Assembly: GCA_003024785.1 (NCBI GenBank)
Contig: PUQB01000007.1
Span: 660,001-724,000, forward strand
Origin: Selaginella tamariscina
Taxonomy: Eukaryota > Streptophyta > Lycopodiopsida > Selaginellales > Selaginellaceae
DNA: 64,000 nt
Reading direction: 5' to 3'
A program made the position numbers and the translations under genes. Numbering within the stretch: the stretch's first letter is position 1; the number at the start of each line of letters is the position of its first letter. This document shows positions 1 through 64,000 of this stretch, in pieces. Below the pieces are notes generated by a model that was not told the DNA's origin, did no database searches, and saw nothing but the letters and a program-made list of their open reading frames with translations.

Positions 1-1133
1 GCCACACACATATTATGTGTGCGTATATTAGTTATAATTACTTGTGTAACTGTGAAACATATATTACAAAACATACACAATATTAAACCTTAAGAATATT
101 AAAATATTTTATAATAAAAACAAAAGCAGAAGTAATACAAGTGGTATGACTTCAAGGAGCAAATAATAATAAAAAACAACAAAAATTTAGAAGATAGCAC
201 CAACTTATTTGTCAAAGCCACATAAGTTTTAATGAATATTTAAATAATTAAATCAAATTTATTGCCAATTTCAAAACCTAACGATGTCTGTGTGTATAAC
301 GACAGTATATATATATATGTATGTATGTATATGTGTAAGTACATGTATACATATACGTTGTGTATATATGTTCAACATATACACACATCTCTCTCTCTAT
401 ATAGGTCCACATGTGTATATACATATGTATAATATTAAAGATAACTTTATTACAAGATCGGCTTGTATCATATAAGCAATTAACCCTCATCTAAAAAAAT
501 AAAGTAATTATATATATATATTGAAATATTGAAATGCTAAATATTATCTATAGAAAATGAAATATATAAATAAGTATGTATGCATATATGCTTATGTATA
601 ATATATATGTAGTATATACTGATTACAAAATAATTACTTAAGAATATAAGAATTGATTATACAAATATTATATTACTCTTTAATATGGTCCACTCAAAAA
701 TTAAGATACTATTAAAATGTTTTAATTATGGAGTATTAATAAAAGTTAAGTATTTATAATCTAAGGTCCTCCATATTGTCACGAGGGAAAAAATTTAAGC
801 CAAAATATCGATCCCTTTTTAATGTTTTATATATACAATATATAACATAAACATACATGCACGTACACACAGACATACATGTGTGTGAGTGTGCATACAC
901 ACACACATAGAGAGAGAGAGCGAGTAATCATAAGATTACATTTGCATAATAACATTAAATTTATATAATAAATATTCATTTAACTGGATATTAAGAACAC
1001 TTTGATTATTCTTTCTTCAAATTTTTCTTTTATTATATGGTTTAATTTTTTTTTAAAAAACAAAAGCTTAAAGAAAACTTTTATTTCTTTAATATTAACA
1101 TTTTATATGCAATTACAAATAAGTCATAGTAGT

Positions 1134-1167
<34 letters not shown>

Positions 1168-3029
1168 CACACAATCATAACATTTAAGAAATATATTGTT
1201 ATTGCTGTCAATATAATAAGAACAATTTTGTTAAAATATTAAATTTAAATTCCAATTATGTAATTCTTATTAACATATAGAAACATTAACTGCTACATTA
1301 TAAATATACATATCCCCTTTATGTATGTGAGAATCACATATATAACTCTCAATATAATAGTTAATATATACATTTTTATATAAATGATATTATGAATTAT
1401 TATTATAAAAATATAGATTTAAAGCATTTTATCTTATTACGACATTACCTTAATTATACTATATATACAGAAATTATACTAATAAAAATATAAAGATTTA
1501 TTTCATATTTAATAATATAAATATGTTGAAATTTAGAATAGTATATATGTGTGTGTGTGTGTGTGTATGCAAATGTTTAATTAATACAGGATTATGCTAA
1601 TTAAGAAAGAAATTTAAAAAAAAATAGTATTAATAAATTATTGTTAAGTTTGATGCATATTATTTACTCGTATGGTGAAATCAATATTTTAAATGATATC
1701 TATTATCAAATGTAATAATGTTAAAAATTAAATATTAATTAATATGAAGTAAAATATTTGAAATAATACCAAGGAAACATTTTAACTTTTGCAAAACAAA
1801 TATTATCTATACATTTAAATCGAGTACAATATACATACATATTTTTAATAAGATACATATATACACACATAAAGATATAGAGGTACATGTATATGTGTAT
1901 TATATCCCAAAATGTGTATGTTTTTGATATTATGTGATTGTTTTGGATATACGTACACACGATGCATGCACACATACAAAATAGTATAAGTATACACATA
2001 CAAGCATAAATATGTACACATCATGTATGTCCATGTATATTCTTAATATTCTTAATTCTAATCAATAAGTATCTCTATGTATTATACACAATAACTATAT
2101 GTGTGTATGGATCGTACATACAACTATACATATGTTTTTGCATACACCGTGTGTGCAGGTTTGTGTGTTATAAGATATGTCTGTGCATGTCTATGTATGA
2201 TTTCACCATACCAATATATACATACCCATACACAAACATGCATGTGATATATGTATATGACATGCACACATACATATACATACAGATACACACACACACA
2301 CACACTGGTGTGAAGCTTCTTATTCAAGTTTACATTAGTTGATGTATATGAGTCAGTGGTGCTCTACAAGTACTAGTATGTGTATATGAACGTGTCTATA
2401 TCATGCATGTGTGGATTACACATAGATATATACATTCAACATGTGTGTTTTTGATTTGTCTGCACGTCTTAAGCGTGACTGAATAATTGCATACATACAC
2501 ACACTTCATACCCATCCAAAACCAGATGCATACATAGATATATACATAAACATGTACACATGTAGATATATACATGCACATATACACATATATACATGTG
2601 TGCATATGTATAAAGAGTATATATATTATGTACCGTTAAACAGACAAATATCATATGTTTGTATGTGTATTTTTTGAATAATCATAGACACATGCATATT
2701 GATATATACATATGCCAACCGAACACACATTATAATTTTCTATCACAGATAATACATATTATAAAGAAATGAAATAACTAACTATATAATATTTACAAAT
2801 GAAATACCAGTCTTATTTAAATATACATCTTTAAAATTAAAATTTGATTCTGTACATGTGTATATACACGTACTCAATGTAAATACTGATATATATACAT
2901 ATATGCAACTATATTTTTTGGGTAGATATTTCAAAACTTATAATGATAGTAATAATTTAAAGAGAGTATTGAAATACATATATTTCACTGTGTGCTCGTA
3001 CTTTGTATGTAAAGAGTTTATTATATTAG

Positions 3030-3030
<1 letters not shown>

Positions 3031-3072
<42 letters not shown>
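3031..3072. repeat. (TA)n microsatellite
   Basis: An uninterrupted TA run of about 42 bp grades into TAGATATAGATA variants. It is one of many in the window. Confidence 0.9.
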
Positions 3073-3089
<17 letters not shown>

Positions 3090-6000
3090 ATATAAGCATT
3101 TAAATATAAAAATTAAGGTACTTAAAAATGCAAATCAAAATACTTTGATTCATAATAAATATTTTCTATATTTTCTATTATAAGTTCAAGGAAAGTTAAA
3201 GGAAAGTCCGAGGTCTCAAATTCATTTCTGTTATATGAATTTTAAAGTAAAATTAATCATACTGTTAGTTAACCTACACATTCAGAATATATATATAATA
3301 TATATACTAACAAAATTAATTAAAATATCTAATATCTCAAGAATATGCTTAGTTAGTTGTGCCTTTGTTTGCAGGACACAAATATGTATATTCTAAAACT
3401 TGGAAAGTACTTATAAATATATATGTATATATCCTTTCTCACTTTATATATACGTTGTATATATATATCAAATGCATTAACCCTAAAAGGTTCTTTTTAG
3501 TAAAATAATTAAGTTAATTAATTATGCTGTATGTGTGTGTGCGCGCGCGTTTTGGATGCGTTTGCATATTAGGTTGTATATAAAATTGGACACCCGTATT
3601 ATACGTACAAATCCAAACACACACTTATTATGTATATCGAAAATAGATGCATATACATACACGTACACATATATGCACGTGCTATATTGTGTAAAGATCA
3701 TGTACTATATACTTAAAAACATGCATATAGAATAGATGCACACTTTATACATGCATCTACATATACACCCCACATACACTAAGATATGTAATATCATGTT
3801 TTATAGACAGTTAAACATACATTAAGGTGATTGATTAATTTCATATTGTATACATCCGAAACATATACATACTTCAGTGTATAAAAACACACACGCACAC
3901 ATGTATACATGCAGATATATACACACATATACCGTACATATGTATACACCTGTGTATATCCTGCGCGCATATATAAAGAGTATCGTACATATATATATAT
4001 CCAGCGCATATATATAAAGAGTAAATTGTATATCATATACTATATACCCACATTTAATGCGTGCACATTCAAGAAACACACACAACACATATACGCGCAC
4101 ACACATTTGTTTTCTGAAGAGAATGAATTAAGAAAGTTTTATAAAATAACTAAGTTAAACTATATAATATTCAGCAATTATTGATAATAAAAATTCACTT
4201 GCTCAAAGTACAACGAATTCTTATGATAGATATGCATCTTTAAAAACCAGAATTTGATTATGAAATTTTTTAATATTATACATGCAAGGCCTTTTAAGAA
4301 TCTTAAATTTATGTTTTAATACTTTTAAATATAATATCCCAAAAAACACATAGGTGTATATATGTGTACTCACTGAAAGGTGTAAATACTGATATATACA
4401 CAACCATATTCATACTTGAAAAAATATAATAATAAATTAATAATAATAATTTTCATTAAAATACATATATTTCATTGTCTGCTCATATATTGTAAGTAAA
4501 GAGTTAATTATACTAGTACAAACACAACACGGATGTCATATGTGTATGTAATTATATACACATATTTGAGGCGATAAAACAAATATATTAACATTTTATA
4601 TTGGAAAAAAAAAAAAAGAACACAACGCATATATGGATCAGAAATTTATACCTTTTGCATAACCATTACTTGTATTACTAAGCTCCACACAATGTAATTA
4701 TAACCTTTAGGATTCATATCATATCATATCATATATATATAGAGAGAGAGAGACACACACACACACGTATGATATGTATGTATGTATGTATATGTGTGGT
4801 GTGTGTGTGTGTATACTTTTTCGTAATGAATCAAGGTTTAAATAATTATAATTAATATAAAAGGAGGCGGTGCACAACTACATATATAATGCATACAATG
4901 TAGTATGTTAACTGCAGCAAGTATATATATAAATACTGAAAATTGTATGAAATCAGTTTTACTTTAAAACTATATAACAATGAACTTGAGAGGTGAAGCT
5001 AGCGCTCTGAATCAAGTATTTCATTGTTTATATGCATTTTGTGGGTACATACTCAAAATATAGGAAAGTGTATGATACCATATTACACATGTCCACTTTA
5101 TATATATATTAGAGTTTTAGTACAACATATATGGAAGCCACATACATACAATACGTGCGTGAGTGTGTGTATAATATCTGTATGCTGATGTTGTACATAT
5201 ATACATGTATACATGTGTGTGTGAATGTGTGTATCTACAATATATATATATATATATATATATTTCAAAAACATAATCTGAAAATATATACATATTACTG
5301 ACGTGTACATGTGTTTGTGTGTGTGTATATAAAAAATTACAAAGCATTTGTCTTTATGTGTTTATTTATATATCTTGAATATATCTGACGTGTGTATGCC
5401 TGTGAAGTGTATATATATCTCTCATATAGTAAAATACTTCAAACAAAAATATATAATATAACTACAAAGAGGTGTGTTTTATGTGTTAAACCATTATTAT
5501 TTTTAAATGGTATATCTATTTTACATTTTGCAATTCTTAATTCATGACATAATATTTATTATATCTTTGTTATAACATGTTTAAATGTAATATTATAATA
5601 TTAGTCCAATATGTTAGATTAAATGAGAAGTGGAATACTGTTTTTAATTTTATTTATATTTAACAAATAATTTTAAAAGCACATAAATTAAAACGATTTA
5701 AAATAAATATTTTCATATTTAATTAAGATATCGTATTTGTATAAAACACACAAAGTGTAGGTACTCATAGTTATATACTAAGCATACTTGTTCTTATAAC
5801 AGGGCTCTCTGTCACACATACACTGACTCACTCATACTATATAAAAGTATAGTATACTAGTACAGTTTATTACTACGGATTGTATATAATTACATATCAT
5901 TATTCCACCAATTATAATTATTTCGAAAGTTTATTGCCACAAAATTTTATTGTGTGTGCATAATCATATTATATATTTGTATATACAATATAAGAATATC

Positions 6001-6829
6001 TATGAGAAATTGGACTTATGATAATGGAGATCAAATTTTTTATAGCCTCACTCCAATAATTTTATAATTGTTTTGAATTTTTTGAATTTTTTTAAAAATA
6101 TACTTTTAAATATTCATCATATACGATTTTAACTTAATATGTACACATTTTTTGTTTTGTAAGTATATTTTTAACAAGATAATAAATAATTTTTAATCAT
6201 ATTCATCATATGAAAGTAAACAATTTTAACTTCACATGTGCACATTACAATTTTTTAATATATTTTCATTACAGGGTGGACTCTTCGGGTTTTACGTGTT
6301 TAATAAGTTCTACTGAAATATTAAAAATTTGATAATTCAAAACAATATACTATATTTAAGTAATTCGTTCGTAATGTTTAATAACTAATGCATTCAAGAA
6401 ACACACAACAAATATACCCACACATATGTTTGTATATTCGTATATTGTCCACATGTTATGTGTTCAGTTAACACATAATTACTATAACATTTTTTTATTT
6501 ATGGTTTATAAGAGAAAGCAAATTTTATAAATAATTAATATTCAGCAACGATTGATAAAAAATGAAGATGCCGGAAGTACAGCAAACTGGTATGTTAAAT
6601 GTACATCTTGAAAACTAAAATTTGATTATGAACATATTTAATATTATAGATGAAAGGTCTTTTTTTTATAAGAATCTTAATTTATGTTTTAATATTTTTA
6701 ATTACACACACATATGTATATATATGTGTGTACGCATAATCAACATGTATGCAACCGTATGTTTTTGGTAAGAAATATAATAATAATATATGCTAATATA
6801 TTTAATATATTGTATGTAAAAAGTATGAA

Positions 6830-7046
6830 CGTTGTAACTAAAATGGGAATGAAAATGTAAAGAAAGAACATTCGTTAAAATTTATAAAAATATTAATAAT
6901 TAATACATAAGTATTAATTATTTTTTTTCTATATTACCATATATTATTTTAAAAATTATTTTTATATTAAAAATGTTAATTAAATAATAAAAATGGTTAA
7001 TTATTAAAAAAATGAGACTATAAACATTTCCATTTTAATTACAACG
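6830..7046. mobile_element. MITE-like element with terminal inverted repeats (copy 1)
   Basis: A segment of about 217 bp begins CGTTGTAACTAAAATGGG and ends with its near-perfect inverse, CATTTCCATTTTAATTACAACG, giving terminal inverted repeats of about 22 bp. The interior is A/T-only in character and has no coding capacity. A second copy with the same ends and alignable interior lies at 62163-62391. Short length, terminal inverted repeats, AT-rich interior and multiple copies are the hallmarks of a miniature inverted-repeat transposable element. I could not settle the target-site duplication, so the superfamily is open. Confidence 0.6.
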
Positions 7047-9599
7047 TACATAAGTTAATCAATTAGTACAGATACAACACCGAATATCATATGTGTATGT
7101 AATATATGCACATATATTTGACAAATTATTGGGAAGGAATATATATATATATAAAAGCATATTCTCCTAATATGCATCGTATAATGCATATCATAGAACC
7201 AGCTCATATATGTGTGTGTATATGTAAATATGTAAATATTTTTGAGGTTTAAATAATTATGATTAATATAGAAGGAGGCTGTGCAATGGAATCACAAATA
7301 CATATATACACATACGTGTGTGTAATGTGTGATATAAGTCATTGTTAACTGCAGGAAGTAAATGAAAATAATATATAAATATTAAAATTTTATGAAATTA
7401 ATGTTATTTTAAAATTATATAACAATAATATACTTGGAGATAAATAATTTTTTGATATGCATTTTTAAGTACCGTTTTAAATGTAAATCAACTTTAAGAA
7501 AATAGAAAAAGAAGATATTTCACACAACATATATATTCGAATATATTTTCTGGGTACATGCCTTGTTACATATATATATTATCTGCACATACATGTGAAG
7601 CATAAATCTATAAAACCATCTATATTTACATTAATTTTAATATTATATAAGCACACATATATGGAAGCGACATACATACACATCTTATATATGTGTGTGT
7701 GTGAGTGTGTATAATATGTGTACGTTGACGTACATTTTGTAATATATGTTTCATAGTTATAGCGGCAACTAAGATTTTAAACGAGTAAGTATAACTAATT
7801 CCATATTAAACTTAAGAGTATTAAAATATTTTATGAAAAAAAAATTTGAAAAAACAAAGAGAGAAATGATACAGACCAGTGTTACGACTTTAAAAAACAA
7901 ATATTAAAGACAAATATTCAAAACTTCAGAAGCTCTTGTTGGCAAAATAAATTTTCGTGAGTATTTAAATAATTAAATCAAATTTAACAAATTAAATTAT
8001 AGGCCAATTTCAAACCAGTGCACGGCCGTAACCATGATATATTTATAGTTATATATGTGTATGTACATTTTTGGATGTCATACATGTTGTGTATACATGT
8101 TCAAACGCGTACCAACATCTCTCTGTATATAGATCCACACGTGTATACACATATACGTATAATATCAATTATTACCATATTGATGTATAAGAATTAACCT
8201 TAATCTAAAGAAATAAAGTAATTATAATATATATGTATAAATCAATAATATTTATTGAAATATTATCTATAGAAATGAAATATATAAATAAATAATCACA
8301 TATGTATGATTATGCTTATGTATATATATGTACTATTTATAAATTAATTAATTAAAAATATCAAAATTGATTTATATAAATATTATATTACTTCTTTGTC
8401 CACTCGATATTATTAAAATGTTTTAAGTATAGAGTATAAAAGAATAGACCTTAAATATTACAAGGAAAAAAACTTAAACCATCCAAAATATATTCAATTA
8501 TGCGTTTCTAAACCCTCCCTTTTTAATGTCTTATATATATATATATATATATATGATATTACAGAGTCTCTCTTTCATGCATGCACGCACACACATATAT
8601 ACACATATACGTGTGTGTGTATGTGTCTCTCTCTCTCTATGTGTGTGTGTGTGTGTATTTATATAGAAAGAGAGAGGCATATAAATTATTAGAATGTTAC
8701 AAATGCATAATAACATTAAATCTATATGATAAATATTAATTTAACTGGGTATTAAGACCATTGTCAAAATTTTCTTTATTATATTGTTTAATTTTTAAAA
8801 AAACCAAAAGTTTAGAGAAAATTTTTATTTCTGTAATACCAACATTTTATATGAGTCAAACGCTTACCATGTTTATAGTTATACATATAAACTTAATAAC
8901 GATCATAATAATATTTAAGAAATATATTGTTGTTACTATCAATATAATAAAAATAATTTTTGCTAAAATATTAAATACAAATTCCACTTATTAACATATA
9001 GAAACCTTAACTGCTTCATGCAAATTTTCCATTCCAAGTATACAAATAATTTATAATTGACATATATAACTATCAATATAATAGTTAATATATACGTTTG
9101 ATTAACATATAAATATAGATTTGATTCGACATTAACTTAATATTAAAACATTTTATCTTATTATGGCATTAACTTAATATTCTAAAATATATGTGACTGT
9201 ACATATGCAGTAAACATTATTTTCATATATATCGAATGCTTTATTAATATAGGATTTATTTACATTGCTATATGTTAATTAAGAAAGAAAACATTTTATT
9301 AAAAGTATTTAAGAAATTATTGTTAAGTTTGATGCATATTATTTACTATTAATATAATATTATTATTGTGAATTTTAATAATTTGATTTTTATTATTTTA
9401 AAATAAATTTTATGTATGGCTTATTAAGATGAAATCTATTATCAAATGTAATGATATTGAAATTTATTTATTAATTAATATGAGGTCAAAACATTTGAAA
9501 TAATAAAGAAATAAGCAAGGAACAATCACAGTACATATATATACATTTATATGCGAGTATGCATAATGTGTCTTTTACAAAGCACACATTATACATATG

Positions 9600-11100
9600 C
9601 ATGCATACCAATGCGCTCCAGAACTGTCCAAGGCCCACAATATCGAGGGGATAACTCTAGAACAATCGCTAGGACTTGCCTGATAGTTCGTCTTTCATCA
9701 ACATAATACTTAGCTCGATCTTGAGCCTGCTGCATGTTCATTATAGCTAGCACTGAAGGGACTCATCCCAATAGAAGTGTTCACAGAACTGTTATGTCCG
9801 AATTCTAACATAAGCAATTACTTCACTTTGTCTCTTAGCAGTCCTATAAATGTTCATAACATATCTTTTACTACCTGATTCACATGTTCAGTCTGTTCAT
9901 CAAATTGAAGACTCATACTCAATGTTGTCTCGAGCTTCTCAAAGACTGCTTGTCAAAATTTACGGGTGAACTTTGGATTTCTATCACTAACAATATCCCT
10001 CAGTAAGCTGTATAAACCTCTATCACTAACAATATCCCTCAGTAAGTTGTATAAACCTCTATCACTAACAATATCCCTCAGTAAGCTGTATAAACGAAAT
10101 ATTTCGTTCACAAAAATATGAGCTAAGTCTGGAGCCTTTACAACCTTTTGAGTTTGAATAAAATGAGCCAAACCCAAATTGCATCATGTCCATCGCATAA
10201 ACCAGATACGTAACGACGAATCTCCAAGTACTCATCCGGTTTCTGCCCAGGGTATTGCAATACAAGTTTATGAAAGGTCTCCGTGTAACTGAGACACTCA
10301 TATTGTCCCCTTGCTTAAAAGACGAGAATTTATGACTGCCCTATGAGCAAACATTCTTGAATAAAAGCTCAAAAGCCGACCATGTCGAAGGTGGTGTAGT
10401 CAGACTACCATATAAGTGTAGAACCATCAAAATGAAACTGCACCAGCTTCATTTTAATGTCCTCGTGGTATTATTCACGTCCCAATATTTCCTCCATTGT
10501 TCAATGCCACATTGCTCAGGTTGACCGAAGAAGTCATTAATACCATGCACCTTAAACTGCTTAAGATGCCAATTCATGTCATGCAGTGGATTAATAGGTA
10601 AACATGAGAAGTGCAAACGACAAAGAACTAAATGGCACAAGATTTCCACCAAACCCTGGCATCTGAAAAGGCATTGAAGCTGAACTTCTACAGAAGGGCG
10701 CTGTCGACGTTGATACTCTTGTTGTTGTCGTAAAAACTGTTGAAGCCCTAGGCATTGATGCAGAAAACGTCATTCCCAATGTCAACGATGTACTAACAGG
10801 TACACTTGAGTTAATCGCAACGAAACCTTGTAATAACGGACATTCCACTCGTCAATGAATCCATACGTGTAACTTGCTCATACGACGTGTCATGCAATTC
10901 ATGTTCATTAGAAACATCTTGGTCACCTCCAGTATCAACTCTCATGGTCCTAGAATTACGTCCTTCACCATCATCATTTGAATCCCTCTCAACGTCCAGG
11001 CTAGAACGACGATCACCCCGTGGAGCAATCCAATCAAGGTCCCTATGAGACACGCTACCAATTTCACAACCTAATCCTGCACGTAGCGCTACTCACCACC
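9600..11100 (-). mobile_element. Ty3/gypsy relic G1: gag joined to integrase
   Basis: Reading the minus strand from 11053, a degenerate gag comes first. It has an acidic N-terminal part at about 10811-11053, a Phe/Ser/Met-rich part at 10591-10848, and a retrotransposon-gag-like stretch at 10190-10300 resembling KPDEYLEIRRYVSGL. Without any protease, reverse transcriptase or RNase H it runs straight into integrase-core sequence at 9600-10180, including the SDRNPKF catalytic-Asp context and EQTEHVNQVVKDM. Frames break several times. No LTRs were recognised. It is a dead, internally deleted copy in the same orientation as G2 and G3. Confidence 0.7.
9981..10097 (-). repeat. 39-bp unit tandemly triplicated inside relic integrase
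   Basis: Three direct copies of a 39-bp unit start at 9981, 10020 and 10059, each beginning CTATCACTAAC and nearly identical (one AAGCTG/AAGTTG difference). On the minus strand each codes for 13 residues containing LLRDIVSDR, so the copies stay in frame. Near-identity suggests the expansion is recent compared with the general decay of the element. Confidence 0.9.
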
Positions 11101-13332
11101 CAACCGTAATGCTAACCACACCCGTGCTCCGTCTGTCTATTAGATCCCTAAAACAAGGAACCCCTAAATCATGCTTAATATAGCATAGCTATATTATGTC
11201 CACAACATACAAACCTGCACACGTCCATGTACATACATATATGTGTGATATATGTCTATCACACACACACACATACAGATACATATTCTCATATATACAC
11301 ATACACACACACACATACAGATACACATTCCCATATATACACATACACACACAAGCTTGTTATTCAAGTTTACACGATTTGAGCTATATATGACCCAGTG
11401 GTGCTCTACAAGTACTAGTATATGTACATGAGCCAGTGGTGCTCTACAAGTACTAGTATGTGTATATGAGCGTGTCTATATCATGCATGGATTACACATT
11501 GTTTTTGATGTGTCTGCATGTATTAAGAGTAGACTGAAATTCCATACATACACATACTTCATACCCATCCAAAACATATGCATATGTTGTATATGTGTGT
11601 GTGTGTGTGTGTGTGATACATATCAATGTATATGTATTATACATACATACACATACCCACATGGTACAGATATATACATGTGTGTATATGTGTGTGCATA
11701 TATAAGAGAGTAGATTGCATATCATATATATCGTTAAACAGGCACATATAAACACACATACACACATATATGCACACACATATGTTTTATATGTGTATTT
11801 TTTGCATAGACACCCGTATATAATCATGCTTATAGATATATACATATGCCAACCAACACACATTATATATAAATACCAATTTTCTATCGCAGATAACGCA
11901 TATTATAAGAACTAAAATAACTAACTATATAATATTTAACAATGATTAGGTTTTTTTTTTTCCTACAAAATGATATTACAAATGAAATACCCTTATTTTA
12001 AATATACATCTTTAAAACGAAAATTTGATTATGAAATTATTTAATATTATAGAAGCAAGCCTCTTTGTCTTATAAGATCTTAATTTTTATAATCTCAAAC
12101 ACAGACACGCACATATATACATGTATATACACGTACGCACTGGAAAATATGTAAATACTGATATATATATATATACACACACATATGCAAGCATATTTTT
12201 TTTGGTAATCACTTTTGTTTCTTTGAAAAGACATTTTTAATTAATTTTGTTAGTATATTATGATTCATTATAACATATGTAAGGTAACTAACTATATAAT
12301 TTATTTGACTTCGAAATATAACAGAAATGAAAGAATCCCCGAAAATCCCTTGTACTCCCCTTGGACTTAAAAAAGAGATTTTAATTTTTGATTTGCAGTT
12401 TTAAATACTGTTAAATATTACTTCTGTAGTTCTTCTTTTTTCTTTTTTCTTTTTATGTGGATTTATATTTAAAATCGTTACAATATCAAAATTAAGCAAC
12501 ACATGTATCTATTTGTATATTCGTGACATATCTATTAACATTAATTCTAATTAAAAAATTTCCTCCATTTGATTATTATTAATTAGATAATTAGTTTTAT
12601 AACTCGATATCTTACACAAAGTGCATATAAACTTATATAACCACACGTACATGGTACACGTCTGTGTTATAGCAAATTCCATATTACACTCATTTTTTTG
12701 TGTAAACGTGCAGGGTGGTGCCTAAATCTTATTGTCACAAAGCATGAATGTTTTACATAGAACTATTATTCAATAGCTTATAAATTTATTATATGCAGCA
12801 TGTCCTTTTTAAACTGATTTCATATATAATAATTTACATGGTTATACAAGTTACTTATTAACAATGTTCAAGAATTAAAAATCCCTTCTTCATATTCTTG
12901 GATTTTAAAACGTCACGACAGGGGATTAAATATCTAATATATAAAAATGATTAATTTAATACTCCATATTTTTAAGACATTTTGAATCAATAAATATTTT
13001 ATATTTTTATTTTAAGTTTGGGGATACGATACCCGTGTATATTCAGATATATGTGTCTGTACTATATAATAAACTCTTTACATACAAAGTATAAGTACAA
13101 ACACACAGGATGTATTTTAATATTCTCTTATAATGGAAATTATTATTATTATTATATGTGTAATGGATTTGCTAATATTTCTAACATATACTTAGTTCTT
13201 GCTAGTCAATTGGTTAAACTGTAATTAACTATTCGAGGTGCAAGTTTTAAGACTCAAGCGTGGAAAATATTATTTTCATTTACTTGTCGGGGAGACTTAC
13301 ACCTCACACAAAACATGTATTTGTGTCTTGAC

Positions 13333-13388
<56 letters not shown>

Positions 13389-16300
13389 CCACACGAGAAT
13401 ATATATGAGATTGATTTATTGATTTTTCTTATTAATGTTTTTGTTTATTTCTCATAATAATTAAAAAACAAAATAATCCTATTTAATAAGAAAATTTCTA
13501 TCTAACATTTTCAGATTTAAAATGTTATTGGTAGGATGGACCTTTGAACTATTCAGATGCGTTACACTGTTAATTGTATGGATCATATTTTGATCTTTAA
13601 TTTTAAATTTAGAATTTTTTTTTTATAGATTTATTATATTATGTTTTGAATTTTATCTTATATTTTATTAATATTTATATGCACATAACACACTGAATTT
13701 AATTATTATATTAGCATATTATAAATTAATTTATAAATTTAAGATATGATTTTTCATTTTTAAACATAAATCTCATTATTAAAATTAAAAATAATTAAAC
13801 TTTATAAAATTACATGTTAAATTTGAAATTATAAGTCATTAATGTTGTAATGATTTTCTTGTTATTAAATCTTCTTCAAAATGAATTTATTATTATTTTT
13901 GTCTTTATTTATTTATTCCATCTTAAAATATATATAGAAACTTAGATCTTATATTAATAATAATGTATAAATATATAAAATTTTAAATATATATAAATAT
14001 TTATTTTAAAACCTTATCAAAATATTAACTTAAATATACACGAACAACTCAAAACTTAACTTAGTAATTATTCTAATTGTATATACCGTCAAAAACAGAC
14101 ACGTGTTGAATGTATATAGCTATGTGTAATCCACACATGTATGATATAGACACGTTCATATACACATGCTAGTATAGCAGTAGCACCACTGGCTCAGATC
14201 AGATCATGTAAACTTGAACAAAAGCTTACCACATATGCATGTGGGCGTGCCATATACATATATCACATATATACGTATGCTATATGTCTGTATGGGTATT
14301 TATATATTTGTATGGTGCAATCATGCATGGGAGACCGTATAACACATAATCCTGTACACATGATGTATGCAAGAACATATGAAGATAAATTAACTTATTA
14401 ATAAGAATATTAAAGGTAAGTATAAGGAAATAGGTGTGTAGTAACTACTCTTGAATAAAATAAAGTGAGTTTTTATGGTTTGTGCTTTGATTTTTCAATA
14501 CTTATTGTGTATATGTGTTAAACATAACAAGCATAACCATAACATGTTGAGTAAATTCGATAGAATGATTGTAACAATAGTTCACTAGTTAAATAATAAA
14601 AGTTGTAATTGCACCATGATAATATAAAAAAAAACTTTTAAGTTGAATTTTGAATTATTCCAATTAATACGAGTTAATGTTTTTATAAAGTTTATAAATA
14701 AATATTTATATATTCTTAAAAGATTTATATAATTCTTATTTATTTATGGTTCTTTTATTATTATTAATATAAGATCTTATATATTTTAGGATGGAATGAA
14801 TTGAAAATAAATAGATTAAGACAAAACAAAATAATAAAAGAAATTAAATAATACATCTAAATGTTATTTTAAAATTTAAGTTTATGAATTTTAATTTTAA
14901 AAAGGAGATTTATGATTGAAGATGAAAAATCAAAATGAAATTTATAAATTTTAGTTTACGAATAAGCAATGTCATTAATATATAATTTGTAACATGCCAA
15001 ACATAATAATATAATATTTAAATTAAAAAATATTCAAAGGTGTACACAATGTAGTGTGCATATATAAAATATTAATTAATATAATATAAAATTTAAAACA
15101 TAGAAATAAAAATCATATAGTAAATATAAAAATACAATTTCTTTGGTGAAAATATTTACGAAATATACGTATGTATAACAAAACTGAAGTGTTAAGGGAC
15201 ATTCATAAATAATAACACCATTCTATGAATATCATTTAACTTTGGAAATATTAATAAAATTATTTTGTTTTTCTTATTATAAGACAATAATATTAATAAT
15301 ATATATGAGAAAATCCAATATATCAATCTTGTATAGATTTTCATATTATATATATACATATATATATTTATCAAGACACAAATACATATCTTATGTGATA
15401 TAAGTCTCTAACATTGTTTAAATGTAGCAAATAAATGAAAATAATATTTTCTACACATTTGATACACGTTATAGATCTTAAATAATTAACTACAATTTAA
15501 CTAATTTAATATAATTAATTAATATTAGCACATTTGTTTTTTAAAATATATATATATATTTATTAATTTTGTTAATGTGTGTATGTGTGGTATATATAAT
15601 ATATTATGTATTTTGCATATTATGATTCACTACAATACATGTAATGTAATTAACTATCTTATAAATAATTTTTACTTTTAAATTCATATAACAAAAATGA
15701 ATTTAAAAGAAAACTAAATCATCTTGAAATTTCCTTAAATTTAAAATAAAATCTTATATAATAAGTTTTTTTAGTGTTTGCGATTGTCATCACCCATTTC
15801 TTATGTGGCCCATCCTAGCCACTAGATTGATTAAGCATGGGTCATGCATGATTATAATGACATACATAACATATATCTTAAAATTAATCTTAAACATGTA
15901 TGTCATCAACAATTATTTAATCTTATCCAATATTAAATTTTATAACAACAGTTTTAAATTCCATCTTTTAGTTATTAAATTCTATATAATGATATAATAA
16001 TTATTTTAAATTTTATTTATTTAAACTCAGTGTAATAGTTATCTTAAATTTCATTTATGGTTATTCTAAATTTAATTTAATAGTTATTTTAAACTTATGA
16101 AGTTAAGGTGAATTAAGAATCCAATTTATGAATAAACTCACTAGGTTAAAGATTCATAATTAATAGTAAATTTAATATTATAAATTTAATTTCATTAACT
16201 ATTTTTTTTCTTCTGAAAATGTATAAAATTATTAATTATATAAATAAAGTAATAAGTATTAATTAAGAAACACCTTTACAAATTGTGTAAATCCATGTAA

Positions 16301-17740
16301 AATAAATTGTGATTGACTTTAATATTTATTGAATTTGTAATATGAATCGTTTTTCATTTTTTATTTAAGAAATGAAATCATTATCCCTCATTAACTGCTT
16401 ACGCATTCTCATATTATAAATCAATCGCACATATATGTAAATCAATTAGATTTAATAACTCTAATTTAAAAAGCTTTCTACGTAATTTTTATGCAAGTGC
16501 AAGTTTTCACCTAAGCTTGCATGTTAGATTTGAAACATCTTATTAAAACTTCACTTAAATGTATTATACTTTTAACAAAAATTATTCTTTGTAGTATATA
16601 CAAATATATGATACAATTAACATAAACACAATTTGTTCTTTTCTAGGGCCAAGTATTCCCAACTACAGCACTTCGACTAACACATTCTCTCTCAATATAG
16701 TGAATATCATATTCTCTCTTAATCTAATGAATATCAAGAAGTCGATTTGTTGAACTAAATAAATTAGATTTGTTATTTAAATTAAAAAAGTCATTACACA
16801 TTAAAAAAAATCAATTTATAAATTATTAAGTTTACTAGAGAAGATATTAATGAACATAAGGAGTTGGTTAATGAATATAACTATTTATAAACTAGGGCCA
16901 AGATATGAACACGTAATTTTATGATGCTGAATGGTGATTAAATTTTGGTGATAAGGTTTTAAAAAGTATAAAAAATGGCATTGCATGTATTAAACCAACT
17001 AATTTCCTCTTAAAATTATAAGAGGAATTTTAATATTTAAGTAGTGATATAATCTTTATGTTGTGTTAAGTTGCTTCACAAAAACACATAGAGATTATTA
17101 TATGTGTATACTAACTCAAGGCTAACCAAATAAATAAGATTATATTATTTCAACTTAATAAGGTAAATGTGAAACTATAATAAATATATTTAATATAATT
17201 TCAAAATATAATGCTCATAGGAATTATGAATTTACATAGGGAGTAAAGCAGTGGAGATTAAAGAGGATGAAGAATGAAAATTTATTTTTTTTTGTTATGT
17301 TTCAATTAAATATGTAATTAATAAATTAAATTTTTTATTATATCAACTTTTGGACGGATATATCCTTGTTATGTGATAAGTATTATGTACGATGCATATT
17401 AATGACTCAACATTGTGTACACACATAGAGATACTTACCAAGATTAAATCTTTGTTTAAATTATTTTGACTCTACATATTTACCTGAAATAAATTACTAA
17501 GGTTAATTTTTTGAATTTAGGATAAGTCTCGTTAGGATATTTATCTAGAACCTATATACTAGATACTCTAGCCCGTTGACAAAATGCATAAAACCCAAAG
17601 GTTTTTTATTAAAAATAACTTTAAATTTATATTAATTCGCTATAGCCCTTTTGAAAAACACATACAACCCAAAACATTCTATTAAAAGTCTTTAACAAAA
17701 CGCAAATACAAAGGGAACAATTTTGCATGTGTATAAGTAG
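11100..17740. repeat. Gene-free AT-rich repeats
   Basis: No supported gene. 11190-12030 is a relative of 2045-2820. (AC)n runs at 13345-13386. 13390-14080 is a diverged direct copy of 23840-24530; both contain AATGTTATTGGTAGGATGG. 14090-14240 is an inverted copy of the repeat at 2305-2430 and 11350-11500. 14400-14560 resembles the 3' flank of the cysteine-rich peptide genes (AGGAAATAGGTGTGTAGTAAC), without the coding part. The rest is plain AT-rich DNA. Confidence 0.5.
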
Positions 17741-17747
17741 ATTAGCA

Positions 17748-17997
17748 ATGAAGAGGGGCTTGTTTGTTTTCTTCTTATTATTGACAATTTGTGAGTTTTC
17801 GGCAGCACAATGTCCTAATACGGATGACTTAGGATTATGCGGTGATTATTCCCACGATGACTTGTGCGGATTACTGCACAATGTGTCACCAAGGATTCAT
17901 AAACAATATTGCAACTTGCGTGGAATGTGATGATGGCCACTGCTCAAAGAAGTACAATTGCATTTGCTCGAATCCTTGCTACGCCTGTAATTTCTAA
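17748..17997 (+). pseudogene. Secreted cysteine-rich peptide gene, copy 1, frameshifted (CRP1)
   Basis: The open frame starts MKRGLFVFFLLLTICEFSAA, a textbook signal peptide (Lys-Arg, hydrophobic core, small residues before the cleavage site), followed by a Cys-rich mature part. Compared with copy 2 at 31306, an extra base lies at about 17846-17851 (GATTATTCCCACG against GATAATCCCACA). The frame as it stands therefore ends at 17930, while the alternative frame continues the family pattern (CVECDDGHC, CICSNPC) to a TAA at 17995-17997. The initiating Met is taken at 17748 because copy 3 shares MKRGLL there but not the upstream in-frame Met. The family is not one I recognise; secretion is inferred from the signal peptide. 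The 3' flank (AAATAAGGTGTGTA) is conserved in all copies. Confidence 0.6.
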
Positions 17998-17999
17998 CC

Positions 18000-20900
18000 C
18001 AAGGAAATAAGGTGTGTAATAACTACTTTGAATAAAATAAGGTGTGTTTTAATATGTATAAAAGTGTGTGTGTGTGTGTGTTTATTTGTATATATGAACA
18101 CACACGAAGCACAGATTCATAAAACTTATACACAGTTATGGGAAATATTATTGTGATTTTCTTGAAAGTTTATAATGTATATTTAATAATTGATTTTCTG
18201 AATGATAAATGAATTATTCCTTTTACTAAAAAGGGATGCAGCTATTATATTCTCCTTTTTAAAATTAATGAAATTTTTTCGAAAACGTAATTTAAAAAGT
18301 TTATTAATTAAATTAAAATTTATATAAAAAACTAAATTGATTCAATGTATATATTAAATTTAATTTTCAATATAATTAATTTTAAGGTAATATTAAATTG
18401 TGGCAATTATTAAAAAGATCATATTATAAATTTATTTATTTATTTTATATGTTTTCAAATTCTTGCTTTCATATTTTTTAAAAATAAATATGTATATATA
18501 CTTGAGTTATAATTCGCATAAATTTGATACGAATAGCTCTTTTATAAACATTTGTTATCTCAGACGTAAAAATAGAATAGCTAATTTTTTATTACAACTT
18601 GATAAAAAAAAGTTGCATAACCAACAAAGTTTATATATAAAAATATATAATTCATAAATACATGTATATAAGGTCAATCGAAATTAAATCATAAGGTGTG
18701 TGCGTGCTTGCGTGTGCGTGTGTGTATTTTGTTAAATTTACAGTCATAAATGAGATTGTTAACGATATCATGTAGACTCTGTTAAGTATGGCATGCATGT
18801 GGCTACACGTGGTACATACACACACATGAATACTAATATGCCTACAATTAAGCTATCACTTCAAAGATTTTAATTTTGATTAAATTTAGGGTAATTGCCC
18901 TAATGAGGGGGCCACCTAGGTTTTTCTTGTACTTTATGACATGTTATATTAATATGAAATATTTTACTTCTAGGGTTAGGGTTATTATATGGGATAGACT
19001 CTACGTATGGATCCTTATCATTATAAGCTCTTTCTCTCTTACACACACATGCACAAGCATATACAAAATGAAAATAATTTTTTTAAGAAATGTGAATTAA
19101 CGTTTTCATTATAACTAATTGTTCAATCTCTATACAAGACATAAACATTGTTATGTAGCTTTTAAAAAAGAAAGATATATATATATTTATATTAATATTT
19201 ATATCCATAAAATGCAAATAATGTCATTATTTATATAAATTTATATTAAAGATGTATAAGTTTTATACACTATTGGGATTGCTCAGTGTAAAGAGTACGT
19301 TACATTGTATATATCTTAATATATATCATGTGTATTTACATATTTTAGTATATACTTGATACGCATGTTTGTATATGTACATGTTTAAGTATTTTTATTG
19401 TGTGTATATATGCATAGTGATAATTAAATATATGGATTTAATATATACATTAGAACTCATTACATACATGTTTAAGTGTACTTTATACTTATGTGTTTAT
19501 ATGTATATGTTTATAGTTAAACAAGTGGATTTAATATAAATTCAAAACAATATATTGCAATACACATTGGTATATAATATATATTTAACTTGCATGTGTG
19601 TGCATAATCATTACATGTATATATGTGTGAATGAGGCTTTATATATGTGTGAATGGTTAACCATGGTGTTTGTGAGAAAAATGTTAATAATGTTGTGTGT
19701 GTGAGAGAGATACAAACAAGTGTATATGTGTGTGTGAGTGAGAGAGAAAAAAAGAATTACAAACAAGTGTAAATGTGTGCATATGTACACGTTTTAAAAT
19801 ATTTTTACAGATGTGTTTAATGTGGTGGAACTAATTAATTCAAATGCAAATTATTTCTTAAGGAGACATGGAATATTTAACACCATTAAAACTTAAGTGT
19901 TTGAGTCCTTAAACAAAAGTTATATTATGAATAAACAATTAATTTTAACATATGCCATACATTTTAAAAATTCTTCTTAGTTGTTTTTTTTTATAAAAAC
20001 CTTAATATAAGATTTATATTCAAAATTTAAATATAGCTATTTTAATTTCTTTTTGCTCTACAAAGTAATCCAACTCAAAAAATGTAATGTGACATGAAAC
20101 ATAATTAAAATTAAAGTAATTTAAAAGGAAAACCGTATATTGTACGGTGTGCCGTTAATGCCAAATTTTAACTTTGAATAGCTATACTAAATTTAAGTAA
20201 TTATCTTAATTAAGATTCCACGTAGGTGAATAAACTATGTATACATAAACTATAGTAGCATTGTTTTATTATTTTATTCTTTAAATGTAATACAATTAGT
20301 TTAGTATATATTGTTTATTAATTGATTAATATATTAAATTTATTTAATTGCCATCATTATACTAATATATTTTTGACTTTTTATTATTAATATCCATACA
20401 CACCCTATACGAATAAGAATAAGAAAATAAAAAAATATATATGGAACCTATCTCTATATATAGTTGATTTTTCTTATTTGAATATGTGACATACAAAAAA
20501 GTTTAGTTAAATTAACGAAAAGCTCTTCGTAATATTAAAAGTTATCAAAATCCATCCAAAACCTACACGCGGACACTATGCATGCGCATACCATATACAC
20601 GTAAATACATTACATACGTGTGTATGTATACATATTATTAGATATGTATAGTGTGGAACATAAAATAGTCTATTAAAAACTTTCCCGTCGACGAATAAAT
20701 AAAACCCAAAGGGTTTCTTAAATTTATTTATTAGAAATTAAATTTAGTATATTTAAACTGTAGAATATAAAGATTTTTTAAGAATATACAGATATTTATT
20801 TATAAATTTTTAAAAGAAATTATTTTAAATTCACCAAATCTCTTCAAAATCCAGCCTGAGTTTTTTGCCTTATTGAACTTTGTTAAATTTATAAAAGTTT

Positions 20901-21019
20901 AAGCTTTATAATCATGTTTATCTATTTGACTTTATAACGTTCGTATCATATTCGGATATAATATTCTCAGTACGTAAGTTTGCTCATAGATATGTTCAGA
21001 TACACATACGTGTACATTT

Positions 21020-21079
<60 letters not shown>

Positions 21080-21245
21080 CAGATACACGCATGTACACAC
21101 ATATGTATATAGATACATCTATTTAATCACTTTTAAATTTATTCAAATTAAAAAATGATATGCGGTGACAGCCAGCAGATGTTACCACATATGTAAAAAT
21201 ATAAATTTAGATGTGTTCCAATAATAATATAATCACTTAGATTTC
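18000..21245. repeat. Duplicated AT-rich flank of CRP1, no gene
   Basis: 18000-18800 and scattered parts up to about 20720 align with the 3' flank of CRP2 (31510-32660); examples are the AGGTCAATCG context at 18670 against 32468, and TTAGTATAT.TTGTTTATTAATT at 20300 against 32615. A compound (AT)n(GT)n microsatellite lies at 21020-21078. I see no gene. Confidence 0.5.
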
Positions 21246-21807
21246 TCAATTATATTTTCATGGTAAAATAACTTGCGGAACATCTTATAAACGTCGTACA
21301 TAGACACATGTATATACACACATACATACATATTTATACGTACGTACACAAATATATATATATAATATACATAAATACACACACACACATATGTGTGTGT
21401 GTGTGTGTGTGTGAAGAACTAACATGTGTCTAGAGAGAATCTATTTAACTTCTATCCATGCATAATTCAAATTATTTTACCTCTTGTTTTTCCAAGTGGA
21501 TGGATTGGATTATCTTCTTATTTTTATTTAAATTGGATTGAATTATCTTGTGATATTTATTTAAGTTGTCATTCTCTCTTGTCTCGCCTTTCACTTTGTA
21601 CAGATTATAAAATATTAAATATTATGCTTTAAAAACATAAAACACCCGTGTTAATTATTTTAAGAATTTTGATCATAAAAGTATGGCTAAATTTTTTTAT
21701 ATAGATGTTGTTAAATACAATATAATGCATAAATGTCAATGTGTTTATATCAATAAGATACCGAGGTGTTTAAATAACAAATTTAGTTATGACAAATATG
21801 AAAGCAA

Positions 21808-21900
21808 CATAATTGACCTTTATATTTATACATATTGTAAGGTAATATACGTATTTACCGTAGGTTACCTTACAATATATAAATATAAAGGTCAATTATG
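21808..21900. repeat. Long near-perfect palindrome (foldback)
   Basis: The left arm 21808-21845, starting CATAATTGACCTTTATATTT, is repeated inverted at 21865-21900 with only a 2-nt bulge, around a 19-nt loop. The equivalent place in the duplicate block (about 45175-45200) has only a short ACCTTTATATT stretch, so the foldback arose or was inserted after the duplication. It could be a very small foldback element, a break-repair inverted duplication, or a source of a hairpin RNA. Confidence 0.85.
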
Positions 21901-22094
21901 TATATAATATAGTATATTAGGCATATATGAAAGGCTTCTTAAATATATACATATGCATGTGTATATTGACATAAATATTCATAGACCCCGTTATAAACAT
22001 GAAGTGCCGATGGCATAATATGTACTATGTGAGTATTAAAAAAAAGAATTTATTTAACTAATCTTAATTCAACTCAAAAAACCATCATTTCTAT

Positions 22095-23793
22095 TCCTTA
22101 ACTTTCTTTTCCTTCTGCATTGCATAATAAAACAATTAGAAGCACGCTCATGAATTACCAGTAATTTATAATATATTACGTAAAATATATATATATATAT
22201 ATATTAAATTTGATAATAATTTAATAATATCAAATGTATTACCTTATCCTTCTTCTTTTCCTTCTCAACACCATCTTTATCCTTCTCGTTGAAAAGATGT
22301 ATGCCTATATGTATTATATATTTTAAGTAGATATATATACATATTTTATAAACTATGTGAGTATATTACGTAAAATAAATATTAAATTTCATAATAGCAA
22401 ATATTTTTAGTATATACCTCCTTATCCTTCTTCTTTCCTTCTCACCACCATCTTCATCCTTACACACATATGTACATGTACATATATATACATATTTTTA
22501 AATACAAACATAAGTGTATGTATGTATGTATGTATATAACACGTGTGTGTATATAATTTAGGTTGTTACCTTCTTCTCCTTCTTTTCGTCGCCTTCTTCA
22601 AAATGATTATCTTTCTTCTCCTTCTTTTCACCATCTTTATCCTTCTCTTTCTGAAAAGATGTTTACACACATGTATACATGTACATATACATAATTTTTA
22701 AATACAAACATGTGTGTGTGTTGTGTCTCTCTCTATATGTATATAACACGTGTGTGTCTATATTTTTAAGTACATATGTATGTTTACCTTCTTTTCGTCG
22801 CCTTCTTCAGAATGCTTATTTTTCTCCTTCTTTTCTTTCTTCTCTTTGTTTGTCCTGTAATATATACATAAATAATAATATGATATTTATATAGAGAGAA
22901 ATATTTATTAACTCCTGTATACATAATCATATTTATAATTTATATATATATATATATATGCGCTACATTATCTCCTCATTGACAATATTGTAAGTTTCAT
23001 ATACATATAAACACACACACACACACATGTGTGTGTGTGTTACTTAAGTGTGTGCATGTACATGCATACTACCTAAGGATAATATTATATATATTGTGTG
23101 TATGTTCTTTTATTATATAGGTTTACCTTTTTTTATTTTCTCTCCTCTTTCTCGTCTCCTTCGTCTCCTTCATACTTAATTTAAATACTTTAAAAAATAA
23201 AATAAAATTGCATACATATGGAATACACTTACACACACATACACATACATATATACATATATACACATTTGAATGCATTACCTTCTTTTCATTCTTGTTC
23301 ATCATCTCCATTTTTGTCTTTCTTTTCCTTCAAAAATAATGAACTATTAAAATGTATTCACGCACATATACGCTCACATATACATACACATATGCGTATA
23401 TGTGTACATATTTTATACCTTCTTTTCCTTGTTATTCTTATTCTACACACATGATATATATACACTCACATTATAAAATTTATTTATATACATTTACATT
23501 TATATCAATTTACATAAATATATATAAATTATATATATACCTTCTTATCATCCTTGTCTTTCTTCTTGTCCTTCTCTACATCCTCGTGCGATTTATCCTT
23601 CTATATGTTATATATCATGATTCACGTTAATTATTTATAATTTTAGTGAGATTTATAAAATATAATATATTTACACACACACAAACACGAGAAAAAAGGA
23701 TATGTACATATAAATTAATTACTTATAGACCTTCTCATCATCCTTGTGCTTTTTCTTTACATCCTAGCTTAGGTTTCCTCTTTCAAGTGATCC
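22095..23793 (-). pseudogene. Modular Lys/Glu-rich (KED-like) gene, decayed copy 1
   Basis: This is a paralogue of the gene at 45424-47308. Recognisable minus-strand exons include a first exon ending at about 23730 (MDHLKEE, then an in-frame stop), 23541-23600 (intact KDKSHEDVEKDKKKDKDDKK, 20 residues), a shortened exon at about 23419-23442, one at about 23281-23329 with a stop, 23123-23185, about 22792-22850, a 27-residue exon at about 22575-22655 (KEKDKDGEKKEKKDN...), about 22420-22460, about 22245-22300, and a last exon near 22095-22120 ending KEKKVKE-stop. Besides the stop in exon 1, the acceptor at about 22302 has changed from TTTTCAG to TTTTCAAC, and some exons are out of frame. It is probably a pseudogene; its family is discussed under the other copy. 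Confidence 0.65.
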
Positions 23794-23899
23794 ATGTTAA
23801 ATACTATCTGTAAAATTCACAAACATAATTATATATATATATGAGAATTCATATGAGATTGGTTTATTTCTTATATATAATGTTTTTATTATTTTCTCA

Positions 23900-25275
23900 T
23901 AATAATAAAAAATATATTAAAATAATCCTATTTAATAAGAAATTTCTATCTATCAAACTTAAAATGTTATTGGTAGGATGGGCTTATGAACTATTCAGAG
24001 ATGCATTACTCGTAATAGTATATTTTAATTGTATGGATCATGTTTTAAACTTATTTAAATAACACATTGAATTAAATAGCCTATTAGTATATTAAAATTA
24101 TATACTAAAATCTAATTGTTTATTTCTAAATTTACAATGTGGTTTTTCATCTTCAAACATAATTTTCATTATTTAAATTAAAAAATTATTAAAATTTATA
24201 ATTTACATGTTAAATTTAAAATTATAAGTCATACTGTTGCAATGATTTTTCTGATTTTTCATCTTTAAATATAAAACTCATTATAAATTTACATGTTAAG
24301 TTTGAAATTATAAATCATAATGTTGTAATGCTTCGTAATGAATTTATTATTATTTTTCTGTCCTTATTTATCTATTCCATCGTATATAACAATTTAAATT
24401 TTATATTACTACTACTAAAAAAACAATAATTAAAGTAACCTGGTAAATATATAATTTAAAAAAATAATATAAAAATTTATTTTAAAACCTTATCAAAATA
24501 TTAACCTAAATACATACAAACCAGCTCCAAACTTAAGTTAAAGGTTTTTTATATTGTCTCCGTGCAACTATAACTCTATATTACTTAACTCAGTCGTTCT
24601 TATTTGAATTTGCTTAATTATTTATGCTTGTTACGGGTAGACTCCCCTCCATGTGGTTATTTTCAGATAACGAGCCTAACGGGCATATATTAGTGCGGTA
24701 ATAATAAATAAATATGTATTACTTATAATTTTATTATATTTTAAGTTTTAAATTCTTAATTTATTATTTATTAATTTAAATTTTATACTAAGTTAAATGA
24801 CATGTTAGGCTTGGAAAAGGGTTTCTAAATGGGAGATCTGATAATGAAACTGACCACGTGGGGTGTGGGATAACGAAAACTAGAAGAAGAAATAATTAAT
24901 TTACTTAGTACACACGAATTATATAATAGAAAGTTTTGGTTATATGCAGTAAATTTAGAGTTAATTTTTGGCATTTGTCAATGCCTTAAAGTTGAAAAGA
25001 TTTTAAATATTGGACATATATAATATATATTTTATTGTTTATCTAAGATAAATATGTCAATTATTAGACTTATCTTAGATTTGTAGCTCAGTCTTACCTT
25101 TAATATTTTAATTCTAATCAATAAGTTAATCTTCATAAGTATCTCTCTATGTCTATACACAATACTAAGTATATGCGTGTGTGCCTATACATATGTTCTT
25201 GCATACACCATGTGTGCAGGTTTGTATGTTATATGACATGCCATGATTAATTGCACCATACAAATATATACATAC
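23900..25275. repeat. Gene-free AT-rich segment
   Basis: 23840-24530 is a diverged copy of 13390-14080, and 25100-25270 resembles 2045-2250. One less AT-rich patch (24590-24690, containing TTACGGGTAGACTCCCCTCC) has no recognisable identity. No gene is supported. Confidence 0.45.
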
Positions 25276-25579
25276 ATATACATATATGTGTGATATATGT
25301 ATATGAGTGACATACTCACACTGGTGTGAAGCTTTTTATTCAAGTTTACATTATTTGAGACTGCACAAGTACCAGTACGTGTATATGAACGTGAGTACAT
25401 GTGTATACTTCAAATACGTGACTACGTGTATATACTTCAAAACTATAATGATAGTAATAATTTCCACTAAGAGGAAATGCAAATATTTCACTGTGTTGTA
25501 CTTCGTAAGTAAAGTGTTTATTATATTAGTACAGACACACTTGTCTGTAATATACAGGGGTGTCATATGTGTATGTATA

Positions 25580-25707
25580 TTTGCACGGACAATGGATCTA
25601 AAACTTGGAATTTTTGAATAGGCTCATATTTATACAAGGACACAATGCTAATCGTGCTGTATTTAGATGCCACAAATGCATGCATCGTATCCATTAAGGA
25701 TATTACA
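25580..25707 (-). repeat. 3' LTR of G2
   Basis: It starts TGTAATATCC on the minus strand immediately after the polypurine tract and matches 29480-29594. The outer limit is approximate. Confidence 0.5.
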
Positions 25708-28700
25708 CTACTCTCCTCCCATGACAGCGTGGGACAATTTGTATCGGGAGTAGGTGGAGTAGGAGCAGGTGCCAAAAGCATTCAACTAAGTTCTAACAAC
25801 AAATGGTTTCAATTGCTCAACGTGAACAATCTCTAAGGGATAATGAAATTGTAACCACTGCACTTTGAAAAACTGAGGACCCGCACGACATAAAATGGTG
25901 TACGAGCCGAGCCATTTGTGCAAAAGATCTTGAGAAAGACCAGCAACTGGGAGTGGAAAACTAACCAAAACACGATCATCGACAACATAATTAGGTACAG
26001 GACGACAAAGAGCATTATAGGCATCAGTTTACTGTAGCTGAGCACGACCCAAATGTTTTGATAGACTCAGCGTGAAGGAGGAACAACATTACATCCAAGT
26101 AGCAAGACCAATCTTGAGCAGGCAACACCGAAGGAAGTAAGATCTCCAAAGGTAGCTTCGATAAACCCATATAAGACCTTAAATACAGATAAGCCAATTG
26201 AACTCTGTATGGTAGTGTTGTATGCAAATCACAAAAGAGGAAGATATTAGATGATATGTTGAAGTAAAAGATTGACAAATCCCAACAATGCCTAACCATC
26301 ACTTGCAGTACTTCCAAAATAGAGGTAAAAACCTTCAATTGAAAAAAATCAATGTGAGTAACGCAAATATTGTGAAACAAGAATTTGCAATAGCTATAAC
26401 AATTTGATCATGAACGAGTGCAGCCTCAACCTAGCATGTTAAGTAGTCCAAAAGCACAATAATATATATAATATAATGAAACATGACTAAGATATAGGAA
26501 ACGATCCCATTATATCCCAAGCTGGGCAATGAACTTGGATATACTCTAAGGACCCTGTTGGTTATATGGTAAGTGTGTTTCAATGTTGATATGACAGTTT
26601 TGTACATATCAAATCACATCCACGTGAAGACTTGGCCAATAAAAGATTCATTGAAACTTCTCCAACACATGTTGATGCAAGTGACCTCCAAACAAATGCA
26701 AATCATGGAATTCACTGAGGAACTGAGGAATAAAATTGGAAGGGACCATCAACTTAATGGAGCAGTCAAATTAATTCTTACAAATAAAGCAATCCATTAT
26801 GGAGATGATGATATTAACAATAATGCTCTTTTGAGATAATTTTTTTTATAATTACCAATCTAGTATAGAGATTTTCTTTGAATCTTTTTAAGTATCTTAA
26901 AAAACATTTACCAACCATTGAGTCCACAATGGGCTATGTGTACCCATAAACAAGGTCTTAGAACCTTATAAATAAGTATGAAACTTCTCCAAGCCTCGAA
27001 CAATTGCACAACACTTTTTTTTTAATGTGGAGTAATTCACTTCAGTAAGAAGAAGAGAACGACTCATGAATGCTATAGAATGCCAATGATGAGCATCATC
27101 TTCTTGCATGAGAGTACCACCAAGACCCTCATCCTTCAAGAAAGCAATTTGACAAACAATAGGCCACCTCTAAGAAACAAATGGGCACAAAAGGCAACAT
27201 AAAGGGGCAGTTGTGTCAGACAAATAAGGAATAAACCGACCAAGATACTAAATCTTCCCTAAGAATCGTTGAAGTTCATGAACACAACGAGGTTCAGGGA
27301 AATTAGCAGTAGCCTTCAATATATAGGTCGACACTAAGACCATCTTGAGAAACACGATAACCCAAGTATGTTGTCTTTGTGATTCATAAACATACTTGGA
27401 GCGCTTAAGCTTCAATCCCACTGTACAAAGTTTAACAAGGATGCAACGAACATCACAAAGATGATCTTCCTAACTCCTAGTAGAATGAATCAACACATCA
27501 TTAATGAAGTTTGTAGTGATCTCTTGCATATCTAACAACATCTCATTCATCATTTATTGACATGTGGTAGGTGCATAAGTAAGACTAAAAGGCATCACCA
27601 CAAACTCATATAAGCCAAAATGTGTGCAAAAAACAGTTTTGAAATGTCATTCGGCTCCATAGAAACTTGCCAATAACTAGATGCCAAATCTAGTTTGGTG
27701 AATCAATGACTTTTCCCCAAACAATCCAATAGATCTATAGTGTGAGGAAACGGGTAAATAACCTTGACATTAACATCGTTCAATAGGCAATAATCAATAA
27801 AAAAGTAAAGAGAACCATCCGACTTGTTCACAAGCCCAGGGGCTAAAGGAGTGGCAGATCACCTTCTTTTACAACATATTGTCCATGACATATTTCATAA
27901 TTGCAAACTCTTTGGGAGAACAGCATTGCATTGGAACCTTGATCGGAGATGCGTTGCCGGTGAGAATACAATGATGAGTAGTAATCTTTGCACTAGAAGA
28001 CAAGCCTAACTAAGCAACTACAATTGCCACCATCATTATAGGAACAGGTTCCACCAGAATGATGCTGGAAGGAAGACAAAGTCGAGAATGAGCCAGCATG
28101 AACAACCCACAAGGTATAAGTAAGAAGAGAAAGAGCCCCAACACAAATGGACATCTTTAACACAATTAAAAAACACTCAAGAACAACCATTCCCATACAA
28201 TATTTGAATATTAAAAGTTGTAGACTCATTCAAACCTGCACGCAAATGAACAATTGATTTCCTAATTGTGGAAATGCTAGCACCGATGTCAACCATGATA
28301 GACATAGATACCCCAGTAGGCTATCATAGAAAGTGAACAAGAGAGAAGAAGGAAGGCATACCCTACGAAGATGAGAAGAGATAAAAACTTCAAGAGGGAC
28401 AAAAAGAGAGGATGTACCGTATAACTACAAGTTTTTTGAATTTTCATTAATAGATTCTTGGTGCAGAAGGAGTAGAAGGAGCAAAATCAGGTAACACATG
28501 CTCGATTGCCTAACTAAACTCCTCGATTGCCTAACTAAACTCCTCGATCACATGTGTACAGCCAAGCGGCTCTGGGATTGCCTCTGGCCTAATTGACATG
28601 TGATGCAAATACAACCAAGCGGCCACACAATGTGGGAATTGCCTTTAAACTGGGTGTGAGTCAAACGTGAGTAGAAACAAGCATGAGTAGAAACACCTCT

Positions 28701-29479
28701 AACTGCACCTTTTAAAGAAAGGCATAGTAGCAACCCTTGAGTCCGTGGATGAGAGCATCCACTTTCTCAAATGGGTGAAGAGTGTCATAGTTTTAACTTG
28801 GTGGGTTGACTACCTGGGTAACATAAAACTGACAAGCAAGAAGAACTTCCATATAGGAAACTTTGATGACTACCCACACCATCACAGGATCATTCAAGGC
28901 TTCCCAGTTGAAACCAATCTTCATCTGTTCCAACATGTTTGGATCATCTCGCAACACCACTAAATACCAAAATGATAATGGATTCTTTTGATTTGCAACA
29001 AAGACAAAGCAATTGCCACAAAGCATCTTCCAAAACCTCTAGTTTCCCAAAGGCTTGCTTCAGGGTTGTAAAAAGAGCTGCCCAACTTTGCCAAAAAGGT
29101 GATTAAGAAGCCAAACCATAAGTGCCACACCTTGAAGACAAGTGAGAAGCTCAATTAGCTTTTGCGCCTCTAACCACTGATGATATTGAGTGATGCTTTG
29201 GAAGTGTCCACACCAATGGTACACATCTTCAAAAAGATTTCCACAAAAAGGTTGGGACACACTCAAGAATCGGAAAAAGAGCTTGGAGCAGCATCGGTGA
29301 CTTGAGGTGTATGTTGACCAGCTCTTCAGAAAACAAGTTTGTGTTGCCATTGCTATTTGCAAGGCATCAAACATCGCATGCCACTCTGCCATGAGAAAGG
29401 GAAAGAGAAAAACTTAAAAGACTATGGAAAAACACCAAGGCCATAGTTATTAGACAAATAGTACCCAACTTCTCTAGCA

Positions 29480-29594
29480 AATGAAATGCTTTGCAATTCT
29501 AATCATCCCTAGGACTATTGGAAGCCCCATATTTATACAAGGCCACTATTTCATACCGCAAATGCATGCGTCATATCCACCGTACGATATTTAC
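29480..29594 (-). repeat. 5' LTR of G2
   Basis: This is a direct-repeat partner of the 3' LTR, beginning near TGTAAATATCG on the minus strand. At about 115-130 bp the LTRs are very short for a Ty3/gypsy element. Confidence 0.5.
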
Positions 29595-31305
29595 ATAGCA
29601 AATTAATAAAAATAATTTTTTTCACATTTTGAGGTTGCAAATCTAGAACAGTTCACTACAGTTTAACTAATTGAATAGGTAGATCATAACTAATTAAGTA
29701 TATTCTAGGACAATATACATAAGATTGTTTCTTTGCAAATATATTTTTAAATATTGGCTATATTACACACACACACACAATTTATTTATTTATTCATGCT
29801 ATAATTCACTATGCTCTATGAAATTACATATGAAACGAGAGAATAGGAATATGCCTCGTACCTTCAAATTTAAAATAAACATATGAAAATATTTACTATG
29901 AATCAAAACGTTTTAAAAATATAGAGTATTAATTCAATAGTTTTTATGTATTAGATATTTATAAATTATAATCTGGTGTAATAACATTTCAAATCCAAGT
30001 ACACTAAGAAGGGGTATTTAATTCTTGAATATGTATGACATGCTGCATATAATAAATTTATTAAGCTACTGAATGTAGATTTAAATGTAAAACATTCGCG
30101 GTGCATGACAATAAGATTAAGGTATGACCCTACATATTGTTGATTTAATATGGAATTAGTTAACAGATGCGTACCGTATATGTGTGATTATATCAAGGAT
30201 TTCGCATAATATCTTAATAGAGTTTATATGCATTTTGTGTATATTATTGATGAAGATATCGAGTTATCAGATTAATAAAGCATATGTAATTAATACTAAC
30301 CAAATGTTAATCAAAATTAATGTTGCAATGTAACTACGGTAAATACGTAATTATTTTACAATGTCAATAGAACGATACATTTAGATGGTTTTATGTCACA
30401 TGTATGTATAGATAATAACCATACTTGTATTTCTTACATAATATGTTTATACACATCTCTCCATAGTTGGTTATACTATATAAAAAAATGTTGTACTAAT
30501 AAAACTCAATAGAAGCAAATATGTATATAAAGTGCTATATGTGTGGTATTAAACATTTACTCAGAAAATATACTCGATTATATAAATAGATGCACATGTG
30601 GTGTGAAATATTAGTTCCTTTTTCTTTCTTTTTTTCTTTTAAGTTGATTTATATTTAAAAGCATTAAAATATAAAAAATAGGGTACTTAAATAATGCAAA
30701 TCAAAAAATTAAAATACTTTGATTCATAATAAAATATTTTTATATTTTTGTTTTAAGTTTAATGAAAGTTTAACGTCTCTTCTTCGTGAAGTTTAAAGTA
30801 AAACTATTATACAGCTAGTTAGCTTACACAGTCAGAATATATATATACTAACAAAATTAATTAGTACTCTCTATCTCTCCCTCAAGTAGTATACTCAACC
30901 TACAATTTTGTTTATAATTATCTAAAAAAATAAAAATTATTAATTAATTAAGTGATGTAAAGATCTACCCATTTTTAGTCTTAACATTGTTACATATTAA
31001 GCCTTAAATAATATATATCTCTGTACATTGTCATTCATGTTCTAAATTAGAAAAATTAGGAGATGACTCGATTTCGTTTTTTAAAAGTTCAAAGTTTATC
31101 ATAAAATCCATACTTAGTTTAAATTGAGATTTAGTTAACAATAAATTGACAGTTTAAACTTGGCAACCTAGGTGTTGACTTAAATTGGATTTAAAATTCA
31201 CGAGGTTAGCCAAATAAATAAATAAAATAGTGAATATAAATAAATTAAATTTGAAACCCTAGTGGTCATGTTTAATAAAATTTCAAGATAAATGGATATA
31301 AAAAA

Positions 31306-31509
31306 ATGCAATGTGTGAGTTTTTCGGCAGCACAATGTCCTAACACGGATGGCTTAGGATTATGCGGTGATAATCCCACAATGTCTTGTGCGGATTACTG
31401 CACAAGGTGTCACCAAGGATCCACTGCTCCTTGCGTGGCATGCTCTGATGGCTACTGCTCTGAGAAGTACGTTTGCATTTGCTCGAATCCTTGCGCCACC
31501 TGTGTGTGA
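31306..31509 (+). pseudogene. Cysteine-rich peptide, copy 2, signal peptide lost (CRP2)
   Basis: The mature part is intact and reads to a stop at 31507-31509. It has twelve cysteines spaced C-x8-C-x7-C-x3-C-x2-C-x7-C-x2-C-x4-C-x5-C-x1-C-x3-C-x2-C. The N-terminus is only MQCVSFSAA, without the hydrophobic signal seen in copies 1 and 3. Aligning the upstream DNA to the inverted partner (CRP3, 35200-35700) shows a deletion of roughly 480 bp that removed promoter and signal-peptide code and joined TAAATGGATAT directly to the mature region. The C-x3-C-x2-RC beginning recalls GASA/snakin peptides, but the rest does not fit. Without a signal peptide it is unlikely to be secreted. Confidence 0.6.
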
Positions 31510-32419
31510 ATAAGTTTATAATCAAGGAAATAAGGTGTGTATTAACTACTCTGAATAAACTAAGGTTATGTATAAAATTTGTGCGTGTGTGTGTGTGTGT
31601 GTGTGCGTGCGCTAAACATAACAAGCATAAACATAAAGGACTTAGTACTTTTGTTTTATCATAATTCTCATGCACTCAAGTTTTCTTTCTCCTAAGTTCT
31701 TATCTAGTATATTAGTTTTATTTGAAACTGTAAGTGGTTATGATTTAGTAAAATAAAAATAAATAATCACTGCAGAACAGTCACATAAACACGTATATAT
31801 TGCTTGTATATCTGCTTTATGTGCTTTTAAAAATATTTTATTGTGTGTGTTTATTTGTATTATATGAACAAACACGCAAATTCATAAAACTTATATAAGT
31901 GTTTTGATTGAATGAATTTTATATTAATTTAATAATTAATTTCCAACTGATACTGCATGCAAATTTACATGTCTTTTTAAATTATTTTCAATTGGTTATT
32001 TGATTTACTAAATATACAAATAAAAATAGAATTTTCTTAAAATTAAGGTCATTCATGAATAAATTAAAGTGATTTTTTTTCACAATAAATTAAAGTGCAT
32101 TAAATAAATTAAATTAAATATAATAAAATTTAAGGTAATATTATATTATTTCTCAATTAGTATAAATTGTGTCAAATTATTGAAAAGATCTTATTATAGT
32201 TTAAAAGTTTAATATATGTTTTCAAATTCTTGCTTTCATAATTATTAAAAATAAATATGGAAAAATTGTAATCCCATATATGTACTTGAGTACTTTAATT
32301 TTTCATTTGATATAGGTTTATTATAATGCTTTGGATCGACATTTTACATCGAAAGAGTAACTTTAAAACTACAAATTTTAAAGTTAACATAGTACAAAAG
32401 AGACACACACACACACATA

Positions 32420-34069
32420 CACACACATATATATTTATATATATTTGCGTGTGTGTTACATTATCTAAGGCCAATCGAATAAGAATGGTGTAATTAAATC
32501 ATTAGGTGTGGTGGCTACAACGTGATATATATACACACGTACATGAATATTAATATTCAGGTATCACTTCAATATAGTAACAATGTTTTATTATTTTATT
32601 TCTTTGATTTTAAAATAATTAATTTAGTATATCTTGTTTATTAATTAAGTATTATATTAAATTTAATTAAGTACCACCATTACAACATAATCTAGATTCT
32701 TGATAAAAGTTAGATACATCTCTATATATACCCACGTACATAATAGTCAGTCTGAAAAGGCGTTGAGCCCATTGAAATAGTAGGCTGGTTGTAGGGCTGG
32801 TTATAGGGAATGGTACGGTAGCGCTTCAAGTTTACATATTAGTGAAGCTCAAACTTATGGACTTTTAGAGTCATGCACAGTTGTGATATTTTTACACCAT
32901 ATCACACCTTGAACGGCAAAGACGACATTCTGTATTGTAATCATAAATTTTGCTTCAATTTTTAACACTTTTCAACCAATTATACCAAATAATACATATT
33001 AAATATTGAAAATGAATCAGGTTCATAATTTTATATGGTCATGTACCATGGTTGGCACCGAGGATGATACATATATTTAAATAGAATGTTATGAATTCAA
33101 ACTTTTTCATTGCAAATTAATAATGTATCATATGTTTTATTTTTTATTATTATAAGGATATTAAGTTTGAACCTCATTAGCGCTAGGGTAATAATGTATA
33201 GTATGTTAAAAAGGTTGTGAATTTGAACATAGTTAACACGAAGTTTAAATTGTAGTTTATTAAATTAGAATAATGTAGGCAAGGTGAATGTAAAATAGTA
33301 ATATTTAAATAATTCATTAATTATTACATTTATTTTATTTATTTATTTAATGATTTTGCATGAAAATAAATAAGAATTTTATAATGAATTCCTTTTTAAT
33401 TCACTTTAATGAATTTCAAATTCAAAAACTTTATAGGGTTATGCACAGTCATATATGCTAAATGACTTTAAATTTGATTCTTTTTAATATAAAATATTGT
33501 TAGTGCAATACATAATTCAAAAAGTTGTGAGTTCAATTTTTATTTCAATATTAATTTTATTTAAATAGGTTTAAATTTACAACTCCATCCACCATTTGAA
33601 AGTTTAATTAATTTTAAAGGTACAATATTAATTTCACTCTAACTAAATTCTTTATTTTAAATATATAATATTAATCTCACTTTAACAAAGCCCTTCATTT
33701 TAAAAATACAATATATTAATTTCACTCTAATAAGTAGGTTATTCCTTAATACATAAGATATGGTCTTTGAAAGTTGCAAGCTGCCTTAACCAAGTTATGT
33801 AAAGGTCAACCCACAAGATGATGCAACACACACACACGTATATATATAAAACACTTATTTATAAATTTACAATGTGATTTTTCATCTTTAAACATAAATC
33901 TCATTATTAAAATTAAAAAACTATTCAAATTTATAAAGTTACATGTTAAATTTGAAATTATAAGTTGTAATGTTGTATTGATTTTCTGATTTTTCATATT
34001 TAAACATAAATTTCATTATTAAATAAAAAAATTATTAAAATTTATTGACCTTTTATAAGAAGAAAATGG

Positions 34070-34080
<11 letters not shown>
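32420..34080. repeat. Spacer between the inverted arms, no gene
   Basis: AT-rich. 33840-34060 resembles the 13740-13840 and 24130-24260 repeats (AATGTGATTTTTCATCTT). A (TA)n run lies at 34077-34101. 32750-32900 is less AT-rich (GGTTGTAGGGCTGGTTATAGG) but unrecognised. No gene. Confidence 0.5.
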
Positions 34081-34103
<23 letters not shown>

Positions 34104-35031
34104 AGTATCTTATTAAATATGTGTAGGGTGGAACATAAATCCAGAGCATATAGTTCATTTAAAATTTAATTCTAGCTTTCCGTTGACAAAATAAATAAAA
34201 TCGAAAGTGTTTTCTTAATGTTAATTTATGAGAAAGTAAGTAGAATATATTTAAGCTGTAAAAATATATAATCCTAATAAGATCTTTTCAATAATTTGAC
34301 ACAATTTATACTAATTAAAAATAATATAATATTACCTTAAATTTTATTATATTTAAAATTATACTAATGGTATACAATGAATCAATTTAATATATTAGTT
34401 CTTTATATATAATTTAATTTATTTAATACACTTTAATTTATTGTTTAAAAAATTCTTTAACCTTAAACTTCATGAATGACTTTAATTTTAAGAAAATTTC
34501 ATTTTTATTTGTATATTTAGTAAGACAAATAACTGATTGAAAATAATGACATGTAAATTTGCATGCAGTATCATTGGGAAATTAATTATTAAATTAATAT
34601 AAAATTCATTCAATCAAGTTAAGAAAACCGCAATAATATTTCCATTAACACTTATATAAGTTTTAGGTGGTTTTATGAATTTGCGTGTTTGTTCATAAAA
34701 TACAAATAAACACCACAGTAAAATATTTTAAAAAGCACATAAAGCAGATATACAAGCAATACATACGTGTTTATGTGATTTATTTTTATTTTACTAAATC
34801 ATAAGCACTTACAATTTTAAATAAAACTAATATACTAGATAAGAAATTAGAAGAAAGAAAACTTGATTGCATGAGAATTATGATAAAACAAAGTAAATCC
34901 TTTATGTTTATGCTTGTTATGTTTAGCGCACGCACACACACGCGCGCGCACAAATTTTATACATATAAAAACACACCTTAGTTTATTCAGAGTAGTTAAT
35001 ACACACCTTATTTCCTTAATTATAAACTTAT

Positions 35032-35218
35032 TCACACACAGGTGTCGCAAGGATTCAAGCAAATGCAAAGGTACTTCTCAGAGCAGTAGCCATTAGAGCA
35101 TGCCACGCAAGGAGCAGTGGATCCTTAATCCTAAGCCATCCGTGTTAGGACATTGTGCTGCCGAAAACCCACACATTGCCAATATTAACAAGAAAACAAC
35201 CAGGAGGCCCCTCTTCAT
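35032..35218 (-). pseudogene. Cysteine-rich peptide, copy 3, internal deletion (CRP3)
   Basis: The signal peptide is intact, starting at 35218 (MKRGLLVVFLLILAMCGFSA) and followed by AQCPNTDGLGL. Then 53 bp present in copy 2 are missing, from TGCGGTGAT to GTGTCACCA, between the GGATTA and AGGATCC contexts. 53 is not a multiple of three, so the frame is lost and stops at 35093-35095. The remaining 3' part (CSEKYLCIC-like, in another frame) runs to 35032. This copy keeps what copy 2 lost and vice versa. It was presumably secreted before the deletion. Confidence 0.65.
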
Positions 35219-36240
35219 TGCTAGTTTACTTAGTATACATGCCTAATTTTCTTTTCTTTATATAACAAGAGGTTTTGGGTTATATGTGTTTTTTCAAAAC
35301 TGCTATAGTTAATTAATATAAATTTAGAATTAATTTTAATAAAATCTTTGGGTTTTATGCATTTTGTCAATATATCTACTCTATATAATGAGACTTATTC
35401 TAGATTTGTAACTCAGTCAATTTGTAAATATCTCTATTGCCATCTATTTATATTATTTATTCCAGCTAAATATGTCACTTAGTATTTAACATTTTATAAC
35501 TTAATCAAAATAATCAAAACAAAGACTTAATCTTTTATACGTCGGTAACAACTGAGGAATCTTAATTAAATTTAACATTTATTAATTATATACTTAATTA
35601 AAATATAATAAAAACAGTTCACTCTTCATCCTTATTTAACTTTTAATTTTCTTTTAATTTTCACTTGTTCCATCTTTTTAATCTACATTTTTTACATCCA
35701 TTATATCTTGAAATTTTATTAAACATGACCACTAGGATTTCAAACTTAACTTATTTATATTCACTATTTTCTTATTATTTGGCTAACCTCATGAATTTTA
35801 AATCCAAGTTGCCAAGTTTAAACTAGTCAATTTAAATCATGAATTTTAAGTTATTAACTAAATTTAATTTAAATTAAGTTTAAATTTGATGACAAACTTT
35901 GAACTTTTCAAAAGAAATCTGTGTTCTAATTTAGAACATGAGTGACACTATATATGGTTATATGTGTTTTTTCAAAAGTGTTATAGTTAATCAGTAGAAA
36001 TTTAAAGTTAATTTTAATAAAAACCGTTGGGTTTTTTCATTTTGTCAATGGGTAGGTGGATAAATAAATTAATGAAATATCTTTATCTATGTACACAATC
36101 TTATATATTGTTTATTCTAGATCATGCATACAATCGTACATCGTACTACCCTTCGTACCCTAAGTATACGTGTTATTATATTAGTCACCAGGGCAAAGAT
36201 TTAATATAATTGAGAAATCTTAATTAATTTAATATTTATA

Positions 36241-36607
36241 CAGGAAGGTTAGAAGTTTATTCAAGGGGTATGTACACGTACAACAAGCACTTCCAGTGTT
36301 TTGTGTCTACTCTTATCTCGTACCCGCCTACCTAGTACTCATTTCCTAGCCGCTACCAAGTACTCCTACTTAGGCAAAAAAACTATGTAAGTGCCACATC
36401 ACTGCCATGTCAGCATCCTCATCATTGCTTGTATAGCACGTCTACCACCAAGTTTGCCTCCACCGCAGTGTCCATGTGTTCTTAAATGTGAGTTCCTTCT
36501 GCAAGGTGTGATCCTTCCCAACAAATAAATCTTATGGCTAAGTCATCATCGAGGAGACCCAAGGCTCTGCCGTACAGTCCCTTTCAGAGGGAAGAGCAGC
36601 TGCTGGT
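36241..36607. mobile_element. Insertion of about 367 bp with 17-bp target duplication
   Basis: Less AT-rich than everything around it, this segment is bounded on both sides by TTAATTTAATATTTATA (36224-36240 and 36609-36625). A 17-bp duplication fits target-primed retrotransposition (SINE/LINE) better than a DNA transposon. No poly-A or poly-T tail and no tRNA-like A/B boxes are obvious. On the minus strand it contains TGTTGGGAAGGATCACACC and, near the other end, a CCTTGAATAAACTTC polyadenylation-like string, so a solo LTR or transcript fragment is an alternative. Confidence 0.5.
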
Positions 36608-38067
36608 CTTAATTTAATATTTATAATCATATATTTAATTAAAATACATCTTCAGTTAACTCTATATTGTTTTTAATTTCCATTTGTTCCAGTCTTTTGC
36701 AAATCTGACATTCAAATCTTAATGCAATAACGTTAGATATTAAATAGGAGTTAGAATATAAAGAAATCTCGAAAGGAATGAAAATGAAAATGACATTTAA
36801 AAAACCAAGGATAAAAGCTGGGTCATATACCTGTGGTTCCACAAGGACAATTAAATATTATTACATTTAAAATTAAATTTAATGGTATACAATATAAAAT
36901 TTAGTTTTAAATTTTTTTTCATTATTAACCCCAAACTTGATAATGACCTTAATTTTTTTTTTTAAATTAAAAATGTAACAACTGCATTTCTAGTTGCATA
37001 GTTTAGTAAAACGATTAACCAATTGAAAATAAATTTAAAAAGACATGTAAATTTGCAAATTCAATGTAAAATATTTATTTTCTTCTTAATTTTTTTATTT
37101 TTGCATTAATTATTAAATAAACCCACAATAAAATATATTAAAAAGCACATAAAGTTCTACAGTGGTTTTTAACCTCAGATTATTTATTTTTATTTTATTA
37201 AATTATAACCACTTAAATAAAAACTAACATAAAAAAATAACTTCACTCTTTGTCCTCATTTAACTTTTTAATTTTCACTTGTTTCACCTTTTTGCAAATC
37301 TACACTTCTTATATCCATTATATCTTGAAATTTTATTAAATATACCATTAGGTTTCAAATTTAACTTATTTATATTCACTATTTTCTTATTTATTTGGGT
37401 AACCTCATGAACTTTAAATACAATTTAAGTCTAGACTTGTGTTGCTAAGTTTAATTTAAATCACGAATTTTAACTTATTAATTAAATTTAGATTTAATTT
37501 AAGTTTGGATTTTACGACAAACTTTCTTTACAACTATGTCAAAAAAAAGGTTTATTTAATGAGTTTTTACATCACTTAATCAAATTAATAATTTCTAATT
37601 TTTTTAGATAATTGGATATAACAATAGATTTCCTTGTTAACCTTTTATAAGAAGCAAAATTGCAAAAAATTTAAACTAGTTTGTGTGTTAAAATGCCACT
37701 TAAGTGGTTAGGTTGGGCATACTAATTGAGAGAGAGACAGAGAGAGGATAGTAATTAATTTTATTAGGATATACATTATATATGTATCCTGGTTGTGTAA
37801 GCTAACTAGTTGAGAAATGAATTTGAAAGAAGAAGACATTGGACTTTCCTTAAATTTAAAATAAAAATATGGATTAAAGTATTTTAATTTTTTGATTTGC
37901 ATTTTTATATTTTTTATATTTTTAATGCTTTTACCTATAAATCAACTTTTAAAAAAAGAAAAAAGAACTACAGCAGAGTAATATTTCACACCACACATGT
38001 ATAATCAAATATATTTTCTCGGAAAATGTTTAATACCACACATATAGCACTTTTTATATGGTATAAC

Positions 38068-38228
38068 TGTGAAAACTCATAATATAAAAATGTATATATC
38101 CATTAGTACAAAAACCTTAACTTATATATAAGAGCGAGTGGTCCAGATTGAAATCAATCCGACGACTATCAAAACCTGCTACGCTAATAATAGTATGTGC
38201 ACATGCAACCGTACACATGGATCTTACA
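38068..38228 (-). repeat. 3' LTR of G3
   Basis: On the minus strand it begins TGTAAGATCCATGTGTACGG next to the polypurine tract and ends TTTTCACA. It aligns along its length with 42622-42786; shared strings include AAAAACCTTAACTTATAT and TATGTGCACATGCA. Confidence 0.75.
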
Positions 38229-41200
38229 TCATCCCCTCCTCTCGGAAGGATGTAAGTTGTTTATGGTTCATTGGATCTGAAGGAACATTAGGAGGAGGCA
38301 CTGGTAGATTTGTAGGTGGCACCACTTGTTCTCGTTGCACAAAATGTTTCAACCGTTGCACGTGTACAATCTCCGAAGGATCGAGTTGAATGTCATGCTG
38401 AACCTCATAACTTGCGGTCCTACTTGGTATAGCACTCAATATGGTCCTTTCCACTGAGGAAGGAGACTCTTAACTAAACCACGTACCATAAGCTTGGGAA
38501 AACGAATCAACACCAGTTCATTAACATTGTACTTCACAAGAAGACGATGATGCAAGTTATAGCATTGTTGTTGTTCTACTTGTACATGGCCCAAGTGTTC
38601 TACTGACTCCGCACGAACCAATGGAAGAATGGTAGTCAAATACCAATCCCACGACCCAACTCTGTTGGCAACATTGGGTCATGACCATACAAGAGCTTAT
38701 ATGGGGAAGTACCAACATAACTTTGTACTCCAGTGACATAAACATAAACATATCAAAGAAACGACAGATAACCATCCCAATCTGAATGTTGAAAGTTCAC
38801 ATACTTTGTGATCATCCCCTTGAAGGTTCTGACGAGCCATTCCACCAATCATCTGTTTAAGGATGATAAGCACTTGTAAAAGTGTGGTGTATCCTAGTTG
38901 AGACATTAAAACATGAAATGCCTTGGTCATAAATGCAGGACCATTGTCTTAGAGAATTCGCTCCAGACAAGAATGCTAAAACACGACCTAATTAAGGAAA
39001 AAAACTGACCAACAACAGAAGCAGTCGCACTAGCAAGAGCACCAACTTCTACCCAACGAGTTAGGTAGTTAAAAGCAATAATAACGTACTCGTTGCCAGC
39101 AGTCAATAATGGAAAAGGTCCTATCAGATCGAATGCCACCAACACAAATGGACGTCAAATTGCAATTGACTCTAGTCATCCTTCCGAAGTACACGAGGGA
39201 GTATTGCGAGCTTGGCACCACACACAACTACGCACATACCGAATCACATCTCCACGCAACTCTTGCCAATAGAAAGATCTACACAACTTTTCCATCACAC
39301 GACGATTTCTCATGTGCCCGTCGAGAATAAGAGAGTCGTAGTGAGCGTGAAGGAAGCGTGGAACTAAGACCGAAGGCACTACCAACCGCAAATGATCATC
39401 TAGATCCATCCCAACAAAATAGAGAAGGTTGTCTTGAAGGTGATATTGCGAATGTAAATGCCTGAAAGGTAAGTCATCAACAAGTGATGTAAGATTCTCA
39501 AACCCATCACGAAGCCTGTGAATCCACGACTCAACCTTTTGAACTTACCAAACCTCATTCAAAGACGGCAAATCTAACTCTACATTCTACAGACACTGAA
39601 CGTCAAGACAACAACTACTGATGGTATAGAATCTTCGTCCAAAAAGTCCACTGATGCTGGAACAACTGGCTCCTCAGGAGCATAAGAAAAGAGAGAAGGT
39701 GGAAGAGGAGCTCGAGAAAGAGCATCAACATCAACCATGGAACTCCCTGGGTGATGAACAACCTTAAAGTCGTAAATTTGAAGCTTCAAGGCCCACCGAG
39801 CAATACGACCAATCAAATTCTTTCATTTCAAGAACAAAGTGACTGCTACATGATCGCCTTCCAACAACGTCCAAGAACCATGTAAGTAGGCATGGAGCTT
39901 TTCAAAACCCCAAACTGCTGTTAAACATTCATTTTTTATTGTGGAGTAGTTCACCTTTACTAGTTGCAACGTACGGTTGATGTATGCAATGGGATGTCGT
40001 TGGTCAGGGCACTCGTACTCTCCTACAGCATACACCCCCAAGACCGATGTTAGAAGCATCTATGCGCAAGATGAAAGGACGAATATAATCGGGTATGCCA
40101 AAATTGGAGGAGTCATCAATAGCTCTTTGAGATTTACAAATGCCTGCTTGTAATCCTTACACCAAACAAAAGGAAGTCATTAATGATTTCAGCAATGCCC
40201 GCAACAGTGTAGTACAATCTAAAAGATGGTCCACAAAACAACCCAGATATTATACCTTGCCAAGAAAGTGTTGCACATCAATCACACACTTCGACGTAGG
40301 GAATTTCAAAACTGCAACAAGTTTGTAAACCTTCACGTGAAATGCAATAACCCAGATAAGTGGTGTCCTTGGATCCGAACACACACTTATATGGCTTCAG
40401 CTTCAAACCAACTTCCCGCAGCCAATCCAAAATCTTGCGTACGTCACCGACATATTCCTCTCACGTTCCATCCGAGTGAATTAAAACATCATCGATGAAG
40501 TCGGCAGTCACCTCCAACATATCGCAAAGAACCTCGTCCATTATACGTTGGAAAGTCGCTAAAACATTGCTCAAACCGAAAGGCATCACCAAGAACTCAT
40601 ACATGCCAAATGGTGTTCAAAAAGTAGTCTTGGGAATGTCCATGTCATCGGAACTTATCAATATCCAGAAGCGAGATTTAACTTGGTGAACCAACGGCTC
40701 CGTCCTAGTCGATCAAAAAGGTCTGCAGTATGAAGAAGTGGGTACACATTTGAAATAGTTACATCATTTAATGAGCGATAGTCGATGCAAAATCGAATGC
40801 TCTCATCCGTCTTCATCACAAGATGAGGTTTGCACGCTCAAGGACTTTTAAAATTTTTAGATAACACCCTTCTCTAACATCTTCTTAACATTCACTTATA
40901 AGATCTTGAGCTCCTTTGGTGACCGATGCTGAACAGGTACCTTGATCGATTTAGCATCCCCAGTTAGAATAGGGTGGCGTGTTGCAATCTTGGCCCCAGA
41001 TGATAAGTCGAAGTTGAAAAGATTAGCATACTCCTTAAGTTAATTAACAACTGCAACATGACGATCATCTGATAGATCTAGAGAGGGAAATGAAGAATAT
41101 GAAGGGAAGATGATTAGAAGTAAGGGTGAAACAAAAGTGATGAAAGCAGAAGTGGAAGTAGATGCACGAAGTGGAATAGAAGTAAGAAGAATAAAAGAAA

Positions 41201-42621
41201 AATGAAGAAGAGTCAAACAGGGAGAGACTTTTCAAAGTCACACTTGGCATGATTGCGAGTCAACTAATCCATACCAAGAATAAGGTGAAAAGCTTGACTT
41301 GGCACCACCCACAAAGATTGATCTAAGCTCACGATCGTCCACATAAACTACAATGTCAACTTCATCCTACGAACAAGCATGAGTGTGTTTATTGCCGTAC
41401 AGAATGAAGACTGGTTCTATTACATGATGCAAATGAAGATTGCAACATGTAGCAATAGATTGAGAAATGAGGACAAACTTGAACCTGTATCCACCAACAC
41501 TTAAAGAAAAACAAGACGTGGCGTGTGATTAAATCGAGTAAAGACCTGATGAACTAGTGCCGAGTGAACCCCTTGATGATACTCCCCGGAAGATCCACCA
41601 TATTTAAGACCTTATACTGCAGCGGTGCCAATCGAACGTTATTGATGCTAAGGAATCCACCCCGGAAATGGGGGATGCCAATCGGAAAACCGTTGACAGT
41701 GTCGATACGTGTGTCCAACCTCATCACATGCCTAACAACAAATTGCACGTTCACGTCCTTGTCCATAGGCCCAACCTTTGCTGGTCACGAGCAACAACAG
41801 CATCAACCTCCATTGAAGTAGGACCATCACCCACATGAAATGGAACAAGAAAACGTGAAGTTGCAAGTGGGAGAGGTGATGACTCATATTGTTGTGCTAG
41901 CCTCAAAGCATCGTCAAGAGTCACTTGAGCCATGCACAAGCCCCACAAGGTCTTGACGAAGTGTTGACCACAACATACCTAACTTGATGCGTTCCGACAT
42001 GTTAGGTGCTTCAAAAGCAAATACCAAACTGCATCATTAACTCAGATGGTCTTGACGAATACAATGTAACTGCTAAAAAGTATCGTCATGGTCGTCCACA
42101 TGCCCAAATGCATGTTTAAAGATCTCTGGAAGAACACTCTAATTCCCATGAGTTACAACGTCAGAAACATTGTACCATTGTAACGCCACCCATGCAGACA
42201 AGTAGGAAACCTGTGCAAACACTGAGCACCATCCCATGAATGATATGTAGCGTGATAAAGTAGTCAAACCAATGGTACACATCATCCCATGATTCAGTGA
42301 AAGAAATCTGGTCGAATGTGAGGATTTACAGTAGGAACAGGAGGAGGAGTCCATGGGTTGTGAATGCCGCTATCAACTGAGAGTGATTATTCAGTTGCGT
42401 CTACATGGCATCTAACAACTGCATGAGTAATTGCTCCACAAAACAAAGGATTTGTCTGTTTTCATCCATGGACGAAATGAGAAGAAAGAACAAAATTTAT
42501 AAGGAAAGAATAAATCTAAACAATGGAGAAGCTAGATCTTAAGAAGATAAAGAAGATATATATAAAAGACACAAATTTGAGCACTTATTAGGACAGTTAG
42601 AGGTGCCCTTGCCTCTGCTAA

Positions 42622-42786
42622 TGTGAGAGTTCGAATTATATAAATGTGTATTATCCATTAGTCCAAAAACCTTAACTTATATAAAGAGTGAGTGGTCCAT
42701 ATTAAAAAACCAATCCAACATTATTAAAACCCACTAAGGTAATGATAATATGTGCACATGCAGCCGTATACACGTGGAACAAACCA
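42622..42786 (-). repeat. 5' LTR of G3
   Basis: It aligns with the 3' LTR. The sequence inside it (minus strand TTAGCAGAGGCAAGGGC) is only a poor match to a tRNA-Met primer site. The outer end is eroded, so no clean target duplication is visible. Confidence 0.7.
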
Positions 42787-43551
42787 TGGAGAGATGTATA
42801 TACACATATTATGTAAATACATATGTATAGTATGTATATAAACATATTATGTAAGAAATACATGTACGTTTATTATGTGTATGTATGTAAACATTTTATG
42901 ACATGTATATTTATTATCCATGTATAGTATGTATATAAACATATTATGTAAGAAATACAAGTATGTTTATTATACGTACATAAACATAAAACCATCTATC
43001 ATTCTGACGTATTCATGGACATTATAAGGTAACTAGGTATTTACCGTAATTACATTACAACGTTAACTTTAATTAATATTTAATTAGTATTAATTATATA
43101 TACTTTATTAATCTGATAACTTGATACGGTACATCTGTTGACTAATTCCATATTAAGATCAACAATATGTAGGGTCATACCTTAATCTTATTGTCACGCA
43201 CCGCTAATGTTTTACATTTAAATCTACATTCAGTAGCTTAATAAATTTATTATATGCAGCATGTCTTTTTTAACTGATTTCATATATAATAATTTACAAT
43301 ATTCAAGAATTAAATACCCTTCTTAGTGTACTTGGATTGAAATGTTATTACACGAGATTATAATTTATAAATATCTAATACACAAAAACTATTGAATTTA
43401 TACTCTATATTATTTAAAACGTTTTTGATTCATATTAATATTTTCATATGTTTATTTTAAGTTTAAAGGTTACCAGATGTATTCCCTGTTCTTTCCTTTC
43501 ATATGTAAAATTAATTTCATAAATCGTAGTGAATTATAACATGAAAAAAAG

Positions 43552-43594
<43 letters not shown>

Positions 43595-44720
43595 CCTATA
43601 ATTAAAAATATTTTGCAAAGAAACAATGTTATGTATAATGAATGTCCTAGAATATACTTAATCACTCTACCTATTTAATTAGTTAAACTGTAGTTAACTG
43701 TTGGAATAGCTCAAAATGTGAAAAATATTATTTTCATTAACTTGCTATTGTTTTTTTAATAAAAGATAATTTAATTTTTAAAAAAATGGTTCAAGTTTTA
43801 GGTCAATTGTGCCTGCAAATATACATACACATATGACACCCTTGTATATTACTGACATGTGTGTCTGTACTAATACTTTACTTACGAAGTATGAACACAG
43901 TGTAATACTCTCTTATAGTGGAAATTATTACTATCATTATAGTTTTTAAAGTGTATACACGTACTCACTAGAAAATATATAATACTGATATATATACATA
44001 TATACAACTATATTTTTTGGGTAGATACTACATGTTGTGTGTGTGTTTTGGGGATTCTAAAAATTAAAATTCTTATAATACAAGAGGCTTGCGTTAAATC
44101 ATTTCATAATCAAATTTTAATCTTAAAGATGTATATTTAAAATAAGACTGGTATTTCATTTGTAATAACAATTTGTAAAAAGAAAATTATATAGTTAGTT
44201 ATTTTATTTCTTTATAATATGTGTTATCTCTGATAGAAAATTGGTATATATATAATTGTTTGTTTGGTTTGGCATATCTATATATCAATATGCATGTGTC
44301 TATGATTATATATGAGTGTCTATTCAAAAAATACACATACAAACATATATGTGTGGTGTGTGCGTTGTGCATTTATATGTGCCTGTATAATTGCAATCTA
44401 CTTTTACACACACACACACATGTGTGTGTGTGTGTGGTGTGTGTGCATATGTTTGGATGGGTATGAAGTATGTATGTGTATGACACATTCAGTCTACTCT
44501 TAATGCATGCAGATACACATGTTGAATGTAATGATATAGACACGTTCATATACACGTACTGGTAGTCTCAAATAATGTAAACTTGAATACATATATCACA
44601 CATTGGATGCTAGATTATATGTTCATGGTGAAATAACTTGCGGAACATCGTTGCTGTATATAGACGCATGTATATACACACACATACACAAATACATGCA
44701 TATGTATGTATCTATGTATG

Positions 44721-44751
<31 letters not shown>

Positions 44752-45061
44752 CAATGCATAATTCAAATTATTATATCTCTTGTTTTTCCAAGTGGATGGA
44801 TTGGATTATCTTTATATTTTTTAAACTGAACTGAATTATCTTTTTATTTTGATTTAAATTGTCATTCCTGTCTTGCCTCGCTTTACATATTATTATAAAA
44901 TATTACATATTTTGCTTAAAAACATAAAATGCATTGTAATAGGTATATTAATTAGGGTTTAGACCCTATTTACATACAAGAATGGATGGATCAAATTTAA
45001 TGATCCAATACTATTATAATTAATGTATTAACTGACAGGGTAATACTATGTATATACACCG

Positions 45062-45096
<35 letters not shown>

Positions 45097-45423
45097 ATGT
45101 GTATTTACGGATATCCAACGTGCATATATAAACAAGATACCGAGATATTTAAACAAAACATTTAGTTATAACAAATATGAAAGTACCTTTATATTATATA
45201 TAATATATTATTTTAGGCATAATGGAAAGGTTTCTTAATTGTATATATACGTATACACATAAAGATACGCATATGCACGTAGTATGGTCATTGGTACTTG
45301 TCATTTAACTCATGCGGTGCGTGTATGTGTGTGTATGTGTGCGTGAGAGAGAGAGAGATGTGTTCCGCATACAGAATTTATTTAACTAAAAACACTCTTA
45401 ATTAAACTCAAAAACCATCTTTT

Positions 45424-46666
45424 TTATCCCTTAACTTTCTTCTCCTTCTGCATAATAAAACAATTAGAAGCACGTAAACCTAAACCCTAAACCCTAATCC
45501 CTAAACCAGTATTATCAGAAAAATATATCAAATTTGATAATATCATATATATTATAGAATATACCTCCTTATCCTTCTTCTTTTCCTTCTCGCTGCCATC
45601 TTTATCCTTCTCTTTCTGAAAAAGATGTATACAAATGTGTATATGTATATATATTTTTAAGTAGATATATATTACATATATTTATAGAATATATGTGTGT
45701 TTACCTTCTTCTCCTTCTTTTCGTCACCTTCTTCAGAATGCTTATCTTTCTTCTCCTTCTTTTGGCCATCTTTGTCCTTTTCTTTCTGAAAAAGATGTAT
45801 GCACACATGTATACATGTACGTAAATATACAAATTTTTAAAATACAAGCACACACGCACGCACACACACCACACACATATATATCTATATATTAAATTTT
45901 GATAATATCAAATATACTATAGTATATACCTCCTTATCCTTCTTCTTTTCCTTCTCGCCACCATCTTTATCCTTCTCTTTCTGAAAAGATGCATACACGT
46001 GTATATATCTATTATATTAAATAGATTTATATACATATTTTATAACAAACATGTGTGTATACCTTCTTCTCCTTCTTTTCGTCACCTTCTTCAGAATGCT
46101 TATCTTTCTTCTCCTTCTTTTCACCATCTTTATCCTTCTCTTTCTGAAAATATGTATACACACATGTATATATGTACATATATACATATTTTTAAAATGC
46201 ATACAGACACACGTGTGTGTGTGTGTATCTGTGTGTATGTATATTTTAAGTACATCTGTGTGTGTTTACCTTGTCCTATAATATACACATAACTAATAAT
46301 ATGATATTTATATAGAGAGAATATATATTTATTAACACACACATGCGGCACGCGTGCACACACACCCACACATTTATACCTTCTTGTCCTTCTTTCATCA
46401 CCTTCCTCAGAATGCTTGTCTTTCTTCTCCTCCTTTTCTTTCTTTTTGTCCTCTTCATCTCCATGCTTTAATGTTTTTAAGTCAGATATATACAGAATAA
46501 AATACACACACACATACACACACACACGTATGTATGTGTGTGTTTTTGCTTGAGTGTGTGCATGTACATGCATACATCTTTTTTCTTTTCTTTCTTCTTT
46601 TCTTGTCTCCTTCGTCTCCTTCATACTTGATCTAAATATTTTTAAAAAAAATGCATACATATAGAA

Positions 46667-46711
<45 letters not shown>

Positions 46712-47308
46712 ATACACATTTGAATGCATTACCTTTTTTTCTTTCTTGTCCTTTTCTTTTCCTTCTCCTCGTCATCTCCATACTTGTCTTTCTTTTCCTT
46801 AAAAAATAATGAATTATTAAAATGTATTCACGCACATATACGCCCACATATACATACACTTATACGTATATGTGTACTATTTTGTACCTTCTTCTCTTTG
46901 TCACGCCCATCATCTTCCACATGTTTATCCTTCTTATCCTACACACATGATATATACTATATACACTCACGTTATAATGTTTATATGCATTACATATACA
47001 TATATATATAAATTATATACATACCTTCTTATCATCCTTATCTTTCTTCTCTCCTTCTTCTCTACATCCTCATGCGATTTATCCTTCTATAAATAATATA
47101 TCATGGTTCACGTTAATTATATATAATGTTAGTGAGATTTATAAAAATAATATATTTATATAAGTTTACACACACACACACAACACACACGAGAAAAAAG
47201 GATATGTACATATATATTATAGACCTTCTTCTCATCCTTGTGCTTTTTCAATACATCCTCATCGTGCAAATGCAGCTTAGCTTGGATTTCCTCTTTCAAG
47301 TGCTCCAT
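45424..47308 (-). CDS. Modular Lys/Glu/Asp-rich protein, exon-array gene (KED-like), copy 2
   Basis: Exons read on the minus strand: 47308-47225 (MEHLKEEIQAKLHLHDEDVL..., 28 residues), 47086-47025, 46938-46888 (DKKDKHVEDDGRDKEKK), 46797-46733, about 46637-46578, 46465-46380 (ending in DKHSEEGDE), a 6-nt exon 46275-46270, 46143-46063 (27 residues, KEKDKDGEKKEKKDKHSEEG...), 45980-45930 (17 residues, KEKDKDGGEKEKKKDKE), 45785-45705 (27), 45615-45565 (17) and 45447-45424 (KEKKVKG-stop). Introns are GT-AG and, where frames are clean, phase 0, so each exon is a self-contained module. The last four large exons are two copies of a 27+17-residue cassette about 358 bp long including introns. The product would be highly charged, Cys-free and intrinsically disordered. 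Composition recalls the wound-induced tobacco KED protein and lysine-rich dehydrin tails, but homology is unproven. Exons 2, 4 and 6 each seem to lack one A and break frame; the donor of exon 5 is unclear. Confidence 0.65.
45479..45507. repeat. Interstitial telomere-like tract (CCCTAAA)n
   Basis: AACCTAAACCCTAAACCCTA followed by ATCCCTAAACC gives about four plant telomere units, lying in the last intron of the KED-like gene. It is absent at the matching position of the duplicate (about 22150). Confidence 0.8.
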
Positions 47309-47336
47309 GTTAAATACTATCTGTAAAATTCACAAT

Positions 47337-47339
47337 TAT

Positions 47340-47382
<43 letters not shown>
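47337..47382. repeat. (AT)n microsatellite upstream of KED-like copy 2
   Basis: Almost uninterrupted AT dinucleotides just 5' of the first exon. The stretch to 48800 has no recognised gene. 47640-47930 is less AT-rich (ATCCGATCCACACTGAATTACC; AACAGGAGTCCGCG) and could be promoter or 5' leader of the minus-strand gene. A 21-bp palindrome centred on TCACTTAAAGTGA lies at 48423-48443. Confidence 0.6.
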
Positions 47383-47387
<5 letters not shown>

Positions 47388-47738
47388 AAAATGTTTAAAA
47401 TTAATTAAATGTATGATGTGAGAAAACGTGAAGATTGAACTAAGTAAAATCAATTTATTTAAGTTTAACTTTAACTTTGTATAAATCAAATGATAACATT
47501 AATCAGTAGAATGCATCACAAAAAAACATAGGTAATTATATAACAAATACACACATATAAAAATAAATGTATTATAAATCAAACAATAATAAATGCATCA
47601 GATAAATATACTCAATTATATAAATATGTATACACACGCATACACATATACACATCCGATCCACACTGAATTACCTGATTGGAGGAATATAAGGCGATCG
47701 ATCAAACCGGCTATCACAAAATGTAAGATGAGCTTATA

Positions 47739-47769
<31 letters not shown>

Positions 47770-48814
47770 CAGGAGTCCGCGTAAATCTTAACCGCAGATC
47801 TGCACTGCTTTCTGATAGTGAGGTGTCGGTGATCTGACGGATGAAATCTATATTGTTTTTTAATCCGGAATCTGTAACGGCTAATATATGAAGACAGTAC
47901 GTGTTTCACACGTTATAGATATATTTTACACTAATGCAGATCTATAAGTATATTATAAAAGTATTCGTTAAACAATAATCGTTCAATTGAAGTATAATAT
48001 TTAATCAGTGAAGATATCATTAATATATTATAAAGTTAAATATTATTATATAAAAATAATTTAAATAATTCTAGTCTTAAAATATACTGAATCTGTACAG
48101 CCGCCTTCATTTGTCTCATCTGTGAACGTGAATTTTTATTGTTAATTTAAAATAGATACATAAAATACCTTTAGTGATTCTTACACGCTTTTTTTAATTT
48201 ATACAAAAGTTTTAATATATTTTATTTTTTGAGTTTTAGTATTTATTAATTTATTATCTGTATACTTGATGTTCGTTTAAAATGTAACCTTTTGGATAAT
48301 GCATATGGTTTTGACACGTTTTTTATTTATGCACAAAGTTTTATATATGTTTATTTCTCTTAGTTTTAATAATTATTAATTATTAAGTTAATATTTATTA
48401 TAACTTAAAATATACCACCTGCCATGTCACTTAAAGTGACATGATGTAGATGGAGGGAGCTGTATAACATAATGGTTCCTGAATCCCTTATTTAAAATAC
48501 TATAAACATATTTTATCAGTTTTTAAATAAAGATTAAACCTGGAAAAGTATATCTATATAGAATGGAAACACATTCGAAATAAGGTGTAAAACCAGCCTT
48601 TATTTATTTTATTTAGATCGTTTTCAGCTCATTTAATCTGCTACATACACCATGTTATTTCTGTTGACTTCCTATTTTAAATTTAATAAGTAGTCAACAT
48701 AGTGATTTAAAGAAAATACAAAAGCCAGTTTGACCACAAAATAATACAATTTAATTATTTTATATGAATTTTACTTGATCAACACTTAACTTATAAATTT
48801 ATTCATAAATATTA

Positions 48815-49467
48815 TAATATATTAAATTCCAGGTAGCGACGGTTGTCATACCAATAAATTTCAAGTGTTTAAAGCAATTGGAAACTTAAACTACAGATAC
48901 GGTATACATGAACACCTATATACATTATTTGCAACGAATGTACATATTATTATATATGTAAAGGTGTTACTTCAACAGAATGTTACCTCCCCATCTGAAT
49001 TGAGATTAAATACATATACATATTATTATATGTTAATTCAATTATATAGTAAAGCAACAGAATGTTTACCTCTCTGTCTGAATGTGAAACAAAATAATGT
49101 TAAAGTACAGTTAATTTTAAGTTTGACTCATATAAAGTACAATATAGAAATCTCAAACTACATAATATTATTTGAATAAAAGAAAACAGTAATAATAATA
49201 AATACAGGAGTTTGTCAGCATCTAACAAGGCTTTTGTATAAAAAGCCTGGTTGTTTGGTAGTTTGTCCATGTATTTCAGATATGCATTCTTTGCCTGTAT
49301 GTAAATCAAATAAAACATTAATAATAAGAAAAATAAATAAATACAAGTAGACCGTATCTTATACATATCTAAGTCATTAAAGAGTGTGTTTTCACGTATT
49401 TAAAAAAAAGAAAATAACTAATCATATTAAGTAATTATATTAATAATTATGAAAATACAAAAAACAG

Positions 49468-49515
<48 letters not shown>

Positions 49516-50400
49516 CAATAATACAGACATACATGTGGGGAGTGCTTAGCTAGATTGTAGAACATATCTCTATCAGTTTATAAAAACTTAGAAAATGATG
49601 TTCTTTTGTTTTAAAGCTATTTGAAGTACATATACATACACAGAGATACACACGCACACGTGTGTGAGTGTGTGTATACATATGTACACCTGTCAGTTTT
49701 TAATATGGTACGATAAATTGTGCATATGTGCTATCACCCTGTACTTTTAATGTAAAGGCTGCTAATGAGGAATCAGAATTTTTGGAAGGAGCTTTAATAT
49801 ATATAAAGACAATATACACATGCTTACTATATTAGCGAACATGCGTTAGTTTAATTAAATTAATAATTTTAATAAATGACATAATAAAGAATTATATTTA
49901 ATTTTTACATACATTATAAAATTAATTTAGTTAATAATCTTCTTAAGATATTTATTTAATTCATTTGTTCGACAAAACTTCCGTGTTTGTTTCTTGCCTC
50001 CCCACGGGATACAGATATTATTATATAAAGAAAATGAAAGCTTGTCACTTTAGCCGTATACATACACCCCTGTACATATACGTATAAGGTAGATACGCCA
50101 TGAGCAGACAATATAAAATTTATATATACATATCTAATACTCATTAACTATTGGTCGCATTCACAAGCAAGAGTGGTCCGGTGGAAATTAATAATAAGTT
50201 TAAAAAATCAAGAAAATACAAATATAATTAAACCTTCATTTTCAAATCCACAGTTGTCCTCCAAATAGTTATTTTCAGTATATCAATCTCACGAGGTAAA
50301 CTTGGCAATATATATACAATAAAAACCTTGCTGCATAGCTTTTACTCCCCCGTCAGGTGCCTTAACCACGGCGTGGCAAAAGGTACCTGTATCCACGACA
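48815..50400 (-). other. Exon-like fragments of an unrecognised minus-strand gene
   Basis: Several minus-strand stretches have coding character and splice-like borders. About 50397-50345 reads TFCHAVVKAPDGGVKAMQQ between an ATACAG acceptor and an AAG/GTTTTT donor. About 50290-50240 reads LPREIDILKITIWRTTVDLK before AAG/GTTTAA. About 50020-49970 reads VSRGEARNKHGSFVEQM. About 49800-49720 reads APSKNSDSSLAAFTLKVQG. About 49296-49207 reads AKNAYLKYMDKLPNNQAFYT and onward after an ATACAG acceptor. I cannot join them into one frame or name the family. They may be an unannotated gene, a decayed one, or chance. Confidence 0.3.
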
Positions 50401-50555
50401 GTTGAATTTATAAATAATTAGTTAAACTACTATTGTTTAGTTAAATGTGTGCATTATCATCCTGTTAAATTCATACAATCATATACAGACCTGCAGTATT
50501 ATATAATGTAGTTCCTCAGTTTGCTAGGAAGTGTGTCGGGGCTTGTTTGCGAGAT

Positions 50556-52038
50556 ATGGTAAGTAAAAAACACACATACACACACACACGTATATGCATA
50601 TGTGCTACGCAGGGACCGGGAACACCAGTGATGGCTAAAGAGAGTGGGGAAGTGTTCATTTCAGCAAACCCGGAATGTGATGACTTTCTTGAGCTTCTTC
50701 CTATGCTTCTTAACAATCCACATACCGAAAAAGATGCCATACACACCATGGGTATATTCTCCGGTGGCTCCACTCCGGATCACAGTAATACATCTGCTGA
50801 GGACTCCAACACGAAGAACATACAAGATATGTATCCATCTTCTGCAGTCTATAATGCGCCGCCTGCTAACAAGTTTAGAACTCTTCCTGCATTGCTAGGG
50901 GGCTATGTACCGAGGAGAATATGCCCAAACATGGGATTCTCTCCAAGGAATCTAAGGAGGTCTTCCCAGATGAACACAATGAGAGGAAGGAGAAGGCAGG
51001 CTCATCTTCGAATAAGGCCAGTGCATCCAAGAATCTCGTTTCCGAACGGAAGCGGAGAAAGAAACTTAATGAACGCCTGTATTCGCTACGTGCTATCGTC
51101 CCCAAGATCAGCAAGGCAAGCTTTAAGTGACGTATATAGGTGTATATATGCAGTTCAAAAGAATGTGTATTTGCACTAAAATCCATGAGAAATGCATCAT
51201 TTTTATTAATTCTTTATTAAATTTTTATAGATGGACAAGGCTTCAATAGTTGCAGATGCAATCGACTATGTGCAGGAGTTGCAGAACAAAGTGAGTGAAT
51301 TAGAGGAGGATGTATCGAGCCTTGAGGCAGCCGAGAGGCGTGAGGTAGAGCTCGGTAGCGTGGTTGATGCGTGGAATGAGATGGTTAATGTCGGTGAGAG
51401 GTTCTACTCATCAGATATTGATCAACACTATGTCAAACTGCAGAAACAAGACAGCAGAAAAGCTCTAGAGGTTAGTGCAATTTTTACTTAATTACATATA
51501 ATTAGCTATTTAAAACTTAATAAATAAAAAAAACCATGTCGTTATCAGAAGTTACAGCAATGTTTGGTCTTCAGTTGCTTTCTTCATCCAAGTTTACCTG
51601 CAGTGTGTACTTGTGTCATTATCATGGTTTATCTTTTTATTTAATTAAATTATATTAATTAACTAATTAATGATGATCTAATTTACAGTTAGAAGTTTCC
51701 AAGCTGGAGGACCAAGTCTTCTACTTAAGAATTAACTGTGGTAATTCTGATGGAGTACTTATTCAGCTTGCAAAGGCATTTGAGTCTATTGGACTTGAGT
51801 TTAGTAATGCAACACTCTCTTCTTTCCAAGGCCAACTAATTAACAGCTTCATTGCAAGGGTAAAAATATAAGGATTTATTTATATAAACTATTATATAAA
51901 AATATATTAGTTTATTATTAAATTATAAAGTAATATTATATATGGTGGTTGTAGATGGAGGAGTGGAAGTCTTTGGACAATGATGAAGTGAAGAAGATTA
52001 TAGTTGAGCTGGCTTCCAAGTTTGGCATTCACTGCTAG
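50556..52038 (+). CDS. bHLH transcription factor with ACT-like C-terminal domain
   Basis: Model: a mini-exon ending ATG at 50556-50558, or alternatively a start at Met 50631; main exon 50613-51115; exons 51231-51470, 51689-51859 and 51955-52038 (stop TAG). The basic/helix-1 part reads SKNLVSERKRRKKLNERLYS and continues to VPKISK, with the His/Glu-Arg-type E-box contacts present as E-R-x-R. Helix 2 begins in the next exon (MDKASIVADAIDYVQELQ), followed by a coiled segment. The last two exons (LEVSKLEDQVFYLRINCGNS, then FIARMEEWKSLDNDEVKKI) resemble the ACT-like dimerisation fold of plant bHLHs near bHLH35, DYT1 and AMS. It should be a nuclear DNA-binding regulator; its target process is not deducible. 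The intron after KISK has a GC donor. A single base seems missing near 50906 (LPALLGGY in one frame, TEENMPKHG in the next). Confidence 0.8.
51116..51230 (+). other. GC-AG intron in the bHLH gene
   Basis: The donor is AAG/GCAAGC and the acceptor TTTTTATAG/ATGGACAAGG. The exon junction falls at the intron site usual between helix-1 and helix-2 code in this bHLH group (KISK/MDKAS) and keeps the frame in phase 0. Using any nearby GT would break the conserved domain. Confidence 0.75.
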
Positions 52039-52098
52039 ATAATTATATATTATATTTCTTTTGTATATTCATCTTAATATATAACAATTAATGTCAAC

Positions 52099-52175
52099 AA
52101 ACCCTAAAGGTGTAAACCCTAAAAAAAGGAAAACCTAATTTAAAAGGAGCCTTAAGCAGAGGATTAGGGCTAGGG
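52099..52175 (+). promoter_or_regulatory. Telo-box cluster in the bHLH-DSS1 intergenic gap
   Basis: Two perfect AAACCCTAA boxes (52099-52107, 52114-52122) and, further on, TTAGGGCTAGGGTT in the opposite sense lie within the 164 nt between the bHLH stop and the DSS1 start. Telo-boxes are common in promoters and 5' leaders of plant translation and proteasome genes, so they are probably part of the DSS1 promoter. Confidence 0.6.
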
Positions 52176-52202
52176 TTCTTGGAGAGAAAGAAGAAGGGAG
52201 CA

Positions 52203-52976
52203 ATGGCGGCTGTGGACGGCGTGGCAAAGGAGTCTACTGAGGAGGCGAAGCTCGATCTATTGAGGACGATGACGAGTTCGAGGAATTTGAGAACGAAGGT
52301 AATATGTAGGAAAATAGCAGAAATTTCTGCTTTTTATTATAGAAATTGGTACAGATCTCCATATTACAACATACTATGTTGTGTGTATGCGGATTATTGT
52401 AACATATATTTGACCACAATAGTTTAATTTGCAGAAGCATAGGTAAATATTTATATTATATTATGTAGGTGCCTCTGCTTTACGTGGTATGACCTGTGCT
52501 CTCTCTCTCTCTCTCTCTTAAACTGATTTATAAGCTCTGTGTGTATCTAGCAAATTAACTAACCCGCAAGTAATTAATATAGACATATAACATATAGATG
52601 TCTATTAATATATAGACATGTAACATATAGATGTCTATTAATGTATAGACATGTAACATATAGATGTCTATTAATGTATATTAATTATTTGTCTGTTGGT
52701 TGTGCATGTGTTGCTGCTGTCTCCATTGCCAAGTGTCGAACAAATACTACAATAATTCTCATAGTATACTATGTTGCCGTCATAATCTATATACCTCACA
52801 TCTTTCACACAAATCTATTAGGAGAACCGACATGAACCTATTATATCTATTTGTGCAGAGATTGTATAAAACATATTCTGATATGTGTATGTAGTATGAA
52901 AACGACAGTAAACTGGATTATGTACTTTGCTGTATACATGTGTTTGATATGATATGTTTGTATTTGTTTATATATT

Positions 52977-53057
<81 letters not shown>

Positions 53058-53316
53058 ATAAGTTTATTTGTTTTTTGTTACTTGAAGAATGGGATGAGAA
53101 AGAAGAGAAGGAGGAGTTGCAGCAGTGGGAAGACGACTGGGATGATGACGATGTGAATGACGATTTCTCACAGCAGCTGCGGGCTGAGCTTGACAAAATG
53201 CAGAAACACAGGTGTGTATGTGGTGTGTGTGATTAACACTTAGTGATATATAATATATAATATAAACATTGTATGTTGTGTTTTGCAGAACAATTAAACT
53301 AGCAACAGTTATGTAG
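52203..53316 (+). CDS. DSS1: DSS1/SEM1, 26S proteasome lid subunit
   Basis: Three exons: 52203-52298, 53088-53211 and 53289-53316 (stop TAG). They give a protein of about 82 residues, near the usual 70-80. Signature parts are MAAVDGVAKESTEEAKLDLL, then the acidic EDDEFEEFENE, then the hallmark WEDDWDDDDVNDDFSQQLRA. DSS1 is an intrinsically disordered acidic peptide that ties together the proteasome lid and also binds BRCA2-type and TREX-2 partners in nucleus and cytosol. In exon 1 the Met frame runs out of the EDDEFEEF frame by one base at CTATTGAGGACG (about 52258-52264), as if one T were missing. Intron 1 is packed with (CT)n, (TA)n and (GA)n. The exon 2 donor, ACAG/GTGTGTATG, lies in a GT-rich run. 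Confidence 0.85.
52983..53056 (+). repeat. (TA)n(GA)n compound microsatellite in DSS1 intron 1
   Basis: About 26 bp of TA are followed by about 48 bp of GA, ending 31 bp before the exon 2 acceptor. Confidence 0.9.
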
Positions 53317-53319
53317 AAG

Positions 53320-54605
53320 GCTTTGTCTTATGTTCTATGAAGCAATTTAAAACTCTTAACTTTTGCACATGTCAATGTTTGCTGGATTCCTTTGGGATTG
53401 CTGACCTTTAACACATTGGTTTTCACGTGATTACTTATATATATGTTTATGTATACATGTGTGTGTGTGTGTGTGTGTTCTTTTCGTTGGAAGGATGCAT
53501 CCTACCACGCTTGTGTAAGGTAGTAGTATATTAATTCAATACGTTATAGTATTATAGTTATTAGTATGAAATGTACATACACTAGTCATAATGGTACTGT
53601 TCCTTCTCACATGTGTTTTAATATACTAAATAAAACAATATATCAGAAAAGCATTAATATAAATATGCTCACTAAAATCTATACATGTAATAGTACCTCT
53701 ATTTATGATTACAATTTAAGTTGTACTTTTTAGTTTGTATAATTATATTAGAATATAATTAAATTGTTCAATTTGTTTATTTATTTGATTTTAGTACTTG
53801 ATTTACACATATAAGTCAATTAATAATATTATTAATTAAATCTTTTAATATATATAAAGATATTTAATTATTATAGTGTTTGACTTGTATTTTCATTTTT
53901 ATATTCAAATTATAATATAATAAAGATGTGTTTAATTGTACTTTCTACTCACAAACACAGTTTGCCTCCTTCAGTTAAATATTGTAACTAATTTTAAAAA
54001 ATGATTCTCTCTCTATATATGTGTGTGAAATAAAACATGATTTTGTATAAATGAAATTAACTAATCCATATGGTTTAAATTTTATTTCAGGCTTAAATTT
54101 TATTTTAATGTATAATTATAAAGAGGTTCTATTAATTAAATATTTAATAAGAATATATATTTAAGTTAAATATTATTAGTTGATGTATTTACACGTACAT
54201 GCAACGTGCAAACTGCAACGTGCAGAGTGTATACAGAAAATCTACATATCTGATATTCTTGGGAACAAAGTTAAGACTCCTTGACTGTATAATTAAGCTA
54301 ATTAAATACATTAATTAAATTAAACTAAACCCACATCTCTATCAAAATGTATTTGGACATCGGCATGTATACGCAAATAGTTTATCACATTTTACTATTA
54401 AAACAAAACAGAAATTAATATTCTATATACTTTTATACCGCATCATAACAATGCTATCACTCTCATGTCTTAAACATACACAAATGAGTATATATATACA
54501 TCCCTTTCATAGTAGGCGACTCCTAGAAGTTTCCCCATACTTAACTTAATCACACACTTAAACACAAACTTAAACATGTTTTAGCTAGAGAGAGGCGATA
54601 CAACA
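53320..54605. other. Intergenic, DSS1 to ALOG, no gene
   Basis: AT-rich DNA holding the convergent 3' ends of DSS1 (+) and the ALOG gene (-). I see nothing else. Confidence 0.5.
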
Positions 54606-54608
54606 GAC

Positions 54609-55240
54609 TCAATCCGCGAGGCTCCCGGCGGTGTCCGGTACAACGGGAGACGAGGAGGAGTTAGTTGCTTCGGATCCACCAGAACCACCACTGTTCGTGA
54701 TGTGTACCGTATTCGTATTCGTATCCGTATTCGAGACCGTATTATTTACTACTGCTCCCGGCCTCTTACGTTTCTTCTTCTCGTATGCTATCCCCTTGCC
54801 TTCGCCTGCATTTCACGTACCTCACGGAGGTACAACCTGACCGCGCGGGCACCAAACGGGTTCGACTCCGGCTTACCGCCGTGCTCCTCGAAGGCCGCCC
54901 GTAGCCGTCCGATGAGTGCATCCAGGCTCCCCCACGCCTGCCTGAGGGGGCACGCACAAGGAGCAGGAGGATGTGTAAGTCCGAAGAACGGGCACGCCGG
55001 TGCGTGTATCTTCGTCTTCCCGAACTGGTCGAGGTACCTAAGAAACTCCAGGACATGCGCACCGCTGCACCTGGAGAGCGCCAGCGGCGGCCTGTGGTTC
55101 TTCAGGTACTGCCCGAACGTGTTCCAGTCCCGCCGCTTCTGCGCCTCGTACCTGCTGGGGGGAGCCTGCTGCTGTGAACTGTTACTCGGTTCCTCCTGCC
55201 CAGTCGCCTCACCACAGTCGTCCGGCGTTAAGCCGCTCAT
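54609..55240 (-). CDS. ALOG domain protein (LSH/G1 family)
   Basis: Starting at 55240 the frame reads [20 protein letters not shown], a Gln-rich linker, then a complete ALOG domain from about residue 29: [40 protein letters not shown], the zinc-ribbon insert with [15 protein letters not shown], and [24 protein letters not shown] proteins are plant nuclear DNA-binding regulators derived from a recombinase-like domain; they control organ boundaries, inflorescence and floral identity. Immediately after AKARG the frame meets a stop (about 54788). If one A is missing in GGGGATAGC, the frame continues with the usual KKKRKRP nuclear-localisation signal and a Ser/Thr/Asn-rich tail to TGA at 54609-54611. 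The coding part is strikingly GC-rich against its surroundings and, as is normal for the family, intronless. Confidence 0.9.
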
Positions 55241-55520
55241 CTGATCTGAACTCGTCCCGGAGACGGGGCTTCCCGTAGGATTTCTCCCTTCTCGGACGTC
55301 CGCTACCGGATTTCTCCCGGTGGGTGCCGGCTACTTCAACCCTGGGAGGATTCTACCGGAAGTTTATCTGTTAATCGATTCCTCCTGTTCCGGAGACGGG
55401 GTTTTCCCCGGGTTACTACTTAACCTGTGGTACCACTCACACAGTAAGACCCTCTACGAGAGAGAATAAGAAAGAACACTTACCCTCATGGAGCTTCCAT
55501 GGTACAAGTCCCCCTCAAAA
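55241..55520 (-). promoter_or_regulatory. GC-rich 5' leader of ALOG gene with possible intron and uORF
   Basis: Directly upstream of the ALOG start. CCGGAGACGGGG occurs twice (55255-55266 and 55390-55401). On the minus strand a good donor GAGG/GTAAGT lies at about 55483, with candidate acceptors CTCTCGTAG and TACCACAG about 30-60 nt on. A tiny uORF (Met-Glu-Ala-Pro-stop, about 55485-55499) overlaps the donor. All of this is inference until a transcript is seen. Confidence 0.4.
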
Positions 55521-57160
55521 CCCTTCAAAACCTCGTGCGTGTGCGTGCGCGTGTGTGTTTGAGGAACATATACGGCAGTAATTGATTGATATAATATGAA
55601 GAAAGAAAGATTTTGTCAGGGACGGACCTGATAGTGAAGATCACATGGAAATCTTTACCCTTCCCCAAGTAGAAGCGGGATATAAAATATATACAGTACT
55701 ACTGCAGCAAAGAGATTTGCTCGAAGAAGAACCAAAGCATTATGTTCCAAGGTTAATAAAATTTAATTAAATTAAATGCCTAGATGGTTGCTAAATTCTT
55801 GGATTAACATAGATAATTAAAGATTAAAATGATGAGGTGGCATTTCGAGTCAAGGAATGGGGGACCCTCCCAATGTTCCTTCTCATGCAAATGCATAACG
55901 TGCATAAGGCTCACGCCAGCCGAGGTGTTAATTGTTAATTAAACGAGTTTAGTGTACTAATTAACGTATGTATGTGCGTGTGTGTGTGTGTGTGTGTGGG
56001 GTCGTAGTTTGATTGGGTCCCTTTGAGCATATCAGCAGAATGAAATTTTTTTAATTAAAGAAGTAAAGGAAAATGATATTCTTTTACCTTGAAAATGTTG
56101 CAATAGTACTTGGGAATTTTGAATTTATATTTGTTTATTTAAGGGCATCAAGTTGCACTATACCATGTCCCACACATCAATCAATCAATCACATATAAGC
56201 TCTTTTGCCGGTATATTCTGTGAATATCCATATGTTTTAAAACCATAACCATGTGATTAAAATTGGGGAATCTAATAGCTTTGTTTAATTACGTGTGTTT
56301 GCGATAATGGACAAGGGGACCGATATAAGTGACATTGGATGCACCTAATATACCTCACACCATTTTATTTAATTAATTTTAAAGAGTTAATAATTACTAA
56401 TAATTAATTAGTAATTGTTTTTAATTAATATGGACTTGTTCAAGTTCAAATTTTCTACAGCATGGGACCCTGTTTGGGATTTTGTATATATTTAAAGTTG
56501 GTGCCATATGCAATGTAACTACAGTGAGTGGGCTACAGTGGAATGATTCATTCCATTGCTGTCACAGTGGATTTAATTAACTAATTAATTAATTATTGTT
56601 TAATTAATTAATTATTGATATTTGATTAATTTAGTTTAAGTGGCAACATCACAATAGCGCATTATTTGTTTATTTATGTATAAGGTCACCCATAAGGATA
56701 AGAAATCACGTGATCAAGTCATTTGTATATGCTTAGTTTAATGGTGCTTCTGTTGACTTGTAAAACAAGATTAAGTTGGTTTAATTATGCTAGTTTAACA
56801 TTTTTTATTTAATTGATTCTTTTGCTAAATTCATATAATATATAAATGGAAAAAATATATATATATAAATTGTATGACAAATTCGATAACCTCGTACAGT
56901 ACAGCTTGTTCTTCTTCAATTGATGTGTGTCAGTTCAAATAATGATTCAAATTTTTGATAAATTTTAACAATGTTTTTTTGTGAATTACTCATATAATTA
57001 GAAGCATCCGAAAAGACACGTCCCCTCATGCCGACGTGGCAAAGAATATTCCCTGCATAACTAATATGTAGTTGCTCGTTCGAGAGAACATATAAAACAT
57101 ATAAACATATAAAAATATAAAATATATTGTTTTTTTTTAAATATATAAAAAAAAAAATAA
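55520..57160. other. Intergenic between divergent ALOG and reductase genes, no gene
   Basis: It contains the promoters of two divergently transcribed genes. A TATAAAATATATA string lies at 55681, an (AATC)n cluster at 56178-56192, and TTAATTAA-type palindromes at 56565-56640. No coding potential. Confidence 0.45.
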
Positions 57161-57230
57161 TGTTTTTCACAAGCAACAATAGAGCAGATTCTTCGTATCT
57201 CTTCTTCACGGGCTCTGGTTCGAAGTACAT

Positions 57231-59165
57231 ATGGGATCCGAAATGCTCTTATTTGCCGGAGGTGTGTTATTGTCCCTTCAAGAATACAGAGGTGCAGCAT
57301 TGCCGTATTCCAAGGTGTGTGTGTGTGTGTGTGTTGTGTGTGTGTGTGTGTGTGTGCACGTGCGTGTGTATGTGTTGCTTTCATACACACACACACACAC
57401 ACACACACAGAAACAGGCCTTAACACGTGCATATACAGTTTACTCTCTCTCTCCCTCCCTCCTCCCTCTCTCTCTCCCTCTCCCTCTCCCTCTCCCTCTC
57501 CCTCTCCCTCTCCCTCTCTCTCCCCCTCCCTCTCTCTCTCTCTCTGCGTGGTACATAGTATATAGCGTTTGAGGTGTGTATGTGTACAATGATATAAGTA
57601 ATACAATGTCATTTAAACATCAATATAAACACACACACACACATACACACACATAAATATGTATGTATAGATGTATGTATATATATATGTATTGCAGTTT
57701 GCGGGAAGACAGCAAAAAATACTTCAATTACCCAGTAAGATTGGAATGCACATGTTTTATTTACCGGCAGCCATTCTCAGCATGTGTTTCCTCTTACATA
57801 AACTTGGTACATTATTATTTATTAAATTATACCAAGTTAATGTAGAATATAATTAAATTTTGGATTTGACTAAAATAAGTTAGTTTTAAACTTTATATAA
57901 TTAGCAATTAATTTATTCATAAATTTATACAATTGTATATAACAATTTTATATAATGTAATTTCCATTATTATTAAGTTTTTATATTTTATTAAATAACA
58001 TTGATAACAGTCATATTTAATTTTTATTGTGTAAGTTGATGTTAATAACTCGATATTCCAATAACATTTAATTACTAGATATTTATCTGTTAAAAAGTAT
58101 TAATAATAGAAGTTAAACTAGGATTTTAAAATTTAATAAGTTAATCTTTTATAACTTCACTCTTAAAATATTATAGTTATTATTTAATTATATTAATAAT
58201 TCTATATAATTTTATATAATCATAATCACCTTTTACTTTTTACATATGTACACCTGCATACGCATATATCTTGTATATGTAGTTTCCTTTCATATGTTAT
58301 ATTATTATTAAGTTTTATATTAATAAATTAATAATATAAAACATTGATAAATGATTTAACATTATTTATCTATTAGAAAGTATTTATTTTTCTTAATATT
58401 ATTAACAGAGTATTTTGACGCACCCGCTGCAATGGATGCCGTTGGATTGTCTGGATGGGCGTATGATCTTCGCCTTCATAGCAGTCCCAGTTTGAGAATT
58501 GTGCTTGTATCTGCTGCTGTTACCCTTCATTTCGTAAAAAGAGTTCTCGAGGTACTATTATTAATATTAATATATTATATTATTATTTTATTATTATTAA
58601 TATTATTATTACTTCACTGTGTGTGCGTGTGTGTGTATACACATACTTTCAAATGAAAATTTACGTACTAGTTACGCACACATAACTCACACACACACAC
58701 ACATGGTTTTATGAAACAGGTGCAATTTCTACACGAATATTCGGGGACAATATGCGGGGTGACGAGTTTAGCGGTGTCAATAACCTTTGCACTGCTATCG
58801 TTAAACCTGTTTTACGCACAGGAGATTGCAGAGGCCATGTGTTACCACCCTACATATAACACAACGTGGTGTGGAGTACTTCTGTTTATTATTGGAATTG
58901 TCGGGAATTTCTACCACCACTGTATACTTGCCAGAATACGTAACTCCGCTGAAGGCCTCGCTGCTCAGGTGTGTGCGTGTGCGTGTGCGTGCGTGTGCGA
59001 GAGAGTATGTCTATACGCACCTCATGCGTATCTAGTCTTAGTAACATATATCTATATCTATCACACTCACACACACACATACATACACACGCATAAGAAA
59101 ATGAGCACTTCGTAACGCATACATACACAAGAGGTGTGTACACACACACACACACGCATATGTCA

Positions 59166-59200
<35 letters not shown>

Positions 59201-59271
59201 TAAATATACATACATACACGCGTATAACAAAATTAGCACTGGTTCGTGAAAAATATAATTATGCATACTCT

Positions 59272-59328
<57 letters not shown>

Positions 59329-60075
59329 TAGTAAATACATTTAATATTGTATATGTACTTCATTAACTCTGTGTGTGTGTGAGTAAGAGTAATTGGTTTG
59401 TGTACAAAAGTATAATTATGCATACTCCGTTGTGTGGTGTGAGAGAGAGAGTAATAATATGCAGTTATATATGTACCTTTGGTGTATATCTGTGCGTGTG
59501 TTACCATTTTGAAAGCACTAATATGACGATATATATGTGTGTGCGTGCGCGTACGTTGATATATATATATATATATAATATATATATTCTGTGTGTGTGT
59601 GTGTGTGTGTAGGTAACATGGTTTTTGTACATCCATGTGTTTAAAGGAATGCATTGTAATATGTGTATATATTGCTTATTAATTGTATATATATACGTGT
59701 GTATATACACACGCACACATATATATGTGTGTGTGTCTCTCTCTCTATACACACACACACACACACACACACCACACACATATATATATATATATATTGC
59801 AGGCGAGGAGGGATAGTATAACAACAAAGAAGTACATAGTCCCACACGGGGGACTATTCGACAAGGTGGCATGCCCACAGTACCTGTTTGAGATAATAAT
59901 ATTCGTGGGAATATCCATGATAAGCCAGACAACCATGTCACTGGCTTGCGCGGTTTTCAACATGCTCTACTTAACCGCGCGGAGCTTCCTACTCGCGAAT
60001 GGTATGTTCAGAAGCTCGAAGGCTTTCCTAAGCAACGCAAGGCCCTCATACCCAATGTCATTTAAAATTAAATAA
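57231..60075 (+). CDS. Steroid 5-alpha-reductase C-terminal-domain family protein (DET2-like superfamily)
   Basis: Five exons: 57231-57314, 57698-57806, 58409-58551, 58720-58968 and 59803-60075, with GT-AG introns of consistent phase, about 285 residues. Features include an EYRGAALPYSKF start resembling the SEIRGKH..YSKF of plant paralogues, LHFVKRVLEVQFLHEYSG, IIGIVGNFYHHCILA and, in the last exon, VPHGGLFDKVACPQYLFEI. Several hydrophobic segments fit an ER membrane enzyme reducing an enone or enoyl substrate with NADPH; the substrate is unknown. This plant subgroup (At5g16010-like) is distinct from DET2. The usual His in CPHY is Gln here. The end loses homology after LTARSF; one base down, the frame gives TREWYVQKLEGFPKQRKALI and a stop at 60065, so a C seems missing near 59988. 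The N-terminus upstream of 57231 is uncertain. Confidence 0.8.
57315..57411 (+). repeat. (GT)n...(CA)n inverted microsatellites at the exon 1 donor
   Basis: The 5' splice site AAG/GTGTGT opens a GT-rich run to about 57372. After a short TTGCTTTCAT loop follows an uninterrupted (AC)n at 57385-57410. In pre-mRNA these can form a long GU/AC stem that includes the donor. Confidence 0.8.
57425..57546 (+). repeat. Polypyrimidine (CCCTCT)n/(CT)n tract in reductase intron 1
   Basis: About 120 bp of pure C/T on the plus strand, with at least six successive CCCTCT units between 57476 and 57520. This is a candidate for triplex or i-motif structure and a length-polymorphic locus. Confidence 0.9.
58969..59802 (+). 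repeat. Microsatellite-filled intron 4 of the reductase gene
   Basis: The intron opens inside GTGTGTGCGTGTGCG and contains (AC)n, (CT)n, (GT)n(GA)n (59273-59328), TA runs and (AC)n(TA)n (59751-59797) before the TATTGCAG acceptor. Open frames in it are repeat translations and not genes. Confidence 0.85.
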
Positions 60076-60419
60076 ATAATATAAATAAATAAAATATAAT
60101 TCATATATAAATGATATTAATTTATATATGTGAATAAATCATTAAGTTAAAAAAATATATATATATTTTACCATTAGTAACCAAAAGTCCACTAACATGA
60201 GGGTTTTAGGCATATTAAACATTGAAAAACTGCTAAAATATATTTTACCAATTTAATAAAGTATACAAATCAAACATTAATGAAGTATATATACAATATT
60301 TAAATATGAAATATAGCTTATTTAGATAAACTCTTTAATTAATATCATTTAGAATTTAAAATTTAATTCATACATGCACAGATATACACCGAAGGTATGT
60401 AACTGCATGTTATTCTCTT

Positions 60420-60454
<35 letters not shown>

Positions 60455-60998
60455 TCTACGTAGTGTATGCATAATTATTTTTTTACACAAACCACGTACC
60501 CTCAGTAACATGTGTGTGTGTGTTGTATACGCGGATAACAAAATTAGCACTTTGTAACGCATACATACACAAGAGGTGCATATATACATACATACATACA
60601 TATATATATACACACATATAGATGTATACATATGTTATCTTCTCTCTCTCACACATACACATACGTACATACATATATATTTATACTCTCACACACACGC
60701 ACACGCACACACAACCACACGCATTATGAGAACATAAATCTATAATTATATTTTTGTACGTAGTCTAGTCATAACACGCACGCACGCACGCACGCACACA
60801 CAGGCGCATAACAAAATTAACACTTGTACACAATAGACATACTCTCCCTCTCCTCGCTCTCTCTCTCTCTCCTCTCTCTCTTCTCTCTCTCTCTCTCTCT
60901 CTCTCTAATATAATATATATATATATATAAGACACACGCACGCACACACACACTAAAAAATAAAAGGCTTACATTGTTACTATTTGGTGCTGTTGAAG
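60076..60998. repeat. Microsatellite-rich 3' flank, no gene
   Basis: Contains (CA)n at 60435-60453, (GCAC)n-type repeats at 60777-60800, a long CT tract at 60841-60906 and CA/TA runs between them. Confidence 0.7.
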
Positions 60999-61110
60999 GC
61001 AAATAATTGAGGAAGCTGCAAATTCCCGTGAGCTGCAAAAAGAATCTTCAGAGAATATTATTGATCCACATTATAAACCCTTTCTACGTAGGAGACACAG
61101 ACACAAGTGA
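60999..61110 (+). CDS. Orphan terminal exon, unrecognised
   Basis: After an acceptor-like TGTTGAAG, the sequence reads QIIEEAANSRELQKESSENI and continues IDPHYKPFLRRRHRHK to a TGA at 61108-61110. Charged, unbiased amino-acid usage stands out in a repeat desert. No partner exon was found on either side; it may be the 3' end of a gene with distant exons, an alternative last exon of the reductase gene, or a relic. Confidence 0.35.
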
Positions 61111-61543
61111 ATATTAGTTTAATCAATCTTAATAAATTTAACCCAATCCAGATTTATCTGGATTTATAATATTTCTTTTTTGAATTATTATATAAGTTAT
61201 AAAAAAAATAATTAAATGAAATATTTAATATATAGTTTAGAAAGCATTAATTCTATAGAGCCATTTATATATTAACCTGCTAAACTTGTTCAATTTAACA
61301 AATATTATCTTTCTGGATTTCACTTATTTAACTATGAAACCGTTCTGGTGAATTACAGTTTAAACAACACCTAATTTTAAATTCTTAATAATTGTTTCAT
61401 GGGACTTCCTTTTTTAAAGATTAAATATGTACATATAATGAGTATTTTAACTGTTTTATTATTAATTTATACTTAGATATTTAAAATTGAGAGTTCACTT
61501 ATGTGTCACCAATCATAAAGTTTCCAATAATATATAATATATA

Positions 61544-61583
<40 letters not shown>

Positions 61584-61889
61584 TGAAATGTGAGGATATA
61601 AGCTTTGCTTTTCTATCTAAAATGTACATATTTAATGCTATATTTATATTATACAATTATGTATGCATACATAATCATTTGCATAAAGACATATGATATA
61701 TCATATTTACAGATATATGTATACATGCATATACACATAATAAATGTTTGTGTGTATGTATTATACCTGGATATAATTGTGTATAAATCTACTTTTTTGC
61801 ATGCACGCCCACAGTCTTTGCCACATCACTCTTTATAAGAACATATAAATACACACCACCACACACACACTATAAATACATATACATAC

Positions 61890-61988
<99 letters not shown>

Positions 61989-62160
61989 CATATGGAAGAA
62001 TTGAATTATCAAATATTACGAACTAAACATAAACAATTAAACATGCAATTATGCAAATGAATTTACAAAAACTAGCTACACTTATTGTGATTTTCAATTA
62101 AAAGAATAATATTAATTATAATTATATGTTTTATGAACTTTTTGTTCATGTGCATGCATA
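61111..62160. repeat. AT-rich DNA with very long (TA)n run, no gene
   Basis: A GT run lies at about 61548-61581. A TA run of about 84 bp (61902-61985) follows TACA repeats. No gene. Confidence 0.8.
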
Positions 62161-62162
62161 AT

Positions 62163-62391
62163 GTTATAACTAAAATGGGAATGATACATGAAAATGAGAA
62201 TATAAAATAATTTATTAATTAATATTTAAGTATTAATTATTAATATTTTAAATATACATTTTAAAGAATATCTTTTTTTAAACATATATTATTTTAAAAT
62301 ATATTTCTTTAATATTAAAAAAGTTAATTAAATAATTAAAATTATTAATTCTTAAGAAATGAGACTATATACATTTTCATTTTAGTTACAA
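62163..62391. mobile_element. MITE-like element (copy 2)
   Basis: It starts GTTATAACTAAAATGGGAATG and ends CATTTTCATTTTAGTTACAAT, the inverse. Its AT-rich interior aligns with that of the element at 6830-7046 (for instance GAGACTATA.ACATTT near the right end). Confidence 0.6.
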
Positions 62392-63775
62392 TATTCATAT
62401 ATACATAGTTTATTAAAAGTATTTATGTAATATTATTGTTGTTTAAAAAATAAATAAAATTGTAATTTTAAGATTTGAAGGGTATATATGAGATTTAAAA
62501 CGTATATTTGTATTTTTTTTCTTTCATATACTTATATATAAGGTGAAATATTTTAATATTTCACCTAAAAACATAGCATCAAATATGTGTACTATGTGTG
62601 TGCATGCATAAAAAGTATATTACTACACTGTGTATCACACACACATATATCAACTCTTTATATGTATATATTTCATATATTGCAACAAGGAAGAGTTGAA
62701 TTATCAAATATTACATGAAACCAACATGAAGGAGCCTACAAATTAAATCTAAAAAATGTTTGTTATAAATCGAGGTATTTTAAATGGTTTTATAAATCTT
62801 TCAATAATAAGATTTTAATTAAGAATATTTACATAAACTTAATCATTGTTTATTATGTTAATACAATTGTAACATCATAATAATGAACTATAACACAATA
62901 ACATGACACACATGTGGCCATTATAACTATCAGTCGTGGATTCATTTGGTATTATAATTACATGAGTGCCGTGGTACTTAAAGGTGTACCGTGAGGTTCG
63001 GACCAATACAAATTATATATATATATATAAACTTTATTTAGATAATTAAAACTTATTTTTAATGTAGATTTTCTTTGTTTATTTTCTTCCAGTGTTTCAT
63101 ATAAATATAAATACAATTTTAATTTTATTAAACATAATTTTGTTAAGTTAACCATAATTTTCCCCCTCTTAATACCCTCTTGAATTCATTAATGCTTATT
63201 GTTTATTATGCTATATATATATATTATAATTTAAAAAGTATAGACTGATTATACACTTCTTCTGTTATTGATATAACTTGAGGTGGTCCTGGAAATAATT
63301 AATATACATATTTAAAATTAATGCGATCTATTACAATTGAAATATTAAATAAAAATTTATAGTAAAGAAAATTTGTTTCTTTCTATTATATTTATATACT
63401 AAAATATGTATGAGCAGGCATATATAAAGGCAACAATCCAGAAATATTATTTTATAAATTGATTTTACATTTAAAAAAAAATCTAAAAAAATTTTAAAGC
63501 TCAAAGAAAAGTTATTTTTTAGTAAAATTAACTTCAATAACCTAAAGAAAAAATATTTCATTAATAAATTAATATATTAAATATTGGTTTTGAACCATAC
63601 ACAATTACATACAAATATAAATAAAAAATAGACCTAGCTAAATTATATAAGACTGCCTGGATTTATATAGCTTTCACACATTATTTTCAGAGTAGTATAT
63701 TCTACAAGATAAGCAAGCGATAACAGAGACATTACAACATAATAATAATAATAATACTAAATAATAATTATAATA
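62392..63775. other. AT-rich DNA, nothing recognised
   Basis: No coding region or structured repeat beyond short TA runs is supported here. Confidence 0.5.
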
Positions 63776-63779
63776 ATAA

Positions 63780-64000
63780 TAATAATAAAGCAATTGTTGA
63801 ACCTGATATTGAAAACACACTGTTGTAACCAGTGACAGCCCTTCTTTTGCAAATACCGCAGTCTGTCACGCTTAAACACGGATTAAGAAAAAGGAACTGG
63901 CCAGAAATAAAACTCCCTCTCAACCTGTCTAAGAGGGTTACCTTACTTAAAAGAGGAAGCTAGAGAGGATTAAAAATAAATAATACACCAAACCCTGCTT
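63780..64000 (-). other. Possible exon at the window edge
   Basis: Minus-strand 63880-63810 reads LRYLQKKGCHWLQQCVFNI followed by an ATCAG/GTTCAA donor-like site, and base composition becomes more balanced here. A gene continuing leftwards or beyond the right edge is possible; I do not recognise it. An (ATA)n microsatellite lies at 63741-63788. Confidence 0.25.

Follow-up and report, generated by a model that had tools for sequence, protein, structure and literature searches.

The minus strand of the 64-kb window (the whole stretch of DNA analysed here) carries, at 45424–47308, an array of small charged exons, array A. The array is genuine, and its architecture is rather uncommon for a gene. 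From its sequence, we consider it reasonably probable that array A is an intact gene for a LEA-like, disordered and strongly polyampholytic protein whose length has been evolving by exon duplication. A second copy of the whole gene, paralogue B, which the first reading of this DNA overlooked, lies on the same strand at 22091–23795; we detected it by self-comparison of the window and direct reading.

Array A contains 12 candidate exons of 24–86 nt, with a doubtful exon of 6 nt among them, which bears out the original prediction of at least eleven small charged exons on this strand. From exon 1 to exon 12 the lengths are 84, 62, 51, 65, 54 (or 56), 86, 6, 81, 51, 81, 51 and 24 nt. The exons are 85% purine and 10% T; the introns (82–144 nt) are 41% T. 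As assembled, eight of the 12 (exons 1, 3 and 7–12) are multiples of three in length and in phase 0, with AG/GT borders that, where internal, fall between codons. The claim that the exon borders fall between codons thus holds for these eight and fails, in the assembly as it stands, for exons 2, 4, 5 and 6.

Exon 1 (47225–47308; 84 nt, open) provides the start codon (MEHLKEEIQAKLHLHDEDVLKKHKDEKK) and has a weak donor (GTCTAT, score 1.1); a possible leader-intron acceptor, tttacag, lies just before it. Exon 2 (47025–47086; 62 nt) has AG/GT borders and a frame that is broken as assembled, its length being of the form 3n − 1; its counterpart in B measures 60 nt and is in frame. Exon 3 (46888–46938; 51 nt) is a phase-0 module, DKKDKHVEDDGRDKEKK, with AG/GT borders. 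Exon 4 (46733–46797; 65 nt) again has AG/GT borders, a weak acceptor, a length of 3n − 1 and a broken frame. At the border that corresponds to that of B, exon 5 would measure 54 nt but lacks a GT; extended to the nearest usable GT (AAAGAT/GTATGC, score 1.0, similar to the exon 1 donor) it spans 46576–46631 and 56 nt, likewise 3n − 1 and broken as assembled. Exon 6 (46380–46465; 86 nt, 3n − 1) encodes an HSEEGD-type module behind a weak acceptor (−2.4); its frame break is close to the 3′ end, and no positional counterpart is visible in B. Exon 7 (46270–46275) is a 6-nt candidate (DK) at a position where B has an exon of 67 nt (22788–22854), and is probably the remnant of the longer exon that B has kept. 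Exon 12 (45424–45447) encodes KEKKVKG and the stop codon, which has the same position in B. Splice sites were scored with approximate Arabidopsis weights; the donor of exon 1 and the acceptors of exons 2, 4, 5 and 6 scored low. Within the last intron of A, a TTTAGGG-type telomere-like repeat (45475–45507, minus strand), of which none was seen in B, is possibly the scar of a double-strand break repair.

The predicted tandem cassette of 27 + 17 residues proved exact. Exon 8 (46063–46143; 81 nt, phase 0, AG/GT borders) encodes the 27-residue module KEKDKDGEKKEKKDKHSEEGDEKKEKK and exon 9 (45930–45980; 51 nt, phase 0) the 17-residue module KEKDKDGGEKEKKKDKE; exons 10 (45705–45785) and 11 (45565–45615) are their respective copies, each with one residue different, and the starts of exons 8 and 10 (46143 and 45785) set the period at 358 bp, matching the estimate of about 358 bp. 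The KEKDKDG-type consensus that had been quoted for the whole array has a narrower reach: exons 8–11 alone stay close to it.

Paralogue B consists of ten exon remnants in the same order as in A and with the same stop position. An in-frame stop interrupts its first exon, which also has a deletion of 19 nt, and elsewhere one acceptor has been lost and several frames are broken. BLAST of B against A found no homology upstream of 23842, so that B appears to lack the candidate promoter of A. On this sequence evidence B is very probably a pseudogene. The 27-17-27-17 arrangement of A corresponds in B to a single 27-type exon plus two of the 17 type, which are cut to 41 and 42 nt. Because the two cassettes of A are 87% identical and A and B only 76–78%, a duplication in A after the A/B split is favoured, the alternatives being loss in B and gene conversion. 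With the cassette present twice in A and once in B, module number changes, and the comparison indicates that whole modules have been gained or lost between the two genes. The earlier idea that modules can be gained or lost is upheld to this extent, and the difference suggests that the protein changes length by gain or loss of whole exons.

Several comparisons indicate that the charged blocks encoded a protein under selection. Aligned exon bases differ between A and B at 55 of 461 positions (12%), and intron bases at 245 of 1012 (24%; P = 3 × 10−8; A exons 6 and 10 excluded); for the two cassettes of A the counts are 6 of 132 in exons and 32 of 191 in introns (P = 0.0007), with no indels in the exons and six indel events in the introns. 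Synonymous differences exceeded non-synonymous ones between the cassettes (pS 0.226, pN 0.017; Fisher P = 0.003) and between A and B pooled (pS 0.212, pN 0.034; P = 0.0009). Taken singly, A10 versus B7, A2 versus B2 and the 5′ part of A4 versus B4 gave P < 0.02, whereas A8 versus B7, A9 versus B8, A11 versus B9, A12 versus B10 and A5 versus B5 did not. Among the pooled changes, 17 of 27 were at third codon positions (P = 0.0015), as were 16 of the 22 transitions (P = 0.0002); separately, the cassettes gave P = 0.10 (transitions, 0.045) and A versus B gave P = 0.058 (transitions, 0.066). Pooling took in exons 2, 8, 9, 11 and 12, the 5′ parts of exons 4 and 5 and the cassette comparison, and left out exons 1, 3, 6 and 7 and indel stretches; exon 10 versus B (P = 0.006) was kept unpooled. 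These statistics involve few changes, pool the alignable exons and come partly from a dead paralogue, B. Lower divergence in exons than in introns, together with the third-position bias, implies that the blocks encoded a selected protein. As first- and second-position transitions would leave the exons purine-rich, the pooled result points to constraint on residues beyond exonic splicing signals, and argues for selection on the encoded residues, not merely for purine or splicing-enhancer constraint.

The blocks are neither chance tracts nor a dispersed repeat. Stretches with at least 13 K, E or D in 17 residues number 11 in the window, all on the minus strand (seven in A, four in B); such blocks were absent from 20 of 20 dinucleotide shuffles, and chance purine tracts were accordingly rejected. 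When the DNA of array A was compared with the assembly (300,702,823 bases in 1391 contigs), at least 73 match rows were obtained (40 of 157 candidates scored): one was A, six were B and 66 lay over introns of the query, one of these overlapping exon 10 by two bases. For exon 1 and its leader, matches were confined to A, B and three short AT-rich pieces adjoining A. A genome-wide simple repeat was rejected at the DNA level, given that the listed matches other than A and B sit over introns; the same purine-rich blocks occurring genome-wide outside genes, the case that the original prediction had set against itself, were not found among the DNA matches listed. A search for RNA families returned none at the gathering score.

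As assembled, inclusion of all exons of A gives no open frame. Nine inner exons (all but exon 5) can be combined in 512 ways, of which 64 are open to the stop. The six intact inner exons by themselves allow just as many combinations, and hence no combination that contains exon 2, 4 or 6 is open. An in-frame model of A as assembled was sought by dynamic programming and rejected, as it came only at the price of skipping, a 2-nt exon or splice sites that were poor or non-homologous. The idea that exons 2, 4, 5 and 6 compensate one another in phase, worked by hand, was rejected too, as inclusion hits stops. The four frame-breaking exons (62, 65, 56 and 86 nt) are all of length 3n − 1, and one unknown base per exon restores an unbroken charged module in all four. 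The excess of exon lengths divisible by three (8 of 11, P = 0.009) is given no weight, because exon 5 is counted as 54 nt and duplicated exons are treated as independent.

We used GRAS genes, which usually have no introns, as a control of assembly quality (at least 132 matches, 110 of 166 candidates scored). Many GRAS loci in the assembly are split between frames, and one pair of copies, compared over 1074 bases, is free of substitutions and differs by two single-base losses in homopolymers. In 11 near-identical contig pairs (≥90% identity over ≥300 bases, from 48 GRAS loci fetched with flanks), 107 gap openings stood against 35 mismatches in 15,049 aligned columns; the direction of the GRAS frame shifts, determined by hand, was mixed and not uniformly one base short. 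G+C content is 28.8% in the window and 41% in the fetched loci. On the assumption that the pair differences are errors divided evenly over the two copies, the 696 exon bases of A should contain about 2.5 indels, with a probability of 0.24 for four or more; this rate is an upper estimate, as some gaps in simple repeats may be allelic and genuine pseudogenes may be among the broken GRAS loci. Since near-identical contig pairs differ mainly by small indels, frame breaks here are weak evidence of pseudogenes, and the reading of the breaks as decay lost ground with this control, which revealed how common contig-to-contig indels are. No second contig copy of the array A locus was present among the assembly matches listed (40 of 157 candidates scored). 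Erroneous indels in the assembly are the likeliest source of all four breaks in A; a review lists Selaginella tamariscina with PacBio and Falcon (PMC8558194).

That A and B are both pseudogenes in decay, derived from an older phase-0 exon-array gene, with the breaks in A real, nevertheless has points in its favour: four exons of A are out of frame, exon 5 has lost its homologous donor, the acceptors of exons 2, 4, 5 and 6 all score low, and B is broken in several ways. We regard it as unlikely. The breaks in A are uniformly 3n − 1 whereas the lesions of B are diverse, the cassettes of A keep a synonymous excess at 87% identity, with indels confined to their introns, and the measured contig-to-contig indel rate suffices for the breaks.

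Elsewhere around A, an ALOG gene and a DSS1/SEM1 exon have open frames, and a bHLH-type gene (50469–51488) changes frame near 50880, at an intron acceptor or through a further assembly indel. Near the DSS1/SEM1 exon lies a 33-bp tandem repeat (52577–52680; 3.2 copies, 97% match). Three related DNA copies, one of them inverted (17576–18081, 31309–32196 and 34275–35370), surround a frame resembling a small cysteine-rich protein (AQCPNTDGLGLCGD...); two frames tested from these copies had no match in Pfam. At 9980–10095, a 39-bp (13-codon) unit occurs in three near-perfect copies that are open on both strands. Upstream of A, 47675–47960 (minus strand) is a candidate promoter and untranslated first exon with a possible donor (CAATCAG/GTAATT). 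It has TATATATAAG, one ACCGAC core of the CRT/DRE type (47825) and an inverted ACGTGT pair (47899 and 47908). In the window RCCGAC occurs 9 times and ACGTGK 76 times, too few or too common to weigh; as a product of motif counts alone, this candidate is a lead and no sign of function.

Read through, array A encodes about 233 residues (four of them unknown), 78% of which are K, E or D, with a net charge of +7 and without Trp, Phe, Cys or Pro; the net charge of individual exons ranges from −3 to +3. The intact exons alone spell a protein of 140 residues (77% K/E/D), the form in which the product was scanned, and this matched no Pfam family at E values up to 0.5 and nothing in the PDB at E values up to 1. 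Being a strong polyampholyte, the protein would not be expected to fold. The most economical reading of the sequence would be a LEA-like disordered protein, maybe lineage-specific. As there is no Pfam or PDB relative, a protective role rests on the composition and the presumed host, Selaginella tamariscina, which is a resurrection plant. A literature text search with the module peptides gave, among the matches listed, none on this gene. One match was a paper on disordered lysine-rich domains of snoRNPs (PMC11528048), which fits a Lys/Glu/Asp-rich disordered region serving nuclear or nucleolar interaction and not protection from dehydration. The 140-residue protein has no accompanying Pfam domain, and we find such a role for the product of A rather unlikely.

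The same 140-residue form raises the possibility that the breaks are real and harmless, exons 2, 4, 5 and 6 being skipped to leave a protein of 140–142 residues from exons 1, 3 and 8–12, with or without exon 7. The restriction of the open subsets to combinations free of exons 2, 4 and 6 agrees with this, as do the weaker acceptors of the exons to be skipped. Exons 2 and 4 nevertheless have good donors (5.8 and 4.0), so that constant skipping is not obvious, and assembly error is simpler; we consider skipping improbable.

The composition had also suggested a KED-type protein. In KED proteins of 93 seed-plant species K + E + D makes up 48.9–74.9%, according to the available portion of PMC9994729, a range that A slightly exceeds; a KED protein of Selaginella moellendorffii is reported at 69%. 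That part of the proposal fits, as extreme K + E + D content is common to A and the vascular-plant proteins. Family membership is not supported, as the signature is missing: the 19-residue C-terminal domain that defines KED proteins, described in all 93 seed-plant species and also in a fern and a lycophyte (PMC9994729, available portion), has no counterpart in A, the domain string being absent from the 140-residue protein, whose last 51 residues contain by eye neither Leu nor Ile. A lycophyte KED orthologue is therefore highly improbable, the C terminus being KEKKVKG in A and KEKKVKE in B in place of a KLEKI-type domain. The main text of the KED paper contains no words beginning with exon, intron or splic. 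Bryophyte KED-rich direct-repeat proteins have K/E-rich repeats, as does A; the likeness is one of description, and their relation to exon borders is not described in the available portion (PMC9994729).

Membership in the dehydrins (LEA group 2, H-type) was rejected as well: the K-segment (Pfam PF00257) was not found in the 140-residue protein, and by eye two of five H-segment positions (Ile8 and His13) agree. With H-type (KS) dehydrins such as HIRD11, as covered in the accessible part of PMC8669000, A shares Ile8 and His13 in register from the start and a Lys-rich stretch, and lacks the K-segment, the serine run, Gly3, Lys7 and Gly15; the available text places the entire coding region of H-dehydrins in one exon, unlike that of A. 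Soybean SRC1 and pigeonpea CcCDR, a further lead, were dropped, the available portion of PMC4144763 giving no match to test. A dehydrin-like gene does occur elsewhere in this genome, at locus L070 (1498–1990, minus strand), with a very similar copy at L071; it is Gly/Tyr/His-rich, apparently of two exons, stays below the Pfam cut-off and ends in a K-segment-like EKKQGFMEKIKKK and a terminal serine run.

The nearest architectures to that of A would be the titin PEVK exons and the schistosome micro-exon genes, a likeness at the level of the gene if A is intact. The vertebrate PEVK region is likewise encoded by many small exons in a row, 113 of them annotated in human, and is Lys/Glu-rich and subject to exon duplication and loss, and for part of it total length rather than particular exons is indicated; it differs in belonging to a giant animal muscle protein, rich in Pro and Val, with documented splice isoforms (PMC6469411, available portion). 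The likeness to A is architectural, and homology is not expected. Micro-exon genes of Schistosoma also have many short exons, mostly multiples of three and up to 81 bp, and differ in encoding secreted parasite proteins with signal peptides, in having introns of 100 to almost 5000 bp and in the absence of K/E/D modules from their description in the accessible part of PMC10526429. In the open-licence literature, no description of an exon array for a plant disordered stress protein appeared among the matches listed.

We propose that array A forms a single gene with about 12 exons, mostly complete modules between phase-0 introns, with a product of about 230 residues, and that it grew by tandem duplication of entire exon-plus-intron units. 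Because such units are frame-neutral and carry little net charge, their gain or loss would alter length and little else. The four frame breaks would be assembly indels and A would be intact and expressed. AAG, GAA and GAT codons make the exons purine islands in T-rich introns, so that protein composition and exon recognition may reinforce each other; GAAG, AAGA and AGAA tetramers number 19 per 100 nt in the exons of A and 0 in its introns, a partly circular contrast as the exons were chosen for purine richness. More tentatively, and by analogy, A could be a plant counterpart of the titin PEVK array, in which the length of a stress protein is set by the number of phase-0 exons, between paralogues and possibly between conditions.

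The case of array A suggests how genes of this kind can escape annotation through indels in an assembly. Judging from its composition and presumed host, the product would be a hydrophilic, LEA-like protein that protects a lycophyte tolerant of desiccation, and dehydrin work suggests that length, as hydrodynamic size, would be its tunable property. Disordered protectants may act partly through their size: when dehydrins protect lactate dehydrogenase against freezing, the effect follows their hydrodynamic radius more than the order of their residues, and for another client protein size alone was not protective, as given in the available portion of PMC9599493. If true, length held as countable, frame-neutral exons in a plant that tolerates drying would make the idea of protection by size testable by natural variation.
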